Shown: positions 1-64,000 of the stretch, piece after piece | How positions within the stretch are numbered: position 1 is the stretch's first letter | Layout: each line of letters opens with the position of its first letter | Assembly: GCF_003386535.1 (NCBI RefSeq) | Contig: NZ_QTTN01000016.1 | Location: forward strand, 8,201-72,200 | Direction: 5' to 3' | DNA: 64,000 nt | Origin: Paenibacillus taihuensis | GTDB lineage: Bacteria > Bacillota > Bacilli > Paenibacillales > Paenibacillaceae | Made by a program: the position numbers and the translations under genes | The notes under the pieces: model-generated | What the model saw: only the letters and a program-made list of their open reading frames with translations | Databases searched by the model: none | Told to the model about the DNA's origin: nothing

Positions 1-93
1 ACACACCGTGTTTGTAGGCCCAGGCGTGATAGTCGCCCAAACAGCGCCCGAAATGGGCGCTGTGCGACGGAGCGAATCCCACCCTCTCCGCCA
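1..93 (+). ncRNA. 3' part of an unidentified structured RNA, cut by the window edge
   Basis: The first 93 bases fold well: TGTTTG at 9-14 pairs with CAAACA at 38-43 around an inner GGCG/CGCC hairpin. A second hairpin, CAGCGCCC (42-49) and GGGCGCTG (55-62), closes a GAAAT loop. The segment ends in a tRNA-like tail (AATCCCAC, CCTCTCC, G, CCA at 76-93). The T-loop would read AGCGAAT instead of TTCGAAT and the T-stem has mismatches, so a normal tRNA is unlikely. The 3' end of tmRNA or another structured RNA, or a degenerate tRNA-like copy, are possible. The 5' part lies outside the window. Low confidence; strand is inferred from the CCA tail. Confidence 0.25.
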
Positions 94-212
94 TTCATAA
101 CAGCGCTCACGCGAACCAATCGCTTTGGCGCTTTTTGCTGTTGCAGACGGTGCTGATGACCGCATAAAAACACCGCCAAAGCCGCATATTATCGGCATGG
201 AGGTGGTAAGCG

Positions 213-560
213 ATGAGCAAGTACGATGAGCTCGCAATCGATCAGCAGCAGCTGACGGAAGCGTGGCAGCGCACACTGCCAACGACGATCAATGAGGCGG
301 ATCGCGCCGAAGTGCATGCCGACGAAGCGGATCCGGCAGCTCTGCGCGTCACGATTCATGCAGCTGGGCACCAGATGTATGATTTTGACTTTAAGGTCGC
401 CTATGTGGATGGCCGTGAAGTGCAAACGACACTTATCGACGTGGAGAAGGACGGCCGCACGGTCGACGAAAGAACAGAGATCGTTCAAGAATTGGTGCAG
501 GACTACACCCGTCATATTCATGAATGTGCGCAAGCGCTGCATGATCTGACGCATCCATAA
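213..560 (+). CDS. conserved hypothetical protein, 115 aa
   Basis: Soluble, acidic 115-residue protein with no signal peptide or membrane segment and no motif that I recognise. GGAGGTGG at 199-206 is well placed for the ATG at 213, which fixes the start. The sequence has an acidic N-terminal half, a central beta-rich stretch (VTIHAAGHQMYDFDFKVAYV) and a helical C-terminus with several histidines. It is the first of three small genes on the same strand that end at the terminator near 1000-1043. Codon use matches the surroundings, so it is probably a real gene, but no function can be assigned. Confidence 0.7.
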   Translation: MSKYDELAIDQQQLTEAWQRTLPTTINEADRAEVHADEADPAALRVTIHAAGHQMYDFDFKVAYVDGREVQTTLIDVEKDGRTVDERTEIVQELVQDYTRHIHECAQALHDLTHP

Positions 561-607
561 GCCTTCTGGCCGTATAACGCATAAGGAAAGGCAGGCGAAC
601 CGAACTC

Positions 608-784
608 ATGACGAAAGTAAAAGGCACTGCAGATAAGAACCTAAGCAATGTCGTCGAGGATCTCGATAAAAATCCGGTTAACAGTCATCATGCCCAGCAG
701 CTGCAGCAGGATACGAATGACCGTCGTCATCAGGACGACATTAATCATGATCAGCCATCCGACCTGTTCCACTCGCGCAGCTAG
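608..784 (+). CDS. small hydrophilic protein, 58 aa, hypothetical
   Basis: A 58-codon frame (ATG at 608, TAG at 782-784) encodes a very hydrophilic, histidine-, glutamine- and aspartate-rich peptide (MTKVKGTADKNL to SDLFHSRS). A purine-rich stretch lies at about 582-590. It sits between the 115-aa gene and an SspP-like gene on the same strand. Small hydrophilic proteins of this composition are common among minor spore proteins, so a spore role is an inference from context only. The frame is short and could be spurious, but its composition and position in a run of small genes argue for it. Confidence 0.45.
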   Translation: MTKVKGTADKNLSNVVEDLDKNPVNSHHAQQLQQDTNDRRHQDDINHDQPSDLFHSRS

Positions 785-818
785 TTTGTGAATTCTTAGT
801 AAAGAGGTGCTATCCAGT

Positions 819-974
819 ATGGGCGGCAAGTCCAAGAGCGTTCCTGTACCTAATCCGGATGAACAGCGTGCCAAGTCACGCTCGAATAATGATTCGAATC
901 AGCCGGTAGCCCACTCGGGCTCGAAGAAAACGAAGCAGGCGAATCACGTAAGTCATCATAACCCGCAAGGGTAA
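819..974 (+). CDS. small acid-soluble spore protein, SspP-like, 51 aa
   Basis: 51 residues, starting at the ATG at 819 after AGAGGTG (804-810). The C-terminal half, HSGSKKTKQANHVSHHN, resembles the SGSKK-K-NH block of minor small acid-soluble spore protein P (SspP/CotL) of Bacillus; the N-terminal half is serine/asparagine-rich. Proteins of this group are made in the forespore and packed in the spore core. If the assignment holds, expression would be SigG-dependent, but I did not find a convincing forespore promoter. It is the last gene before a strong terminator. Confidence 0.5.
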   Translation: MGGKSKSVPVPNPDEQRAKSRSNNDSNQPVAHSGSKKTKQANHVSHHNPQG

Positions 975-999
975 GCACGAATCAGATACGTAAACACGC

Positions 1000-1043
1000 A
1001 GCCCTCTGAGACGGAATAAGGTCCGTTGTCAGGGGGCTTTTTG
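1000..1043 (+). terminator. rho-independent terminator
   Basis: AGCCCTCTGAGACGGA and TCCGTTGTCAGGGGGCT form a long, slightly imperfect hairpin directly followed by TTTTT. It ends the run of small genes 213-974. Confidence 0.85.
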
Positions 1044-1163
1044 GCATGGGGAAAGATAGGAATTGGGAGCATTTCAATCTTCCGATCAGCCGGAGGATCA
1101 GGTAAAATGGAAAGTGCTTGTTTGTTTGCTTGCTTATGTGTTCATGGGAGAGGGGTTATTTCA

Positions 1164-2246
1164 TTGAAAATGTTGAAGACAAGTGCAATTGTGCTGCTCA
1201 CAGCAGCATTAGTCGTCCTAAGTGGATGCAGCAGCTCCAAGTCAGCGAAAGAAACGATGCTTAGTGCAATGGCGAATAATCAAGCAGCCAAGAGTATGAC
1301 ATATACCGGCAAAATCACACTGGATGAGCTGACACTGCCACAGACAGCAGCAGGGGCTGGCCAATTGCCGGCTGCAGCGCCGCTCGTGCTGTCCGTCCTC
1401 AAAGGTGCCGTCATTAACATTCACGGTAAGCTGCAGACTTCACCGGAGCGGGCTGAGTTGACGATGGATATGACGCTCGGCAGCGGGGATGTGAAGCTGA
1501 ATCTATCGATTCCGATGATCATTACGGCGGATAAAATGTGGATTAAGGTGCCGCAGGTTCCCGGCTTCCCGATCCCTGAGACCATCTCGGGCAAGTTTGT
1601 TGAGATCGATGTGAAGATGCTGGAGCAGGAGCAAGGGGCTGGAGCAGGATTAGGCGATCTTACTGCCGTACAAAATATCGGTCAGGATCTGCTTAAGCCG
1701 CTGCTTGACAGCCTGGACGAGAAGACGTTCTTCTCCGAGCCGAAGGCCGCAGATATTAGCGGACTTCCGGAAGGCCAGAAGGCAGACAAGTTCGTACGGT
1801 TTTCTGTGGATGAGTCGAACAAGGATGCAGCTATAACGGCGGTAATGGAGAAAGCGGCACCGCAGATTATTGATCTATTACTGGGTAATGAAGCGTATAT
1901 GAAGGCACTCCAACTGAAGAAGGAGCAGCTGGAAACCGCGAAGAAAGAGCTAGCAGACGGCGGCAAAATGAAGGATACTGTCGATACGCTCAAGAAAAGC
2001 GTGAAGATCGACCAGCTGGATGTGACAGGCGGCATCAAGGACGATTATTTGACATACGAAGCGATGAATATGAAGCTCGAATCGACAGATGCGGATACGG
2101 CTGGAATGAAGGTCGGCATGCGTTTCGAGATGTCGTTCTCGGATATCAACAAAGAAGTGAAGTTTGAGTACGAGCTGCCGAAGGATGCGATTCCGGTGGA
2201 GCAGCTGCAAGGCATGCTCGGTCTGCCGAGCGCAAGCGGGTCTTAA
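1164..2246 (+). CDS. lipoprotein, DUF6612-like, 360 aa
   Basis: Exported lipoprotein anchored on the outer face of the membrane. The N-terminus is a lipoprotein signal: basic residues, a hydrophobic stretch (SAIVLLTAALVVL) and a lipobox LSGC with the cysteine to be lipidated. The open frame extends upstream to 1026, but GGAGAGGGG at 1147-1155 is spaced for the TTG at 1164 (MKMLKTS); ATG 1170 is the alternative. The mature part is rich in beta strands, with a helical lysine-rich segment near residues 235-280, reminiscent of LolA/LppX-like lipoproteins annotated in Paenibacillus as DUF6612. Substrate unknown. Followed by a terminator shared with the convergent chemoreceptor gene. Confidence 0.75.
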   Translation: MKMLKTSAIVLLTAALVVLSGCSSSKSAKETMLSAMANNQAAKSMTYTGKITLDELTLPQTAAGAGQLPAAAPLVLSVLKGAVINIHGKLQTSPERAELTMDMTLGSGDVKLNLSIPMIITADKMWIKVPQVPGFPIPETISGKFVEIDVKMLEQEQGAGAGLGDLTAVQNIGQDLLKPLLDSLDEKTFFSEPKAADISGLPEGQKADKFVRFSVDESNKDAAITAVMEKAAPQIIDLLLGNEAYMKALQLKKEQLETAKKELADGGKMKDTVDTLKKSVKIDQLDVTGGIKDDYLTYEAMNMKLESTDADTAGMKVGMRFEMSFSDINKEVKFEYELPKDAIPVEQLQGMLGLPSASGS

Positions 2247-2260
2247 ATTTGCAAAAAAAG

Positions 2261-2302
2261 AAGAAGCGTCCTCTCCATTGCGGGGGGCGCTTCTTTTGCT
2301 TT
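2261..2302. terminator. bidirectional terminator between convergent genes
   Basis: AGAAGCGTCCTCTCC pairs with GGGGGGCGCTTCT; a T-run follows on the plus strand and the A-run before it gives a T-run on the minus strand. It serves both the lipoprotein gene and the chemoreceptor gene. Confidence 0.8.
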
Positions 2303-2311
2303 AATGACGCA

Positions 2312-4366
2312 TTAAAATTTGAAGCTCGCCGCAGATTGCGTCAGCTTGTTCGCCAGGCTGTACAGTGCCTGTGAGTTAGCCGCTGTTTGCTGGGAGCCTG
2401 CAGAGGCTTCTTCACTGAAAGCGGCGATGCCTTCGATGGAGCTGAGCACGTCCCTGGTCTGGGCGGACTGCTGCTCGCTTGCGGAGGCGATATCAGCGAC
2501 TTGACTGGTCATTTCGTTGATTTTGTCCGTGATGGTCTCGAACGATTGACCCGTCCGTTTGGAATATTCCATTGCACTTGTCGCAGCTTGCACGCTTTCC
2601 GTGCTGTTATTCTGCATATCGTGAATGATACGCGTTATCTGCATGGCGGCTTCGCTGCTGCGCTCTGCCAATCTGCGCACTTCATCCGCTACGACGGAGA
2701 AGCCGCGGCCTTGCTCGCCAGCACGGGCTGCTTCAATCGCCGCATTAAGTGCCAGCAGGTTCGTCTGCTGGGCAATTTCTTCGATCACCTCGATGATCTC
2801 GCCAATTCGCATGGAGGCATCTTGCAGTGTCGTCATTTTGCTGCTGAGCGTACCCATGCTGTCGATAGAGAGCTGTACGATTCGGCTGCTCTCGTCGGAA
2901 ATTTGCTTCGTATCCATGCACAGCTGCGACGTATGCTCCGCATTGCGGGCGACGAGATTGATCGCGTCTGCTTGCTGCATGAGCAGCTCGTTCATCTCCA
3001 GCGTGGAGCGGGCCTGTTCGCTGCTGCCTCTTGCAATTTCTTCTGTGCTCATCGAAATGTCCTTGGATGCGCTGGAGACGGCAGCGGCGCTGTCTTTCAT
3101 ATGACCGATGACCGTACGCAAGCTGGCGACCATATGGTTGAAGGACTTGGTGAAGGCGCCGATCTCGTCCTTAGGCGCGTAGTCGCTTGTTACGGATAAG
3201 TCGCCGCTAGCGATGTGGTGCGATAGCTTCTCCAAATTCGTCAGTGCGCCGACGGTCGAGATGCAGAAAGCGACGGACAGATAAAGGGCGAGCGCCAGTA
3301 GAATAGCGATGAAGATGATCGCCTGGTACAGCTGGGAAGTGAAACTGTCGATACGTTCGTGCAGCAGCTGATCCAGAACAGGAGTGGCTTGCTCAGTTAG
3401 CTTGAAGACGGCATCAATAGCCGATGTGGACCTGCTTGAGAATTCCGTAAAGCTGGGCGATGTCTGGTCGGCGTTCAGGATCTGATTGTTATAGAGCTTG
3501 ATCAATTGCTGAATGAGGCTTGTAGCCTCCGTAAGTTGATTATTAAGGAGCGGCTTGATCGCTGGATTGCTGTTAAAAGCGGTTTGCAGATCAGCTTGCG
3601 CAGTATCCATGTCATATTGCAGCAATGTCATGTAACGCAGCAGCTGTGTGCGAGACTCGGGAGAGAATTGATTACTGCGGCTAGCCTCTGCCGCAATTGC
3701 ACTGGAACGGCTGAGCAGGTTCGAAATAGCCGGAAGCTTCACTTGCGTGACGTCCATGATGTAATAGCTGTCGAGATCGGGATCGAGGATCAAATTTGAA
3801 TTGTTGGCGACAAGCTCCGTAAGCTTGAGGAGGTCATCGACAAACGTGAGATGATTAGCGTATTTGGGGTCGGTGATGCTATCTTGAAGGACGGTGCTTT
3901 TATAGGACTGCCAGTCGGACTTTATGCGGCTCCAAGATTCACTTGTGCCAAGCTTCTTGCCTAGGTCCTTATCGAGCTTGTCCTGTTCTGTAAGTGCAGG
4001 TTCCATCTGCTGTTGCAAACGCGTGATCGCTGCTGAGGCTGCAGAAGCATCGCCTCCTTGGCTGTTGCGGTAGGCTTCCGTCTGTTCGCGCAGCTCTTCC
4101 GCCGTGAGTAGCAGTTTGGAGACGCCCGCGTTATACTCGCTGCCAAGCAGCTCTTGCTTGCCGAAGTGAATGCCGACATTCTTCGAAGAGATGTAGAAGT
4201 ACATGAGGAATACGATAGGAATGACGAGGACGATACCGATCAGCATAAACTTCTTGGCATAGTTCTGTCGATCGAGCAGCTTGATGGCGAGGTTGAAGAA
4301 AGGCATTTTCATAGGTAGCACGTTCCCTTCGTTGATGTTAAAATACCTAACGCGTAATTTCGACAA
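2312..4366 (-). CDS. methyl-accepting chemotaxis protein, 684 aa
   Basis: Transmembrane chemoreceptor. Order: short cytoplasmic N-terminus, membrane segment about residues 41-60, an extracellular helical sensor of about 285 residues, second membrane segment about 345-367, HAMP linker, then a long coiled-coil signalling domain. The signalling tip is clear near residues 535-570 ([20 protein letters not shown], then [11 protein letters not shown]). Ligand unknown. The TTG at 4366 has AGGAGG about 13 bases upstream; the ATG of MKMPFF, 19 codons in, is a plausible alternative. It is transcribed alone, away from motA/motB but presumably feeding the same motility system through CheA/CheW encoded elsewhere. 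Confidence 0.9.
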
Positions 4367-4408
4367 AATTTGTAATTTTCCTCCTTGTATGAAGTGAAAT
4401 ACCTAAAA

Positions 4409-4441
4409 TAAAAAGAACCGCGTTGTCGAACGCGATTCTTT
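4409..4441 (-). terminator. terminator downstream of the VOC gene
   Basis: AGAACCGCGTTGTCGAACGCGATTCTTT makes a stable hairpin; on the minus strand it is followed by a T-rich run. It separates the VOC/acetyltransferase pair from the chemoreceptor gene. Confidence 0.6.
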
Positions 4442-4475
4442 CTTGTGAGCTTAGATGAGGTTAGGGCAGGCTAGA

Positions 4476-4937
4476 TTAGCTCTGCTGATGCAGCGCTCGC
4501 CATTCGCTCAAATAAGGGACATAGCCAAGCTCTCGCGGCTCATCCGGCAGCCATGCGATGAAATCGAGCTCATTGCCGTCCGAATCGTTGAAGTAGACGG
4601 CCGCTGCAGGCATCCACGTGTGGACAATAGGTTCGATCGGCTCGCGGCCAAGCGCCGGGATCGGGGATAACCCTTTGGCTTGCAGCCAATCGATCGATTT
4701 CTCCAACTGTTCGAGGTCAGTGCCGAATGCAAAATGTCTCCTGCGTACCTCCGTACCCGCCGGAACCTCCCATACGCCCAGCAGCTGCCGGTCCCTGCCG
4801 ATGTAGAAGAAAGCGACTCGGCGTTCTTCGATGACAAGGGACAGTTCCAGGCCGAGGTCTTGGTAGAAGGCGATGGAGGCTTGCAGATCCTGCACTTGAA
4901 TATGGGTTTCGTACAGATTTTGAATCATATTGGTCAT
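4476..4937 (-). CDS. VOC (glyoxalase/bleomycin-resistance fold) protein, 153 aa
   Basis: Single-copy vicinal-oxygen-chelate domain protein: THIQVQDLQASIAFYQDLGL at the N-terminus and a C-terminal AAVYFNDSDGNELDFIAWLP block with the usual final glutamate/aspartate region. Such proteins bind a divalent metal and act on, or sequester, small molecules; the substrate cannot be read from the sequence. GGAGGAG lies just before the ATG and overlaps the end of the upstream acetyltransferase gene; only three bases separate the two genes, so they are translated from one message. Confidence 0.85.
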   Translation of the reverse strand: MTNMIQNLYETHIQVQDLQASIAFYQDLGLELSLVIEERRVAFFYIGRDRQLLGVWEVPAGTEVRRRHFAFGTDLEQLEKSIDWLQAKGLSPIPALGREPIEPIVHTWMPAAAVYFNDSDGNELDFIAWLPDEPRELGYVPYLSEWRALHQQS

Positions 4938-4940
4938 AGT

Positions 4941-5495
4941 TTACTCCTCCTCCGACTTCGTCTCCGACAGGATAGCCAGAATCTGATGGTCTTCCCAACG
5001 ACCATTGATCTTGACCCCTTGGCGCTCGATGCCTTCTTTGTGAAAACCCGCCTTCTCCAACACGCGCATGGAGCCGGTATTACTAGGCATCACTCCTGCT
5101 TCGATCCGGTGCAATTTCAACTGCTGGAAAGCGAATGCGACGGTTAAGGAAACGGCTTCTGTGGTCAGTCCTCTACCGTTATATTGCTCGTCGAGCTGAT
5201 AGCCAATCATAGCTCGTTCCAGCGGGCCGCGATACACATGATTGAGGGACACGCTGCCGATTAAATCGCCGGTCTCTTTGAGAAAGATCCCGAAGTTATA
5301 CTTCTTATCCTCTTCGCGCTGCACGATCGAATCGCTAATGGACTTACGCTTCGATCCAAGGGTGTAGAAGTCATCCGGAAACGTTGGGGAAAACTTCTGA
5401 AATAATTCGCGGTTATTCACATGTAGATTGAGCAGCGACTCGGCGTCCGTGACTTCCAAGAAGCGAATAAATACGTTGTTACCCGTAAGCTCCAT
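4941..5495 (-). CDS. GNAT N-acetyltransferase, RimJ/RimL type, 184 aa
   Basis: Acetyl-CoA-dependent N-acetyltransferase. The core strands and acetyl-CoA loop are visible: IGYQLDEQYNGRGLTTEAV, followed by HRIEAGVMPSNTGSMRVLEKAGF, which is typical of RimJ/RimL and ribosomal-protein-like acetyltransferases. The acceptor is unknown. GGGAGG precedes the ATG at suitable spacing. First gene of a two-gene unit with the VOC protein, which suggests resistance to, or modification of, a common small molecule. The hairpin at 5519-5546 lies upstream and belongs to the old tRNA-Arg transcript. Confidence 0.85.
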   Translation of the reverse strand: MELTGNNVFIRFLEVTDAESLLNLHVNNRELFQKFSPTFPDDFYTLGSKRKSISDSIVQREEDKKYNFGIFLKETGDLIGSVSLNHVYRGPLERAMIGYQLDEQYNGRGLTTEAVSLTVAFAFQQLKLHRIEAGVMPSNTGSMRVLEKAGFHKEGIERQGVKINGRWEDHQILAILSETKSEEE

Positions 5496-5518
5496 ACCAC
5501 TTACCTCCCGATATAAAT

Positions 5519-5546
5519 AAAAACCCCTTGAATAACAAGGAGTTTA
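5519..5546 (-). terminator. ancestral terminator of tRNA-Arg, left of the island
   Basis: Read on the minus strand, AAACTCCTTG-TTATT-CAAGGGGTTTTT is a classic terminator. It lies just beyond the left copy of the tRNA 3' half (5561-5609), where the tRNA-Arg transcript would have ended before the island was inserted. Confidence 0.7.
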
Positions 5547-5560
5547 AGCATCTTCTTACA

Positions 5561-5609
5561 TGGCGCGCCCGATACGATTCGAACGTACGACCTGCAGTTT
5601 AGGAAACTG
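5561..5609 (-). repeat. att site, distal copy: 49-bp duplicate of the tRNA-Arg 3' half
   Basis: These 49 bases are identical to 11027-11075 and correspond to the 3' half of tRNA-Arg(CCT), from the anticodon stem-loop to CCA. The 5' half is absent here: sequence identity stops at 5610. This is the hallmark left when an element integrates into the 3' end of a tRNA gene and rebuilds it on the other side. Confidence 0.9.
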
Positions 5610-6040
5610 CGATATGTGCAAATATAAAAGTGGAACATTCAAATGCTTCGAGCCTTTCCCTGACGCGGTTTGTGGATATAAGGGCTTTTTGTATTTCGAC
5701 CATATGCTTGGTGGTCCTGTTGTTGTCACATAATTTCTGAAAGTATACCTAAGTACGTTTCTTCAAGATAGTCGTTTTTCTGCTTGAGCAGTTGCCCAAC
5801 ATAGACGTTGAAAACATGGAAGAACTAGATAGACTGCTCCCATGGCCCGAAAATCTGCCGGACCCAAATCAAAAATTAAATGAAAAAACTCCCTTCCCGG
5901 AAAATCTATTCTGATGCTACAACAGGGGCGTGCTGTATTCATATGTATTTTATTCACCAATAATGATTGATAATGACCATTTGAAATCATTCCAATAAAT
6001 AATGCACCGAATCATGATAGATTTTGTTAAATAAACTATA
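5610..6040. other. island left arm, no confident gene
   Basis: AT-rich and without a convincing gene. On the minus strand a 49-codon frame (5748 down to 5602, ATG form of 34 codons) stays open until a TAA inside the att repeat. It could be the tail of a decayed recombination gene but shows no diagnostic motif. GTCCTGTTGTTGTCA at 5714-5728 resembles one arm of the inverted repeat at 10908-10940. Confidence 0.4.
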
Positions 6041-6069
6041 TTGATACTACTTATTAGATTAATCATAAT
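6041..6069 (+). promoter_or_regulatory. SigA-type promoter of the SLH gene
   Basis: TTGATA (6041-6046), a 17-base spacer and CATAAT (6064-6069) lie 83 bases upstream of the SLH protein start in AT-rich sequence, with the cre box just downstream. Confidence 0.5.
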
Positions 6070-6096
6070 GAAGTTGCAATGAGAAAACCCCCTTAT

Positions 6097-6110
6097 TGTA
6101 AGCGGTTTCA
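6097..6110 (+). promoter_or_regulatory. cre box (CcpA operator)
   Basis: TGTAAGCGGTTTCA matches every position of the Bacillus cre consensus TGWAANCGNTNWCA. It lies downstream of the putative promoter (6041-6069) and 41 bases before the SLH gene start, a roadblock position typical of CcpA repression. This predicts that the surface protein is catabolite-repressed. Confidence 0.65.
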
Positions 6111-6151
6111 ACACCGGTGTGATGCCATAAAAAACAAAAGGAGCACAGAGA

Positions 6152-9100
6152 ATGTCAAGAAAAACGAGAAAAACTTCGCAAGTCATTTCTTCAATCGCTA
6201 TTGGCAGCATGTTATTCACAGGCACAGCAGCCTTTGCAAGTCCTTCTGTGGTAAATGAAAATGTTTCTACACACTGGGCAACGAAAGAATTGCAAAAATG
6301 GTTATCTATTGGACTATTGAAAGGTGATGCTAATGGTAACCTAAACCCTAACGATGCTATCACGCGCGCGGAATTTGTTACGATTCTGAATCGCGTTTTC
6401 AATCTTCAAAGCACAACTAACTCAAAAACTTTTGCTGACGCTAACCCTAGCGATTGGTATTTTGGAGAGCTTCAAAAGGCTTCTGCGGCCGGATTACTAA
6501 ACGGAGACTCCAAAAATAACGCGAATCCTAGAGCAGCTATTACTCGTCAAGAAGCCGCTGCTCTTATTTCAAGAGGATTCCAAGTTGTTTCTGGAACTAA
6601 TAACACTAATTTCAGTGATTCCTCACAGATTGCCAAGTGGGCTTCAGAAGCAGTTTCTACTCTTGCGTCAAAAGGATATCTAAATGGAAGAGGCAATGGT
6701 AATTTTAATCCTCTTGCTAAGATCACTCGCGCCGAATCTTTTGTTATGACAGATCGAGTAATGGGAACATTAGTTAGAACGCCTGAAGACCTTGCTAACC
6801 TTCCATCTACTATCACTGGAAATGTTACAATCGCTCTTCCTGGCGCTACGCTAAAAGGCCTTACTATCAACGGTGATGTTTATGTGACGGATGCGGCAGC
6901 AGCAGACCCAGTTGTTTTGGACCACACAACAGTAACGGGTGATCTAAGTATTGTAGTTGCACAAGGGGTAAACTTAATAGCTTCCTCTATTACGGGTACA
7001 ACAAATGTAGCGGATGCGCGACATACGATATCGTTAAACCTAGACTCTGATTCTTCTCTTAACACGCTAGTACTAAACGCTCCTGCTAATGTTACAGGTA
7101 CTGGTAGTATTCTAACAGCCAACATCAATTCAACCGGTGTTACAGTAGCCCAGCAACCGACTACTGTTAAGGTTGCAGCTGGTATTACTTCTACTGTTGC
7201 TGGTAAGTCTGTAGACAATACAACTTCTACCGGCACTGACACTGGTAACAACCATGGCAATGACACCGGGAACAACACTGGGGGTAACAACAGCGGCGAC
7301 ACTGGCAATATTAATCACAACACGCCGGTTGTTTCTGCAGTTTCAAATGGAAGCAAAGTCAACATGTACAGTACTCAAATCACTCGTTTGCAGCCTGAAG
7401 GATTGGATATAACGCAACCAATCAAATGGACAACTTCTGATCCTTATATTGCTTATGTGGATACCATCGGTAACAGCGCTGGCAACTTCGCAGGTAAAGT
7501 GCTTGGCGTTTCTGACGGGACAGCTACAATCACAGGTAAACAAGGCGAGACTACTGTTACTGTTTCTGTTACTGTTACAAATGATCCTAAAATAGCTACC
7601 AATTTAGAAAAAATCGTTTACTACTATAGCGCCGGCGATGATAAGATTCCTGATTCCTCTGATGCCCCTGCGCTAAATACGGATAATTTTACAGCTCTTG
7701 TTGGAAGAACTTGGCCTTCTGCAAGTTATGCTGGATATCTTAACGGTCCGAATGGTGTGAAGTGGATGCTCTCTTCCGACCACGCTTCGGTAACACTGTA
7801 TGATCCTAACAAGGCAAACCCAGCAGACCAAATCCAATACCTGCAAGGCGGAAGATATATCCCTCAAGATGCATCCGGTACAACTCAATCAATCGACATA
7901 ATGATGACCGATGCAGCCGGAGGACTTTGGATTATAGATGCAGCTGGAAACGCTACTCACATTGTGAGAAAACAAATATCCGTTATGGCATTGTCTTTGC
8001 AACAAGTTGAGTATTCAAGAAACTTCTTAGACCGTACCGGTTTCCAAGACGGCAAGAACAAATTCAGCTCTCAAGCGGATAAAATCGCTTCTTTGATGGG
8101 GACAAAAGATACAACAGATGTATCTGTAGCGAATCTGGAGAGCGATAACAGTGGCACGTGGACCTCGCTTTTCGGTATGGGTGAGCTAGGCCGATATAAC
8201 TATATGAAATCCGTATACGGTTCTAGCGACCAACGTACGATTGACGCTAAATCCTCTGCTATTCGCGCTACGGAAGCGGTTACTCTGCTAGCTTACATTT
8301 CGGGCACGCAATTAACTGTTCCTGCCAAAGACAATGTTAATGACTCTGATGTTCTAGCATTCCTTGGAGCTGATATTGACGGTAAGGATGAGGGCAAACC
8401 TGTATATATTGATTCTAACGGTCAATATACATTAAACCCAATCGGAACCACGCCGGCTCCCGGAGATGTGTTTGTTCGTGATTACCTTGTAAACCCTGCT
8501 AACCCAATGGCGATTGGAGATACAAACAGATGGGTTCATAAGAATGCTGGAACGACGACAGATATCAATGGTACAACCGTTAGCTACTCTAGCTTGATTA
8601 AAAACACAGGTGATTTAGCTAACCTCAAATCATATAACACGCTTCCCGTTCCTACTCGCTTAGCTAAGTTATATGACCCTAATGCGGGCACTGCCAACGC
8701 AATTCCTGATAACCAAATATACTACAAGCCAGACGCAAGCTCTGATGAATTTGTACAAGATTTCGCGTTCCTTAATATGGCTTATGACACCTTCAAAACA
8801 GATGATAAAGAGCTTGCATCTCTAATAAAGACGGCTATCATCTCGAGTGTCAACGCAACCATTATAAACAACTACTACCACATGGCTCTAAGCCCAAGAG
8901 TTGGCATCGATCCGGCATATAAACCAACTGGTCCTAAATACTCTGCCGGCTATGTAAACAGTGGTAATGGATTAAATGTTCCTACAACACCGACTAGATG
9001 GGGTAACTTTAATCCTGAATATCTGGATGGCGCAAACAACGTTTATAACAAATCCGATTATGAAGATGGACCCCTAAACGCAGGAATTGCTCTGCAGATG

Positions 9101-10573
9101 TTGCAATTAGGCATGAAAATCGCTTCCGACACATCCGTACCTGCTTATGCTGCAGAGGGCATTGTTTGTCCGCCGGCATTCGATTATGCACAGGAGTTCT
9201 CTGTAATGACAACTCCTAGCCTATACGAAGCAAGATATCCTAAAACATACAATTCAACTTCTTTGCTAGATATGATGGAGCAGTATCATTCAAGATACTT
9301 TGGTATCTCCGAGCATAATGGAAATGACATTGGAGCTGCTGGCTCAAGCTTTGAATCTTACCTAAACTACTCGGATGAAGAAGAAGTGGCAAGCTTATTC
9401 TTTGGTATTGCTACATCTCTACCTGCAAATGTTTCAAATGAAGTGTTAAACAGCTACCACAGAACTCTTAACCAATGGTGGTATAACGAAAAGAGAAGCA
9501 AGAACCCCTTCTTGTCATACTACTATGCTGTTGCATTGCAACAATTAGCTAACCGCGGAGTAGATATTACCAAAGACGCTGTCGATACAAACGCAGCTGC
9601 TTGGGCTTTGACTCGTATGCCAAGCAACCTGGGTGTGTGGGACGTTTCGAACAGCACAAGAAATGATGTAACAGATGTTCTAGACTATGGTCTTCTTCTA
9701 AAGAAGCCAATGCAAACAGATGATTTCCGTGTAGATCAACTGTTGCCAAGAGATGAATTTCCGACTTTCAAGTATAATGGAACTTGGTTTGAACCTGAAG
9801 GAGACAACGCTCTATCTGTCGAGGCATCTACGATCCTTTCAATGCCATACTGGTTTGCTTTAGACCCGAGTAATAATTCTTCTATTGCTCGACTCGGTTC
9901 AAAAGCAACACCTCCAAACCTGCCGGTTCCAAGTATAAGTGCAGTAGGAAGCACAGATGTAACTATTCATGTAGGCGAGACTGTTGACCTAGATGTTACA
10001 GGAAGCGAAAATTCCTATATTTCAAATATCTCTTGGGCAACTACTGCATGGGATAACCAAGACGATGACGGTTATGTAGCTAATCAAGTTGTCGATTTAA
10101 GAACACGATATAACCTTAGTACTAACGGTAGATATTACGGCTCTCAAGTTACTGGCTTAAATATCGGCACTACTACCGTTATCGCCATGACTACTGATGC
10201 TGGTTCTGATGCTCCTAGAACTGTTACATTTAACATAACAGTTGTAGACCCTAATACCAGCGCAACCCCAGTTCAAGACCTAGCACAAGTAACACCTGCA
10301 AACTTTGCGCTGCCGTCTTGGTTGACAAGCGTGCTTTCCAACGCTAACTTAGGCACAAACGGAAATGCTTATGCTTCAATTGAGTATTCTTCTAGCGATG
10401 AAACAAAAGGAACAGTAAACCCAGAAACAGGTATGATCGTTTATAATACTGAAGGTCAATTCAATGTAATTGCTACAGTTACTTACAGTGATATGACAGT
10501 GAACGGCAGCCCTATGTTCGAGAAAAGCCATGTAATGACGTTTGTTTGTCCTGTTGTCAAAGCAGCTAATTAA
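6152..10573 (+). CDS. S-layer homology domain surface protein, 1473 aa
   Basis: Secreted cell-wall protein. A signal peptide ends near AFA-S at residues 28-30. Three SLH domains follow, with motifs TRAE (71-74), TRQE (131-134) and TRAE (192-195); SLH domains bind pyruvylated secondary wall polymer. Residues about 215-345 are a beta-rich stretch, then a Gly/Asn/Thr linker (about 350-390) and a bacterial Ig-like (Big2-type) domain (about 390-480). Residues 480-1260 form a large domain that I cannot name; its mix of helices and aromatic residues would suit a carbohydrate-active enzyme. At least two Ig-like segments end the protein. AAAGGAG at 6137-6143 supports the ATG. It is the sole cargo of the tRNA-Arg island and lies behind a cre box. 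The AT-rich codon use differs from its neighbours. Confidence 0.9.
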   Translation: MSRKTRKTSQVISSIAIGSMLFTGTAAFASPSVVNENVSTHWATKELQKWLSIGLLKGDANGNLNPNDAITRAEFVTILNRVFNLQSTTNSKTFADANPSDWYFGELQKASAAGLLNGDSKNNANPRAAITRQEAAALISRGFQVVSGTNNTNFSDSSQIAKWASEAVSTLASKGYLNGRGNGNFNPLAKITRAESFVMTDRVMGTLVRTPEDLANLPSTITGNVTIALPGATLKGLTINGDVYVTDAAAADPVVLDHTTVTGDLSIVVAQGVNLIASSITGTTNVADARHTISLNLDSDSSLNTLVLNAPANVTGTGSILTANINSTGVTVAQQPTTVKVAAGITSTVAGKSVDNTTSTGTDTGNNHGNDTGNNTGGNNSGDTGNINHNTPVVSAVSNGSKVNMYSTQITRLQPEGLDITQPIKWTTSDPYIAYVDTIGNSAGNFAGKVLGVSDGTATITGKQGETTVTVSVTVTNDPKIATNLEKIVYYYSAGDDKIPDSSDAPALNTDNFTALVGRTWPSASYAGYLNGPNGVKWMLSSDHASVTLYDPNKANPADQIQYLQGGRYIPQDASGTTQSIDIMMTDAAGGLWIIDAAGNATHIVRKQISVMALSLQQVEYSRNFLDRTGFQDGKNKFSSQADKIASLMGTKDTTDVSVANLESDNSGTWTSLFGMGELGRYNYMKSVYGSSDQRTIDAKSSAIRATEAVTLLAYISGTQLTVPAKDNVNDSDVLAFLGADIDGKDEGKPVYIDSNGQYTLNPIGTTPAPGDVFVRDYLVNPANPMAIGDTNRWVHKNAGTTTDINGTTVSYSSLIKNTGDLANLKSYNTLPVPTRLAKLYDPNAGTANAIPDNQIYYKPDASSDEFVQDFAFLNMAYDTFKTDDKELASLIKTAIISSVNATIINNYYHMALSPRVGIDPAYKPTGPKYSAGYVNSGNGLNVPTTPTRWGNFNPEYLDGANNVYNKSDYEDGPLNAGIALQMLQLGMKIASDTSVPAYAAEGIVCPPAFDYAQEFSVMTTPSLYEARYPKTYNSTSLLDMMEQYHSRYFGISEHNGNDIGAAGSSFESYLNYSDEEEVASLFFGIATSLPANVSNEVLNSYHRTLNQWWYNEKRSKNPFLSYYYAVALQQLANRGVDITKDAVDTNAAAWALTRMPSNLGVWDVSNSTRNDVTDVLDYGLLLKKPMQTDDFRVDQLLPRDEFPTFKYNGTWFEPEGDNALSVEASTILSMPYWFALDPSNNSSIARLGSKATPPNLPVPSISAVGSTDVTIHVGETVDLDVTGSENSYISNISWATTAWDNQDDDGYVANQVVDLRTRYNLSTNGRYYGSQVTGLNIGTTTVIAMTTDAGSDAPRTVTFNITVVDPNTSATPVQDLAQVTPANFALPSWLTSVLSNANLGTNGNAYASIEYSSSDETKGTVNPETGMIVYNTEGQFNVIATVTYSDMTVNGSPMFEKSHVMTFVCPVVKAAN

Positions 10574-10624
10574 TGATCCCATTATCGCGTCCGTAGTTTG
10601 ATGGATAGCATTAATTTAAATGGA

Positions 10625-10672
10625 AAGGGGGCTGTCCCAGGTTTTCTAACCTTTCGGGACAGCCCCTTCATT
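10625..10672 (+). terminator. strong terminator after the SLH gene
   Basis: AAGGGGGCTGTCCC and GGGACAGCCCCTT form a long GC-rich stem around a 16-base loop, followed by a T-rich tract. Confidence 0.85.
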
Positions 10673-10907
10673 ATTTATTCCTTTTTCTTCAGCCTCTCAA
10701 AGCGAGCAATCAAAGATTAGCTTACTGTTGTCGATGCTCAAGCCTTGTTGCAGTAAAGTTAGCTTTTGTGTCCATACTATCTTACGGGTTATCACAGCTC
10801 CATGTGGTTTTTTTTATATAGCCGCCCTACCCAGTGCTGAATGAACTCATCCTTCAACCACATGCCAGTGTAACAACTTCACGTGGTTATTAAAACCAGT
10901 ATCTGCT

Positions 10908-10940
10908 GTCCTATTGTTGTCCAAATGACAACAATAGGAC
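10908..10940. repeat. 14-bp inverted repeat in the island right arm
   Basis: GTCCTATTGTTGTC (10908-10921) and GACAACAATAGGAC (10927-10940) are perfect complements separated by CAAAT. A near match, GTCCTGTTGTTGTCA, occurs at 5714-5728 in the left arm. The location near both ends suggests recombinase or excisionase arm-type sites, though a simple hairpin is also possible. Confidence 0.5.
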
Positions 10941-10985
10941 AAACTTGCTCACAAGGGTCTCCCCGACAATACGTTTACAAAAACA

Positions 10986-11017
10986 AAAAGAACCGCACAC
11001 TGATGCGGTTCTTTCAC
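10986..11017 (-). terminator. terminator of tRNA-Arg supplied by the island
   Basis: On the minus strand AAAGAACCGCATCAGTGTGCGGTTCTTT is followed by TTGTTTTTG. It lies just past the tRNA 3' end and replaces the ancestral terminator now separated by the island. Confidence 0.7.
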
Positions 11018-11026
11018 TTTTATGGG

Positions 11027-11103
11027 TGGCGCGCCCGATACGATTCGAACGTACGACCTGCAGTTTAGGAAACTGTCGCTCTATCCTGCTGAGCTACGGG
11101 CGC
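11027..11103 (-). tRNA. tRNA-Arg (anticodon CCT)
   Basis: Read on the minus strand this 77-base gene has acceptor GCGCCCG paired with CGGGCGC, D-arm AGCTCAGCAGGATAGAGC, an anticodon loop TTCCTAA with anticodon CCT, T-loop TTCGAAT, discriminator G and an encoded CCA. It is complete. Its 3' half (11027-11075) is identical to 5561-5609, marking it as the rebuilt attachment site of the island to its left. Confidence 0.95.
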
Positions 11104-11483
11104 GCGGTAAGGATAATAATAGCATGATTGGCGCGCAAGGCGCAACGTACGCGTGTGGATATTGTGGGGATGATGTGGGCAGATTGCCTTCAGAAAGATA
11201 TCCACATATGAATAACTATTTTAGGACCAAAGAACTACGAAGTGTCTGAATAAAGTGTGAATAAAGTCGCGAGAACGCTATTTTATGCTGAGGAATGTCG
11301 AAAGTTTAAGCGTATTCACTGCCATATTGTCGACATGGTATTACAAACAAGTTTGTCCGAACCGTATATAATAAGGAGTATACTTATTAAACTTTCTTAA
11401 ACAATTAGTCATCCACGAATGCCGCACACTTCCTTGCACCGTTATTTCCAATTGAATGTGATAGGAGCTGTCCCAAAGCCGCC
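11104..11483. other. intergenic region with DnaA-box-like sequences
   Basis: 380 bases without a confident gene. TGTGGATAT (11154-11162) and ATATCCACA (11198-11206) face each other, and TGTGAATAA lies at 11256-11264; all are within one or two bases of the DnaA box TTATCCACA. The rest is AT-rich leader sequence before the Spo0E-like gene. Confidence 0.4.
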
Positions 11484-12341
<858 letters not shown>

Positions 12342-12483
12342 GTTGCGGGATAACTGCCTTTTCTTCAGGTATAACTTCGTTCTCGCCGGTAATAATGGTG
12401 CTGCAGATTGCTTTTATTTTAGTACAATTATGATATGATCCAAGTAAGATGTCCACAAGCTGGTTTAAAGGGTGTGTCGCATA

Positions 12484-14697
12484 TTGTCGGTCAAGACGAA
12501 GCTGTCCTTTATGATTTCATTGCTTGTATTTATCATGCTTGCGTTAAATGTCATTTTGAGTGCCTATTCGACACGCGTTAATTTACAATCCGACGTGGAA
12601 GCGAATATGATGGCGATTAGCCAGCAGATCGCGGTTAATGTCATGCAGAACTCGCGGGAACATACATTTATACATACGATGCTAGCCGAAAAACTGAAAA
12701 CGGTTTCCGATGAAGTGGCCGGCCAGCTGCCGAAGTCCGCCTATCTCGTTACGAATCAGCACCTCGTGGAGTTGGCGAAGCAGCTTGACATTGCGGGCGT
12801 TTCGGTGATGCTTCGCGATGGTTCGGAATATCTGACCGTCCGATCATCGGATCCATTGGAGATTGGCGTATCACGGACTGCAGCGGAAATCCACCAGCCA
12901 AGCAAGAGCTTCTGGACACCGTCTTATCAAACAACGCTTACGGATCACAGTGCGTTCGGTCTGGACAGTTACTACTCCGAGAATGACACGAATTACGTCA
13001 TTCACTGTTATATGCGAAGTGATCAGCTCAGCGATTATGAGGAGATTGCACATACGACATCATTTTTGACGGAAATGCGTGCAGGCAACCCTACGATCCT
13101 GGAAGTGACGGGATTTAACCCGACTTTATTCGCACATATGCCAGAGTCGCAGGTCCCGCAATACGTGAGCGAACGGGACCGGACGAAGGATTCGATCCCG
13201 TTCGGCAGTTATGGCTATCAGGAAATCGTGCAAGATAAGAAGAGCGTGGGGGAGGCGCTGGCAGGCAAGCCGGTGTTCCGATATGAGAACCTGAATAACC
13301 ATTCGGTAATCAAAAGCTTCGTGGCCGCGAAGGAGCCTATCCCTTACGTCATTGGGCTCGTATTCGATCAGGAGCCGATGATCGAATTAATGAAGCAGCA
13401 GCGCAATAATCAGATTACCATATCGGTCCTGCTGCTCGTCGGCGTCATATTCTGCAGCTACTGGCTCGCGGGACTGCTTTTCCGCCCGGTTCGTTCGATC
13501 CTGTGGAAAATCAACGAGGTGTCGTTCGGCCGCTTCGACAATTCAATTGAAGTGCGCCGCAAGGATGAGCTGGGTCAGCTGGCACAGCGGGTCAACGCGA
13601 TGTCGAAGAACCTCGGCATCTACATGACGAAGCTGAAGATGGCGTTCGAAGAGAACCGTTCCATGAAAGAGCATTTGGAATCCTTCATTAATCATACAAC
13701 CGATGCCATCCATGTCGTTGACCTTGATGGACGCACGACGCAAGTGAACCGAGCGTTCGAGGAACTGTTCGGCTACGATGCAGAAGCAGCTGTCGGTCAA
13801 GTGCTGCCGCTCGTGCCCGAGCATCTGGCCTTGGAGGAGCAGAAGTCGATCGAGCAGCTGCGCGGCGGCAAGACGCTGGCTGCACGCGAGACGCTGCGGG
13901 TGACGAGCAGCGGAGAATGGATCGCGGTTAGCGCCACGACATCGCCGATACGCGACAAGAACGGCGAGATTCGCGGAATTGCGAGCATTACGCGAGATAT
14001 GACGAGCCGCAACAAGATGGAGGAGCTTCTTCGCAGATCGGAGAAGCTGACGACGGTAGGTCAGCTTGCAGCGGGCGTTGCACATGAGATTCGCAATCCG
14101 CTGACGACGCTTCGCGGGTTTCTGCAGCTGCAGCTCGAGACGAAGCGGCTGAATGCGCAGCATGTCGACTTGATGCTGTCGGAGATTGACCGCATCAACC
14201 TTATTGTCGGCGAGTTCCTCATATTGGCGAAGCCGCAGGCGACACGCTTCGAGGAGAAGGACGTTCGCTTCATACTCGGCGATGTCATCTCGCTTCTCGA
14301 TAGCGAAGCGCATCTGTGCAATATCGAATTCCTCACCGTCTTCGAGCAAGCAGAGTGCCGCATTTCCTGCGAAGAGAATCAGCTGAAGCAGGTGTTCATC
14401 AACGTGCTGAAGAATGCCATCGAAGCGATGCAAAGCGGCGGCCAAATTACGATCGAGGTCAGACACGATGACCCGCATCATGTTAAATTGTCCATTACGG
14501 ACGAAGGCATTGGCATTCCGGAGGATCGTATTCCGATGCTTGGCAACCCGTTCTATACGGATAAGGATAAGGGAACGGGGCTTGGCATTATGGTGAGCCA
14601 GCGCATTATCCAGGGCCATCATGGAACGCTGGAGATCCAGAGCAGGGTCGGCGTCGGTACAAAGGTCATTATTACGCTTCCTTTATTGAAGCCATAG
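12484..14697 (+). CDS. PAS-containing sporulation-type sensor histidine kinase, 737 aa
   Basis: Membrane histidine kinase without an adjacent response regulator, as expected for kinases feeding the Spo0F/Spo0B/Spo0A phosphorelay. Order: membrane segment (about 10-30), extracellular sensor of about 280 residues, second membrane segment (about 309-332), HAMP, PAS (about 395-510; INHTTDAIHVVDLDGRTTQV), HisKA with VAHEIRNPLTTLRGF (phosphorylated His near 531), and HATPase with N-box NVLKNAIEAM, DEGIGIP and GTGLGI. The frame is open from GTG 12472, but AAAGGGTG at 12466-12473 favours TTG 12484 (MSVKTKLSF). The PAS-HisKA-HATPase arrangement resembles KinB/KinE-type sporulation kinases. Confidence 0.88.
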   Translation: MSVKTKLSFMISLLVFIMLALNVILSAYSTRVNLQSDVEANMMAISQQIAVNVMQNSREHTFIHTMLAEKLKTVSDEVAGQLPKSAYLVTNQHLVELAKQLDIAGVSVMLRDGSEYLTVRSSDPLEIGVSRTAAEIHQPSKSFWTPSYQTTLTDHSAFGLDSYYSENDTNYVIHCYMRSDQLSDYEEIAHTTSFLTEMRAGNPTILEVTGFNPTLFAHMPESQVPQYVSERDRTKDSIPFGSYGYQEIVQDKKSVGEALAGKPVFRYENLNNHSVIKSFVAAKEPIPYVIGLVFDQEPMIELMKQQRNNQITISVLLLVGVIFCSYWLAGLLFRPVRSILWKINEVSFGRFDNSIEVRRKDELGQLAQRVNAMSKNLGIYMTKLKMAFEENRSMKEHLESFINHTTDAIHVVDLDGRTTQVNRAFEELFGYDAEAAVGQVLPLVPEHLALEEQKSIEQLRGGKTLAARETLRVTSSGEWIAVSATTSPIRDKNGEIRGIASITRDMTSRNKMEELLRRSEKLTTVGQLAAGVAHEIRNPLTTLRGFLQLQLETKRLNAQHVDLMLSEIDRINLIVGEFLILAKPQATRFEEKDVRFILGDVISLLDSEAHLCNIEFLTVFEQAECRISCEENQLKQVFINVLKNAIEAMQSGGQITIEVRHDDPHHVKLSITDEGIGIPEDRIPMLGNPFYTDKDKGTGLGIMVSQRIIQGHHGTLEIQSRVGVGTKVIITLPLLKP

Positions 14698-14740
14698 CTT
14701 AGCTTGATCGTCTAAAATACATCCCAAGGAGTGAACAGGC

Positions 14741-15445
14741 ATGAAAGAGGCAAGCGGCGGTTACCGCGCGCTGGTGCTCGGCGCGACGGGTCTGGTCGGC
14801 TCAGCGCTGCTTCAGCAGCTGCTCGCTGACCCGCAGTGTGCGGCGGTTACGATTCTGGTGCGCAGGCCGCTGCGACCGTCGCCGGATATGGGGACGTACG
14901 GCAGCAAGCTGACCGTCCTGACCGCCGACTTCGACCGGATGGAAGAGGCGCTCACCGGCGTGGAAGCCGATACGGTGTTCTGCGCGCTCGGCACGACGAT
15001 CAAGAAGGCGGGCACGCAGGAAGCATTCCGCGTGGTCGACCTGGAATATCCGGTCAGGCTCGCGGAGTGGGCGAAGGCGCATGGCGCTGACAGATATATG
15101 GTGGTCTCTGCAATGGGCGCGAATGCATCGTCTTCAATTTTTTACAACCGGGTCAAGGGAGAAATGGAGGCGCGGATCACGGAGATCGGCTTGCCCGAGC
15201 TGCATATCGTCCGTCCATCGCTGCTGCTCGGGAAGCGGGAGGAATTCCGCCTTGGCGAGAAGTTGGCCATCATGCTAAGCCCGCTCATGAAGCTGCTGAT
15301 GGTTGGGCGGCTGCGTATGTATCGACCGGTACAAGCGGAGGATGTTGCTGCCTTTATGGTGAAGTGTGCGCAAACTGGACTGGCTTCGGGCGATCGTCCA
15401 GTGGTCGAGCTATATGAGAATGGGGCAATTACTGCTACAATATAG
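14741..15445 (+). CDS. NAD(P)-binding oxidoreductase (atypical SDR, NmrA/HTATIP2-like), 234 aa
   Basis: Rossmann-fold protein of the atypical short-chain dehydrogenase group: nucleotide loop LVLGATGLVGSALL at residues 11-24, DTVFCALGTT, VVSAMGA, and a YNRVKGEME block with the Tyr-x-x-x-Lys arrangement. The substrate is unknown; homologues of this type are redox-sensing or sugar-nucleotide-like enzymes. AAGGAG lies just before the ATG. It is co-directional with the sensor kinase upstream and the pseudouridine synthase downstream (34-base gap). Confidence 0.8.
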   Translation: MKEASGGYRALVLGATGLVGSALLQQLLADPQCAAVTILVRRPLRPSPDMGTYGSKLTVLTADFDRMEEALTGVEADTVFCALGTTIKKAGTQEAFRVVDLEYPVRLAEWAKAHGADRYMVVSAMGANASSSIFYNRVKGEMEARITEIGLPELHIVRPSLLLGKREEFRLGEKLAIMLSPLMKLLMVGRLRMYRPVQAEDVAAFMVKCAQTGLASGDRPVVELYENGAITATI

Positions 15446-15479
15446 AGGAATACGGATAGGTGCGGGGTGAATAAGTCAG

Positions 15480-16175
15480 TTGAGGATTAACAAGTTTATT
15501 AGCGAAACCGGCTATTGCTCGCGGCGTGAAGCAGACAAGCTGGTCGAATCGGGCCGCGTTACGATTAACGGCGTGACTGCAGAGCTTGGCAGCCAGGCGG
15601 AGCTGGTCGATGATGTCCGTGTCGATGGCCGCAAGATTGGGGAGCAGCGCTCCCATGTCTACATTGCCTTGAATAAGCCGGTAGGCATTACGAGTACAAC
15701 AGAGGAACATGTGCAAGGCAACATCGTGGATTACGTCGGGCATTCGGAGCGGATTTTCCCGATTGGGCGATTGGATAAGGATTCGGAAGGGCTCATTCTG
15801 CTGACCAATGACGGCGATATCGTGAATAAGATATTGCGGGCGGAAGGCAAGCATGAGAAGGAGTATGTCGTTACGGTAGACCGCCCGGTGACGCCGAGGT
15901 TTATGCAGGCGATGAGCGAAGGCGTCCGCATTCTGGGCGCGATGACGCTTCCATGTAAGGTGGTGCGGGAAGGTGACCGCGTGTTCCGGATCACGCTGAC
16001 GGAAGGGAAGAACCGTCAAATTCGCCGCATGTGCCAGACGTTCGGCTACAATGTGAAGAAGCTGCGCCGCGTGCGGATTATGAATATTCAGCTGGGACAG
16101 CTGGGCTACGGAAAGTGGCGGGATTTGACGAAGGGCGAGCTCATGGACCTGTTTACGATGCTCGATTATAAGTAA
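15480..16175 (+). CDS. rluF: rRNA pseudouridine synthase, RluF/RsuA family, 231 aa
   Basis: Isomerises a specific uridine in rRNA. An N-terminal S4 RNA-binding domain ([20 protein letters not shown] to about residue 55) precedes the catalytic domain with [15 protein letters not shown], where Asp is the nucleophile, and a C-terminal [11 protein letters not shown] block. Similarity in these blocks is closest to the RluF branch (23S U2604 in E. coli), but RsuA cannot be excluded. The start is TTG at 15480, supported by GCGGGGTGA ten bases upstream; no ATG is available nearby. Ends at a strong terminator. Confidence 0.88.
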
Positions 16176-16234
16176 GCGAGAGAAGGGGCCTCGGAGTGCT
16201 TTTCCCGGGAAATAATACAATAGCAGTACGCGGA

Positions 16235-16280
16235 AGATCAGAGAGAATCGGCTTGAAACAGGCATCTCTGGTCTTTTTTT
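16235..16280 (+). terminator. terminator after the pseudouridine synthase gene
   Basis: AGATCAGAGA pairs with TCTCTGGTCT around a 20-base loop and runs into T7. Confidence 0.85.
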
Positions 16281-16305
16281 ACGGTTTTTTACGTAAAACA
16301 AACAT

Positions 16306-16334
16306 TTGTAATCCTAGAAAACATGAAGTAAAAT
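16306..16334 (+). promoter_or_regulatory. SigA-type promoter of the Mur ligase/racemase unit
   Basis: TTGTAA (16306-16311), exactly 17 bases, then TAAAAT (16329-16334). It predicts a leader of roughly 150 bases before the Mur ligase start; the leader contains short GC-rich inverted segments but no riboswitch class that I recognise. Confidence 0.5.
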
Positions 16335-16491
16335 TATAAAGGATTGTTCACGCTTTGCATAGAGGGAAATGTAAATAAATTGCGTTTAACGGGGAAGCCG
16401 CCACGGGTAATGGATTGGACAAGCCCGGTGTGCAGAATCGCGAACTTGCTAGGCGCGAATACGATTTCATGGGTAGAAAGGGACTTATTCC

Positions 16492-17988
16492 ATGACAAGA
16501 TTACAAGAGCTGCTTCAAGCGACAGCTATTATGGATACCTATCAGGCTGCCGAAGATTTGACGATTGGCGGCATTGCCTATCATTCCGGGAAAGTGAAAG
16601 AGGGCGACCTCTTCGTCTGCATTACCGGTTACGCAACCGACGGGCACAAGTATTTGCGCGATGCAGTCGCGAAAGGCGCAGTTGCAGCTATCGTAGAGCG
16701 CGTGCAGGATGACATTCATGTGCCGCAATATGTCGTGCCGAACAGCCGGATTGCGCTTGCGCAGCTGGGGAGTGCTTATTACGGCCATCCGTCCGAGAAG
16801 ATGAAGATGATCGGCATTACGGCGACGAATGGCAAAACAACGACGACCTATATGACGAATGCGATTCTGGAGCAGCATGGGTTGAAGACCGGTCTCATCG
16901 GCACCGTCATCATCAAGATCGACGATACGAAGATTCCGTCCGAGCTGACGACGCCGGAATCGCTTGATCTGCAGGCCTACTTGGCGCAGATGGTGGAGCG
17001 GGGCGTGTCCCATGTGAGCATGGAGGTATCCTCGGCGGCGCTCGAATCGCACCGCGTAGAGACGGTCGATTACGACATCGTCTGCTTCAACAATCTTAGC
17101 CGTGAGCATATTGATTCGCACGGCACGTTCGATAACTATTTTGCGGCCAAGTCGAGCCTCATTAAGGGCGCCAGCGAGCATAGCTTCGCCGTGCTTAACC
17201 TGGATGACGAGTTTGCGGCATCGCTCGTGACGGAGACGGCGGCGCAGGTCGTCACCTTCGGCATGAAGAGCAGCGAGGGCACGCTCCATTGCAAGGATCT
17301 GGATCTCTCGACAGGCCGTGCCAAGTTTACGGTCGAGATCAAGAAGCCGTTCAAAGCGGGCGCAATCGAGTATACGCCAGGCGAGTTCCGCGTGGATCTG
17401 CGCATTCCGGGGCTGCACTCCGTCTACAACTCGATGGCGGCCATTACGGTGGCGCTGCTGTGCGGCATTCCAGTTGCAACGATTCAAGAGGCGCTGCGTA
17501 CATTTGGCGGCGTAGAGCGCAGATTCGAGTTCATTCATGAGGATGAGTTCATCATTATCGATGACCATTTTGCAAATCCGGGCAATATTGATGTGACGCT
17601 TGAGACGATGCGTTATATGGACTATGAGCAGTTCCATCTCGTCTACGCGATTCGCGGCAACCGCGGACCGGTTACGAACCGCGAGAATGCGGAGACGATC
17701 GTGAAGTGGCTGAACCGACTGGAGACGCGCGAGATTATCGCAACGCGGAGCGAGTCGCATGTGAACAAGAACAACACTGTCTCTGATGAAGAAGCGGATG
17801 TGTTCCTCGAAGTAATGAAGGAAGCGAACATTGATGTACACCTGTATAGAGAGCTGCCGGACGCGATCGCAAGTGCGTTGTCCAAGGCAGGCCGCGGCGA
17901 CTTGATTCTGCTGGCAGGCTGCCAAGGGATGGACCCTGGCGCCGAGATTGCGCATAAGCAGCTGGACGAGCTCAGCAATAACCGATAA
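16492..17988 (+). CDS. MurE-like Mur ligase with atypical substrate site, 498 aa
   Basis: ATP-dependent amide ligase of the Mur family with three domains. Residues 1-105 match the UDP-binding domain of MurE, ITATNGKTTTTYM (about 106-118) is the ATP loop, SREHIDSHG (about 203-211) and YFAAKSSLIKG hold the metal- and carbamoyl-lysine region. The C-terminal domain departs from canonical MurE: the DNPR motif that recognises diaminopimelate and the KGHE motif are absent, with RSESHVNKNNT and GCQGMDPGAE in their places. It is therefore probably not the housekeeping MurE but a paralogue joining another amino acid to a UDP-muramyl-type or related acceptor. AAAGGGA precedes the ATG. Followed after 25 bases by an Asp/Glu racemase. 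Confidence 0.8.
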   Translation: MTRLQELLQATAIMDTYQAAEDLTIGGIAYHSGKVKEGDLFVCITGYATDGHKYLRDAVAKGAVAAIVERVQDDIHVPQYVVPNSRIALAQLGSAYYGHPSEKMKMIGITATNGKTTTTYMTNAILEQHGLKTGLIGTVIIKIDDTKIPSELTTPESLDLQAYLAQMVERGVSHVSMEVSSAALESHRVETVDYDIVCFNNLSREHIDSHGTFDNYFAAKSSLIKGASEHSFAVLNLDDEFAASLVTETAAQVVTFGMKSSEGTLHCKDLDLSTGRAKFTVEIKKPFKAGAIEYTPGEFRVDLRIPGLHSVYNSMAAITVALLCGIPVATIQEALRTFGGVERRFEFIHEDEFIIIDDHFANPGNIDVTLETMRYMDYEQFHLVYAIRGNRGPVTNRENAETIVKWLNRLETREIIATRSESHVNKNNTVSDEEADVFLEVMKEANIDVHLYRELPDAIASALSKAGRGDLILLAGCQGMDPGAEIAHKQLDELSNNR

Positions 17989-18013
17989 CGGATTAACGGA
18001 TAAAGTAGGTAGA

Positions 18014-18724
18014 ATGATGGAACATAAAAGGCGTTTAGGTGTTCTTGGCGGGATGGGGCCGAAGGCGACGTCCGTATTTATCGATCAAATTATAGATGCA
18101 ACAGCAGCCGACAGAGATCAGGATCATATCGATATGATTATCCTGAACCATGCTTCCTTGCCGGATCGGACCCATGTCATTCTGGAAAATAACCCGGAGC
18201 CGTTCCTTCGCGAGATCGAGAAGGATATTCGGCTGCTCGAGCATGCCGAGGTTGCCTATATTGCGATGCCCTGCAATACGGCGCACTATTATATCGAGGA
18301 AATGCAGCGGATGACGTCGATCCCGATCATCGACATGGTGGAAGAGACGATGAAGGAGATTCATGCGCAGCATGGCGATGGCTGCAAGGTCGGCATTCTG
18401 GCGACGAACGGCACGCTGCACAGCGGAATCTACAGCAAGTCGGCGCTCAAGTACAACATGGTGCCGCATGTGCCTGAACCTGAGGTACAGCAGCAGGTGA
18501 TGAATATCATCTATAAAGATATTAAGGGCGGCTTCCAGGTCGACCCGAAGGAAACGGAAGAAATCATTCATAACTTGGTTACCATAGACGGCTGCCAGTG
18601 CATTATCATTGCCTGTACGGAGCTCTCGATCATTCCGTTCAGCGCGGAGGCGAAGCGGGTCTCCATTGATGCGATGGACGTACTCGTGCGCAGGTCGATC
18701 GAGCTGTCGCAGCAGCGCGACTAG
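18014..18724 (+). CDS. aspartate/glutamate racemase family protein, 236 aa
   Basis: PLP-independent two-cysteine racemase. LGVLGGMGPKATSVFID opens the protein; the two catalytic cysteines are in AMPCNTAHYY and IIACTELS. The family interconverts D and L forms of aspartate, glutamate or related amino acids. The open frame runs upstream to 17948, into the Mur ligase gene; the ATG at 18014 (MMEHKRRLG) gives the usual length and leaves a 25-base gap. Its position behind an atypical Mur ligase suggests that it makes the D-amino acid that the ligase uses. This is an inference. A separate glutamate racemase (44462-45226) already covers peptidoglycan needs. Confidence 0.88.
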   Translation: MMEHKRRLGVLGGMGPKATSVFIDQIIDATAADRDQDHIDMIILNHASLPDRTHVILENNPEPFLREIEKDIRLLEHAEVAYIAMPCNTAHYYIEEMQRMTSIPIIDMVEETMKEIHAQHGDGCKVGILATNGTLHSGIYSKSALKYNMVPHVPEPEVQQQVMNIIYKDIKGGFQVDPKETEEIIHNLVTIDGCQCIIIACTELSIIPFSAEAKRVSIDAMDVLVRRSIELSQQRD

Positions 18725-18735
18725 CATAAATAAAG

Positions 18736-18769
18736 AAAAACCGTCAGGCTTCGGGCCTGACGGTTTTTT
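18736..18769. terminator. bidirectional terminator, racemase/motB
   Basis: AAAAACCGTCAGGC-TTCGG-GCCTGACGGTTTTTT has A- and T-runs on both flanks, so it can end both the racemase unit and motAB. Confidence 0.9.
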
Positions 18770-18771
18770 GG

Positions 18772-19602
18772 TTACTTCGCAGGTGAGACAGGAATCGTCA
18801 CGAACTTCGTCGTATCGGTGTACTTCCGGATAATCGACACTTCAACGCGACGGTTCTTCGCACGGCCTTGCGCCGTCTTGTTATCCGCGATCGGACGATA
18901 TTCGCCATAGCCGATGTTGCTGAAGTGGCGCGGGTTAAGCTTCTTGTTCTCCAGCAGAATATCGGTAAACCGGATGGCCCGTATGGAGCTTAGATCCCAG
19001 TTCGAATTGAATTCAGCGGATTTCATAGGCACATTGTCCGTGTGACCAGAGACGATGACCTCGTAGTCGTTATACTTCTGCAGCATAGTAGCGATTGCGA
19101 CGGCCAGCTTACGGGATTCCGGCTTTACATTCGCACTGCCTGGCGCGAAGAGGGAGCTGTCGCTAATCGTAATCGTCAGCTGCGACTGATTGAGCTTCGT
19201 ATCGAGCTGTGTCGTAAGTCCGTTCTGCTGGATATACTTGTCCATCTGCTTCTTCAGCTTCTCGAGATCCGCTTGTTCCTTCTTCATCAGCGCTTCGAGC
19301 TGATCATCCGTCGGAGCGCCGTTCTTCTTCAAGGAAATGTTATCTTCGTCTCGTGCTTCGGTTGTGTCGACCACTTGCTCCATCGGATTGACGAGCGAGG
19401 ATTGATCCAGTACGCCGGTGCCGCTGTTCAGCGCGATATTGAAGGCCTTGCTCATCTCTTCAAACTTCTTGGAATCAGAGGTGCTCATCGCATAGAGTAC
19501 GATGAACAGCGCGAGCAGCAGGGTCAGCAAGTCGGCATAAGGGATGAGCCACGTTTCGTCAGCGTGCTCCTCGTGGTGCTCGCTTTTATGCTTTTTGCTC
19601 AA
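18772..19602 (-). CDS. motB: flagellar stator protein MotB, 276 aa
   Basis: Stator subunit that couples proton flow to flagellar rotation and anchors to peptidoglycan. The single membrane segment contains the essential aspartate (LIPYADLLTLLLALFIVLYA); the C-terminal half is an OmpA-like peptidoglycan-binding domain (VIVSGHTDNVP, FSNIGYGEYRP, NRRVEVSI). The frame is open from ATG 19623, but AAGGGAG is best spaced for TTG 19602 (MSKKHKSEHH), which also matches the short N-terminus of Bacillus MotB. It overlaps the end of motA by 17 bases, so the two are translationally coupled. Confidence 0.93.
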   Translation of the reverse strand: MSKKHKSEHHEEHADETWLIPYADLLTLLLALFIVLYAMSTSDSKKFEEMSKAFNIALNSGTGVLDQSSLVNPMEQVVDTTEARDEDNISLKKNGAPTDDQLEALMKKEQADLEKLKKQMDKYIQQNGLTTQLDTKLNQSQLTITISDSSLFAPGSANVKPESRKLAVAIATMLQKYNDYEVIVSGHTDNVPMKSAEFNSNWDLSSIRAIRFTDILLENKKLNPRHFSNIGYGEYRPIADNKTAQGRAKNRRVEVSIIRKYTDTTKFVTIPVSPAK

Positions 19603-20386
19603 CGGCTTCGGCTCCCTTCTCATTCATCTTCAGACGCTCAGTCGGTGTCAGGAAGACCGATAGCTTCTGGTTGATTGCGATTGTCGATACGCCGGATTGG
19701 ATCGAGAGCAAGCCTTCTACCATCATGAGGCGAAGCTCGACTTCACGCTTCGAGAGACGCTTCAGCTTATTGGAAATCGGGTGCCACAAAACATAACCGG
19801 TGAATATACCTAGAAGAGTAGCAACGAACGCAGCTCCGATCGCATGCGCGAGCTTCTCCATATCGCTCATGTCTGCCAGCGCCGCGATCAGACCGATTAC
19901 GGCACCAAGTACCCCGAGCGTTGGCGCATACATGCCGGCTTGGGAGAAGATGAGCGCGCCTGCGCGGTGACGCTCTTCGGTTGCGGCGATGTCTTCCAAT
20001 AGAACGTCGCGAACGAGATCTTGGTCGTTACCGTCGATAATCATCCGCATGCCGTTGCGAAGGAACGTATCTTGAATCTCGTCGACCTTCGACTCCAGTG
20101 CAAGGAGACCTTCACGACGCGTAATCGTAGCCCATTCCATGAAGAGGGCGATGACTTCTTCACGAGGAAGCAGCTTCTGGACAACGAAAATCATCTTAAT
20201 GAGCTTCGGAAATTTCTTTAGCTCGGCAAGCGGAAAACCGATGAATAACGAGGCTCCTGTACCGACGATAATGATAACGAATGCAGCAGGGTTGATGAGA
20301 GCGGTGATCGGGGCACCTTTGAGCGTCATACCTAGCAAAACCGCAACGAGCCCTAGACCAATACCAATGACAGTAGATTTTTCCAT
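19586..20386 (-). CDS. motA: flagellar stator protein MotA, 266 aa
   Basis: Four-helix stator partner of MotB. Hydrophobic segments are visible at the N-terminus (TVIGIGLGLVAVLLGMTL), residues about 25-45, and in the PTLGVLGAVIGLIAAL and IGAAFVATLLGIFTGYVLW pair. The cytoplasmic loop between segments 2 and 3 is charged, as in the family. ATG 20386 is preceded by GAGGTG; an in-frame ATG four codons upstream is less likely. The upstream region holds a SigD-like promoter (20478-20504). Confidence 0.93.
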   Translation of the reverse strand: MEKSTVIGIGLGLVAVLLGMTLKGAPITALINPAAFVIIIVGTGASLFIGFPLAELKKFPKLIKMIFVVQKLLPREEVIALFMEWATITRREGLLALESKVDEIQDTFLRNGMRMIIDGNDQDLVRDVLLEDIAATEERHRAGALIFSQAGMYAPTLGVLGAVIGLIAALADMSDMEKLAHAIGAAFVATLLGIFTGYVLWHPISNKLKRLSKREVELRLMMVEGLLSIQSGVSTIAINQKLSVFLTPTERLKMNEKGAEAVEQKA

Positions 20387-20477
20387 GACACACCTCAACT
20401 AGTTAAGAATATAAGGATATTAAAGGAACGGCAGGACCGCTCATGCCTTATGTACGGAAGATAAAACTCTATATTAT

Positions 20478-20504
20478 TTATCGGCAAAATGCGCGTTCAC
20501 ATTA
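20478..20504 (-). promoter_or_regulatory. SigD (flagellar sigma) promoter of motAB
   Basis: On the minus strand TAAT, 15 bases, GCCGATAA closely matches the SigD consensus TAAA-N15-GCCGATAT and lies about 90 bases upstream of the motA start. Motility-specific expression is predicted. Confidence 0.65.
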
Positions 20505-20590
20505 GAGCGAAAAAGGATGTTTATTCGTTTTCGCTCGATTTCGTGTAGAATGGTAGATATTGTTGTCAAAAAAGTGCGGAAGGCGAGGAA

Positions 20591-20890
20591 ATGGAAATGG
20601 GAGTTAAGCATGCAAGGGAGTACAGCGACATTCTGAGCGACCTGACGGAGGCGCTGGTTTCGATCGAGGATGGGTATCTCTTCTTCGAGATGGAGACGGA
20701 AGATTGGGAACAGCTGGAGCAGCCGCAGCGGCTCGAATTAATGGAGGCGCTCGCGGACGATGTGTTCTATGCGCTTGGCGAGGATCCGGTTCTTCATGTC
20801 GGCGGGGGGATTGTGACGTACCGTCCGAAGCATCATATTATCGAAGTTTCGGTGGATCAGAAGGAAAGCAGAATCATTCGGCTAATTTAG
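20591..20890 (+). CDS. conserved hypothetical protein, 99 aa
   Basis: Small acidic cytoplasmic protein without recognised motif. It begins with a helical segment (ILSDLTEALVSIEDGYLFF) and ends in a beta-rich part (GGGIVTYRPKHHIIEVSV). GGCGAGGAA is well placed for the ATG. It lies 39 bases before a pterin dehydratase-like gene and may share its message. Confidence 0.65.
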   Translation: MEMGVKHAREYSDILSDLTEALVSIEDGYLFFEMETEDWEQLEQPQRLELMEALADDVFYALGEDPVLHVGGGIVTYRPKHHIIEVSVDQKESRIIRLI

Positions 20891-20929
20891 TAGAGGATGA
20901 TGCGTTAAGACGAGGGCGGAGGTGCTTCC

Positions 20930-21244
20930 TTGGCGAAGCTGGAAAAGATGGCGCAGGACGCCGCGGATGCTGCGATCGCAACGCTTCCCGGATGGTCCCG
21001 TCAGGATGAGAAGTGGATGCAGGGGAGCTATCGGTTCAGCACGTATCCGGCTGCGATCGCATTCGTGGACCGGGTGGCCGAGATAGCAGAGGCGATGAAT
21101 CACCATCCGTTCATCGCGATCGATTACAAGAAAGTAACGCTGCGCCTGACGACTTGGCATTCGGGCGGCTTGACGGAGCTCGACATGGAGTCGGCCCGGC
21201 GCTATAACGAGACGTATGAAACGTCGACCGGAGAACGCGGGTAA
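20930..21244 (+). CDS. pterin-4a-carbinolamine dehydratase family protein, 104 aa
   Basis: Small single-domain protein of the PCD/PhhB family. The signature AEAMNHHPFIAIDYKKVTLRL holds the active-site histidine pair, and LTTWHSGGLTELD completes the fold. The family dehydrates 4a-hydroxytetrahydrobiopterin. No aromatic amino acid hydroxylase is nearby, so the actual role may be in another pterin pathway. The start is TTG at 20930, fixed by GGAGGTG at 20918-20924. Confidence 0.85.
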   Translation: MAKLEKMAQDAADAAIATLPGWSRQDEKWMQGSYRFSTYPAAIAFVDRVAEIAEAMNHHPFIAIDYKKVTLRLTTWHSGGLTELDMESARRYNETYETSTGERG

Positions 21245-21255
21245 TCCGCGTTTTT
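21234..21255 (+). terminator. short terminator of the dehydratase gene
   Basis: AACGCGG-GTAAT-CCGCGTT followed by TTT; the stop codon of the gene lies in the loop. Confidence 0.6.
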
Positions 21256-21267
21256 CTGCATGAAAAG

Positions 21268-21306
21268 AGCCCGCCGTGCGCTCAGGTAGAGCGCACGCAG
21301 CGGGCT
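21268..21306 (-). terminator. terminator of the DUF378 gene
   Basis: AGCCCGCCGTGCGCTC pairs with GAGCGCACGCAGCGGGCT across one bulge, and on the minus strand the stem is followed by CTTTTC. Confidence 0.65.
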
Positions 21307-21362
21307 TAGGCTGTACGTCTGGAAGTGTGCGGTGGAGCTGCCTATCGGATCAGCAGATCAGT

Positions 21363-21566
21363 TCAGTCGTCGGCCGCCACTTTGGAGAAGAACGATAGAC
21401 TGTAGAGTGCCGCCAAGCCTACGATAATGTAGACGATCTTGGCGCCGACGGAATCCTGCCCGTCGAAAATTTCCGACACCACGTCGTACTCAAACAGACC
21501 AATGACAAGCCAGTTCAACCCGCCGAGAATGAGGATCAGTAAGCTTACGATATTAAGCGCCTTCAT
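21363..21566 (-). CDS. DUF378 family small membrane protein, 67 aa
   Basis: Two hydrophobic helices (IVSLLILILGGLNWLVIGLF and IVYIIVGLAALYSLSFF) joined by a short acidic loop containing FDGQ. The arrangement GGLNWLVIGLF is characteristic of DUF378. Function unknown. AAAGGAGG precedes the ATG. Upstream, TACAAAGCGCTTACA around 21647-21661 matches the cre consensus at 12 of 14 positions, a weak hint of CcpA control. Confidence 0.85.
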   Translation of the reverse strand: MKALNIVSLLILILGGLNWLVIGLFEYDVVSEIFDGQDSVGAKIVYIIVGLAALYSLSFFSKVAADD

Positions 21567-21727
21567 GAGACCCGCCTCCTTTGAGTAATAGTGACTCGTG
21601 ACACTACTACGGATATGCGGGAGGGAATGCTTTTAGCACGATAAAAAATGTAAGCGCTTTGTAAAGGGGCGCCGTTGTCGGGGTAGGCGTGTGCGTACTG
21701 TAGGTGCGTACTGGTGTTAGGCTAACG

Positions 21728-22249
21728 CTAGTCTATCGCTTGCGGCACATAGCACATACAGTGAACGTCGACGGGTCCGGCTGCGGTCGGCTTCGAGTAG
21801 GTGTCGGCGATGACGAAGCCCGCCCGTTCATAGGTGCGGATGGCGCGCTCGTTCCAGACATGCACCTCGAGGTCGATCTCGTCGCCGGGCGACTGCCGTT
21901 CGGCCTCCGCTACGATCGCTCGCACGAGCGCAAGACCGAGCCCTCGCCCATGCCCGCACAAGTCCGGCCGCAAGCCGAGCCCAAGCCTCGTCACGCCGAG
22001 CAAAGGGAAGAACTGCGCGAAGCCGACCATCTCGCCGGCCTTGTTCGTCACCGCGCGATACTGCTGGCTCCGTACGATCGGATCGCCGAACTCCATGCCA
22101 AGCTGCTGCATCACTTCCCATGACGACCAGTTATAGAAGTCGAAGGGCGGCTCATAGCGCCAGCCCGTCAGCTGTTCGGCGAGCGGGTCGGATAATGGAA
22201 CAACGATGAGCTTGTCGGTTGAGATTGGGGACGGGAATGGTGCGGTCAC
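21728..22249 (-). CDS. GNAT N-acetyltransferase, 173 aa
   Basis: Acetyltransferase with the acetyl-CoA loop GLGLRPDLCGHGRGLGLALV followed by DLEVHVWNERAIRTYERAGF. The acceptor is unknown. The reading frame is open up to 22336, but AAAGGAG seven bases before GTG 22249 (MTAPFPSPIST) sets the start and removes any overlap with the HAD gene upstream, which it follows by 61 bases on the same strand. Confidence 0.82.
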   Translation of the reverse strand: MTAPFPSPISTDKLIVVPLSDPLAEQLTGWRYEPPFDFYNWSSWEVMQQLGMEFGDPIVRSQQYRAVTNKAGEMVGFAQFFPLLGVTRLGLGLRPDLCGHGRGLGLALVRAIVAEAERQSPGDEIDLEVHVWNERAIRTYERAGFVIADTYSKPTAAGPVDVHCMCYVPQAID

Positions 22250-22310
22250 GGGAGGGCTCCTTTGCGGATGGCATGTATCGGTTTCAATAATGTCTATAAT
22301 ATCGGCAAAG

Positions 22311-22976
22311 CTAGCTCTTGCTATGAATAAGTTCAAGAAACGACCTTACATCTCGGAAAATCAGATCAGGCTCTATCTCGAAATTCGTGCTCTGATAAGT
22401 GGACAACCACTGGACGCCGTAGGTTGGCAGACCAGCTGCTCGGCCTGCGCGAATGTCGGCGTTGCTATCTCCAAGGAAGACGGACTCGTCTTTGTCCGCG
22501 CCAAGGATGTGCAGTGCCTTGAAAATCCCCTCAGGATGCGGCTTCGGCTGCTCCACGTCATCCCCGGTGATGACGACATCGAAGAATGAAGCGAGCTGCA
22601 GCGCTTCGGCGGAGATCAGGAACGCCTTCTTGCTTTTGCCCGTAATGACGCCGATCTTCATGCCTTTCTCTCGAAGCTCTGCAAGCATATGCACGATTTC
22701 GGACGGAAGGGGGCCGACGTCATCGCTGCCGAAATGGCCGTTTCTGTAAAGCTCATAATAGAGCGCGGTCGCCTCTTGTACCGCCGCTTGATTGATTAAA
22801 TTGCGCGCGATAATGTCGTCTTCCGTCGGTCCGAACATGGCGATAATCTCATCTTCAGAAACGGTGCGGTTGTCGTATTGCGCAAACACGGCTTGAAACC
22901 CTCTAAACGACAAGGGCAGCGTATCGGCTAGCGTGCCGTCGAAGTCAAACAACACCGTACGGGTTGGCGTATGCAA
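22311..22976 (-). CDS. HAD-superfamily hydrolase, phosphoglycolate phosphatase-like, 221 aa
   Basis: Cytoplasmic phosphatase-type HAD protein. The nucleophile motif VLFDFDGTLADT is near the N-terminus, motif II is IGVITGKSK, and motif III/IV is KPHPEGIFK plus VFLGDSNADIRAG. The helical cap between motifs I and II is that of the Gph/PpaX group. The open frame extends far upstream, but AAGGAG is positioned for TTG 22976 (MHTPTRTVLFDFDG), which gives the usual length. Likely co-transcribed with the acetyltransferase downstream. Confidence 0.85.
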   Translation of the reverse strand: MHTPTRTVLFDFDGTLADTLPLSFRGFQAVFAQYDNRTVSEDEIIAMFGPTEDDIIARNLINQAAVQEATALYYELYRNGHFGSDDVGPLPSEIVHMLAELREKGMKIGVITGKSKKAFLISAEALQLASFFDVVITGDDVEQPKPHPEGIFKALHILGADKDESVFLGDSNADIRAGRAAGLPTYGVQWLSTYQSTNFEIEPDLIFRDVRSFLELIHSKS

Positions 22977-23054
22977 GTCTACCACACTCCTTACTAAGCG
23001 GAATACAAGTAGTATACTAAAGTCATAATCTGGAATATAGCGGGAGATGATCAC

Positions 23055-24206
23055 GTGCTGCAGGTGCAGGTGGAGGGTCGTACAGGGTTGCCGATTGAGG
23101 GGAAGCTCGAGCAGCTGAACCGTTGTCTGGAGCAGATTTTTGGCCATGATGGCGTGGAACTCCTATCCGTAGTATGTGAGGATTTGGTCAGCGGGTCGTT
23201 GAATCCCACGACGGCAGGCATTTACCGGGTGCATGGTCTGGCGCATGTTCGGGGCGAGGAGAAGTCTTGGTCACTAGTTTTGAAAGTGAGTAAGGCGGAT
23301 AGCGACGACAAGCTGAAGGATGACATTCAGCATCATAACTACTGGCTGCGGGAGGCGCTTCTCTTCGAGTCCGGACTGTTGGACGAGCTTCCGGAATCGA
23401 TCCTTCGTGCTCCAAGAAGCTATCTGGTCGAGGAACAGGCGGATGGCACGGCGTGGCTGTGGATGGAGCATGTTGACGGGTATTACCCACGGACGAAGGA
23501 GCAGCTTGTACATGTCGCTCACCAGCTGGGACGGTTCGGTGGAGAGTACCTCATGGGTCGCAGCGGGCTTCCGAGCGAGACTTGGATTTGCCGAAGTTGG
23601 CTGAAGTCTTGGATTGTCGGGAGCCGCCAGTATGCGCCCGATCCGCATCCTTACGTGGATCAGCTGCAGAAGGAGAATGAGCGCAGCATTTGGGCGTGGT
23701 TTCAGCAGTTGGAGCGGGAGGAAGAGCAGCTGTTAGCGTCGCTTCAGCGTCTTCCTCGAGTGCTGGCCCATCAGGATTTGGGACATAAAAATATACTGCT
23801 CGTTCAGGATCCGCAAGGCGCCGAGCAGGTCGTGTTCATTGATTGGCAGTTCATGAGTATCTCTGGCGTCGGCGAGGACCTTGCGAAGATGTTTGGCGTA
23901 AATATGTCCAATGGTGTGATTCCACTTGGACATTATCGGGAGTATCGAGAAGCGCTGTTCGATTCCTACATAGCGGGACTAAGAGCGGCGGGCTGGGATG
24001 GCGATGCTGCGCTTGCGCGATTCGGGTTCTGTGCGGCTGCTGCGTTTCGGAGCGTCTGGGAAGTGCCGAGATATCTGGCATGGGCAACGCAGTTGGAAGA
24101 GAATCCGCAGGATGAGCAGCTAATTCAGCGTATGGAGCGGCTTGAGCAGGTTATTGCTATCCATATGGAAATGTGGGCAGAGGCACAGGCAAAGGCACTT
24201 ATTTGA
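23055..24206 (+). CDS. aminoglycoside phosphotransferase/choline kinase-fold protein, 383 aa
   Basis: Kinase-like fold of the APH family. The catalytic loop VLAHQDLGHKNILLV carries the HxDxxxxN pattern and FIDWQ is the metal-binding aspartate segment. Members phosphorylate small molecules such as aminoglycosides, choline, homoserine or methylthioribose; the substrate here cannot be told. The start is GTG 23055 with GGGAGATG upstream. It is divergent from the HAD/GNAT pair and followed by a terminator at 24231-24272. Confidence 0.82.
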   Translation: MLQVQVEGRTGLPIEGKLEQLNRCLEQIFGHDGVELLSVVCEDLVSGSLNPTTAGIYRVHGLAHVRGEEKSWSLVLKVSKADSDDKLKDDIQHHNYWLREALLFESGLLDELPESILRAPRSYLVEEQADGTAWLWMEHVDGYYPRTKEQLVHVAHQLGRFGGEYLMGRSGLPSETWICRSWLKSWIVGSRQYAPDPHPYVDQLQKENERSIWAWFQQLEREEEQLLASLQRLPRVLAHQDLGHKNILLVQDPQGAEQVVFIDWQFMSISGVGEDLAKMFGVNMSNGVIPLGHYREYREALFDSYIAGLRAAGWDGDAALARFGFCAAAAFRSVWEVPRYLAWATQLEENPQDEQLIQRMERLEQVIAIHMEMWAEAQAKALI

Positions 24207-24230
24207 AATAATACGAAAACGCTTCTATAC

Positions 24231-24272
24231 GGCAGGGATGGCCCTTTTATGAGGGGATCCCTGTCTTTTTTT
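24231..24272 (+). terminator. terminator after the APH-family gene
   Basis: GGCAGGGAT pairs with ATCCCTGTC across a 17-base loop, then T7. Confidence 0.75.
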
Positions 24273-24352
24273 ACATATGAGCGGATTTCCATTTTGCTTC
24301 CTGCAGTAGGTAAAATAGAGGAAAGAAGAATGAGAAAAGGGAGTCCTGAACC

Positions 24353-26092
24353 TTGAGTTTTCTGAAGCCGTATTTTCGCCAATTTGGTAAACCGTTCGCC
24401 GTTGCTATCCTGTTTCTCATGCTCGAAGCGTTCTGCGATCTGCTTCAGCCGACGCTCATGTCGCGCATTGTGGATGTCGGGGTCGCGAACAAGGATCTGG
24501 ACTACGTATTCCAGTTCGGCGGCTACATGCTGCTCGTCACTGCGATCGGCGCCATCGGCGCGACGCTGCGAAACGTCATTTCCAGCCATGTCGCCCTGAA
24601 CTTCGGAACGAAGCTTCGCTCGGACCTGTTCCGGCAAATCCAGACGCTGTCCTTCGACAGCATCGACAAGTTCGATCGCGCTTCGCTCGTGACCAGGCTG
24701 ACCAATGACGTGACGCAGATTCAGAACTTTACGAACGGACTGATGCGCATCTTCGTGAAGTCGCCGCTGATCTGCATCGGCAGTCTTATCATGGCGATTC
24801 GCCTTAACCCGCCGTTATCCGTGGTACTTGCCGTAGTCGTGCCGCTCGTTGCGGTGCTCATCGTGTTCAATATGCGGATCGGATTTCCGCTCTTCTCGCG
24901 CGTGCAGAAGGCGCTCGACCGGGTGAACGGCGTTTCGCGGGAGTATCTGTCCGGCGTTCGGGTCGTCAAAGCGTTCGATCGGTTCGACTACGAGAGCGAG
25001 AAGTTCGGCGCCGTCAATGACTCGTACCGTCAAGCGTCCACGCGTGCGATGCGCATGCTGTCCGTCTTCAGCCCAGGCATTATGTTAACCGTTAACTTCG
25101 GCATTGGCGTGGTCATCTGGATCGGCGGCTCGCGGGTCGACGCGGGCCATATGCAAGTCGGCCATATTATTGCGTTCATCAATTACATGACGCAGATTCT
25201 GTTCTCGCTGCTCATGATCTCTAACGTATTCACCATGTTCGTCCGGGCAAAAGCTTCCGCTGAGCGCATTGGCGAAGTATTCGCGGAGCAAGATGCGATG
25301 TCGTGGAAAGACGAAGCGGCGCTGGGCATGCGTGCAGCTGCTGCTCGGGGGAGCGTTGAGTTTAAGCAGGTGTCCTTCGCTTACTCGCAGTCGGAGACGG
25401 TGCTTCGCGACATTACGCTGAGCTGCAAGCCTGGCGAGACGGTCGGCATTATCGGTTCAACGGGCTCGGGCAAAAGCACGCTCGTCAACCTTATTCCGCG
25501 CTTCTATGACGTAACGGGCGGCATCATCGAGGTTGACGGGCAGGATGTGCGCGATATGGAGCCGAAGCGGCTGCGGGAGCGGATCGCGATTGTGCCGCAG
25601 AAGACCGTGCTGTTCACCGGCTCGATCCGCGACAATCTGCTGTGGGGCAAGGAAGACGCCACCGAGGCAGAGATGGAGCGGGCGGCGCGCATGGCGCAGG
25701 CGCACGAGTTCATTATGGGCACGCCGGAAGGTTATGACACGCTGCTTGGTCAGGGCGGGGTCAATCTGTCGGGAGGCCAGAAGCAGCGGCTGTCGATTGC
25801 GCGGGCGCTCGTTCGTCAGCCGTCCATCCTGATCTTGGACGACTGCACGAGCGCGGTGGATACGTCGACGGAGTCGCTCATTAAGGAAGCGCTGCGGGAG
25901 TATGCGCAAGGGCTGACTTGCATATTGATCGCGCAGCGGATGTCCTCGGTCATGGACGCGGACCGGATCATTGTGCTGGACGGCGGGGAGGTCGTCGGCT
26001 CGGGCACGCATGACGAGCTGATGCGGAGCTGCACGGCGTATCAGGAAATTTATCGGTCGCAGACCGGCAAGGAGGCGCATGCGAATGTCTGA
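24353..26092 (+). CDS. ABC exporter half-transporter with degenerate ATPase residues, 579 aa
   Basis: Type IV ABC exporter: six membrane helices (residues about 15-310), then a nucleotide-binding domain. Walker A is GSTGSGKST and the signature is canonical (LSGGQKQRL). The catalytic glutamate after Walker B is replaced by aspartate (ILILDDCTSAVD) and the switch histidine by glutamine (IAQRMSS). This is the inactive-site partner of a heterodimer, as in BmrC/BmrD or TM287/288. The start is TTG 24353 after GGGAGT. It overlaps the next ABC gene by 8 bases. Confidence 0.92.
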   Translation: MSFLKPYFRQFGKPFAVAILFLMLEAFCDLLQPTLMSRIVDVGVANKDLDYVFQFGGYMLLVTAIGAIGATLRNVISSHVALNFGTKLRSDLFRQIQTLSFDSIDKFDRASLVTRLTNDVTQIQNFTNGLMRIFVKSPLICIGSLIMAIRLNPPLSVVLAVVVPLVAVLIVFNMRIGFPLFSRVQKALDRVNGVSREYLSGVRVVKAFDRFDYESEKFGAVNDSYRQASTRAMRMLSVFSPGIMLTVNFGIGVVIWIGGSRVDAGHMQVGHIIAFINYMTQILFSLLMISNVFTMFVRAKASAERIGEVFAEQDAMSWKDEAALGMRAAAARGSVEFKQVSFAYSQSETVLRDITLSCKPGETVGIIGSTGSGKSTLVNLIPRFYDVTGGIIEVDGQDVRDMEPKRLRERIAIVPQKTVLFTGSIRDNLLWGKEDATEAEMERAARMAQAHEFIMGTPEGYDTLLGQGGVNLSGGQKQRLSIARALVRQPSILILDDCTSAVDTSTESLIKEALREYAQGLTCILIAQRMSSVMDADRIIVLDGGEVVGSGTHDELMRSCTAYQEIYRSQTGKEAHANV

Positions 26093-28061
26093 GGAGCAGA
26101 AGAAGAAGGCAGGGGCGGCTGGGCAGAGCTCGGGGCAGAGAGCTGCGTCTGGAACTGCGTCTGGAACTGTGTCAGGAGCTGCGCCTAGTGGGGCGTCTGG
26201 TGCGAACTCTGGGGAGTCTGCACCGCCGCCTGCGCCCGTGGTGAATGTTCAAGGCCGAGGCGGCTTTATGCGCCGCGGTCCGGTGGTGAAGCCGAAGGAT
26301 CTGCGGGCGACCGTTCGGCGACTATGGTCGTATCTCGGCAAAGAGCGAGGACTGTTGTCGGTGATCTTCGCCATCGTGCTGGTGGATTCTTTCATTACGT
26401 TATCGGGCCCGTATTTGATTGGGCGGGCGGTTGATGCGATGACCACGACCGGAGCGGCTGGCGGCGGCACGGTCGACTTCGGCTTGCTGGAGTTCGTGCT
26501 TATCGCGTTAGTGGCCTCCTATATCGCCGACGGCGGGCTGACGTTCCTGCAAGGCTGGCTGATGGCGGGCGTATCGCAGCGTATCGTTGGGCGACTGCGG
26601 GAGTCGCTGTTCGCGAAGCTGCATAAGCTGCCGATCCGCTTCTTCGACACGCGGACGCATGGCGAGCTGATGAGCCGGATGTCCAACGATATCGACAACG
26701 TCAGCAATACGATCGCGCAGTCGGCGGTGCAGGTCATGACCGGCTCCATCGCGATTACGGGCGCACTCGTTATGATGCTCGTGCTCAGTCCGCTGCTGAC
26801 GCTGGCGAGCTTGATCACGGTGCCGGCGGTATTCCTGCTCACGCGGACGATCGCTCGTTCGACGGGTCCGCTGTTCAAGGAGCAGCAGAACAAGCTCGGC
26901 AAGCTCAACGGGCATATTGAAGAGACGATCTCGGGTATCCAGATCGTAAAAGCATTCAACCGCGAGGAGAAGGCGATTGCCGAGTTCGAGGAAGTCAATA
27001 ACGAATTGTGCAGAATCGGGATCAAGGCGCAGATTCGTTCGGGCTTCCTGATGCCGATTATGAACGTCATCAATAACATAGGCTTCGCGGCGGTCGCGAT
27101 TGTGGGCGGTATACTGGCGGTGAACGGGCATATTACCGTTGGCGTTATCGCGAGCTTCCTGAGCTATTCGCGCCAGTTCGTCCGCCCGCTCATTGAGCTC
27201 GCGAACTTGTTCAACACGCTGCAGTCCGGCGTGGCCGGTGCGGAGCGGGTGTTCGAGGTTCTCGACGAAGAGGAGGAGCCAGCCGATCCGCCAGGCGCGG
27301 TGCGGCTCGCGAACCCGCGCGGACACGTCGTCTTCGAGGACGTGTCGTTCGGCTACCGCGCCGACGTGCCGATTCTGCGGAGCGTGAGCTTCGACTCCGC
27401 TGAAGGCACAAGCACCGCGCTGATCGGGCCGACCGGCGCGGGCAAGACGACCATCGTGAACCTGCTCACGCGGTTCTACGATGTGACAGGCGGCTCTATC
27501 CGCATCGATGGGCGCGACATTCGCGACTATACGAAAGACAGCCTGCGGCAGGCGTTCGGCATCGTGCTGCAGGATACGTATCTGTTCTCCGGTACGATCC
27601 GGGAGAACATCAAGTACGGCAAGCCGGACGCGACCGATGCCGAGATGGAGCAGGCGGCGAGGCTCGCGAACGCGGCGCCGTTCATCCGCAGGCTGCCGCT
27701 GCGGTACGACACGGTGCTCGCCGAGAATGGCTCGAACCTCAGCCAAGGGCAACGGCAGCTGCTCGCGATCGCGCGGGTCATCTTGGCCGACCCGTCGATC
27801 TTGATTCTCGATGAAGCGACGAGCAGCATCGATACGCGGACAGAGCTGCATATCCAGGACGCCCTGCGCGGCGTGCTGCAGGGGCGGACCAGCTTCGTCA
27901 TTGCGCATCGCTTGAACACGATTCGCGATGCGGACACGATTATGGTTATCGACCACGGCGACATCGTGGAGCGGGGCTCGCATGACGAGTTGCTCGAGCG
28001 GCAGGGCGTATATCATCGGATGTTCACGAACCAGTTCGGGGCTATTTTGGGCGAGGGCTAG
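26085..28061 (+). CDS. ABC exporter half-transporter, catalytic partner, 658 aa
   Basis: Second half of the heterodimeric exporter. An unusual N-terminal extension of about 60 residues is rich in Gly, Ala, Ser and Pro (imperfect repeats around SGTASGTVSGAAPSGASGAN). Six membrane helices and an ATPase domain follow: Walker A GPTGAGKTT, Walker B ILILDEATSSID with the catalytic glutamate, and H-loop IAHRLN. The ABC signature is altered (LSQGQRQLL). The intact glutamate here and intact signature in the partner complement each other. AAGGAGG is spaced for ATG 26085; ATG 26079 is the alternative. Multidrug or lipid export is likely, but the substrate is unknown. Confidence 0.92.
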   Translation: MSEEQKKKAGAAGQSSGQRAASGTASGTVSGAAPSGASGANSGESAPPPAPVVNVQGRGGFMRRGPVVKPKDLRATVRRLWSYLGKERGLLSVIFAIVLVDSFITLSGPYLIGRAVDAMTTTGAAGGGTVDFGLLEFVLIALVASYIADGGLTFLQGWLMAGVSQRIVGRLRESLFAKLHKLPIRFFDTRTHGELMSRMSNDIDNVSNTIAQSAVQVMTGSIAITGALVMMLVLSPLLTLASLITVPAVFLLTRTIARSTGPLFKEQQNKLGKLNGHIEETISGIQIVKAFNREEKAIAEFEEVNNELCRIGIKAQIRSGFLMPIMNVINNIGFAAVAIVGGILAVNGHITVGVIASFLSYSRQFVRPLIELANLFNTLQSGVAGAERVFEVLDEEEEPADPPGAVRLANPRGHVVFEDVSFGYRADVPILRSVSFDSAEGTSTALIGPTGAGKTTIVNLLTRFYDVTGGSIRIDGRDIRDYTKDSLRQAFGIVLQDTYLFSGTIRENIKYGKPDATDAEMEQAARLANAAPFIRRLPLRYDTVLAENGSNLSQGQRQLLAIARVILADPSILILDEATSSIDTRTELHIQDALRGVLQGRTSFVIAHRLNTIRDADTIMVIDHGDIVERGSHDELLERQGVYHRMFTNQFGAILGEG

Positions 28062-28096
28062 TTGTGGGAGATAGAATTGTGAGATAGAAGGACGAA

Positions 28097-28125
28097 GAAG
28101 GACCGCCTTGAGTAGGCGGTCCTTC
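28097..28125 (+). terminator. terminator of the ABC exporter operon
   Basis: GAAGGACCGCC-TTGAGTA-GGCGGTCCTTC is a perfect 11-bp stem. The T-run is short, so termination may be partial. Confidence 0.6.
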
Positions 28126-28154
28126 AGATTGTCGAGAAACGTGCGATTTCTCCC

Positions 28155-28340
28155 ATAGTGGAAAAATCCACTCATTTTTGCCGGAAATAGCGATTCCTAT
28201 TGGCTATAATGGATTTTTCCACTTATTTGAGGAAGAGTAAGCGAAAAAGAGGTGCTTTAGGTTGAAATGAGTGGATTTATCCAACATAGGATGCATTTTT
28301 GCTTGTTTGGGCCGTTTTATAATGGAATTTTCCACTATAG
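28155..28340. repeat. four copies of a TGGATTTTTCCA-type palindromic element
   Basis: Related palindromic units lie at 28155-28177, 28206-28229, 28265-28285 and 28318-28340, in alternating orientation. The shared core is AGTGGAAAAATCCACT or its complement TGGATTTTTCCACT, often flanked by ATA or CATTTTTG. The region is otherwise non-coding. They look like a small interspersed palindromic repeat, a MITE remnant or regulator sites; I see no terminal inverted repeat with target duplication that would settle it. Confidence 0.6.
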
Positions 28341-28400
28341 CAGGATATGACTCTCTGCTCTCCAAGCTGAACCGTTGCCAGAACTTTATCGACATCAAGA

Positions 28401-28428
28401 AGGACTGCCCGTTGTGGGCGGTCCTTTT
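28401..28428. terminator. hairpin terminator between repeats and the SRPBCC gene
   Basis: AAGGACTGCCCGTTGTGGGCGGTCCTTTT forms a stable stem; it lies downstream of the minus-strand SRPBCC gene. Confidence 0.55.
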
Positions 28429-28465
28429 GTGCTGTTGTTGATGCTGATGCGTTGGCGCGGATGGG

Positions 28466-28981
28466 TTAAACCTGCGTCGCCAGGTAATCTTCGAGCTGCT
28501 TGAACGTGCCGCCGAAGCCGCCTTGCATCGACTCGTGCATCGCTTTGAAGAATGCGTGCTCGGCCGGGCTGCCGTTGTGCGGGCCGCCTTGGAGCGTAAT
28601 GGTCGTCTGGCCATCCTGTTCCGCAAACGTCAATGTGTTCATGACCTCTAACGGAAACTCGTCTGAGAATGGAGGACGAATCGTGTTGCCTTCCGCATCT
28701 GCGAAAGAGTTCGCGAACACAAGCTTCTCCGGCGCATCAACTTCATAATATACGAATTTTCCGTACATCTTGTTGCCGTCAGGTGCAGTCATGCTGTAGT
28801 GAAAGATGCCGCCAGGGCTCACGTCCAGCTTAATCACTTCCAGATCAAGACCAACCGGCCCCCACCAGTGCTTGAGGTGTTCGGCTTCCGTCCATACACG
28901 GAAAACGAGATCACGCGGAGCTTGGAGCGTGCGGGAAATAACCAGTCTGCTTTCTTCTGCCGTAACGTTATTCGTTGTCAT
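28466..28981 (-). CDS. SRPBCC (AHSA1/CalC-like) domain protein, 171 aa
   Basis: START-like hydrophobic-pocket protein. ISRTLQAPRDLVFRVWTEAE, then LKHWWGP, is the classic AHSA1 opening, and the C-terminus holds LTFAEQDGQTTITLQG and the final helix. Function unknown; genes of this type often partner ArsR-type repressors, none of which is visible here. GGAGG precedes the ATG. The promoter region contains the palindrome AGGAATATTCCT at 29058-29069. Confidence 0.85.
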   Translation of the reverse strand: MTTNNVTAEESRLVISRTLQAPRDLVFRVWTEAEHLKHWWGPVGLDLEVIKLDVSPGGIFHYSMTAPDGNKMYGKFVYYEVDAPEKLVFANSFADAEGNTIRPPFSDEFPLEVMNTLTFAEQDGQTTITLQGGPHNGSPAEHAFFKAMHESMQGGFGGTFKQLEDYLATQV

Positions 28982-29057
28982 TTTGAATCTATGCCTCCAT
29001 TGGGTTCATTTTGTGTGCTGCTGCTGTTATTTCTCTGTGACTAGAATATACCCTATT

Positions 29058-29081
29058 AGGAATATTCCTGTCAAGGAATAT
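29058..29081. promoter_or_regulatory. palindrome, possible operator
   Basis: AGGAATATTCCT (29058-29069) is a perfect 12-bp palindrome; after four bases a half-copy, AGGAATAT, follows. It lies between the divergent SRPBCC and DUF2306-like genes. A regulator cannot be named. Confidence 0.3.
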
Positions 29082-29197
29082 ATAGATGTTATGTGCTGGC
29101 GCTGTCGTTAGGTGCTTGTCAGTGGACCCCGGAATATTTTACGCTAGTGTTAGAGAATTTCATCGGTGACAGAGAGACAGGGAGTGGAGTGATACCT

Positions 29198-29854
29198 ATG
29201 AAGCAAAGTCGAAGCTGGTGGCTGCTCGTCATCGTCAGCTTGGCCGTAATGATTCCGTTCATGGCACCGTATATGACGCTGAACCCTGACTCGAGCCGTG
29301 TTGAAGTTTCTTCGCGAACGGTACAGTTTCCGGCGTTGGTTGCGCATATCGGGTTTGCTTTTGTCGCGATGGTGTCTGGCTTCATGCAGTTCATCCGTGT
29401 TCTTAGGCAGCGCCATCCGAAGGTGCACCGCTATGCGGGCAGGGTCTATGTCGCGAGTGTCTTTATCAGTGGCTTGCTGGCGCTGGTCGTGATCGGTTAT
29501 GTAGATGATTTCTCGAAGGCGGTTTCCTTTCTCGCGCTCACGCTGCTCTGGCTCATTACATGCTGGAAAGGCTATCGGACGGCGGTACGTCGGCGGTTCG
29601 ACGAGCATCGCATCTGGATGATTCGCAGCTTCGGCATTACGCTCGTGGCGGTGTGCGCACGGTTGATGGTGCCCGTCCTGTTCCTGACCTATTATGTGCT
29701 GAATGGGCTGACCGTACCCGGCGGTCGGGAGACGATGATCGACCGCGTGCTGAACGTGAATATCTGGGCGGGGCTAGTGGTGGAGCTCGTCCTTGTGGAG
29801 TGGCTGATCGTTTCGAGGTATAGAGAGGCGAAGAGGGGCTCCGTTGATGTATAA
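29198..29854 (+). CDS. DUF2306-like membrane protein, 218 aa
   Basis: Integral membrane protein with about six hydrophobic segments (WWLLVIVSLAVMIPFMAPY, VAHIGFAFVAMVSGFMQF and others). The conserved RHPKVHRYAGRVYVASVF loop and FDEHRIWMIRSFGIT segment with paired histidines are those of DUF2306. Function unknown; the histidines suggest a metal or heme site. The start is ATG 29198 after GGGAGTGGAG; the frame is open further upstream. A paralogue lies at 54649-55281. Confidence 0.8.
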   Translation: MKQSRSWWLLVIVSLAVMIPFMAPYMTLNPDSSRVEVSSRTVQFPALVAHIGFAFVAMVSGFMQFIRVLRQRHPKVHRYAGRVYVASVFISGLLALVVIGYVDDFSKAVSFLALTLLWLITCWKGYRTAVRRRFDEHRIWMIRSFGITLVAVCARLMVPVLFLTYYVLNGLTVPGGRETMIDRVLNVNIWAGLVVELVLVEWLIVSRYREAKRGSVDV

Positions 29855-29896
29855 TCGAACTATTAATGTTAGTGAATCGCAGGAGGCGGAAGCTCT

Positions 29897-30751
29897 ATGA
29901 AAAATATCGTATCGTTAAAATGGTTGCTCGCACGCATGTATGAATCGGACATCGTCATCGTCGATTGCCGCTTCCAGCTTGGCAAGCCGGAGTCGGGGCG
30001 TGAGGCGTATACGGAATCGCATATTCCGGGCGCTGTTTATTTGGACTTGGAAAAGGACTTGTCCGCTCCTATTGAGGAGCACGGCGGACGCCACCCGCTG
30101 CCGGACATCGCGGATCTGACAGTCACGCTGAGCAAGGCGGGCATCGGCAATGCATCGCGCGTTGTAGCGTATGACGACCAAGGCGGGGCGATGGCTTCGC
30201 GGCTGTGGTGGTTGCTGAAGTATTTGGGGCACGAAGAGGTTTACGTGCTGGATGAAGGGTTTACGGCTTGGAAGAATGCGGGGTTCCCAGTGAACGCGGA
30301 GCAAAAGGTGCTTATTCCGGCGCAGTTTCTGGCGACTGTACAGCATAACTTGCTGGTAGAGGTCGACGAGGTGCGCGAGAAGCTGGGCAACGAGGCGGTG
30401 ACGATCATCGACTCGCGCGAGGGCGCACGCTACCGCGGCGAGGTCGAGCCGATTGACCGCGTAGCTGGTCATATCCCAGGCGCTGTGAACCGCTTCTGGG
30501 CGGAAGGTCGTGACGCGGACGGCAAGTACAAGAGCGGAGAAGCGCAAGCCGCGCGCTTCGAAGGGCTGCCGGTGGACGGCGAGACGATCGTCTACTGCGG
30601 TTCTGGCGTAACGGCGTGCCCGAACGTGCTGGCGCTGGATGAAGCGGGCTTCACGAATGTGAGGCTGTATGCGGGGAGCTGGAGTGATTGGATTACGTAT
30701 GAGGGGAATCCAATTGCGACTGGAGACGAGGAAGCGCAGAAAGGCGAATAG
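29897..30751 (+). CDS. two-domain rhodanese (sulfurtransferase), 284 aa
   Basis: Tandem rhodanese-fold enzyme of the SseA type (thiosulfate or 3-mercaptopyruvate sulfurtransferase). The N-terminal domain (VDCRFQLGKPESGREAY, HIPGAVYLDLE, WWLLKYLGHEEVYVLDEG) lacks the catalytic cysteine (AYDDQGG). The C-terminal domain carries the active loop CGSGVT after TIVYCGS. GGAGG precedes the ATG. It lies 42 bases after the membrane protein gene and ends at a strong terminator. Confidence 0.9.
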   Translation: MKNIVSLKWLLARMYESDIVIVDCRFQLGKPESGREAYTESHIPGAVYLDLEKDLSAPIEEHGGRHPLPDIADLTVTLSKAGIGNASRVVAYDDQGGAMASRLWWLLKYLGHEEVYVLDEGFTAWKNAGFPVNAEQKVLIPAQFLATVQHNLLVEVDEVREKLGNEAVTIIDSREGARYRGEVEPIDRVAGHIPGAVNRFWAEGRDADGKYKSGEAQAARFEGLPVDGETIVYCGSGVTACPNVLALDEAGFTNVRLYAGSWSDWITYEGNPIATGDEEAQKGE

Positions 30752-30767
30752 CAGTATGTAAGTTCAC

Positions 30768-30810
30768 AAAACAGAGCACGGCTAGAGAGATGCCGATGCT
30801 CTGTTTTTTT
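30768..30810 (+). terminator. terminator after the rhodanese gene
   Basis: AAACAGAGCACGGC pairs with GCCGATGCTCTGTTT and is followed by T-rich sequence. The same sequence family recurs at 35552-35591 and 37665-37703. Confidence 0.9.
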
Positions 30811-30875
30811 ATCCGTTTACTTAACAATCGTCTGCTGAAAAAACTTACAGAGTGGGTCGGACTGCGCCTTAACGA

Positions 30876-31327
30876 CTATTCATACTTTTCTTGATAACCT
30901 AGAATTCTGGCGAGGGGTGCAAGTGTTGTGAAAATGATTTTTTGGAGATACCAAGGTGGCTTAACGACCTGAATTGCATGTTGATGATATAAAGCGGGAC
31001 GTGACATGCGAACCAAATTAGGGAGCCCTTTTTTATTGAGTTTGCCGTCTCTTGCCCATGCGAAATAGGTTGTGAAAAATTCATCCATATTCAATGCAGG
31101 TGAGAATCTTTGAATCGTATGAGCCTCCACAATAGCATCTTCATTCCAAAAACGATGAGGTACCCCGGCAGGAACCTCGATGCTATCGCCCGTAATACTC
31201 TAGTATTGCCTTCAACTTCAAAATGAACGTTTCCGGAAATAACCTCACAGGAGCTTTTTTGTTTGGGATGAATATGTATGGGCAAAAAACATTCTTTGTC
31301 CGGTAAAGGGATTTGTAATGTGAGCAT
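30876..31327 (-). pseudogene. frameshifted cupin-domain gene
   Basis: Two overlapping minus-strand frames encode the two halves of one cupin protein. The upstream frame gives PLPDKECFLPIHIHPKQ and VISGNVHFEVEGNTRVLR. The continuation, GDSIEVPAGVPHRFWNEDA then a C-terminal FFTTYFAWARDGKLNKKGLP and LARILGYQ, lies in another frame. One missing base near 31188-31192 explains the break. The N-terminus also looks incomplete: a third frame with GGAGGTTACCG and MTRPDAHITNPFTGQ starts upstream at about 31342. The coding capacity is otherwise intact, so the loss is recent or a sequencing error. AT-rich compared with the rhodanese gene. Confidence 0.75.
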
Positions 31328-31604
31328 CAGGCCTTGTCATCGGTAACCTCCTAGGCTAAAATCATTGTCAATTTGCTAACTAGCTCTATCATATTTCATG
31401 CAGAATAGAAAAGGTTGTAGAATACCTTTTCTTAATATAAACATTACAATTTCGCATTCTCATATGAGGGGAATTCCGATGGGATACACATCCCATTGAT
31501 GTTGCTTGTAAACAGTGTTACTCTAACAACGGTAAACTGAAAGTCAATGTTTTGCTTTACAACGAATAATAGTCACTATTTTAGTTATACAGAGAGGTAA
31601 TACG

Positions 31605-33344
31605 ATGATAAAAGTGGATAAACTATCCTTCTCGTTTCCGCAAAAAGAACTCTATAACAACGTTTCATTTACGATAGAAGAGGCGCAGCATTGCGCTTTT
31701 ATAGGAACAAGCGGCAGCGGGAAGAGTACATTGATCGATATACTGATGGACCCGGAAAGATATCTCTATGATGGCAAATTAGAGATCGACCCCGATTGCA
31801 CAATTGGTTATGTAAGTCAGTTCTCGGAATTAGACAAAACGAAGGAAACAACTGTTTTTGAATATATAGCAGAAAGATTTATACAGCTAGAAAATGAAAT
31901 CCAATCGATTTGTGCGGAAATGGAAACTTCATCAGATATAGAACCGCTGCTGGAAAAGTATCAATTCGCTTTGGAAGCATTGGATGCAATGGGCGGAGAT
32001 GATTACGAAAGTATCATTCATAAGCAGCTCAATCTGGCCAACCTCATGAAGCGCAGAGATACTAAGGTAGCCGACCTGAGCGGCGGGGAATTCAAGCTTA
32101 TTCAAGTGATGAAGGAAATGCTTAATCGGCCCGACTTATTGATTATGGACGAACCGGATGTATTTCTGGACTTCGAAAACCTAAATGCGCTCAAAAAACT
32201 GATTAATTCCCACAAAGGCATGCTGCTGGTTGTTACGCACAACCGATATCTATTGAATCATTGCTTCAACAAAATGATTCACCTTGAGAACACGGAGATC
32301 CAAGAGTTTGATGGGCGATATATCGAGTACAACTTCTCCTTGCTTCAGACTAAGATTGAGCTGCAAGAAATCGCAGTCGCTGAACAGGAAGAGATCGAGA
32401 GAAACGAGACCATCATCAATAATCTTAGAGTGATCGCAACTTACAATTCAGAAGCATCAAGAGGGAGAGCGTTAAAAGCTAGAGTTCGGTTTCAAGAACG
32501 ATTGGAAGCGCGAAGAATTAAAGCGCCATTCGTTGCGATTAAGCAGCCGAATATCAGTCTCGGTATTGAGAATGAAATGGAAGACGCTACGGTTGTAACG
32601 GTCAATCATTATAGTGCTGCCTTCGATGAGCTGCTTCTGGACAATGTTAGCTTTGAGATAAAATCTACAGATAAAGTAGCCATTATCGGTGCGAACGGCA
32701 CCGGGAAAACGACTTTGCTCCGAGATATCTTTAACAATAATCATCCTTCAATTGAAATTAATGCTGATGTTAAAGTGGCCTATTTATCTCAGATGCAAGG
32801 CGAAATGCTGAACGATTCGAATACAATACTAGAAGAATTCATCGATGCCGGGTTTAACACTTATGATGAGGTAAGATCGTATGTTTCAAGCTATGGCTTT
32901 GAAGGAGAAATCGTTAACCAGAAGATAGCATCTTTATCCGGCGGAGAAAAAAATGTGCTGCAGCTGGCTAAGGTTTCTGCCAGTAAAGCAAACGTATTGC
33001 TTCTTGATGAACCGACAAGCCATTTGGACACGTATACGCAAATTGCACTGGAGAAAGCCATTGAAGACTACAAAGGTGCGATTATCATGATTTCCCATGA
33101 TTTCTATTCGGTTGTCAATGGTATGGATTATGTGCTCATCATTGAAGATAAGACGATTCGAAAGATGAGCAAGCGTAAGTTCAGGCAGATGATATATGCG
33201 AGTCATTTTGATAAAGACTACTTGGAAGCGGAACAAAATAAAAAAGCTGTTGAAATGAAAATAGAATTGGCTTTAAAAGATACGAATTTCGAACTTGCAA
33301 AAGGTTTGGTTGATGAGCTGGAAGAGCTGATTAAGCGGCTTTAA
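31605..33344 (+). CDS. ABC-F family ATPase, ribosome-protection type, 579 aa
   Basis: Two ABC ATPase domains in one chain without membrane segments, joined by a charged linker (about 225-290): the ABC-F plan. First domain: Walker A GTSGSGKST, signature LSGGEFKL, Walker B LLIMDEPDVFLD. Second: GANGTGKTT, LSGGEKNVL, VLLLDEPTSHLD. ABC-F proteins act on the ribosome, either in translation control or in antibiotic resistance by target protection. The gene is clearly more AT-rich than the ABC-F gene that follows 31 bases later, so it was probably acquired. GAGAGGTAATACG precedes the ATG. An antibiotic substrate cannot be predicted. Confidence 0.85.
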   Translation: MIKVDKLSFSFPQKELYNNVSFTIEEAQHCAFIGTSGSGKSTLIDILMDPERYLYDGKLEIDPDCTIGYVSQFSELDKTKETTVFEYIAERFIQLENEIQSICAEMETSSDIEPLLEKYQFALEALDAMGGDDYESIIHKQLNLANLMKRRDTKVADLSGGEFKLIQVMKEMLNRPDLLIMDEPDVFLDFENLNALKKLINSHKGMLLVVTHNRYLLNHCFNKMIHLENTEIQEFDGRYIEYNFSLLQTKIELQEIAVAEQEEIERNETIINNLRVIATYNSEASRGRALKARVRFQERLEARRIKAPFVAIKQPNISLGIENEMEDATVVTVNHYSAAFDELLLDNVSFEIKSTDKVAIIGANGTGKTTLLRDIFNNNHPSIEINADVKVAYLSQMQGEMLNDSNTILEEFIDAGFNTYDEVRSYVSSYGFEGEIVNQKIASLSGGEKNVLQLAKVSASKANVLLLDEPTSHLDTYTQIALEKAIEDYKGAIIMISHDFYSVVNGMDYVLIIEDKTIRKMSKRKFRQMIYASHFDKDYLEAEQNKKAVEMKIELALKDTNFELAKGLVDELEELIKRL

Positions 33345-33375
33345 ATCGTGCATACAGGAATGGAGATCAAGCAAA

Positions 33376-34932
33376 ATGAGTTTGTTGACAGTGGAGCAAT
33401 TATCCCATACGTTTGGCGACCGGGTCTTGTTTAAGAATGTATCTTTCCGGTTGCTCGAGGGGGAACGTGTCGGGCTGGTTGGCGCGAATGGTACAGGGAA
33501 ATCCACGCTTATGAATATTCTTACAGGCAAACTGTTGAAGGATGAAGGTAAAGTGGAATGGACGCCACGCGTTCGTTACGGTTACTTGGATCAGCATACG
33601 AAGCTTGAAGCGGGTAAAACCATTCGGGACGTGCTCAAGGATGCTTTCCTGCCCTTGCTTGTCTTAGAAGAGGAACTTAATGAGATTGCCGCGCAAATGG
33701 GCGATGCTGACCCGGATACGCTCGATCAGTTATTGGTGCGTATGGGCGAGATCCAAGAGGAGCTTGAAATCGGCGATTTCTATCTCATCGACGTGAAGGT
33801 CGATGAAATGGCCAACGGCCTGGGTCTTAATGTGATCGGGCTGGACCGCGAAGTGACGGCGCTTAGCGGCGGACAGCGGACGAAAGTTCTGCTTGCCAAG
33901 CTGCTGCTTGAGAAGCCGGGCGTCCTCTTGCTGGATGAGCCGACGAACTATTTGGATGAAGAGCATATTAACTGGTTGACGAATTATTTGAAGAATTATC
34001 CGCATGCATTTGTTCTGATCTCTCATGAAACGGGATTTATGAATCAGGTCGTCAACGTGATCTATCACCTTGAATTCACGAAGCTGAACCGGTATTCGGC
34101 CAATTACGAGAAGTTTCTGGAGATGTCCGAGCTGAACAAAGCGCAGCATATCGACGCTTACGAGAAGCAGCAGGATTATATTAAGAAGCAAGAGGAATTC
34201 ATTAATAAGAATAAGGCGCGTGCTTCCACCTCCGGGCGGGCTAAGAGCCGCGAGAAGCAGCTGGACCGTATCGATCGCATCGACAAGCCGGAGGAATCGG
34301 CAAAGCCGACCTTTAACTTCAAAGAGTCCCGTACAAGCGGCAAGACTGTATTCGAAGCAGTGGGAATGGTTATCGGCTATAATAAGCCGCTCCTGCCTAA
34401 GATGGATATGGTCATTGAACGAGGCGACAAGATCGCTATCGTAGGGTGCAACGGCGTCGGTAAATCCACGCTCTTAAAGTCGATTCTCGGCGTTATTCCT
34501 CCACTGGACGGCAAGACCTATCTCGGCGATTATTTATCTCCTGCTTACTTCGAACAGGAATCCAAAGCGCCGACGATGACTCCGCTTGAGGATGTATGGG
34601 ATGAGTTCTCCTCCATGAACCAGCATGAGGTTCGGGCCGCGCTTGCCCGCTGCGGTTTGAAGAACGAGCATATTACGCGTCCTCTTAACCAGCTCAGCGG
34701 CGGAGAGCAGGCGAAGGTTCGTCTTTGTAAGCTGATGATGCGAGAAAGTAACTGGATATTGTTCGATGAGCCGACCAACCATCTGGACATCGTCGCCAAA
34801 GCCGAATTGAAGCGTGCGCTGCAAGCCTATAAGGGCACCGTCGTGCTTGTCTCTCACGAGCCTGAATTCTATGAGGATTGGGTAACCAAGACGTGGGATG
34901 TGGAAGCCTGGGCTATGCAGAGTCAAAGGTAA
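33376..34932 (+). CDS. ABC-F family ATPase, YkpA/YbiT-like, 518 aa
   Basis: Second ABC-F protein. Domain 1: Walker A GANGTGKST, LSGGQRTKV, VLLLDEPTNYLD. Linker with YIKKQEEFINKNKAR near residues 262-276. Domain 2: GCNGVGKST, LSGGEQAKV, ILFDEPTNHLD. Length and linker resemble the YkpA/YbiT branch, thought to act in translation. Composition matches the host chromosome. Co-directional with the AT-rich ABC-F gene upstream and ended by the terminator at 34946-34970. Confidence 0.88.
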   Translation: MSLLTVEQLSHTFGDRVLFKNVSFRLLEGERVGLVGANGTGKSTLMNILTGKLLKDEGKVEWTPRVRYGYLDQHTKLEAGKTIRDVLKDAFLPLLVLEEELNEIAAQMGDADPDTLDQLLVRMGEIQEELEIGDFYLIDVKVDEMANGLGLNVIGLDREVTALSGGQRTKVLLAKLLLEKPGVLLLDEPTNYLDEEHINWLTNYLKNYPHAFVLISHETGFMNQVVNVIYHLEFTKLNRYSANYEKFLEMSELNKAQHIDAYEKQQDYIKKQEEFINKNKARASTSGRAKSREKQLDRIDRIDKPEESAKPTFNFKESRTSGKTVFEAVGMVIGYNKPLLPKMDMVIERGDKIAIVGCNGVGKSTLLKSILGVIPPLDGKTYLGDYLSPAYFEQESKAPTMTPLEDVWDEFSSMNQHEVRAALARCGLKNEHITRPLNQLSGGEQAKVRLCKLMMRESNWILFDEPTNHLDIVAKAELKRALQAYKGTVVLVSHEPEFYEDWVTKTWDVEAWAMQSQR

Positions 34933-34945
34933 CTGATGGCTATTA

Positions 34946-34970
34946 AAGGCACACATTCAATGTGTGCCTT
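34946..34970 (+). terminator. terminator after the ABC-F pair
   Basis: AAGGCACACATTCAATGTGTGCCTT is a near-perfect hairpin followed by ATTTATTTTTT. Confidence 0.85.
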
Positions 34971-35210
34971 ATTTATTTTTTGGTTAATTAAACGACTAGC
35001 GAGGTAGCCTTAACGTTTGGAAAATCGGATTGTTATTTTCCATTTCATCTAGAGGATTGGGGCTCGGCCGTTACCGATGGAATGGCGTGTGCTGGGTGAT
35101 GTCGTACTATCGAAACTAAAAACTCACAGGCATAGCTCGGCTTTTCAAGCATAAGATTAGGATGTAAGCCTAGGTTTTCATTTATATGAAACCGTCTGGA
35201 GGTGATCTAT

Positions 35211-35498
35211 TTGCCGAGAGTGGTGGACATCAACTTGGATGCCGAGGATATGGTGCTTACAATTGAACGAGAAAAGACCCCGAAGAGAATCGGGTATAGC
35301 AGTCTCAATCGTGTAGTAAAGGGAAAATTATCCGTAAGGAAGCTGCTTAGAACCATCGACGTGAAGAGTATCGAATTACACGTCAAAGGGATGGACGTTC
35401 CGATCGTTATCGCAAGCAACAACGTCAAGGATTACGAGAACGTCGAGAATCATTTGTTGAAGGTTGCGGAGAGGTACAACGTATCGATCGAGTCTTAA
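35211..35498 (+). CDS. conserved hypothetical protein, 95 aa
   Basis: Small cytoplasmic protein, beta-rich at the N-terminus (VVDINLDAEDMVLTIERE) with a helical C-terminus. No membrane segment and no recognised motif; a pleckstrin-like or small regulatory fold is conceivable. GGAGGTGATCTAT immediately before TTG 35211 fixes the start. It stands alone, with a terminator at 35552-35591. Confidence 0.65.
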   Translation: MPRVVDINLDAEDMVLTIEREKTPKRIGYSSLNRVVKGKLSVRKLLRTIDVKSIELHVKGMDVPIVIASNNVKDYENVENHLLKVAERYNVSIES

Positions 35499-35551
35499 TA
35501 GTCGGATGGAGCATCGAAGGACGGATAACAGTCTATAAATTGCTTACCAAT

Positions 35552-35591
35552 ACAGAGCGCGGTGTAACCAACCCCGTTGCTCTGTTTTTTT
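35552..35591 (+). terminator. terminator, CAGAGC family
   Basis: ACAGAGCGCGG and CCCGTTGCTCTGT pair around TGTAACCAA and run into T7. Related in sequence to the terminators at 30768 and 37665. Confidence 0.85.
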
Positions 35592-35710
35592 ATGCGCCGA
35601 GATCCGGATTCTGTTAATTCAATATAATGAATATATTTTATTTTGACATATTCAATGCGTCATCATATATTGGATGCAGTTGGAATTATATTGCATGGGA
35701 GTGTATATCG

Positions 35711-36865
35711 ATGAATGTATCTAATCTTCATTCGGAATGGAAAGTAGACAAGATCGAGATTGCAACTCTTACAGGTGAGCGTGCTAGAAGCGCGGGTTCA
35801 AACGGCAGGATAGGTGATCATGGCAAAAGCTGTTCGGTTCGAATCGCTCGCATTACAATTGATGGGGAGACGGGCTTTGGTCACTCAGGCCAGTTGACGG
35901 AGGAATTGGCGGAGCGGGTTGTTGGCATGCGGCTAATCGATCTGTTTGACGAGAATGGCAGGCTGCATGAGCCGTATCGCATTCCGCTGGAGTATCCGAT
36001 TCTGGACTGGCTGGGGCGCAGGCAGAAGACTCCCGTATATAACTTAATTGCCTCTTCGAATAGGGTATCGGATGCTCCGCTTGTTGTACCTTGCTACGAC
36101 ACTTCGCTTTATTTTGATGATCTGCATTTGCAGAATGAAGGCGATGCGGTGGCTCTTCTCAAGGAAGAAGCTAAACAAGGACTTGCCAAGGGGCATCGGA
36201 ATTTCAAGATCAAGGTCGGCCGCGGAGGCCGGCATATGCCGCTGTGGGAGGGAACAAAGCGGGATATCGCAATTATTCATGGTGTCGCTGAGTCTGCCGG
36301 ACCAGACGGCAAAATTATGATTGATGCGAACAATGCGTACAATCTGAATCTGACTAAGGAAGTGCTCGCGGCCGTTGCAGACGTGAATTTACACTGGATC
36401 GAGGAAGCTTTCCACGAAGATGATGCCTTGTATGCCGATCTGAAGGCGTGGCTTCAAGCACGCGGGCAGCAGGTGTTGATCGCGGATGGCGAGGGGCTTG
36501 CATCTCCTCATCTCGTGAGCTGGGCGAGAAATGGCGTGGTTGACGTGCTGCAATATGACATCATTTATCCGGGCTTCACGCATTGGCTGGAGCTTGGCGC
36601 TAAGCTCGACCAGTGGGGGCTGCGGTCTGCTCCGCATTGCTATGGCAATGCATATGGCATCTACGCAACCGGGCATATCGCGGCCGCGATTCAGAACCTC
36701 GAGTTCGTTGAATACGATGATATCTCCATTGCCGGCATGGATACATCCGCGTATCAAGTGGAGAACGGTATGCTCCACATTCCGAACAAGGCAGGATTTG
36801 GCTTGGATTTTGACGAAGAACTATTTTGCAGTCAAGTTCAGGCAAACGGCTGGAGCCGCTCGTGA
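35711..36865 (+). CDS. enolase-superfamily (mandelate racemase/muconate lactonizing) protein, 384 aa
   Basis: Mg-dependent enzyme of the enolase superfamily. A capping N-terminal domain precedes a TIM-barrel with catalytic lysines in FKIKVGRGG, metal ligands in MIDANNAY, WIEEAF and IADGEG, and a late HCYGNAYGIYATGHIAA block. The reaction (dehydratase, racemase or cycloisomerase on a carboxylate or sugar acid) cannot be told. Start at ATG 35711 after GGGAGTG; the open frame runs upstream to 35627. A PhyH-type dioxygenase gene follows after 49 bases, suggesting a two-step pathway. Confidence 0.82.
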   Translation: MNVSNLHSEWKVDKIEIATLTGERARSAGSNGRIGDHGKSCSVRIARITIDGETGFGHSGQLTEELAERVVGMRLIDLFDENGRLHEPYRIPLEYPILDWLGRRQKTPVYNLIASSNRVSDAPLVVPCYDTSLYFDDLHLQNEGDAVALLKEEAKQGLAKGHRNFKIKVGRGGRHMPLWEGTKRDIAIIHGVAESAGPDGKIMIDANNAYNLNLTKEVLAAVADVNLHWIEEAFHEDDALYADLKAWLQARGQQVLIADGEGLASPHLVSWARNGVVDVLQYDIIYPGFTHWLELGAKLDQWGLRSAPHCYGNAYGIYATGHIAAAIQNLEFVEYDDISIAGMDTSAYQVENGMLHIPNKAGFGLDFDEELFCSQVQANGWSRS

Positions 36866-36914
36866 ATGATGGAGGATAGAGGAGAGCGGCGGACTAAAGG
36901 AGGAGCAAGAGCAA

Positions 36915-37625
36915 ATGAATAACAAGGAACGCTATTTATTTGATTTGCACGGTTACCTGGTCATTGAGAACGTGTTGTCTGCGGAGCAATTGGAACGAAT
37001 GAATCGCGTTGTCGATGAGAAGCAGTCGCTGCCCGAAGATTCGATACTGGAGTGGGGCGAGGACTTCCGCGCACTGATCGATGATGCGAAGCTGAATCCG
37101 TACTTAAACGAGATATTAGGTGACAAATACCGCCTGGATCACGAGTATGCCATTATCCACCGTAAAGGCGCGCCTAAGCTTGGTCTGCACGGAGGCGCCA
37201 CACCTTACGATCCCGGTCAATATTATGCCGTTCGCAATAACCATATCTATAGCGGACTAACGGTTGTCTCTTACGCTTTGACCGATATCGGTCCGGACGA
37301 TGGCGGCTTCTGCTGCATCCCGGGCAGCCATAAGTCGAACTTCCAGACACCGGCGGAGTTCCGCAATTATTCGGAAATCGGGCCAACGGTGCATGTATCG
37401 CAAAAGGCAGGCGACGTGCTTATCTTCACAGAGGCGCTCACGCACGGCACGTTCCCTTGGCAAGCATCTCATGAGCGCAGATCATTGCTGTACAAGTTCG
37501 CTCCTGCCATGATTTCTTGGAAGGAGTACGATCGGGGACAAGAGCTTCTTAATTCGATGACGGATGCACAGCGGGAGCGTCTTCTGCCGCCTGCATCTCT
37601 TGGTCATCGGTATTTTGGTTACTAA
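36915..37625 (+). CDS. phytanoyl-CoA dioxygenase (PhyH) family protein, 236 aa
   Basis: Fe(II)/2-oxoglutarate-dependent oxygenase. N-terminal FDLHGYLVIENVLS is typical of PhyH. Iron ligands are probably in LGLHGGATPYD and in LTHGTFPW, with GGFCCIPGSHKSN between them. Substrate unknown; paired with the enolase-superfamily enzyme upstream, it may hydroxylate a small carboxylate or sugar-derived compound. AAAGGAGGAG precedes the ATG. Closed by the terminator at 37665-37703. Confidence 0.85.
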   Translation: MNNKERYLFDLHGYLVIENVLSAEQLERMNRVVDEKQSLPEDSILEWGEDFRALIDDAKLNPYLNEILGDKYRLDHEYAIIHRKGAPKLGLHGGATPYDPGQYYAVRNNHIYSGLTVVSYALTDIGPDDGGFCCIPGSHKSNFQTPAEFRNYSEIGPTVHVSQKAGDVLIFTEALTHGTFPWQASHERRSLLYKFAPAMISWKEYDRGQELLNSMTDAQRERLLPPASLGHRYFGY

Positions 37626-37664
37626 TTCTTGGGAGAAGCAGGATCTTTGGATTCTTAATTTCAC

Positions 37665-37703
37665 AAAACAGAGCACGGCGTGAAGGCGCCGATGCTCTGT
37701 TTG
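37665..37703 (+). terminator. terminator, CAGAGC family
   Basis: AAACAGAGCACGGCG pairs with CGCCGATGCTCTGTTT. Shares TTCACAAAACAGAGCACGGC with the terminator at 30768. Confidence 0.85.
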
Positions 37704-37843
37704 TTACACTAGGGAAGTATAGAGGCCCATGTATTCTCCTTAATCAAAGTGACGAGATTTGTCTGTCATCTAGCTGTAGGTGTCAGAATCATACTTAGCA
37801 TTACAACTAAATACAACAGGATTAGGCTACGGAGATATGAAAA

Positions 37844-37877
37844 AATAGGCGAATCAACAAATGTTGATTCGCCTATT
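37844..37877 (-). terminator. terminator of the AT-rich membrane-protein gene
   Basis: AATAGGCGAATCAACA and TGTTGATTCGCCTATT form a perfect 16-bp stem; on the minus strand TTTTT follows. Confidence 0.9.
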
Positions 37878-37932
37878 GGTCTCTAATCTTCCATTGTTAT
37901 CAGCGTTCAGGTTTACTTCAATACAACCTAAA

Positions 37933-39159
37933 TTATTGATTAAAGGAGAAACTGGTTTCCTCTATTCTATCGATTTGCCATTTTTGTTTATCGCTACTTT
38001 TAAGTGTGAAGGCTAAGTCGTAGGTTTGGCCCAACCATACTTCTTTGACATAAACTTTTCGATAATTGACATTAGGTGCATCATCTTTTTGAGACTGTTC
38101 AGTCTCAGGTGTAGAGCAGACGTACCCGTAAAACTCACTAATATTTTTATCACGATAATTTTCATGATTCATTTTACTAGTTAGTATATTGGAGGATATA
38201 CCGGTAATGCCATTCATATTGTTATATGTGTAGCCAGTCGTGAAATTGGACAAATACTGTTTTGTATCTTGCTTGTCTTTGTGCTTCGCCATACGGTACT
38301 TGTAGAAAGCGTCAATAGGTGCAATGATCTGTTTTTCTCCAGCATAATGTGGAGTAGTGGGATCGTATTTGCTTTTATTCTGTTGGTAATTGGTTTTAAA
38401 AGTCTCTATTGACTTGACTTTATCCTTCGGGATTATTTGCATTTTTTTTACCGTGATATCGTATCCAATAATAAAATTGGTATTAATATCAAATCGGAGT
38501 AATCGAAATTGTCTGTTGTCTTCACTGGTTACATTCATTAGTTGTAAGCCCGATTTGTCTTGTCTGTATGCATTGACGATTTGGCCTTGTGAGAAGAGTC
38601 CGTTTAGGTAGACAATCGTAACAAATACAATGATTGCAATAACGCAAAAGTACAAAATCCAGATTGGATGCTCAATCTGACGTTGAAGAAACAATCTGTT
38701 TATTTGAATAAATTGAAAGAATAGAAACGAGACAAAACAAAGTAAAAAATATATTGGTGAGTACACTAGTCGAGCATCAATAGAAGTATTCCACTTGAGT
38801 ATAAAAGGTTGAAAGAACAATATTATGAATAAAACAGCTAAACAAAGTGCTGTGAAACACATTAACCTCCATTTTATATTGATTTTGTTAATTTGATTAA
38901 TGATTATTACTCCAAGTAAACTAACAAAAATATGACCCAAAATGAGCGAGACGGTTATACAAGCAGAAATCATAATCCCATTGGTAATATATAAATAATA
39001 TGATGCAGGAGTAACATAAAGGATTTTATTAAAGAAAAATCCTTCTGAAAGAAATGGAGAAAAAGCCCCTTGGACGTAGATAAAGCCTATTAGAAATATG
39101 GTGAATGGTGCGTACCAAAGCTTTTGAATATAAGCAAAGAACTTTTGGATAATTAGCAT
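37933..39159 (-). CDS. AT-rich membrane protein of unknown function, 408 aa
   Basis: The first 215 residues contain five or six hydrophobic helices (FTIFLIGFIYVQGAFS, IMISACITVSLILGHIFVSLLG, LMCFTALCLAVLFIILFF, LVYSPIYFLLCFVSFLFFQF, WILYFCVIAIIVFVTIVYL). The remaining 190 residues are hydrophilic and probably extracytoplasmic. No family recognised. AAGGGGATT precedes the ATG. The gene and its flanks (37.8-39.9 kb) are strikingly AT-rich compared with the rest of the window, which suggests acquisition. Confidence 0.75.
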   Translation of the reverse strand: MLIIQKFFAYIQKLWYAPFTIFLIGFIYVQGAFSPFLSEGFFFNKILYVTPASYYLYITNGIMISACITVSLILGHIFVSLLGVIIINQINKINIKWRLMCFTALCLAVLFIILFFQPFILKWNTSIDARLVYSPIYFLLCFVSFLFFQFIQINRLFLQRQIEHPIWILYFCVIAIIVFVTIVYLNGLFSQGQIVNAYRQDKSGLQLMNVTSEDNRQFRLLRFDINTNFIIGYDITVKKMQIIPKDKVKSIETFKTNYQQNKSKYDPTTPHYAGEKQIIAPIDAFYKYRMAKHKDKQDTKQYLSNFTTGYTYNNMNGITGISSNILTSKMNHENYRDKNISEFYGYVCSTPETEQSQKDDAPNVNYRKVYVKEVWLGQTYDLAFTLKSSDKQKWQIDRIEETSFSFNQ

Positions 39160-39552
39160 AGGGAATCCCCTTGATTTAATAATGGTTTAAGACTGCATCT
39201 AAGTTAAAAAGATATTATCAATAGTATAACAGGATAATTTTACAAATTTCCACAATGTATTCGAAATTGTTATCTCTGAATTATAATGAAGTTTCGAAAG
39301 AATAATAAAAGCTGCAAATAATACACGTATGGAGACAACATTAGGATAATCCTCGGCTCCAGTACATAACAAAACATATCACACAAAATAATTGTTATAA
39401 AAACCAGAGCATGGTCCCATTGTGCTCTAGTTTATTATTTCGAATCCAATCTTCTACTACTTTCGGATAATATCCGCTGCGCTGGACCGGTGCTATTGTT
39501 GAACTTGGTTGTAAGTAAAATTTCTAAAAAAGACGTTTGAGGAGGTGTTCGT
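39160..39552. other. AT-rich intergenic region
   Basis: About 390 bases with no convincing gene. It contains a hairpin at 39400-39433 (AAACCAGAGCATGG and TGTGCTCTAGTTT) that can terminate in either direction. Confidence 0.4.
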
Positions 39553-39729
39553 ATTCGTAAGGGATTCCTTGATTCACTCATGATGATAAGTGTAGTCTTA
39601 ATGCTATTTAGCATCCTCTTGCCAAATATTCCCACGCTGCGGGCAGTAGCAGTGGGGAAGTTCACAGACGGTACGTTTAGTGAGAGTCACCATATTAGAT
39701 CATTATTTTGGAAAAATATAGACTTATAA
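39553..39729 (+). CDS. possible small secreted peptide with ATT start, 58 aa
   Basis: GGAGGTG at 39541-39547 is followed six bases later by ATT at 39553 and an open frame ending with TAA at 39727-39729. The product would start with a signal-like segment (IRKGFLDSLMMISVVLMLFS, then ILLPNIPTLRAVA) and a short mature part (GKFTDGTFSESHHIRS). No ATG or GTG fits the ribosome binding site; the first in-frame ATG is nine codons inside. A start at ATT is rare, so this is only a candidate, possibly a fragment. Confidence 0.3.
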   Translation: MRKGFLDSLMMISVVLMLFSILLPNIPTLRAVAVGKFTDGTFSESHHIRSLFWKNIDL

Positions 39730-39913
39730 TGACGGATGAGTTAAGCTAATAATATGCGTTACGAACACACGTTCTGGATTGTAAAAACGCCTGAATTCAG
39801 AATAGTCCTTTGGTGTGGAATTGCCAAGCTTTACCCAAAATATGTTTGCATTTTTCCATTCTGAATAGTACGTTTTGAAGGTGAAAGAAGTTAAACAGAA
39901 AAGAGGAGAGAAA

Positions 39914-41386
39914 TTGTCTAATCAATCGAGTGCAGTTGCAAGTGCAGAAGCGCCTTTTAGCATGAAAGCAATCATGGGTCCGCTGATGGCGATCGTCGTC
40001 GGCATGATCATGGTTATTCTCGACAGCACGGTTATGAACATTGCATTGCCGACCTTGATGGAGGATTTTAAATCAACCGTTAATACGATGCAATGGTCGA
40101 TTACGGCTTACACATTGGCGCTTTCCGCGGTTATTCCATTGGCCGGCTGGCTGACGGATCGATTTGGCGCGAAGCAAATTTTCTTGCTTACGATTTTCCT
40201 GTTTGCGGCTGGCTCGCTTCTTTGTTCTTTTGCCACGACGCCTGAACAACTCATTATCTATCGCATTATTCAAGGAATCGGCGGAGGCATGGTACAGCCG
40301 ATCGGTATGGCCATTATCTTCAAGCTGGCTCCTCCGAACAAACAAGGCGCGGTCATGGGTATGCTCGGCATTCCGATGATGCTTGGTCCGGCGCTTGGCC
40401 CCGTACTGGGTGGTTATTTGCTGGAATACGCGACTTGGCACTGGATCTTCTTGATTAACCTGCCGATCGGCGTTATCGCCATTCTGGTCGGTCTCCGCTA
40501 TTTGCCTAGAGTAGAACGCAAGGTCGTTCCAGCGCTCGACTTCTGGGGCATGCTGCTGGCGCCGATCGCGTTCGCTACCCTTTCTTACGCGGTTAGCGAA
40601 GGCGGTAAGGATTGGGGATCCCTGCATACAATCATCAGCTTGATCATTGGCGTTGTCGCTCTGGTCTTATTCATCGCTGTCGAGCTTAACCATAAACAAC
40701 CGCTGCTCGAGCTGCGTGTGTTTAGATCCGGAGACTTCACGGTCGGAATCATCACTTCTTGGTTAATGTTTATGGCGTTGTTCGGATCGTTCCTGTTCGT
40801 ACCGATGTACATGCAGCAGGTGTTCCATTATGCACCGCTCAAGACCGGCTTTATGATTCTGCCGCAAGTCGCGATGACGGGCGTGTTCATGCCAATCGGC
40901 GGCAAGCTGTTTGACAAATTCGGCGCTCGTCTCGTGTGCGTGGTCGGGATCGCTTTTGTCGCGGCTGGCATGTTCTACATGTCGCAAATTCAGGCCGATT
41001 CGGGGGCTGGATACGTAATCACAGCGACGATGATTATGGGTGTAGGCATGGGATTATCCATGATGCCGGTAAATACGCATATTTTAAAAGCCGCTCCAAG
41101 ACGGCTTGTTGACCGGGTAACGCCGCTTACTTCGGCTGCCCAGCAGGTCGTGGTTTCGTTCGCCGTAGCAGGATTGGCAAGTTACCTGAGTACGCGAGTT
41201 GCGGATCATATGGCGGAGACCAAGGGTGATCAAGGCGTCTCGCTTGTATCCGCCTTCGGGGATACGTTCTTCATCGCAGGCTGCATCGCAGTTGCCGGCG
41301 CCTTGTTGGCGATTGCGCTGCGGAAGCCGAAAGCCTCGGAAGATGACAGCACAGAGGGTGCTCATGCTCCTGTTATGATGCACTAA
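39914..41386 (+). CDS. DHA2-family drug efflux permease (EmrB/QacA type), 490 aa
   Basis: Major facilitator with 14 predicted membrane segments. Diagnostic motifs: VILDSTVMNIALPTL in helix 1 and WLTDRFGAKQIF (motif A), then GPALGPVLGGYL in helix 5 (motif C of drug:H+ antiporters). Probably exports hydrophobic or cationic drugs. The frame is open from TTG 39875, but AAGAGGAGAG is placed for TTG 39914 (MSNQSSAVA). No adjacent regulator of the TetR or MarR type. Ended by the hairpin at 41404-41450. Confidence 0.9.
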   Translation: MSNQSSAVASAEAPFSMKAIMGPLMAIVVGMIMVILDSTVMNIALPTLMEDFKSTVNTMQWSITAYTLALSAVIPLAGWLTDRFGAKQIFLLTIFLFAAGSLLCSFATTPEQLIIYRIIQGIGGGMVQPIGMAIIFKLAPPNKQGAVMGMLGIPMMLGPALGPVLGGYLLEYATWHWIFLINLPIGVIAILVGLRYLPRVERKVVPALDFWGMLLAPIAFATLSYAVSEGGKDWGSLHTIISLIIGVVALVLFIAVELNHKQPLLELRVFRSGDFTVGIITSWLMFMALFGSFLFVPMYMQQVFHYAPLKTGFMILPQVAMTGVFMPIGGKLFDKFGARLVCVVGIAFVAAGMFYMSQIQADSGAGYVITATMIMGVGMGLSMMPVNTHILKAAPRRLVDRVTPLTSAAQQVVVSFAVAGLASYLSTRVADHMAETKGDQGVSLVSAFGDTFFIAGCIAVAGALLAIALRKPKASEDDSTEGAHAPVMMH

Positions 41387-41403
41387 GATACGCATGACAA
41401 TGA

Positions 41404-41450
41404 AGGGCCGGGAAGCTCGCCGTTATGGCGGGGATCCTGGTCTTTTTTTG
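41404..41450 (+). terminator. terminator after the DHA2 permease gene
   Basis: An imperfect GC-rich hairpin (GGGCCGGGAAGCTCGCC against GGCGGGGATCCTGGTC) is followed by T7. Confidence 0.7.
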
Positions 41451-41503
41451 CGTAATATGTTGATCTCTTCGGGGGGAATCGGCAGTTATTGGAAAGTTAG
41501 TTC

Positions 41504-41532
41504 TTTACAATTTCTTATTATTTTTATAACAT
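41504..41532 (+). promoter_or_regulatory. possible promoter of the DeoR operon
   Basis: TTTACA (41504-41509), 17 bases, TAACAT (41527-41532) in AT-rich DNA about 30 bases before the regulator start. Confidence 0.35.
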
Positions 41533-41562
41533 AAATGTGTATATATGAGGAGTTGGTTGTAT

Positions 41563-42342
41563 TTGTTTGCGAATGAAAGGCGTATAAATATCATTGATCT
41601 GTTAGAGAAGCAATCATCGGTTACAGTGGCAGAGCTGATGACGCGGTTCCACGTATCCATTGAAACGGTACGAAGGGATTTGGAATTTCTTGAAAAGCAG
41701 CAAGCGTTGAGGCGGGTACACGGCGGAGCTGTGTCCATCTCGAAGCTGACGAGGCTGGATAAGCTCGAAAGCCGTCTATCTGAGAATATCTCGCTTAAAC
41801 AGCAGCTTTCAAGAATTGCAGTTCGGTTCATCAGAGAGAATGACACGATTGCGATTGACTCGGGCAGCACCGCGCTGGAACTGGCAGCCTTGCTCAAAGA
41901 GAATTTCCGTCATCTTACTGTCGTAACCAATTCTCCGGAAGTATTCGAGATTGTCTCCGGGGCCGAGGACTTTGAGGTCATTCTAATAGGCGGGCAATAC
42001 TTGCGCGAGGAGAAGGCATTCTACGGTCACCTGGCGTTGGATGCGGTTTCGCGTCTGCATTATTCCAAAGTGTTTGTGTTTCCGAATACCGTATCTTTGC
42101 GTCAAGGAGCAGGCATATTCGTTCATGAATTATTCGATATTCAACGAGCTTTTATTCAGCATGCGGACGAAGTGTTCATCCTGGCAGACAGTTCAAAGTT
42201 CGAAACGACAGCCGCCATTAAGCTGTGCGATTTATTGCCGTCGTACCGCGTAATAACGGACTCTCATTTCCCGGATGATTTGCTGCAGCTTTATAAGAAG
42301 AGGGGAATCCAGGTACATCATTCTGAGGAGGGATTAAATTGA
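41563..42342 (+). CDS. DeoR-family transcriptional regulator, 259 aa
   Basis: N-terminal DeoR helix-turn-helix (ERRINIIDLLEKQSS, VSIETVRRDLEFLEKQ, then LRRVHGGAV) and C-terminal sugar-phosphate-sensing domain (NDTIAIDSGSTALELA, VVTNSP, ADSSKF). Such regulators respond to phosphorylated sugars or related metabolites. The frame is open from ATG 41545, but GAGGAG (41547-41552) lies inside that extension and fits TTG 41563 (MFANERRIN). It overlaps the next gene by four bases and is predicted to control this operon. Confidence 0.88.
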   Translation: MFANERRINIIDLLEKQSSVTVAELMTRFHVSIETVRRDLEFLEKQQALRRVHGGAVSISKLTRLDKLESRLSENISLKQQLSRIAVRFIRENDTIAIDSGSTALELAALLKENFRHLTVVTNSPEVFEIVSGAEDFEVILIGGQYLREEKAFYGHLALDAVSRLHYSKVFVFPNTVSLRQGAGIFVHELFDIQRAFIQHADEVFILADSSKFETTAAIKLCDLLPSYRVITDSHFPDDLLQLYKKRGIQVHHSEEGLN

Positions 42343-43112
42343 GTGAAAAAGTACTGCTAATATCGATCGATGGGATGCGTGCCGACAGTCTGGAGCGGGC
42401 GAATCATCCATTTATCGCAAAAATGATGAATAATGGAAGCTTTACATTACATGCACAGACGGTCATGCCCAGTGTGACGTTACCCTGTCATATGTCCATG
42501 TTTCATAGTGTCCCTCCGGAGCGTCATGGCATTATGACCAATATCTATACGCCCCAGGTGAGACCGATTGACGGAATATGCGAACATCTCCGCGCCTCCG
42601 GCAAAATATGCGGCTTCTTTCATAATTGGGCGGAGCTTCGCGATCTGACGCGCCCCGGTTCCCTAGCTTTCAGCTGCTATAGCTCCGGCGATATCGACTA
42701 CGAGAAATCGAATCAATTCCTAACCGATTCAGCTATGGAATATATCAACAAGGAAAAGCCTGATTTTACGTTCTTGTACTTAGGCAATGTCGATGAAGTC
42801 GGTCATAAATACGGTTGGATGTCCGACGAATATATAACATCTGTTTATGATTCATGGGCATGTGTAGAGCGGATCGCGGTCGCCCTACCGGAAGACTATA
42901 CGGTTATCGTTACTTCCGATCATGGCGGACATGGGCGTGGACACGGGACAGATATCCCGGAGGATATGACCATTCCCATCTTGATTCAAGGGAGAACAAC
43001 AGCCTCAGGACAAGAGATCGGACCTGCGAGCATTCTTGATATTGCGCCTACTATTGCCGTTCTGCTTGGGCTGCAGAGCAATAAGAATTGGGAGGGCAAA
43101 TGTCTGCTATAG
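42339..43112 (+). CDS. type I phosphodiesterase/nucleotide pyrophosphatase-like hydrolase, 257 aa
   Basis: Alkaline-phosphatase superfamily enzyme. Metal and nucleophile motifs: LISIDGMRAD (first Asp), VMPSVTLPCH (Thr nucleophile), YLGNVDEVGHKYG and TSDHGGHGRGHG. No signal peptide is visible, so it probably acts in the cytoplasm on a phosphodiester or phosphonate-type substrate brought in by the next gene's transporter. The start is TTG 42339, within the stop region of the DeoR gene (ATTGA overlap), which indicates coupled translation. Confidence 0.85.
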   Translation: MSEKVLLISIDGMRADSLERANHPFIAKMMNNGSFTLHAQTVMPSVTLPCHMSMFHSVPPERHGIMTNIYTPQVRPIDGICEHLRASGKICGFFHNWAELRDLTRPGSLAFSCYSSGDIDYEKSNQFLTDSAMEYINKEKPDFTFLYLGNVDEVGHKYGWMSDEYITSVYDSWACVERIAVALPEDYTVIVTSDHGGHGRGHGTDIPEDMTIPILIQGRTTASGQEIGPASILDIAPTIAVLLGLQSNKNWEGKCLL

Positions 43113-44395
43113 AAGGACCGGCCGCGCTTACGAAAAAACAAGCTTTTATATTCAGCCTGCTATGCTGCTTGGTATATGGCGCCAGTTATCTTACGCGATA
43201 TAACTTCATGGCGGCCGTCTCTGCTATCGCAGACGCATTAGAGGTATCCAACCGGTTTGCCGGTTTGGCCGTTGTTGGCAGCTTTATTGCATACGGAATC
43301 GGTCAGCCGATCTTCGGCGTATTGGGGGACCGTTTTCATCCGCGTATTCTTATTTTTAGCGGGTTATTGTCATCGGCTGTTTGCAATGCACTCATTTCGT
43401 TCATGAGCGACATGACAGCTTTAATAGTCATTTGGTTTCTAAATGGTATTTTTCAATCCATGCTTTGGCCGCCGCTTGTCAGGATCATGTCTCAGAATCT
43501 AACCAGGGATCAGTATAGAAAGACGAGCGTCGGAGTCACGACGGCTTCCGCCATAGGCACAATTGCGGTTTACTTGCTCGTGCCGTTAAGTATTCTGCTA
43601 TCCGGCTGGCGTTTATCATTTGCGGTTCCTGCGCTAATTGGGATGTCCGCGGCTTTTATATGGCTTTTCGGGACCAGAGCTTATGGAAATGAGGCCAGAA
43701 TCGGAGAGCAGACAACGACGGATCAACAGGAAACGCCGAAGGGGGCTGGCATGCCCGCCAGCGATATCAGACTCAGAACGCTTATCGGGACTTCGGGGAT
43801 GATTCCTGTCTTGTTGGTGGTCGTGTTTCAAGGTGCTTTGCGCGACGGTATTACGACGTGGTTGCCGTCTTATATTCAGGACGTTTATCATATCCAGACC
43901 TCACTATCGATTCTGACCACCGTAATTGTACCTGTTTTCTCGATATTAAGCGTGTCTATCGCAGCTTACGTTCAGCGTTATGTGGCTAACGAGATAAAGA
44001 CCACGGTGTACTTGTGGACCATTGTCGTTGCGGCTTCATTGGCATTGACGATATTCGCTTTGAATGCCATGGAGTCCGTGCTGTTGATGGCGATTCTGAT
44101 GGGATGCATTCACGGCATTAATCTGATGCTGGTCAGTCACATCCCTGCGCATTTTGCCAATTATCGAAAAGTATCGACGGTTTCAGGAGTAGTGAATGCA
44201 TTTGCTTATTTGGGAAGCGCGATATCTATTTACGGAATTGCGGCGTTAACGGAATGGGTAGACTGGGGCAACATTATGCTCGTCTTGGGATGTATTTCCA
44301 TAATAGGGCTTCTTGTCAGCATGTTGTGCGTGGGAAAGTGGAGAGCATTTCTTCATTCAACGGAAGCGGCGCAAACAAACATGCACTTGCCCTAA
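43100..44395 (+). CDS. MFS transporter, GlpT/UhpT-like (organophosphate:phosphate antiporter branch), 431 aa
   Basis: Twelve-helix major facilitator. YLTRYNFMAAVSAIAD at helix 1 and GIGQPIFGVLGDRFHPR at helices 2-3 fit the OPA branch, which exchanges sugar phosphates or glycerol phosphates for phosphate. ATG 43100 follows GGGAGG; it overlaps the hydrolase gene by 13 bases. With the DeoR regulator and phosphodiesterase it forms a tight operon for uptake and hydrolysis of a phosphorylated compound. Confidence 0.85.
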   Translation: MSAIEGPAALTKKQAFIFSLLCCLVYGASYLTRYNFMAAVSAIADALEVSNRFAGLAVVGSFIAYGIGQPIFGVLGDRFHPRILIFSGLLSSAVCNALISFMSDMTALIVIWFLNGIFQSMLWPPLVRIMSQNLTRDQYRKTSVGVTTASAIGTIAVYLLVPLSILLSGWRLSFAVPALIGMSAAFIWLFGTRAYGNEARIGEQTTTDQQETPKGAGMPASDIRLRTLIGTSGMIPVLLVVVFQGALRDGITTWLPSYIQDVYHIQTSLSILTTVIVPVFSILSVSIAAYVQRYVANEIKTTVYLWTIVVAASLALTIFALNAMESVLLMAILMGCIHGINLMLVSHIPAHFANYRKVSTVSGVVNAFAYLGSAISIYGIAALTEWVDWGNIMLVLGCISIIGLLVSMLCVGKWRAFLHSTEAAQTNMHLP

Positions 44396-44461
44396 ACACT
44401 TCAATCGCGATATGGTGTAAGTAGTGTGATTACTACTACATGCGATAGGAATTGATCCCCT

Positions 44462-45226
44462 ATGAAACTCGGTTTTTTTGATTCTGGAATGGGTGGACTT
44501 ACGGTCTTGGCGGAATCGCTGAAGCTGCTCCCTGCCGAGAATTATCTCTATATGGCTGACACCAAGCACGTCCCATACGGGACCAAACCGAAGGAAGAGG
44601 TGCGTGCCTTCATCTTTGAGGCTGTAGAGAAGATGGTTCAGGAGGGCATCGATGCGCTTGTGATTGCATGCAACACGGCGACAAGTATTGCGATCAATGA
44701 GCTGCGGGAGCGGTATTCCTTTCCCATTGTTGGCATGGAGCCAGCCGTCAAACCGGCGGTGGAGATGAACCGGGCGACCGGCAAAAGAGCGCTTGTGTTT
44801 GCTACGCCTCTTACGCTGCAGATGCCCAAATACTATGCGCTTGTATCCCGCGTGGATCAAGACGGGATCGTGGATTCACTGCCATTGCCCGAGCTAGTCC
44901 ATCACTGCGAATCTCTGCAATTCGATAAGCTCATTATGGGCGAATACTTCCGTGCTAAGCTTGCTCCTTACGATCTCGACAAGTACGGCATCATCGTCTT
45001 AGGCTGCACGCATTACCCATTTTATACGGATATACTCCGCGACGTTTTGCCGCCGCATATCGAGGTCATCAATGGAAACGCGGGCACGGTTCGAAGATTG
45101 TCGGCGCTGCTTAATCGTTATGGCATTGATACAGGCCTAGGGAGCGGAGATGTGACGTTCATGTGCACAGGCGGGGAAGAGGCATATATCGAAAAAATGA
45201 GGTTGGCGCTGAATCTCCTTAGATGA
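44462..45226 (+). CDS. murI: glutamate racemase, 254 aa
   Basis: Makes D-glutamate for peptidoglycan. GFFDSGMGGLTVL is the N-terminal signature, and the two catalytic cysteines are in VIACNTATS and LGCTHYPFY. Length is normal. AGGAATTGATCCCCT precedes the ATG. Not clearly part of the DeoR operon, although it is co-directional and only 66 bases downstream. Confidence 0.93.
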   Translation: MKLGFFDSGMGGLTVLAESLKLLPAENYLYMADTKHVPYGTKPKEEVRAFIFEAVEKMVQEGIDALVIACNTATSIAINELRERYSFPIVGMEPAVKPAVEMNRATGKRALVFATPLTLQMPKYYALVSRVDQDGIVDSLPLPELVHHCESLQFDKLIMGEYFRAKLAPYDLDKYGIIVLGCTHYPFYTDILRDVLPPHIEVINGNAGTVRRLSALLNRYGIDTGLGSGDVTFMCTGGEEAYIEKMRLALNLLR

Positions 45227-45253
45227 ACATGAAAAGCAGTATGTATACAACAA

Positions 45254-45284
45254 ACAAGCCACCATGCAACCATGGTGGCTTGTT
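45254..45284. terminator. hairpin after glutamate racemase
   Basis: ACAAGCCACCATG-CAA-CATGGTGGCTTGT is a perfect stem (13 bp); the T-run is short. Confidence 0.65.
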
Positions 45285-45326
45285 GCAGCTATGGGGAGGC
45301 CATCGCTACGCTATGCTAAGCTTAGC

Positions 45327-45488
45327 TTAGCTATCATCCCTGGATTCGAACGAATCGGATTGTTGTTCTTCCAGATCATGATCCTTGTGGGACTCATCCT
45401 CATCCGGCGAGAGGGCGGCGGTCATTGCCGATAGAGCTTCAAAGCTTACAAGATCCTCGACTGCGTCAACTGGTCTGTTATCGGACAT
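45327..45488 (-). CDS. small acidic protein, 53 aa, hypothetical
   Basis: Very acidic peptide (MSDNRPVDAVEDLV, a central Ala/Leu stretch, then many Asp, Glu and Ser). GAAGGAGAATTGCTT directly before the ATG at 45488 supports translation; the frame is open 13 codons further upstream. No recognised family. Confidence 0.6.
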   Translation of the reverse strand: MSDNRPVDAVEDLVSFEALSAMTAALSPDEDESHKDHDLEEQQSDSFESRDDS

Positions 45489-45582
45489 AAGCAATTCTCC
45501 TTCGAGAAGGGTTTGGTATCGAATCATTATTTGCCCGCGGTTCTCATTTTATTCAGGAATCTGGAACTGACGAGAGGGCTTC

Positions 45583-46272
45583 TTATTTGATCAACCGATC
45601 CTGATTATAAGTCACCCCGCAGGAGCAGCGGTGAGTACCGAACAGGAAGTGATAAGACGGAGGAAACTCGTTGTTCACCCGAATGACCTCTTGGGCGAAT
45701 TCCTCGCTGTCCTTCGGAACGCTGCTCAATGAGTCGGCCTTGGCTTGCGTATCAATATGAGCGCCTGGCGGAACGAACCGATGGGGCGCGAGGTGGACGC
45801 CATTCGTCACGACGGCATCCATGGAAATATACGATCCACGACCGACGACTGCGTTAAAGACAATGGATTTGAAACTGACAAAGGTATCGTCTCCAATGTA
45901 ACAAGGTCCATGGATAATGGCTGCGTGGGCGATGGATACATTGTTGCCGATGTAAATAGAGTACCGCCGATCCCCGACTTGAAGCGTCTCGTTAGCCAAT
46001 CCGTGCAGAATGGCTCCGTCTTGGATGTTAGAATTCGAACCAATGGAGAATGGGGTTCCTTCATCGGCACGAAGCGTTGCGCTAGGGGCAACGTAAACAT
46101 TTTCATGGATATGGACATCGCCGATGACGCATGAGAACGGACTTAGGAAGGCCGTGTAGTGGATGGCAGGGAAACGTGGAACCGGATTAATGGTTGTTCT
46201 AGGGTTCGGACTAATATATCGCGCGAACATATTATAAGGACCCGATGGAAGATGGTTAAAATCGTTATACAT
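45583..46272 (-). CDS. gamma-class carbonic anhydrase, Cam-like, 229 aa
   Basis: Left-handed beta-helix enzyme that hydrates CO2. Metal-binding histidines are visible at 90 (QDGAILHG), 116 and 121 (SIAHAAIIHG); R68, E71 and Q84 correspond to active-site residues of the Methanosarcina Cam enzyme (RADEG, NIQDG). The loop between the first two histidines is shorter than in Cam, so its proton-shuttle glutamate seems absent. The C-terminus carries an added HRCSCGVTY segment. GAGGAG precedes the ATG. Cytoplasmic, as no signal peptide is visible. Confidence 0.82.
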   Translation of the reverse strand: MYNDFNHLPSGPYNMFARYISPNPRTTINPVPRFPAIHYTAFLSPFSCVIGDVHIHENVYVAPSATLRADEGTPFSIGSNSNIQDGAILHGLANETLQVGDRRYSIYIGNNVSIAHAAIIHGPCYIGDDTFVSFKSIVFNAVVGRGSYISMDAVVTNGVHLAPHRFVPPGAHIDTQAKADSLSSVPKDSEEFAQEVIRVNNEFPPSYHFLFGTHRCSCGVTYNQDRLIK

Positions 46273-46332
46273 GCCGAATGCTCCTCATAGAGAGTGTTTT
46301 ATTTAAGCTATTCGGAATGTGGGCGAACGTCA

Positions 46333-46563
46333 CTAGAAACCGCACTGTATTATGCAGACGGTCTGCGCGGTCAAACAGATTGGCGCACAAGTCGTGCCGT
46401 CTTTAAAGCGAACTTTCTTCGACTTGGTGCACGAGCAGTTCTGATAGGCGCAGCCGAGCTTAATGGGAACGATCGCTTTTTTATTAATAAATCCTCTAGC
46501 GGAGAGCTTGCCGTTCTTATCTTGAAGAATGATATTGGCGCTGCATGCGCCTCGAAGCGGCAT
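46333..46563 (-). CDS. small cysteine-rich protein, 76 aa, hypothetical
   Basis: Minus-strand frame with host-like codon use and eight cysteines in 76 residues (GACSAN, LGCAYQNCSCTKSKK, TTCAPICLTAQTVCIIQCGF). No signal peptide at this start and no good ribosome binding site; an upstream extension runs into the terminator hairpin at 46572-46630. The regular cysteines suggest a disulfide-bonded, metal-binding or spore-coat protein. The overlapping plus-strand frame (46294-46581) looks less natural. Confidence 0.45.
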   Translation of the reverse strand: MPLRGACSANIILQDKNGKLSARGFINKKAIVPIKLGCAYQNCSCTKSKKVRFKDGTTCAPICLTAQTVCIIQCGF

Positions 46564-46582
46564 GCTTGGGCAACCGTATGAA

Positions 46583-46630
46583 GAGCAAAAAAGCCGGGAG
46601 CCACCACTCTGGTGTGAACCCGGCCTTGAT
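46583..46630 (-). terminator. terminator of the Hcp-like gene
   Basis: AAAAAAGCCGGGAGCCACCA and TGGTGTGAACCCGGCTT form a hairpin; on the minus strand it is followed by TTTTTTGC. Confidence 0.75.
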
Positions 46631-46653
46631 TTTTCTTTTCAAACCGTTATCTA

Positions 46654-47259
46654 TTAAGGAATGACCGGTGTCGCCGTAGTTCCCTTGCTGACATCCCAAG
46701 CTGACTTGATCATGGCATTCAATGAGCCGTCTGGCTTCTGTGTAGAATAGCCGACGGAGATGACCTGATATTTAAGCGAGACGGATTCATCCGTATTGTT
46801 GAAGGAATAATTGGTGACGAATACATTGCTGAGGTTGATCGTCAGGACTTTGACAGGCTTCTCGATTCCGCCGCTTCCTCTAACAAAGACAAAGGTTGCG
46901 CTCTTAATGGCCTTTCCTTGCGCGTTTGCAAGGAAGATCGGCATGGATGCGGCATCGAATGACTTGGAGAAGGAGAGAGCGCTAAATGATGGCTTCCCGA
47001 CCGCCATACCCGTCCCTGCGAGGGTGGTGCCTTCGCTTTCAACACCGAACTGGACGCCAGTAACATTAATCCACTGTTCGTAACCTTGGGCAACCGATTC
47101 TCCCGGAATGCCGTCGAGCTTCAGATATACCTTGAAGTTGTCGTCCGATGAGATCGCCCCTGCTGTCGAGCCTCCAAACGATGCGGTAGCAAGCAGAATG
47201 GCGCAAGCAAGCAGAACGGTAAAAACCTTTTTCAACGAAACAGGCAATGAATGTGTCAT
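46654..47259 (-). CDS. secreted Hcp-fold (type VI tube-like) protein, 201 aa
   Basis: A Sec signal peptide (KKVFTVLLACAILLATASFG, cleavage near AGA) precedes a domain that matches the Hcp tube-protein family: FKVYLKLDGIPGES, WINVTGVQFGV, GKPSFSALSFSKSFDAAS, then KSATFVFVRGSGG, KVLTINLSNVFVTNYSF and VSLKYQVISVGY. In Gram-negative bacteria Hcp rings form the type VI tube. No other type VI gene is visible here and the organism is Gram-positive, so the role must differ. GGAGGG precedes the ATG. Monocistronic. Confidence 0.75.
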   Translation of the reverse strand: MTHSLPVSLKKVFTVLLACAILLATASFGGSTAGAISSDDNFKVYLKLDGIPGESVAQGYEQWINVTGVQFGVESEGTTLAGTGMAVGKPSFSALSFSKSFDAASMPIFLANAQGKAIKSATFVFVRGSGGIEKPVKVLTINLSNVFVTNYSFNNTDESVSLKYQVISVGYSTQKPDGSLNAMIKSAWDVSKGTTATPVIP

Positions 47260-47304
47260 AAAAATCCCTCCAATTGATTGGCTTTATGCATCTTGATCAA
47301 TACG

Positions 47305-47340
47305 AATTGTATCATAAACAACGCCATTTTAGATACAATT
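47305..47340. promoter_or_regulatory. inverted repeat upstream of the Hcp-like gene
   Basis: AATTGTATC (47305-47313) and GATACAATT (47332-47340) are complementary across 18 bases, in AT-rich DNA between the divergent Hcp-like and sigma factor genes. Candidate operator or overlapping promoters. Confidence 0.3.
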
Positions 47341-47442
47341 TGTAGTAATTTAAAATCTCCTTAATGAAGAGCTTGCAGCACGCACAGGCAAAAAGGGATG
47401 TTATTCCAATTTGGAGAATTATAGTACTTTGATGAGCATCAT

Positions 47443-48168
47443 GTGTTCGACATTTGGGGGGAGGGGAGGCAGTCGGAACTCCAGAAGAATTTGCTGCATA
47501 TGAAAGACCTGATGTACCGCTATAGCTTACGAATGACGCACGACCCTTGGGAAGCCGAGGATCTTACGCAGGACGCATTGCTAAAGCTTCATCTTGCGAT
47601 AGAAGCAGATCCAGAGCGACCCATCTCAAAAGCGTACCTATTCCGCATCGTAAGCAACGCCTCGAAGGATAAGCGGAAGCGTTCGAAGGGACAGGCCGCG
47701 AGATTGGACGTTGCAACTCCCGAAATAGCTGCACCAGATGAGGAGCTGGAGACGAGAGAGCTGCTGGAAGTGCTGGCGCACCGGCTGTCTCCTCGATCGA
47801 TGGTCATTTTGCTGCTGAGGGATGTGTTCGACTTCACGGCTAGAGAAACGGCTGCCTTCCTATCGTCCACTGAAGACGCTGTGCAGGTAGCGCTTAGCCG
47901 CGCTCGGCACAGGCTGCGCAAGCTTGCCAAGCAATCAAAGGCGGAAGAGACGCCGAAGGAAGCGCAGGGTCAGGCAGAGCGATGGGAACCGTACGATTTC
48001 GACAAGCTGGTAGACGCCTTTCGCAGGCGGGACCCGAAGTCCATCTGCCGGGCGTATGCGGGGCTTGCAAGGCAGCGCGTACGGTTAAGCAAGCTGTTCT
48101 GGGCGAACGGCAAACTGGCTTTTTATATAACGGACCCGGATGGAAACGGGTTTATGGTGACGGAATAA
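47443..48168 (+). CDS. ECF-like RNA polymerase sigma factor with C-terminal extension, 241 aa
   Basis: Sigma region 2 is seen in YRYSLRMTHDPWEAEDLTQDALLKL and region 4 in LSPRSMVILLLRDVFDFTARETAAFLSSTEDAVQVALSRAR. About 70 residues beyond region 4 (YDFDKLVDAFRRRDPKSICR to DPDGNGFMV) form an extension reminiscent of the C-terminal domains that replace an anti-sigma factor in some ECF groups. No anti-sigma gene is adjacent. GTG 47443 has no clear ribosome binding site; TTG near 47491 or ATG 47500 are alternatives. Target genes unknown. Confidence 0.8.
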   Translation: MFDIWGEGRQSELQKNLLHMKDLMYRYSLRMTHDPWEAEDLTQDALLKLHLAIEADPERPISKAYLFRIVSNASKDKRKRSKGQAARLDVATPEIAAPDEELETRELLEVLAHRLSPRSMVILLLRDVFDFTARETAAFLSSTEDAVQVALSRARHRLRKLAKQSKAEETPKEAQGQAERWEPYDFDKLVDAFRRRDPKSICRAYAGLARQRVRLSKLFWANGKLAFYITDPDGNGFMVTE

Positions 48169-48253
48169 TTTTTTTGCAGAGGATGTTTGATTTCGGCTTG
48201 GATGGTCGTTTATTAAGTGTAGTGCATTCTCATACCAATTAGGAGGCAACAAA

Positions 48254-48664
48254 ATGGGAGCTCAATCGTTAGGGGCAATATTCATTCGCGTTACGAATTT
48301 AGAAAATTCAATTCCGTTCTACTCGGCGCTTGGTCTGCGTTTCCGCGGAATCGAGGAGTGGGATCCAGGCCGTGGGGCAACGTTCTTCCTGGCTCCGGAT
48401 CACGATGGATTTCCGCTGATGACGTTGATTGAATCCGACCAGGTTCAAGTAGTGGACTACCCTAGCTACAACCTGAATTCGACCCATGTACGGGACATGT
48501 ATAGGGACTTGGAGCTGAGCGGGTACAAGCTGAAGCCGATCGAGGAGTGGACATCGCCGTGGAATCACCACATTATGTTCGACGTGCAAGACCCGGATGG
48601 CCATCTCATCAACATTATTGAAGTGATCCCGATACAGGCGGAGGCTTCGGAGCTTAGCAGTTAA
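48254..48664 (+). CDS. VOC (glyoxalase-fold) protein, 136 aa
   Basis: Single VOC domain: AIFIRVTNLENSIPFYSALGL at the N-terminus and HHIMFDVQDPDGHLINIIEV with probable metal-binding residues at the C-terminus. Substrate unknown. TTAGGAGGCAACAAA precedes the ATG. It follows the sigma factor gene by 85 bases on the same strand. Confidence 0.85.
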   Translation: MGAQSLGAIFIRVTNLENSIPFYSALGLRFRGIEEWDPGRGATFFLAPDHDGFPLMTLIESDQVQVVDYPSYNLNSTHVRDMYRDLELSGYKLKPIEEWTSPWNHHIMFDVQDPDGHLINIIEVIPIQAEASELSS

Positions 48665-48707
48665 TTCACGACTACAAGAAACGACAATCGCATAGCGTGA
48701 GAAACCC

Positions 48708-48750
48708 GAATAGAGTTCCCGTATCGGTGAGATACGCGGAACTCTTATTC
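48708..48750 (-). terminator. terminator of the uridine kinase gene
   Basis: GAATAGAGTTCCCGTATC and GATACGCGGAACTCTTATTC form a long, almost perfect stem that also covers the udk stop codon. Confidence 0.65.
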
Positions 48751-49383
48751 TGTTGTGCTTTTCTCGTTCAGGAACTTCTCCGTCAACACGGAAAGCAGCA
48801 TAATACCGACCTCGTTCTGGCCGCCCTCGGGGATGATGATGTCCGCGTATTTCTTGGACGGCTCGATGAAGGCTTCGTGCATCGGCTTGACGGTTTGCAG
48901 ATATTGATCGTGTACGGACTTGATCGACCGGCCGCGTTCCTCGATGTCGCGCAGCACACGGCGCAGGATACGTACGTCCGGATCGGTGTCGACGAACACT
49001 TTGATATCGAGCATCGCCCGAAGATTCTCGTCAGACAGAACGTGAAGACCTTCAATAATGACGATGTTGTAAGGCATCAGTTTCTCGGTCCGATCCTTGA
49101 ACCTGGCATGATTGGTGAAATCATATACAGGCGCGTCGGCAGCCTGTCCGGACTTCAGCAGCTTCAAGTGTTCGATCAGCAGGTCGTTATCAAACACGAG
49201 CGGATGATCGTAGTTCAGCTGCTCGCGCTCGGCCATCGTCAGATGGGGATGGTCCTTGTAATAGTTGTCTTGCGAAATAAACGTGACTTTGTCAGATCCG
49301 TGATGGTCAATGACTGAGCGCGCAACCGTCGTTTTGCCCGATCCCGTGCCGCCTGCAATTCCAATAATAAGCATGGCTGTCAA
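48745..49383 (-). CDS. udk: uridine kinase, 212 aa
   Basis: Phosphorylates uridine and cytidine in pyrimidine salvage. P-loop IAGGTGSGKTTVA at the N-terminus, SQDNYYKD, the NYDHPLVFDNDLL block and IIEGLHVL are typical of Udk. GGGAGG five bases before TTG 49383 (MTAMLIIGIAGG) suggests that start; ATG 49374 is the alternative, and the frame is open to 49410. Monocistronic. Confidence 0.93.
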   Translation of the reverse strand: MTAMLIIGIAGGTGSGKTTVARSVIDHHGSDKVTFISQDNYYKDHPHLTMAEREQLNYDHPLVFDNDLLIEHLKLLKSGQAADAPVYDFTNHARFKDRTEKLMPYNIVIIEGLHVLSDENLRAMLDIKVFVDTDPDVRILRRVLRDIEERGRSIKSVHDQYLQTVKPMHEAFIEPSKKYADIIIPEGGQNEVGIMLLSVLTEKFLNEKSTTE

Positions 49384-49508
49384 TGAGACCTCCCTTATGT
49401 AAAAATCCATTCAATTTCAGTATTGTAGCATAGTGGAAGAGCAGTTCGCCAATTCACGGAGCCTCGCGCATGGGAAATTAACTGTAACTGGGATTACAGC
49501 GCCTCATG

Positions 49509-49514
49509 TATAAT
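49509..49514 (+). promoter_or_regulatory. -10 element of the YfcC/DUF2817 unit
   Basis: TATAAT preceded by TG (CATGTATAAT) lies 35 bases before the GTG start. The -35 region is poor; a CTGTAA/TTACAG inverted repeat lies just upstream. Confidence 0.4.
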
Positions 49515-49543
49515 AAATGTAAAAAATGAAGAGGGGTTTCACC

Positions 49544-51082
49544 GTGAAAGCTGCTTATGAGAAGTCATCCAACAAGCGAAATCCATCACCTGCATCCTCT
49601 TCTCCGGTTACGACATCCGGCTCAGCGGTATTCCGCATGGGGCAAACGATTTTCTGGCAGTCCGTGGCGATTCTCTTCGCTTTAATGCTGCTGTCCGGCG
49701 TTCTGACCCAGCTGATCCAAGCCGGCAGTTACGATCGCACGATGCGTGACGGTACGCTTATGGTTGTGCCTGATTCATTCCGCTATCTTTCCTCCGGCGA
49801 AGGACATGCCTATCCATTCTGGAGAATCTTCACCGCTCCGTTCGAGCTGTTTGCCTCCAGTGACGCATTAACCGTCATTATAATTATTCTCTTTATTTTG
49901 ATCGTAGGCGGGGCATTTGCCCTATTTAACGAGACCGGCGTGTTCATGACGATGATTGATGGCATGCTCGCTCGCTTCCGTTCCAATTCAACGATGCTTA
50001 TCGCGGTATTCGTGCTCTTCTTTATGTTGATGGGAGCGATCTTCGGCATATTGGAGGAGATTGTGCCTCTCATTCCTGTCATGGTGCTCGTGGCCAGACG
50101 ACTTGGCTGGGACGACTTCATGGGACTCGGGCTAAGTCTGCTTCCCGCAGGCTTCGGCTTCTCGGCTGCGCTGACCAATCCGTTCACGATCGGGGTCGCG
50201 CAGGAGCTGGCGGATGTCCCTGCTTTCTCGGGCATGCTCTATCGGATCTTGATCTTCGCTCTTACATACGGAATTCTGGTTGTTTTCCTCGTAAGATACG
50301 CTAAGCAATTCGAGCAAGGCGGAGCCGGGGGCGACACAACGAACACAACCAACACAACGAACACAACCAACACAACCAACGCAGCCGTGTCGCAAATTGA
50401 GAGCCAGACAGCCGCCGACACGAGACGGCAAACTGCGGTACGAATCACCGCGATTGCCTTCGGCATCTTGCTCGTCTTGATGGCGGTATTCTCATTCGCC
50501 CACTTGTCCGACTATTCGATGCCGCTCATTGCACTCGGCATTCTGCTCGCGGCAGTAAGCGCCGCAGTGGTTGTCAAGCTTCCTAGAGGCAGAGCGTTCA
50601 AGCTCTTCGGAGCGGGAGTAGCCGGGCTTGCGCCGAGCGCGCTGCTGATCATTCTGGCGATGAGCGTGAAGCATATCTTCGAAAGCTCCAGCATTATGGA
50701 CTCGGTGCTCTACTCGATGACGAATGCTTTTGACGGACTGGGCAGTGTAACTGGCGCGCTGGCGATGTATATGCTCGTGTTCGTGCTGCAGTTCTTCATC
50801 CCTTCCGCGACGGCAAAGGCATTCCTCGTCATCCCGCTGTTAACGCCGCTCGGAGACTTGCTCGGCATAACGCGCCAATCTGTCGTATTGGCGTTCAACT
50901 TCGGCGACGGGTTCAGCCATCTGTTGTACCCGTCCAACCCGATGCTGCTCATCGCACTTAGCATGACGACGGTCAGCTTCGTGAAATGGCTGCGCTGGAC
51001 GATCGGCATTCAGCTCGTCCTGTTCGCCTTGACGCTGGTTATGCTCGCGCTCGCGGTTATTTTCGGGTACGGTCCGCTATGA
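49544..51082 (+). CDS. YfcC-family permease, 512 aa
   Basis: Integral membrane transporter with about twelve helices; FNETGVFMTMIDGML, FGILEEIVPLIPVMVLVARR, SAALTNPFTIGVAQELA, IPSATAKAFLVIPLLTPLGD and FGDGFSHLLYPSNPMLL are YfcC/arginine-ornithine-type blocks. Likely carries amino acids, peptides or dicarboxylates. A cytoplasmic loop near residues 265-285 contains a tandem TTN repeat. GAGGGG fits GTG 49544 (MKAAYEKSS); ATG 49526 has no ribosome binding site. The stop overlaps the ATG of the peptidase-like gene (ATGA). Confidence 0.85.
   Translation: MKAAYEKSSNKRNPSPASSSPVTTSGSAVFRMGQTIFWQSVAILFALMLLSGVLTQLIQAGSYDRTMRDGTLMVVPDSFRYLSSGEGHAYPFWRIFTAPFELFASSDALTVIIIILFILIVGGAFALFNETGVFMTMIDGMLARFRSNSTMLIAVFVLFFMLMGAIFGILEEIVPLIPVMVLVARRLGWDDFMGLGLSLLPAGFGFSAALTNPFTIGVAQELADVPAFSGMLYRILIFALTYGILVVFLVRYAKQFEQGGAGGDTTNTTNTTNTTNTTNAAVSQIESQTAADTRRQTAVRITAIAFGILLVLMAVFSFAHLSDYSMPLIALGILLAAVSAAVVVKLPRGRAFKLFGAGVAGLAPSALLIILAMSVKHIFESSSIMDSVLYSMTNAFDGLGSVTGALAMYMLVFVLQFFIPSATAKAFLVIPLLTPLGDLLGITRQSVVLAFNFGDGFSHLLYPSNPMLLIALSMTTVSFVKWLRWTIGIQLVLFALTLVMLALAVIFGYGPL
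50336..50380 (+). repeat. in-frame ACAACSAAC minisatellite (TTN repeat)
   Basis: Nine-base units of the type ACAACGAAC/ACAACCAAC repeat about five times, encoding TTN TTN TTN. The unit length keeps the frame, so length change would alter the loop and not switch the gene off. Confidence 0.8.
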
Positions 51083-52188
51083 CGACGAAGAGCAACTGGT
51101 ACCCAGACAACTATGAGCAGTCACGCGATCGGTTTCGGGCGAGACGGCAGACGCTGGCTCGCTACTGGAGCGAGACAACGCTCTCCAGCCTTGAGCTGTC
51201 GCCGGGTCTTGAGATGGACATGCTGACGGCGTCGCATCCGCACGCGGATCAGGTTCTAATCATCACGACGGGCCTGCATGGAATCGAGGGAATAGTCGGA
51301 TCGGCGATGCTGGAGCTGCTGCTGGAAGATTTCGTACAGGGGCTGAATCACGAACGGACAGCGCTCGTCCTCGTGCATGCGATTAACCCATGGGGAATGA
51401 AGCACGAGAGCAAGACGAACGAGCACAATATCGACCTCAATCGTAACCTCGTCGTGGATTGGTCGGATCGGCCCGCTTTATCCAATCCCGACTATGAACG
51501 GATGCATAGACTGTTCCGTCCTCGCTCTCACCACAACATTCCCGCAATTGAGAAGCTTCGATTTCTCGGAACGATGGTGCGTGAGCTTCGTACCTCCAAG
51601 CCTGTCGATCTGACCCGGGCGGTAACGCTCGGGCAATATGGGGACCCGCAAGGCATCTACTATGGCGGTGAACAGGCGGAGCCTGCAACGGCGGCATTGC
51701 AGGAGCTCTATGAGCGATGCATGCGCGAGTATAAGCAGATTGTCCTGTTGGACATGCATACCGGGTACGGTCCGAGTGACCGGATGTTCCTCGTGAACTC
51801 GAGTTTGGAGCCCAGAGGGCGCCCGGAGCTGCAGAAGAAGCTCTCCTATGAGTCGATTACAGAGACGAAGGAGGGCGAGTTTTACCGCATCAACGGGGAT
51901 ATGATCGACTACTTGTATCGGCTTCGCGCGGCTCGTTATCCGGATACGGAGCTTTTCGCGACAGCCTTTGAATTCGGCACGCTTGGGGATTCGATTCTCG
52001 CCCAGATCGAGAGTCTGCATATCACTGTGCAGCAGAACGATCATCGGCACAGAGGGAGAGGTTCCAAGTCGAACATTCGGAGACGATTCCGGGAAATGTA
52101 CGCGCCGTCTTCCGCAGCATGGAGAAGCAAGGCGATATCGGATTGCCGGCAGGCGTACGAGGGGATTATTCGCGGGTTTGAGTTATAA
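51079..52188 (+). CDS. M14-type metallocarboxypeptidase-like protein (DUF2817), 369 aa
   Basis: Zinc-hydrolase fold. GLHGIEGIVG (His and Glu ligands) near residues 63-72, EHNIDLNRN, LLDMHTGYG (third ligand) and FEFGTLG near the C-terminus match DUF2817, a relative of succinylglutamate desuccinylase and carboxypeptidases. It probably hydrolyses an acylated amino acid or peptide imported by the YfcC permease, with which it is coupled by an ATGA overlap. No signal peptide. Confidence 0.82.
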   Translation: MTTKSNWYPDNYEQSRDRFRARRQTLARYWSETTLSSLELSPGLEMDMLTASHPHADQVLIITTGLHGIEGIVGSAMLELLLEDFVQGLNHERTALVLVHAINPWGMKHESKTNEHNIDLNRNLVVDWSDRPALSNPDYERMHRLFRPRSHHNIPAIEKLRFLGTMVRELRTSKPVDLTRAVTLGQYGDPQGIYYGGEQAEPATAALQELYERCMREYKQIVLLDMHTGYGPSDRMFLVNSSLEPRGRPELQKKLSYESITETKEGEFYRINGDMIDYLYRLRAARYPDTELFATAFEFGTLGDSILAQIESLHITVQQNDHRHRGRGSKSNIRRRFREMYAPSSAAWRSKAISDCRQAYEGIIRGFEL

Positions 52189-52214
52189 ATCATGTAAGAG
52201 TTGAGGTGTTTATT

Positions 52215-53048
52215 ATGAAAGCTTGGTGGCTCGATTATCATCCTGCATGGAATACAACCGAATTTCTCGATACGGATTCATTCTTTGCATTAAGGGAGTC
52301 TTTTCGCGAAGGGAATCCGTTGACCAATCAATGGGTTGAGCTTGAGGTGGAGTTAAGGGATAAAGGAAAACCAGCCGATTTCCTTCGAGAATTAGGCGGC
52401 GCGCTGGTGGTAAGCAAACGAGCAAGAAATGTCATGGAGCAGCTGCCGAATTTGAATGTGGAGTTCTTGCCGCTGAAGAGCAAGGACGGAGAATTCAGTA
52501 TTCTGAACGTGCTTACCGTACTCGACTGCATCGACATGGCGCAATCTAACGCCAAAAGCCCTTTACATACGATCTATGATATTAAGGGACTTGCTCTGGT
52601 TGAAGATATTGTCCAAGGTCATGATATTTATAAAATAAAGCTTCCGGGTGGGGAGCGGAGTCTTGCCTCAATCTTCGTATCGGACAGGTTGAGGGAGATC
52701 ATCGAGAGTCAGCTCGAAGGCTTCCAGCTCATCAATATGTGGGATTCGGAGTTCACATGGCAGCAGCAAGAAGCCAAGTTTGCTGCGATGTGCCTAGAAG
52801 TCGATGCCTCTCTGCAAACCACATTCAATTTCGACAAGGCGGTAAAGCACGTCAAGAAGCATAGAGGTGATATCGCCTATAGCGGCCAATGGGCGATCAA
52901 GACGAATGAGAAGAACAGTATTTTACTAGGGGATCTCTTGCTGGATGGCACGTATTCCTGGATTGATCCCATCTACTTTCCACCGATTATCTTGGGACTC
53001 ACGTGGGGAATTAAAGAGAAGAAGAAGTCGTTGTTTGGTTGGCGGTAA
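52215..53048 (+). CDS. Imm11-like (MXAN_0049) immunity-type protein, 277 aa
   Basis: Residues about 50-190 resemble the Imm11/DUF1629 domain: GALVVSKRARNVMEQLPNLN, then ILNVLTVLDCIDMAQSNAK, IYDIKGLALVE, HDIYKIKLPG and IFVSDRLREIIES. Such proteins are often immunity factors for polymorphic toxins. No toxin gene is adjacent, so this is an orphan. A C-terminal part of about 80 residues (KHVKKHRGDIAY to KKKSLFGWR) is not assigned. GAGGTG precedes ATG 52215. Confidence 0.7.
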   Translation: MKAWWLDYHPAWNTTEFLDTDSFFALRESFREGNPLTNQWVELEVELRDKGKPADFLRELGGALVVSKRARNVMEQLPNLNVEFLPLKSKDGEFSILNVLTVLDCIDMAQSNAKSPLHTIYDIKGLALVEDIVQGHDIYKIKLPGGERSLASIFVSDRLREIIESQLEGFQLINMWDSEFTWQQQEAKFAAMCLEVDASLQTTFNFDKAVKHVKKHRGDIAYSGQWAIKTNEKNSILLGDLLLDGTYSWIDPIYFPPIILGLTWGIKEKKKSLFGWR

Positions 53049-53078
53049 CGTGCGCGACCGTGAGGGAGGCAAAACCCA

Positions 53079-53597
53079 TTGAATCGCACAAACTTCATTT
53101 TTCCCGAGCTAGAGACAGATCGATTAAGACTCGCTGTACTTACTCTGGATGACGCCGCCGCTGTTTTTGAGCACTTCTCGGACGAGAATGTGACTCGATT
53201 TATGGATATAGAGCCGTGCAGAACGATCGAAGAGGCGAATGAAGTCATTCAGTTTCATATCGATGATACAGGGACGCGCTGGGGGATATTCAATAAGGCG
53301 GACGGTCAACTGATTGGAACTTGCGGTTTCCATTGCTGGGTACAAGGCGAGAAGTCCAGAGCGGAGATTGGCTTTGACCTAGCCGTGGCACACTGGGGAA
53401 GAGGGTTCATGCGAGAGGCACTTCAACCCGTCCTCGCATTCGGCTTCAACCGAATGGGCCTAGACTTAATCGAAGCAACGGTAGAGCAAGGAAATGAGCG
53501 GTCCATCGGGTTGCTGAAGAGGTTTCAGTTTGAGCGGGAGATTGAACTGAGGGATGGGCTCATTTACTATTGTTTACATCGAGAAGGCTGGAGGTAA
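53079..53597 (+). CDS. GNAT N-acetyltransferase, RimJ/RimL type, 172 aa
   Basis: ELETDRLRLAVLTLDDAAAV opens the protein, followed by RWGIFNKADGQLIGTCGF, IGFDLAVAHWGRGFMREAL (acetyl-CoA loop) and GLDLIEATVEQGNERSIGLLKRFQF. Acceptor unknown. GGGAGG with nine-base spacing supports TTG 53079. Ends just before the GTG of the oxidoreductase gene. Confidence 0.85.
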   Translation: MNRTNFIFPELETDRLRLAVLTLDDAAAVFEHFSDENVTRFMDIEPCRTIEEANEVIQFHIDDTGTRWGIFNKADGQLIGTCGFHCWVQGEKSRAEIGFDLAVAHWGRGFMREALQPVLAFGFNRMGLDLIEATVEQGNERSIGLLKRFQFEREIELRDGLIYYCLHREGWR

Positions 53598-53604
53598 CAG
53601 AAAC

Positions 53605-54597
53605 GTGACGAAGATCAGAACAGCAGCAGTTGGGCTTGGCGTAATGGGCCAAAACATGATCCGCAATAATTTGTTTAAATATCCGGATGATATCGAGCTG
53701 GTTGCCGTCTGCGAGTCGAACGAAGATGCGCTTCGTAAGTTCGCCGAGGCGAACCCTAGCGTGCGGACATACAACGATTATCAGCAATTGCTGGACAAGG
53801 AGCAGGGAATTGAGCTGCTTTATATTGCCGTGCCGCCTTCCAAGCATCACGAGGTCGTGCTCGCTGCGATCAGCAAGCGGATTCACGTGTTCTGCGAGAA
53901 GCCGCTCGCGAACAGCTTGGAAGAAGCGAAGGAAATGCTCGACGCAGCGACTGGAGCTGGAGTGCTGCATGCGATTCACTTCATGATGCCGCTATTCCCG
54001 TCGTCTGTTAAGCTGCAGAGACTGCTCGCGGAAGGCGCGATCGGTCAGGTCACTTCGATCGATCTGATTCTTGAGTTCCCGCAGTGGCCGCGAGCATGGC
54101 AGAACAATCCATGGATTGCATCGAGACGCGAAGGCGGATTTATTCTGGAAGTGGGCATCCACTGGATTCACTTGATTCATAAGATATTCGGACCGATCAC
54201 GCATGTACGCAGCAACGTCAACTATCCGGCCGATGCCAATGCCAGCGAGATTGAAGCAGAGGCAACTTTAACGCTGCATAACAACGTGAACATCCAACTA
54301 ACCGGCACGACCAAGGCGGAAAAAGAACGCGTCTCGATGGTTATTCACGGCGAGCAAGGCGTTCTTGCGCTGGAGAACTGGGGCGATTTGTTTATGGGTG
54401 AGGCCGAAGGCTCGCTGCAGCCCGTTCCCGCAGACGAGGCAGACAATCAGCTTCCTGTCATCAGTCATATCATCCGCAAGCTGAAAGGCGAGCAGAGCAC
54501 GATCTTCGACTTCAACGACGGCTATCGTGCGCAGCTTGTTCTGGAAGCGCTGCGGAACCCGGCAGACGGCACCATTTCCATTGATCCGAACGAATAG
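53605..54597 (+). CDS. Gfo/Idh/MocA-family oxidoreductase, 330 aa
   Basis: NAD(P)-dependent sugar-type dehydrogenase. N-terminal Rossmann loop AAVGLGVMGQNMIRN, the FCEKPLANS motif with the catalytic-region lysine, and a C-terminal beta-sheet domain. Substrate probably a sugar, inositol or sugar derivative. GGAGGTAACAGAAAC precedes GTG 53605; the frame is open upstream into the acetyltransferase gene, with which it forms a unit. Ends at the terminator 54601-54638. Confidence 0.88.
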   Translation: MTKIRTAAVGLGVMGQNMIRNNLFKYPDDIELVAVCESNEDALRKFAEANPSVRTYNDYQQLLDKEQGIELLYIAVPPSKHHEVVLAAISKRIHVFCEKPLANSLEEAKEMLDAATGAGVLHAIHFMMPLFPSSVKLQRLLAEGAIGQVTSIDLILEFPQWPRAWQNNPWIASRREGGFILEVGIHWIHLIHKIFGPITHVRSNVNYPADANASEIEAEATLTLHNNVNIQLTGTTKAEKERVSMVIHGEQGVLALENWGDLFMGEAEGSLQPVPADEADNQLPVISHIIRKLKGEQSTIFDFNDGYRAQLVLEALRNPADGTISIDPNE

Positions 54598-54600
54598 GAG

Positions 54601-54638
54601 AAAGGCCAGCTGCCTCGCAAGAGGACGCTGGCCTTTCT
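54601..54638. terminator. terminator between convergent genes
   Basis: AAAGGCCAGC and GCTGGCCTTT form a perfect stem around TGCCTCGCAAGAGGAC; it can serve both flanking genes. Confidence 0.85.
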
Positions 54639-54648
54639 TCATCACCAT

Positions 54649-55281
54649 CTAAAGCTTTCCCTGAACCCTAAAGATCACTGCCGGAGCCGCTAATACGACC
54701 GCAATCGCCCCATAAAGCCCAATTATATAGCTGTTTACATAATCAACGCCGGACTGGTGCAGCACGGAGCTGAACAGATGAATCAGCAGATTCGTAAAGC
54801 AGAACGCGTAGCTCCGAACCATCCAGCGGCGATGCTGGACAATTCGCTTCTTCCGAACATGGACGATCGCAATGACCGTAACGGCCATCCAGATCATGCT
54901 TAGCACATTAAGGCCGACGCTGCTTACTCGCCCGCCGGTAGCACATGGCGCCATGTAGCCGGAAGACAGCACGACCAAGAACACGGAGGCCGTATAGAAA
55001 TAGCCGTTCACGCGATGAAATTTGCGGTGCTTCTCATAATTGCGGCTAACGAAATTAACGAGACCCGATGCCATCGCCAAGCAGCCGAACGCGACATGAA
55101 CGTACATCACCTTTAACCAGATCTGAGGTTTCAGCTCATGCGATAGATCTGTTTTGTGGCTTAGAAATGTCGCCGCGCCGGGATGGACAACGAGGTTGAT
55201 AACCAGCGCATATAGGATATAGATAACGCATAAGTAAACGAACAGCTTATAGTAGGATGGATGCCTGACCATGACCCTCAC
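54649..55281 (-). CDS. DUF2306 family membrane protein, 210 aa
   Basis: Six hydrophobic segments, including LFVYLCVIYILYALVINLVV and MYVHVAFGCLAMASGLVNFV. The HRKFHRVNGYFYTASVF and VQHRRWMVRSYAFCF histidine segments are the DUF2306 signature and parallel those of the protein at 29198-29854. Function unknown. AAAGGAG precedes GTG 55281; ATG 55272 is the alternative. Convergent with the oxidoreductase gene. Confidence 0.85.
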   Translation of the reverse strand: MRVMVRHPSYYKLFVYLCVIYILYALVINLVVHPGAATFLSHKTDLSHELKPQIWLKVMYVHVAFGCLAMASGLVNFVSRNYEKHRKFHRVNGYFYTASVFLVVLSSGYMAPCATGGRVSSVGLNVLSMIWMAVTVIAIVHVRKKRIVQHRRWMVRSYAFCFTNLLIHLFSSVLHQSGVDYVNSYIIGLYGAIAVVLAAPAVIFRVQGKL

Positions 55282-55540
55282 TTCTCTCCTTTAGACCCGC
55301 GTCCCCAAGCTGTGAGGTTGTACTCGGCTCAGTTGTACGGGACAATAGATGGATGTCTATTATTATAGGTGCAGTATCGGCATGAAGGCGAGGCGAATAT
55401 GAACGAAATTCCAACAATCCTGGCCGCCGCCGACAGGGTTTTGACGGAGCAACATTGTTAATACTAGTTTAAGAGAACACATGGTATAGTAGTTGGTAAA
55501 TAAGAGCAATGCGAGATATGAGAGAGAAGGAGATCGGGAA
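55282..55540. other. intergenic region between divergent genes
   Basis: No confident gene. A 20-codon frame (ATG 55399, TAA 55461) follows a GAGGCGAAT sequence and might be a leader peptide, but evidence is thin. An extended -10 (TGGTATAGT at 55484-55492) could start transcription of the 153-aa gene. Confidence 0.3.
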
Positions 55541-56002
55541 ATGTCCTACGTCGTTGATTTTAAGAATGTATCTACGGTTGGTTTGGAATCTTCACCTGTG
55601 GCAGACAGACTTGCAGGGCTGCGCGCGAATGAAGCACGGTATTTCATGAACAAGTACAAGCATCAATTCGTAACGGTGCCGGCGAGCGAAAGCCAAGACA
55701 CGCTTGATTACGTGAACCTCGTTCTGAAGGAGCGCAATATTGAGATTGCAGCGAAGCCGCTCGAAACATCGCTTTTTCAAGTGGAGGATATTAGATGGGC
55801 GTACGTCTTCTACGAGGATGGCCTATCCATCAACGTCTTGTATACGCTTGGCGATGGGAAGAAGCGGGCAGTCGGCTTCAAGCTGTCCGAGGGAATGGAA
55901 GTGCCGGCAGAGCTGGCAGAGAAGTTCAAGTTCGCTCGGCAGAAGTCCGCGCTGGCCGGAACGATTCGCGGTTCGTTCTTTGTCGTTAAAGGCGAATATT
56001 AA
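55541..56002 (+). CDS. conserved hypothetical protein, 153 aa
   Basis: Soluble 153-residue protein. AGAAGGAGATCGGGAA fits ATG 55541 although the frame is open from 55493. It begins with SYVVDFKNVSTVGLESSPVADRLA and ends in a basic, beta-rich part (FARQKSALAGTIRGSFFVV). No family recognised; no membrane segment. Followed by a strong terminator. Confidence 0.7.
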   Translation: MSYVVDFKNVSTVGLESSPVADRLAGLRANEARYFMNKYKHQFVTVPASESQDTLDYVNLVLKERNIEIAAKPLETSLFQVEDIRWAYVFYEDGLSINVLYTLGDGKKRAVGFKLSEGMEVPAELAEKFKFARQKSALAGTIRGSFFVVKGEY

Positions 56003-56017
56003 GCTGCAAAATAGAGA

Positions 56018-56053
56018 AGAGCGAAGGCAGATTGATGCCTTCGCTCTTTTTTA
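56018..56053 (+). terminator. terminator after the 153-aa gene
   Basis: AGAGCGAAGGCA-GATTGA-TGCCTTCGCTCT followed by TTTTTATT. Confidence 0.9.
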
Positions 56054-56164
56054 TTATAAAATCAACAAGCTGTCTCTTCAGGAGCCGCTCACAGGTTACT
56101 TGCGCGAATCCGATAATAGAGGTGAATGGCGCGCGCATCTATGACTGGAAGGAGAGGTTCAAGA

Positions 56165-56467
56165 ATGCATTATCTGTTTTGTCAGCAAGTGAAGATCGTG
56201 GATATGGATGACGAGATTATTTCGGAAGTATTATTCGAACATGGGGAGTATGAGACGGCCGCTCTGTCGATCGGTTCCTCCGTCCTGATTCACCAATTGG
56301 GATTGAAGCAGTTCGACGTTGTCTATGACAGAAGGGAGGGCAAAATCGCCCGGTACAAAGTTGCGGATATCGAGATCGATCTGATCACGCAGCCGGTCAT
56401 CACCAGGGTGTTCCTGGAGCCTACGAAGCTAATTGTCGGTCAGCATGATATCGGGGAATTTGTCTAG
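56165..56467 (+). CDS. conserved hypothetical protein, 100 aa
   Basis: Small acidic beta-rich protein (LFCQQVKIVDMDDEII at the N-terminus, DVVYDRREGKIARYKVADIE in the centre). AAGGAGAGG fits ATG 56165; the frame is open from 56126. No recognised family. A hairpin with T8 lies at about 56494-56536. Confidence 0.6.
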   Translation: MHYLFCQQVKIVDMDDEIISEVLFEHGEYETAALSIGSSVLIHQLGLKQFDVVYDRREGKIARYKVADIEIDLITQPVITRVFLEPTKLIVGQHDIGEFV

Positions 56468-56493
56468 TTCATGTTTAATCATTTAATCATCCT

Positions 56494-56536
56494 ACATCGC
56501 CAGTTGGCCTAACAGCCTTTGGTGGTGTTTTTTTTG
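56494..56536 (+). terminator. terminator after the 100-aa gene
   Basis: An imperfect stem of ATCGCCAGTTGGC against GCCTTTGGTGGTG, then T8. Confidence 0.6.
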
Positions 56537-56546
56537 TCTTTATAAA

Positions 56547-56789
56547 ATGAGTACAAGCCCATGCAAGCTGACGACATATATGGATCATAAAGTGACGGCA
56601 ACCGGGCTGAAGCCGGGAACCGCATTTAGTTACAGAGCCGGCGACGGACAGAGCGGCAATTGGAGTTCTATGGGGACATTTAAGACGGAAGAGCGCGACT
56701 TAAACGCATTTACGTTCCTCTATACAACGACCCGGAGAACACGACGCAGTCGGGGTATACGACATACCGTAAGCAATTAATCGTTAGGT
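56547..56789 (+). pseudogene. remnant of a purple acid phosphatase-type gene
   Basis: The frame reads DHKVTATGLKPGTAFSYRAGDG and WSSMGTFKTEERDLNAFTFLY, the fibronectin-like N-terminal domain and first strand of secreted purple acid phosphatases. The expected continuation, DPENTTQSGYTTYRKQL, lies in another frame at about 56728-56780, so a frameshift near 56725 has broken it. Both the start and the whole catalytic domain are missing; a terminator follows at 56789-56829. Confidence 0.65.
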
Positions 56790-56829
56790 AAACCCGCTCG
56801 TCCATTTTGCGAGCGGGGTGTTTCTTTTA
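56789..56829 (+). terminator. terminator after the phosphatase remnant
   Basis: AAACCCGCTCG-TCCATTTTG-CGAGCGGGGTGTTT, followed by CTTTTATTT. Confidence 0.75.
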
Positions 56830-56949
56830 TTTGGTGAGAAAAAGGGTACGATAACCGCGCTCGCGGATGAAAAATAAGGAAGGTGTATAGCGCTATTTGT
56901 CGAAACAAATAGTGGTATCAAATCTCATTTAATGTAAGGAGTCCAAGCC

Positions 56950-59025
56950 GTGCGTTCAAAAATTATTAAACTATCCTATTGCTTCATGCTATTTAGTGCA
57001 CTACTTTGCGGTAATTCCTATGCTGCTGCCACTTCTGAGGGTAAAAGTAATGGGAATGTAACTTTTACAGATGTAGCCGGAGAGCACTATCACTTCCTTG
57101 CGCTAGACAGCACTGGGCATGTTTGGAGCTGGGGGAGTAACGTCGAGAATCAACTCGGGGAAATCCCTCAAAGCTACCGGGTGATTCCCGTACAGATTCA
57201 AGGAGTCGACGATGTAAAGCTAATCTCGGCGGGCTATGGTCATTCTACAGCCGTAAAATCAGACGGGACGGTCTGGAAATGGGGCTCGAATAGTTACGGT
57301 GTTCTGGGTAAAGATCCAAACACGGTTGACTATTCTATTAAGCCCATCCAAGTTGCGGGTATCGACCACGTCAAAGCAATTTCAGATAGCGCGTTCTTCA
57401 CGCTAGCCATTAAGGAAGATGGCACCGTCTGGAGTTGGGGGAGGAACGATGAGGGGCAGCTCGGTATTGGACGCACAAGCGACTACGAAGCAAAGCCCAT
57501 TCAAATTGCAGGCTTAAAGGATGTAGCAGCTATCTATGCTGATTTTTCCGAGGGCCTCGCTCTTACGTCAGATGGCAGGGTATGGACATGGGGGAACGTA
57601 ACGGTCTGCGGAACCGAGTATTGTGAACGAGAGGTGAGTTCTACGCCGACCTTGTTCGAAGGTTTGCAGAATGTAAAATCTATCTCTCAAGATATTGCGC
57701 TGCTGAAGGACGGGAGTGTTGTCAAATGGGGATTAAACTTCAGGGGAAGTATGGGGTTAGGTACCTTAAACGATTATTATTACGATCCAGCACCGATACC
57801 GTCTTTGAACAATATCACTGCGGTTTCTAAGACGCGTGCACTCACGGCGGATGGCCACATCTGGTCATGGGGCAGAAATGAGCGTGGGCAGGTAGGCGAC
57901 AATACACAGCAGAATCGGCCTACACCAGTGCTGCTTCCAAATATCGATCACATTAAAGATATGACGAGCGGTGAAGAAACGACGGTTGTGCTCACCGAAG
58001 ATGGCAAGCTGTTCGAGTGGGGTGACAATAGGAACGGAGAGATTTCCGGAGATGCAGTAGACATTATGCCGCCAACCGCAGTTCCCTTCACACTTCCACA
58101 GGTCAATTACACGTTGCCTATACCGCGAGATCCTTTCACGTGGACCTTCTTGGACGATAAGGATAAGCGAATAAAAGACCATCAGCTCTATCTTCGGGTG
58201 AAGCCTTATTCAGAAGGTTTGGCTGCCGTGCAGCGTGCTTCAAATCAGCTTTGGACTTTTATTAACGTTCATGGTCAGCCTGCTTTCTCCAACCAATTTA
58301 CCGTTGCGAAGGATTTCCACCAGGGAGTAGCGGCAGTCAAACTGCAGGACGGATGGCATTTTGTGAAGGCGAATGGCAAGTTCCTTAATCAAGTCAGCTA
58401 TCAAAACGCAGACTCTTTCTCGAACGGGTTAGCTCCAGTAATGCTCAAAGGCAAGTGGGGCTATATCGGGCTGGATGGAGAAATGAAAATCACTCCTCAG
58501 TTCGCAAGTGGCGCGCCGTTCGAGAATGGTATGGCAGCTGTGCAGATGAACGGGAAGTGGGGATTCATTAATTTGACGGGGAAGCTTGTTATTAAGTCGT
58601 CCTATTCAGCAGCAGGTTCATTCTCAAGTCAGTTGGCTGCCGTTAAGCAGAACGACCTATGGGGATATATGAACAAAGCAGGTGTTTGGGTTATTAAGCC
58701 TCGTTTCCAGGATGCGAAGGGGTTTACTGATTCTAAGCTGGCGCCGGTGAAGATCAATGGAAAATGGGGCTATATTAACGCAACTGGAAAGCTAGAAGTT
58801 CCAGCACAATATGAAGATGCAAGCACATTCCAAGAAGGGTGCGCGAGTATAAAGAAGAATGGACTATGGGCTATCATTCAGAATAACGGCAAGCTGCTGA
58901 CGCCTTTTCAATTCGTGTCCATTCAACCTTTTAAGAACAATAAAGCTTGGGCGGTTACCAAAGCCGACAATGGATACATCAGCATTAATGGCAGTTGGTC
59001 CTATAAAGCAGCCATTTATCACTAA
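56950..59025 (+). CDS. secreted RCC1-repeat and WG-repeat protein, 691 aa
   Basis: A signal peptide (IIKLSYCFMLFSALLCG, cleavage near AYAAA) leads into an RCC1-type propeller of about six or seven repeats (residues about 45-385; recurring GHVWSWGSN, GTVWKWGSN, GTVWSWGRN, GHIWSWGRN). The C-terminal half (about 395-690) consists of WG repeats such as GKWGYIGLDGEMKITPQF and GKWGFINLTGKLVIKSSY. Both repeat types bind partners rather than catalyse; the ligand is unknown. AAGGAG precedes GTG 56950. Seventeen bases separate its stop from a small peptide gene coupled to a diguanylate cyclase. Confidence 0.88.
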   Translation: MRSKIIKLSYCFMLFSALLCGNSYAAATSEGKSNGNVTFTDVAGEHYHFLALDSTGHVWSWGSNVENQLGEIPQSYRVIPVQIQGVDDVKLISAGYGHSTAVKSDGTVWKWGSNSYGVLGKDPNTVDYSIKPIQVAGIDHVKAISDSAFFTLAIKEDGTVWSWGRNDEGQLGIGRTSDYEAKPIQIAGLKDVAAIYADFSEGLALTSDGRVWTWGNVTVCGTEYCEREVSSTPTLFEGLQNVKSISQDIALLKDGSVVKWGLNFRGSMGLGTLNDYYYDPAPIPSLNNITAVSKTRALTADGHIWSWGRNERGQVGDNTQQNRPTPVLLPNIDHIKDMTSGEETTVVLTEDGKLFEWGDNRNGEISGDAVDIMPPTAVPFTLPQVNYTLPIPRDPFTWTFLDDKDKRIKDHQLYLRVKPYSEGLAAVQRASNQLWTFINVHGQPAFSNQFTVAKDFHQGVAAVKLQDGWHFVKANGKFLNQVSYQNADSFSNGLAPVMLKGKWGYIGLDGEMKITPQFASGAPFENGMAAVQMNGKWGFINLTGKLVIKSSYSAAGSFSSQLAAVKQNDLWGYMNKAGVWVIKPRFQDAKGFTDSKLAPVKINGKWGYINATGKLEVPAQYEDASTFQEGCASIKKNGLWAIIQNNGKLLTPFQFVSIQPFKNNKAWAVTKADNGYISINGSWSYKAAIYH

Positions 59026-59041
59026 AACGGAGGAACAATTA

Positions 59042-59101
59042 ATGAGCGAAAATAACGCGGTGAACCAGACTCTTGCACAAGTAGGCGACAACCGGGCATG
59101 A
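59042..59101 (+). CDS. 19-codon peptide overlapping the diguanylate cyclase start
   Basis: CGGAGGAACAATTA is an excellent ribosome binding site for ATG 59042. The frame MSENNAVNQTLAQVGDNRA ends in TGA at 59099-59101, which overlaps the ATG (59098) of the cyclase gene as ATGA. The cyclase itself has no good ribosome binding site, so translation of this peptide probably delivers ribosomes to it. It may be only a coupling device, or a leader with its own role. Confidence 0.55.
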   Translation: MSENNAVNQTLAQVGDNRA

Positions 59102-60795
59102 CTGGACCATACGCGCACCAGGGGCGTTTTCGAATACAGAGCTTGCTCGTCGGGCTGCTCGCTTTCACCCTCATTGGGTCGACTGTAATCTTGATGGCCG
59201 TGTCGATCCACCGTCAGAACGAGATGCTAATGCGGACAACGCAGCAGAAAAACTTTGAGGCTGCGCGGAATCTCGCCACATCCGTCAATACGATCAAGAG
59301 TCTGATGTTCCAGCAGCTTGGAGGGACGGCCAACTACATTGCCGAAGAAGGGCTGTCGGTTGAAGGCGACAGCAGGCGGCTGGGCAGGCTGTTGCTGGGC
59401 TCGCGAATGTTTAATGGAGCAATGGTCGTAGACAGCGAGGGGCAAGTGTCCGTAACGACGCCGGAGACCGGCTACTTGAAGGGCGATCAGCTTGCTGCTT
59501 CCGATCTGTTTCCTAAGGAGCGGGAGCCAGGCCCTTGGATGTCCAAGCCGTTCATCGCGCCGGACGGACATCGCGTCATCCTGGCCATGCATCAACTGAC
59601 GATGCCGGGCAAGCAAAAGCGTCTATATCTGTCGGGTCTGATCGATCTTGGGGGGCGGAATGTGTTCTCCGACATGTTCGAGCATACGATCAAGAGCGGC
59701 CCTGGCACCTACGCCTATCTGGTCGACGGCCAGGGCGAAATGCTGATGAACGCGCAAGAGAATCGGGCGGGCGAGGCCGTGCCCGGCGATCGGCTTGTCG
59801 CGGCGTTCGAGAGAGGAACGCTAGGGCAGCGCGGCAAGCAAGGCGGAACACCGCCGCCGCCGCCTTCTCCCCCGCCGCCCGCCAACGGTAAGGTCGGTAA
59901 AGGTGCCATCGATGGCAATCGACAAGATCCAGCCGAGACGTCGCATGTCGCGATTCTGGCAGACGGTCACGGCGTCGAGACCATTGTCGGCTACTTGCCT
60001 GTCGGCGACCTCGACTGGGGGCTGGTCGTTCAATCTTCGGCTTCGATCGTGACCAAATCGAAGCATGACTTTCTTATGACGCAGCTGAAGTGGTGCGTGC
60101 CGCTTATTGCGGCGTTTCTATTGCTCAGCCTTTGGATGGCACGCAAGCTCGCTGCGCCTTTCGCACAGCTGACTGCTGCCGCAAGGGCGATTGCGTCCGG
60201 CGATCGGGCAGGGTATCCACTATTCGATAGCCATTGGAATTATGAAGCCCACCATCTTGCGCGGGCGATGATGATGGCGGTGCAGGGCTTGCAGAATCAG
60301 GCGGATCGGCTAAGCCAGCAGGCACATACCGACCGGCTGACCGGACTCGCGAACCGGGCGGGGCTAGAGGATTGGCTGAAGGCACGTGAAGGCGACAGCA
60401 CAGGTTATACGCTCCTGGTCATCGACATTGATCATTTTAAGACCGTCAACGACAAGCATGGTCATAAGGTCGGGGATGAGACGCTCGTCTACTTGGCGCA
60501 TATTTTACAGGCGGAATGCAGGGAGACGGATCTCGTCTGCCGGCTTGGCGGGGAGGAGTTCATTGCCATTCTGCCTGGAGAGAAGATGAAAGGCGGGACA
60601 GACCTCGCGGAGAAGGTGCGAATAAGAACCGAGAGTACAGTCAGTCCTACGGGCCAGCCGATCACGGTATCAATCGGAGTAGCGGCTGCGTCTCCTGAAC
60701 GGGGCTTTGACTTCGAACGAACATTTCAACGGGCGGACGAGGCGCTCTATGCAGCGAAGAGGTCGGGGCGCAACCGCACAATGGCTTCAGCCTAA
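59098..60795 (+). CDS. membrane diguanylate cyclase (sensor plus GGDEF), 565 aa
   Basis: Synthesises c-di-GMP. First membrane segment about residues 14-36, an extracellular Cache-like sensor (to about 330), second membrane segment about 325-348, a HAMP-like linker, then the GGDEF domain: LTGLANRAGLEDWL, LLVIDIDHFKTVND, DLVCRLGGEEFIAI (active GGEEF) and a preceding RETD inhibitory site. The sensor is interrupted near residues 250-265 by a proline-rich stretch (PPPPPSPPPP). It starts at ATG 59098 within the stop of the 19-codon peptide. Co-directional with the RCC1/WG gene. Confidence 0.9.
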   Translation: MTGPYAHQGRFRIQSLLVGLLAFTLIGSTVILMAVSIHRQNEMLMRTTQQKNFEAARNLATSVNTIKSLMFQQLGGTANYIAEEGLSVEGDSRRLGRLLLGSRMFNGAMVVDSEGQVSVTTPETGYLKGDQLAASDLFPKEREPGPWMSKPFIAPDGHRVILAMHQLTMPGKQKRLYLSGLIDLGGRNVFSDMFEHTIKSGPGTYAYLVDGQGEMLMNAQENRAGEAVPGDRLVAAFERGTLGQRGKQGGTPPPPPSPPPPANGKVGKGAIDGNRQDPAETSHVAILADGHGVETIVGYLPVGDLDWGLVVQSSASIVTKSKHDFLMTQLKWCVPLIAAFLLLSLWMARKLAAPFAQLTAAARAIASGDRAGYPLFDSHWNYEAHHLARAMMMAVQGLQNQADRLSQQAHTDRLTGLANRAGLEDWLKAREGDSTGYTLLVIDIDHFKTVNDKHGHKVGDETLVYLAHILQAECRETDLVCRLGGEEFIAILPGEKMKGGTDLAEKVRIRTESTVSPTGQPITVSIGVAAASPERGFDFERTFQRADEALYAAKRSGRNRTMASA

Positions 60796-60904
60796 CGAAT
60801 TGAATTTGTCAAAACTACTGCACCATCGCCCCATTCGTCTCGAAATCGCGGCTTTTCTGTATAATGAATGTAGTTTTTTTAATGGCAAAGGGGAGACGTG
60901 AATC

Positions 60905-62029
60905 GTGCTGGAGTATAGAATGGCAAGGCCGGATGAGCGCGAAGAATATATCGATTTAGCTAATTATGCATTCAAAATAGATGTCGAGTGCGTACTGCCC
61001 AAAATGTACAGCAAGGACATCGATTCGTCCGGCATGCACATGGTCGCCGCGGACGGGCAGGGGCGGCTTCGTGCGCAGGTTGCGGTATATCCGGAGCCGA
61101 TGAACGCAGGCGGCTTCCCGCTGCGGGTCGGATACTTGGGCATTGTATCGGTGCACCCAAGAGCTCGCGGAGAAGGACATATGAAGGTGCTCATGAACAA
61201 GTGGATCGAAGAGGCGCCTGCTTCGTACGACATGCTCGTCCTGTACGGAAATCGGCAGCGGTATGAGTATTTCGATTTCACGCTTGGCGGGGTGAAGATC
61301 AAATACTCGGTGGGGGAAGTCAACGCCCGCCATGCCTTGAGAGAGGTGAATGTAGAAGGGCTGTCCATTCGCCCGTTGTTCGAGATCGAAGGCGCGGCGG
61401 CTTACGCGAGCAAGCTGAACGAGGCTCGGCCGTCATTCGTGCATCGAAGCGAGCGGCAGATGCAGGACATCTTGACGGGGCTAGAGCAGCAGCCGCTCGG
61501 CGTGCTTGAAGATGACAAGCTGATCGGCTACTTGGTGGTCAGCAAGACAGGCAAGGAATTGACCGAGCTCGCCATGGAGCGTGCAGCCGATATTCCGCGA
61601 GCGATCAAAGCTTATTTGGCACATTCAGGCGCAGATTGGATCGCTGTATTTGCCCCTGAGTATGACACGGAGCTGAACGCGTCCTTAAGCAGCTTCGCGG
61701 AGAATTACACGATTGAGACCTCCGACATGTATAACATCATGGACTTTGCCCGCGTGCTGGAAGCGTATTTGACGGTGAAGCACCGGACGATCGGACTTAT
61801 GCCGGGCGTGTTCTCCGCCGTGCTGGACGGACAGCCGGTTACCGCCCGTGTGGACGGCAACGGCGTGACGGTCGAACGGTCGGCGCAGCCTGGCGCAGTG
61901 GAGCTGGATAAGAAGCAGGCACAGACATTGCTGCTTACGCCGCATGGTCGCTATGTGGGCGGCGGCGCTCACGTCCCTGCAGGCTGGTTCCCGCTGCCGA
62001 TCTTCTGGTATATAGCGGACAAGTTCTAA
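60905..62029 (+). CDS. Eis-like GNAT acetyltransferase, 374 aa
   Basis: N-terminal GNAT domain (YRMARPDEREEYIDLANYAF, VGYLGIVSVHPRARGEGHMKVLM with the acetyl-CoA loop), a second domain, and a C-terminal SCP2-like part (about 275-374). This plan and length fit the Eis/enhanced-intracellular-survival branch, whose members acetylate amines, including aminoglycosides. Substrate unknown. GTG 60905 follows AAGGGGAGACGTG. It starts 28 bases before nothing else on its strand; the next gene begins shortly after its stop. Confidence 0.82.
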   Translation: MLEYRMARPDEREEYIDLANYAFKIDVECVLPKMYSKDIDSSGMHMVAADGQGRLRAQVAVYPEPMNAGGFPLRVGYLGIVSVHPRARGEGHMKVLMNKWIEEAPASYDMLVLYGNRQRYEYFDFTLGGVKIKYSVGEVNARHALREVNVEGLSIRPLFEIEGAAAYASKLNEARPSFVHRSERQMQDILTGLEQQPLGVLEDDKLIGYLVVSKTGKELTELAMERAADIPRAIKAYLAHSGADWIAVFAPEYDTELNASLSSFAENYTIETSDMYNIMDFARVLEAYLTVKHRTIGLMPGVFSAVLDGQPVTARVDGNGVTVERSAQPGAVELDKKQAQTLLLTPHGRYVGGGAHVPAGWFPLPIFWYIADKF

Positions 62030-62056
62030 TCGATGGATCATGAGGAGATAACGGAT

Positions 62057-63013
62057 ATGGCAGAGAAACGCGGCATACTTATATTACCGGAGGAAGCTGG
62101 TCCTTATTGGGCTGACTTGATCGCCCGCTCAGGTCTTAACCTGGTTGGCATCCACCCGGGCTGGGGAGAGGGAGCGCTCGAGGAGCTTGAGAAGACGCTC
62201 CGGCATGTGAAGAAGCCAGCCTATAAACAATTCTTGCAGCAGATGCAGGAGCTGAATGTGGACGTGGAGTTCGAAGCGCATGCGATGTCTTGGCTCGTTC
62301 CGCGTGCCATGTTCGCTGAGCGCCCTGATTGGTTCCGAATGGACGAGACAGGCAGCCGGAATCCCGATTTCAACCTGTGCGCGACGAACCCGGAGGCGCT
62401 CGAGTTTCTGGAGGCGCGCTCCGAGGAGCTGGCACGGGCTGTGCCTTCGTCGACGGGACGCTATTACTTCTGGATCGACGATGTGACGAATAGTGCCTGT
62501 CACTGCGGAAGCTGTCAGGCGCTGACTGCCTCCGATCAGGCGATGGTCTTCTACAACCATATCCTGCGGGGCATTCGGCGGTTCGATGCAGAGGCGCAGC
62601 ACTGCTATTTGGCTTATCAAGATACAATCCAAGCGCCGGAGAAGGTACAGCCGGATGCTGGTATTTTTCTCGAGTATGCGCCGATTTACCGCGATTCGGC
62701 ACGGCCGATCAATGATCCGGATTGCCCGGAGAACTATAAGGAGCTTGAGCACCTGCCAGGGCTGCTTCAGCTGTTTGGACAGGAAGGGGCTCAAATCCTC
62801 GAGTACTGGATGGACAATTCGAGGTTCTGCAAATGGCAGAAGCCGCTTAAGCCGCTGCCGTTCTACGAGGAAGTCATCCGCGGGGATGCCGAGTATTACC
62901 GGAGCCTTGGGTTTGGCAGGCAGACGAGCTTCGGCGTATGGCTTGGCGAGGATTACGCAGAGGCGTTCGGCGAACCGCCGATCGTGGCGTATGCGAAGGC
63001 AATTGGGAAGTGA
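62057..63013 (+). CDS. conserved protein, DUF4838-like, 318 aa
   Basis: Soluble protein resembling DUF4838 / family-20-like TIM-barrel proteins of carbohydrate metabolism: WADLIARSGLNLVGIHPG, then VEFEAHAMSWLVP, RYYFWIDDVTNSACHCGSCQ (two paired cysteines) and YLAYQDTIQAPEKV, with ILEYWMDNS later. A glycoside hydrolase-type role is plausible but unproven. GAGGAG fits ATG 62057 (MAEKRGILIL); ATG 62033 lies upstream. Followed 11 bases later by a LysR gene. Confidence 0.65.
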   Translation: MAEKRGILILPEEAGPYWADLIARSGLNLVGIHPGWGEGALEELEKTLRHVKKPAYKQFLQQMQELNVDVEFEAHAMSWLVPRAMFAERPDWFRMDETGSRNPDFNLCATNPEALEFLEARSEELARAVPSSTGRYYFWIDDVTNSACHCGSCQALTASDQAMVFYNHILRGIRRFDAEAQHCYLAYQDTIQAPEKVQPDAGIFLEYAPIYRDSARPINDPDCPENYKELEHLPGLLQLFGQEGAQILEYWMDNSRFCKWQKPLKPLPFYEEVIRGDAEYYRSLGFGRQTSFGVWLGEDYAEAFGEPPIVAYAKAIGK

Positions 63014-63024
63014 GGTGAAGCGCT

Positions 63025-63939
63025 GTGGAGCTAACGTACTTGCGGACCTTTCGTGAAGTCGCCAAGTGGGGCAGTTTTACGAAAGCCGCGGAAACACTCG
63101 GGTACGCGCAGTCGAGCATAACGACGCAGATTCAGAAGCTGGAGGAAGCCTACGGCGCGGTCCTCTTGGAGCGTTACGGCAGGAAAATGGTGCTGACCAT
63201 GGCAGGCGAAGCGCTGCTGCAGTATGCGAACTATATATGCAGGCTGCATGATGAGTCCAAGGAAGTCGTAGCCAAGCAGTCCAAGGGGACGCTCTCGATT
63301 GGGACGATCGAGACGCTGGCTTCCTTTTATCTCCCGGCGTACTTGCAGGCTTATCGGAAGGCGTATCCCGACGTCAATGTTGCGATTCAACCGGGTAACG
63401 AGCCGTTCATCATCGATGCGGTGAAGGAGGGAGCGCTCGATATTGGGATTATATTGGACCCTCCGTTCTCGGACCCGGAGCTGGACTGCAGCATTTTGCG
63501 GGAAGAGCCGCTCGTCATTATTGTAAGCCCGGACCATCCGTTAGCCGGACAAGGCGAGATCGGTGTGGAAGATCTGGAGAACGAGTCACTGATCTTGACC
63601 GAGGACGGCTGCACCTATCGTGCCATGCTGCTCAAAGTGTTGAAGAGCAATCAGGTGACGTTCAAGCTGTCCTACGAATTCGGCAGTCTCGAAGCGATCA
63701 AGCAGTGCGTCACGTATGGGCTCGGGATTGCGCTGCTGCCTCGAATTGCGGTGACGGAGGAAGTGATGGCGGGTAAGCTTGCCGCGATTCCGTTCATTCA
63801 TCCGGAGTGTAAATTTTACACCCAGCTCATCTGTGCGAAGAAGAAGTGGAAGTCCAAAGCTTATGTAGGCTTCCTGGAGCTGCTAAGCGGCGGTGCCCGC
63901 GAAGGTGATTCTGACGCTGGCAGCGAACTATCAAAATAA
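63025..63939 (+). CDS. LysR-family transcriptional regulator, 304 aa
   Basis: N-terminal winged helix-turn-helix (LTYLRTFREVAKWGSFTKAA, LGYAQSSITTQIQKLEEAYG, LLERYGRKMVLT) and a periplasmic-binding-like effector domain (STIGTIETLASFY onward; EEPLVIIVSPDHPLAG). GAGGTGAAGCGCT precedes GTG 63025. Its position after the DUF4838-like gene suggests local control. The last 60 bases of the window contain no gene. Confidence 0.92.
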   Translation: MELTYLRTFREVAKWGSFTKAAETLGYAQSSITTQIQKLEEAYGAVLLERYGRKMVLTMAGEALLQYANYICRLHDESKEVVAKQSKGTLSIGTIETLASFYLPAYLQAYRKAYPDVNVAIQPGNEPFIIDAVKEGALDIGIILDPPFSDPELDCSILREEPLVIIVSPDHPLAGQGEIGVEDLENESLILTEDGCTYRAMLLKVLKSNQVTFKLSYEFGSLEAIKQCVTYGLGIALLPRIAVTEEVMAGKLAAIPFIHPECKFYTQLICAKKKWKSKAYVGFLELLSGGAREGDSDAGSELSK

Positions 63940-64000
63940 ATGAAGTATGCTATAGATTTCTATCGATAACTCCAATTGCGGGAGCTATGGTACATTGACA

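What the first reader, a model, noticed from the sequence alone, without database searches (positions are those of the whole stretch)
46654..47259. Hcp-fold protein with Sec signal peptide in a Gram-positive host
The mature protein follows the full Hcp pattern, but no sheath, baseplate, ClpV or VgrG gene is present and the protein is exported by Sec. Hcp ring or tube assembly outside the cell would be a new use of the fold, such as a surface tube, spore structure or binding protein.
Basis: partly seen in the sequence, partly recalled or inferred. Interest (0 to 1): 0.65.

Follow-up and report, generated by a model that had tools for sequence, protein, structure and literature searches.

The report
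Secreted Hcp protein without injection machine
Some soil Paenibacillus-type bacteria export a protein with the fold of the tube subunit of the type VI injection machine, although no such machine was found in the genome, and its gene carries the same DNA switch sites as exopolysaccharide genes, which suggests that it is a building block or binder in the slime or surface layer around the cell.

Summary
Window 46654-47259 (-) encodes a 201-aa protein with a signal-peptide-like start and a complete Hcp domain (PF05638, 3.8e-28; AlphaFold pLDDT 90.6; solved T6SS Hcps align at Z up to 21.5). It is the genome's only Hcp. TssC, phage-type sheath and VgrG/gpD were not found in the genome, and TssC in none of 295 genomes of the family. 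Of those, 33 carry Hcps, and all 47 Hcp ORFs examined begin with a signal-peptide-like segment. Thirteen of 35 loci pair a short Hcp with a longer one that ends in an OmpL47-type domain (4 scanned).
The new finding is regulatory. A palindromic operator (TGATACRNNNYGTATCA, PBSX-Xre type) precedes hcp at 26 of 35 loci, against 0 of 361 other genes of these loci. The two best sites of the window lie just upstream of hcp. In congeners 38 of 79 sites adjoin XRE or core exopolysaccharide genes.
Best reading: a T6SS-derived, Sec-exported Hcp, repressed by an XRE protein together with exopolysaccharide genes, acting outside the cell as a ring- or fibre-forming matrix or surface protein (TasA-like in logic, unrelated in fold). 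Export, T6SS independence and operator are well supported computationally; repression, assembly and matrix role are inferred.

The parts
46654..47259 (-). hcp gene: 201-aa Hcp-family protein with signal-peptide-like start
   Evidence: ORF; PF05638 3.8e-28; dN/dS 0.155 against the G001 orthologue
47155..47259 (-). predicted Sec signal peptide, residues 1-35, cleavage after AGA (by eye)
   Evidence: hydropathy 3.02 over 12 residues; no signal-peptide program available; no Cys at the cleavage site
46654..47154 (-). mature protein (166 aa, no Cys) used for the structure model
   Evidence: AlphaFold2 pLDDT 90.6, pTM 0.85; solved T6SS Hcps at Z up to 21.5, rmsd 1.1 A
46747..47127 (-). Hcp domain (residues 45-171)
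   Evidence: PF05638 positions 1-129 of 129
47296..47316 (.). proximal XRE-type operator, TATGATACAATTCGTATTGAT on the hcp strand
   Evidence: highest-scoring site of the 64-kb window, 18.9 bits; highest in 30 simulated windows 14.75; related site before three orthologues at 14.7, 14.7 and 18.3 bits
47329..47349 (.). distal, weaker operator copy 33 bp further upstream, ATTACTACAAATTGTATCTAA on the hcp strand
   Evidence: second-highest site of the window, 13.0 bits (alone within the range of the simulations, whose highest was 14.75); a similar second site by eye in G001 and G020
47266..47271 (-). ribosome-binding site GGAGGG
   Evidence: sequence; GGAGGGATT shared by the four orthologues aligned
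46590..46627 (-). terminator-like hairpin running into six U just after hcp, suggesting a monocistronic unit
   Evidence: fold of 46586-46645 -24.8 kcal/mol, z -3.9; the simple terminator scan found none

Best explanation
The gene descends from T6SS tube-protein (Hcp) genes, gained a signal peptide, and was kept by some Paenibacillaceae without the injection machine. The protein is exported by Sec and acts outside the membrane. Its transcription is held down by an XRE-family repressor at one or two palindromic operators; the same operator type sits before the repressors' own genes and before exopolysaccharide (EPS) genes, so Hcp would be made when EPS is made. Outside the cell I infer that it assembles (hexameric rings are what this fold forms in T6SS) as a protein component of the EPS or surface layer, a counterpart in logic of TasA, which the repressor SinR controls together with the eps operon in B. 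subtilis. Where a second Hcp with a C-terminal OmpL47-type domain exists, it may be the anchor or cap. Supported by computation: fold, exported-type N-terminus, absence of the core T6SS/CIS families tested, operator. Inferred: that the XRE proteins bind these operators and repress, ring or fibre assembly, matrix role, anchor role.
For: Complete Hcp domain and fold. Signal-peptide-like segment in 47 of 47 Paenibacillaceae Hcp ORFs (two of them identical copies), against 2 of 40 non-Paenibacillaceae loci by eye (L089, L106). No TssC, VgrG/gpD or phage-type sheath match in the own genome; TssC in 0 of 295 genomes of the family. Operator: a matrix trained on 76 non-hcp sites of congeners ranks the two sites just upstream of hcp first and second in the window. 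A site of at least 13 bits lies within 320 nt upstream of hcp at 25 of 35 loci (22 at 15 bits or more), and at 26 counting L070, whose short hcp had dropped from the ORF set (exact site), against 0 of 361 other genes of the same loci (highest 3.2 bits). Genus-wide the pattern gives 198 strand matches in 22 genomes (many sites count on both strands) and the reversed pattern 0. Of 79 sites examined, 23 adjoin XRE genes and 21 core EPS genes (6 both), 38 in all (domains of representatives, tally). In the own genome, sites precede an EPS operon and three of the four XRE genes found. SinR/TasA precedent: PMC6334530 and PMC7911366, passages. dN/dS 0.14-0.31 in 7 chosen pairs.
Against: Nothing here shows export, assembly or DNA binding by experiment. 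41 of 79 operator sites adjoin neither a gene of the main XRE cluster nor a listed EPS gene; among them are 6 PilZ genes, other polysaccharide enzymes, an SLH protein, large proteins with glycoside-hydrolase, lyase or carbohydrate-binding domains, an SpvB/TcdB-type gene, and sites inside or beside genes with no such link. The regulon is therefore broader than EPS, and co-regulation does not prove a matrix role. 9 of 35 hcp loci have no operator. The window's sites (18.9 and 13.0 bits) are weaker than the training mean of 27.1, and the second alone is within the simulated range. In the own genome the one-mismatch pattern gives 12 sites against 5 for the reversed control, so only the best few are convincing. 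No neighbour of hcp is conserved across the loci. Residues 41-50 of the model, where the inter-ring loop of Hcp lies (recalled), have a mean pLDDT of only 68.
Confidence: 0.5

Rival explanations
1. A secreted or wall-associated binding protein that uses the Hcp beta-barrel as a monomer or single ring to bind EPS, wall polymer or plant glycans, without tubes or fibres.
For: Operator sites also precede EPS genes and polysaccharide-active proteins; paralogues fuse Hcp to OmpL47-type domains; needs no stacking.
Against: No known Hcp binds glycan as its main role (recalled); the glycine-rich loop is kept, e.g. GTGMAVGK in the window and GTGLSAGK in an Acidobacteriota Hcp.
Confidence: 0.25
2. A secreted antagonistic or host-directed effector or toxin carrier: Hcp released by Sec instead of T6SS, acting on other cells.
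For: Pfam titles the family 'Type VI secretion system effector, Hcp'; one operator in a congener precedes an SpvB/TcdB-type gene.
Against: Pfam sees no domain other than Hcp in the window protein; no neighbour conserved at the 35 loci that could be an immunity partner; the only fused domain identified is OmpL47-type (4 long forms scanned).
Confidence: 0.1
3. Part of a still unrecognised extracellular contractile or tube device encoded elsewhere in the genome.
For: The fold also resembles CIS and phage tail tubes (Z 8.5-10.4).
Against: No TssC, phage-type sheath or gpD/VgrG match in the genome; a Sec-exported tube subunit could not assemble inside a cytoplasmic sheath (inference).
Confidence: 0.04
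4. Decaying relic of a horizontally acquired T6SS gene that happens to carry an N-terminal hydrophobic segment.
For: Patchy distribution, 33 of 295 genomes; no conserved neighbours.
Against: dN/dS 0.14-0.31 in 7 of 7 chosen pairs, signal-peptide-like segment in 47 of 47, conserved operator, terminator-like hairpin.
Confidence: 0.02

Closest known systems
Hcp / TssD, the type VI secretion tube protein (Pfam PF05638; PDB 1Y12, 4TV4, 3EAA)
   Same: Complete domain and fold: the four best rows have Z 21.1-21.5 at 1.1-1.5 A rmsd over 138-153 residues; glycine-rich loop kept.
   Different: Signal-peptide-like start; no sheath or VgrG match in the genome; NCBIfam TIGR03344 score 29.1 below its cut-off of 58.9; a loop before the conserved ESVSL strand is about 4-8 residues shorter than in most of the non-Paenibacillaceae Hcps aligned; operator shared with EPS genes.
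TasA matrix fibres under SinR in Bacillus subtilis
   Same: Logic: an exported small protein and EPS genes under one repressor; TasA fibres are helical repeats of globular units (PMC6334530 passages).
   Different: Unrelated domain (Pfam gives only T6SS_HCP); operator differs (SinR's site recalled, not searched); hcp is alone, beside an ECF sigma gene and a hexapeptide-repeat protein; assembly here unproven.
Xre repressor of prophage PBSX and its operator
   Same: Published consensus GATACATTTTGTATC (PMC4243335 passages) fits the palindrome found here; two candidate repressors scanned are HTH_3 proteins of 110 and 122 aa.
   Different: Here the sites lie before chromosomal EPS, surface and hcp genes; best NCBIfam model for the regulators is RstR family, below its cut-off.
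Phage and CIS tail-tube proteins (pyocin, AFP, PVC, monocin)
   Same: Same barrel arrangement at lower similarity (Z 8.5-10.4).
   Different: Far below the best Hcp matches, though two listed Hcp entries also score only 10.4-10.5; no phage-type sheath in the genome.

Membership tests
Hcp superfamily (PF05638) | Match to the whole Hcp domain over the curated cut-off | tested here: met
   98.8 bits against 23.5, positions 1-129 of 129
Hcp superfamily (PF05638) | Hcp fold | tested here: met
   pLDDT 90.6; for example TM 0.85/0.88 to 1Y12 chain C and 0.86/0.88 to 3EAA; Z up to 21.5
Hcp superfamily (PF05638) | Hexameric ring and head-to-tail stacking | not testable with these tools
   Only monomer prediction was offered
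T6SS tube protein TssD (working part of a type VI machine) | Sheath protein TssC in the same genome | tested here: not met
   0 of 1 own genome; 0 of 295 genomes of the family; control rang in E. coli
T6SS tube protein TssD (working part of a type VI machine) | VgrG/gpD spike in the same genome | tested here: not met
   0 of 1 own genome; control rang in E. coli and Synechococcus
T6SS tube protein TssD (working part of a type VI machine) | TIGR03344 score over its curated cut-off | tested here: not met
   29.1 bits against 58.9
T6SS tube protein TssD (working part of a type VI machine) | No N-terminal signal peptide (cytoplasmic assembly) | tested here: not met
   Hydrophobic signal-like N-terminus; by eye and hydropathy, no dedicated program
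T6SS tube protein TssD (working part of a type VI machine) | ClpV and membrane/baseplate Tss proteins | not tested
Phage-tail or extracellular contractile injection system tube | Phage_sheath_1-type sheath in the genome | tested here: not met
   0 of 1 own genome; control rang in B. subtilis, E. coli, Synechococcus
SinR-type matrix regulon (works like) | Same repressor-type site before EPS genes, before an XRE gene and before an exported protein | tested here: met
   Own genome EPS operon and XRE sites, hcp sites, genus-wide
SinR-type matrix regulon (works like) | The XRE protein binds these sites and represses | not testable with these tools
   Needs a binding assay or deletions
TasA family (member of) | TasA/CalY-type sequence domain | tested here: not met
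   Pfam scan at E 0.001 gives only T6SS_HCP

The most novel reading that the evidence does not exclude
Paenibacillaceae turned the tube subunit of the type VI injection machine into an extracellular biofilm-matrix polymer: Sec-exported Hcp rings stack into tubes or fibres in the EPS, capped or anchored by Hcp-OmpL47 partners, under an XRE repressor that co-represses EPS genes. Hcp-OmpL47 fusions occur in two well-supported clades, so this use may have arisen twice.
Probability: 0.33. Interest if true: 0.82.

Novelty: new variant of a known kind. Interest (0 to 1): 0.64.

Why it matters
Such genes are easily labelled 'type VI secretion system tube protein' by annotation, although the sheath and spike families were not found in this genome. 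If the reading is right, a nanomachine part has been re-used as an extracellular material in Gram-positive bacteria, and the XRE operator set gives these Paenibacillus a SinR-like matrix regulon that can be tested at once by binding assays, deletions and microscopy. The operator also supplies a list of other likely matrix and surface genes.

Tried and rejected
Single-protein scan of genome contigs found nothing and a 21-member alignment was too divergent for the scan; a closer six-member alignment found 53 loci. Viral contigs: no relative. Plasmid and phage collections: 81 and 5 records, the rows shown 25-35% identical, most of the plasmid rows labelled T6SS tube protein. PADLOC: nothing. PHROGs: one family of unknown function.

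A conserved operon partner was looked for at 35 loci by clustering ORFs; beyond groups of close relatives none was found (12 of the 35 neighbourhoods read). The divergent ECF sigma gene (47443-48168) was considered as dedicated regulator and rejected: it is not next to hcp in the orthologues G001 and G020, while the operator stays with hcp.

One single origin of the exported Hcps: the tree of 94 rows splits them into two supported clades of 28 and 23 rows, but holding them together is not rejected (p-AU 0.30, after dropping three long rows). So one or two origins.

The promoter scan of the hcp region gave 2 hits against 1.2 in shuffles, the terminator scan none; the hairpin was found by folding. 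The second model (Hcp-OmpL47 form of L082, pLDDT 75.9) has a low-confidence linker and C-terminal part; its fold was not searched.

Papers: ten searches. In the listings I saw no title on an exported Hcp in Gram-positives, and in those none on this operator in Paenibacillus; several listings were cut, and the library lacks most subscription journals.

Left out of counts: in the Hcp ORF set the short Hcp of L070 was lost by the overlap filter (48 places, 47 ORFs analysed). The operator listing was cut within G017; I fetched the listed non-hcp sites of G001-G009 and G014-G016 and three of seven of G010 (60 stretches), plus two stretches of the own genome. G011-G013, the rest of G010 and G017-G021 were not examined.

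Full report
WHAT IS THERE. The ORF at 46654-47259 (-) is real: 201 aa, ATG start, GGAGGG ribosome site. Pfam finds one family, T6SS_HCP, over the full profile at 3.8e-28. NCBIfam's T6SS tube model matches but stays below its cut-off (29.1 of 58.9 bits). phmmer finds solved T6SS Hcps (best 3.5e-12). The mature part was modelled with AlphaFold2 from 34 sequences: pLDDT 90.6, pTM 0.85. The 50 Foldseek matches shown are Hcps, or chains that contain Hcp. The second aligner puts solved Hcps first, at Z up to 21.5 and down to 10.4, and phage and CIS tubes at 8.5-10.4.

EXPORT. The first 35 residues have a basic start, a hydrophobic core and AGA before the mature part. Among 47 Hcp ORFs from 35 Paenibacillaceae loci every one has such a segment (best 12-residue hydropathy 2.27 or more). 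Of 53 loci found by alignment search in named genomes, 13 are Paenibacillus or Cohnella, all with the segment (weakest L080, 2.05). Of the other 40, only two, an Akkermansia MAG (whose matched frame is short and broken) and a Burkholderiaceae MAG, show one before the domain, judged by eye. No signal-peptide program was available.

NO MACHINE. The own genome (6.79 Mb, completeness 99.99) has one Hcp and no match to TssC/VipB, VgrG/gpD or phage-type sheath; control genomes rang each time. TssC is absent from all 295 genomes of the family searched. ClpV and other baseplate genes were not searched.

DISTRIBUTION. Hcp occurs in 13 of 22 genomes of the genus, 33 of 295 of the family in 4 of 19 genera, 1 of 398 of the class, which is the window's own, and 2 of 398 of the phylum, own plus one partial match in a 161-aa frame. 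Thirteen of 35 loci carry a pair: a short Hcp and a 278-307-aa Hcp. In four of four long ones scanned, NCBIfam sees an OmpL47-type domain after the Hcp domain, three over the cut-off and one below. The window's genome has the short form only. The tree gives two supported clades (28 rows with the window, 100/98; 23 rows, 100/98), the second beside the signal-bearing Burkholderiaceae protein (100/86); long forms occur in both clades. One origin is not rejected (p-AU 0.30). Codon comparison gives dN/dS 0.14-0.31 in 7 of 7 chosen pairs. In short, the family is kept by selection.

THE OPERATOR. No gene next to hcp is conserved across the loci, but upstream DNA is: a palindrome GATACRNNNYGTATC. In the own genome, the pattern with at most one mismatch gives 12 sites against 5 for the reversed control. 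Four are convincing: two before an EPS operon (epimerase, UDP-glucose dehydrogenase, GalU, epimerase, acyltransferase, Wzz, tyrosine kinase), one before galU inside it, and one before an XRE gene. Of four XRE genes found with that protein as query, three have sites before them: the one on C8, one on C3, and one divergent from the EPS operon; the fourth has none. In the 22 genomes of the genus the 16-base pattern matches 198 times (both strands counted), and the reversed pattern never. In 62 stretches I examined 79 sites: 23 adjoin a gene of the main XRE cluster, 21 a core EPS gene (Wzz, GalU, CpsD, CpsB, LytR-CpsA-Psr, UDP-glucose dehydrogenase, epimerase), 6 both, 41 neither (domains of representatives). 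A Pfam tally of 99 genes beside the sites shows 25 HTH_3, 7 Wzz, 6 AraA, 6 PilZ and 4 LytR-CpsA-Psr members. The 41 include six PilZ genes, a glycosyltransferase, polysaccharide epimerases, an acyltransferase, an SLH protein and large proteins with glycoside-hydrolase, lyase or carbohydrate-binding domains, and also sites inside or beside genes with no such link.

DOES HCP BELONG TO IT? A weight matrix from 76 sites, none of them at hcp, was run over the window. Its two best sites out of 64,000 positions are 47296-47316 (18.9 bits) and 47329-47349 (13.0 bits), both between hcp and the divergent ECF gene; the next is 10.4 bits. The highest score in 30 simulated windows was 14.75 (mean of highest 6.7), so the second site alone is not beyond chance, but its place is telling. 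Across 35 hcp loci, 25 have a site of at least 13 bits within 320 nt upstream of hcp (26 with L070; 22 at 15 bits or more), against 0 of 361 other genes in the same loci. Nine loci have none. The palindrome fits the published consensus of the PBSX repressor Xre, GATACATTTTGTATC, as quoted in PMC4243335 (passages).

HOW IT PROBABLY WORKS. An XRE-family repressor holds hcp and EPS genes off; when it is relieved, the cell exports polysaccharide and Hcp together. In B. subtilis SinR directly inhibits the operons for EPS and for TasA fibres, and recombinant TasA fibres are helical repeats of globular units (PMC6334530 passages; the regulation also in PMC7911366 passages). Hcp in T6SS forms hexameric rings that stack (established knowledge), and the glycine-rich loop is kept in the exported family, so an extracellular ring stack is plausible. 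Steps supported here by computation: fold, signal-peptide-like start, absence of the core T6SS/CIS families tested, operator. Steps inferred: repression, assembly, matrix role, and the anchor role of the OmpL47 partner. A monomeric binder in the same layer is the main rival.

KNOWN OR NEW. The domain is known; similar genes on plasmids of Proteobacteria are labelled T6SS tube protein. In the listings of six searches I saw no paper on an exported Hcp in Gram-positives, and in two more none on this operator in Paenibacillus. I therefore rate it a new variant of a known kind: an Hcp by fold and likely descent, not a T6SS component, in a SinR-like regulon.

Noticed in passing
L136:5074-5406, L137:5492-5749, L230 (own genome contigs C8, C53, C3): Three XRE-family regulator genes with operator-type sites before them: a probable auto-regulated repressor set for EPS and surface genes.
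   Followed up: partly
L137:2570-13171: EPS operon with three operator-type sites before it (5820, 5849, 5969), one before galU (8532) and one after the kinase gene (13151), beside an 874-aa right-handed beta-helix protein.
   Followed up: partly
L089:6456-7277 (Akkermansia MAG), L106:1933-2493 (Burkholderiaceae MAG): Hcp proteins with signal-like N-termini in Gram-negative genomes; the second groups with one Paenibacillaceae clade.
   Followed up: partly
L022 and L023 (P. lignilyticus contigs): Two hcp loci in one genome encode identical proteins with the same upstream DNA in the 170 bases printed: a recent duplication or an assembly repeat.
   Followed up: no
L174, L177, L180, L191, L195, L224: PilZ-domain genes carry the same operator, which hints at a link between the XRE regulon and cyclic-di-GMP signalling.
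   Followed up: no
L192:2646-5099: One operator in a congener precedes an SpvB/TcdB-type gene; described only.
   Followed up: no
window 29896-29916: Third-best operator-like site of the window (10.4 bits), at the start codon of a rhodanese gene; probably chance.
   Followed up: no
window 56950-59025: 691-aa protein with RCC1-type and WG repeats.
   Followed up: no
window 6152-10573: 1473-aa S-layer-homology protein in a stretch of lower G+C (4-12 kb).
   Followed up: no
L173, L176, L183, L189, L204, L222: XRE gene of the MTMGDRL type lies divergent from L-arabinose isomerase with the operator between them.
   Followed up: no
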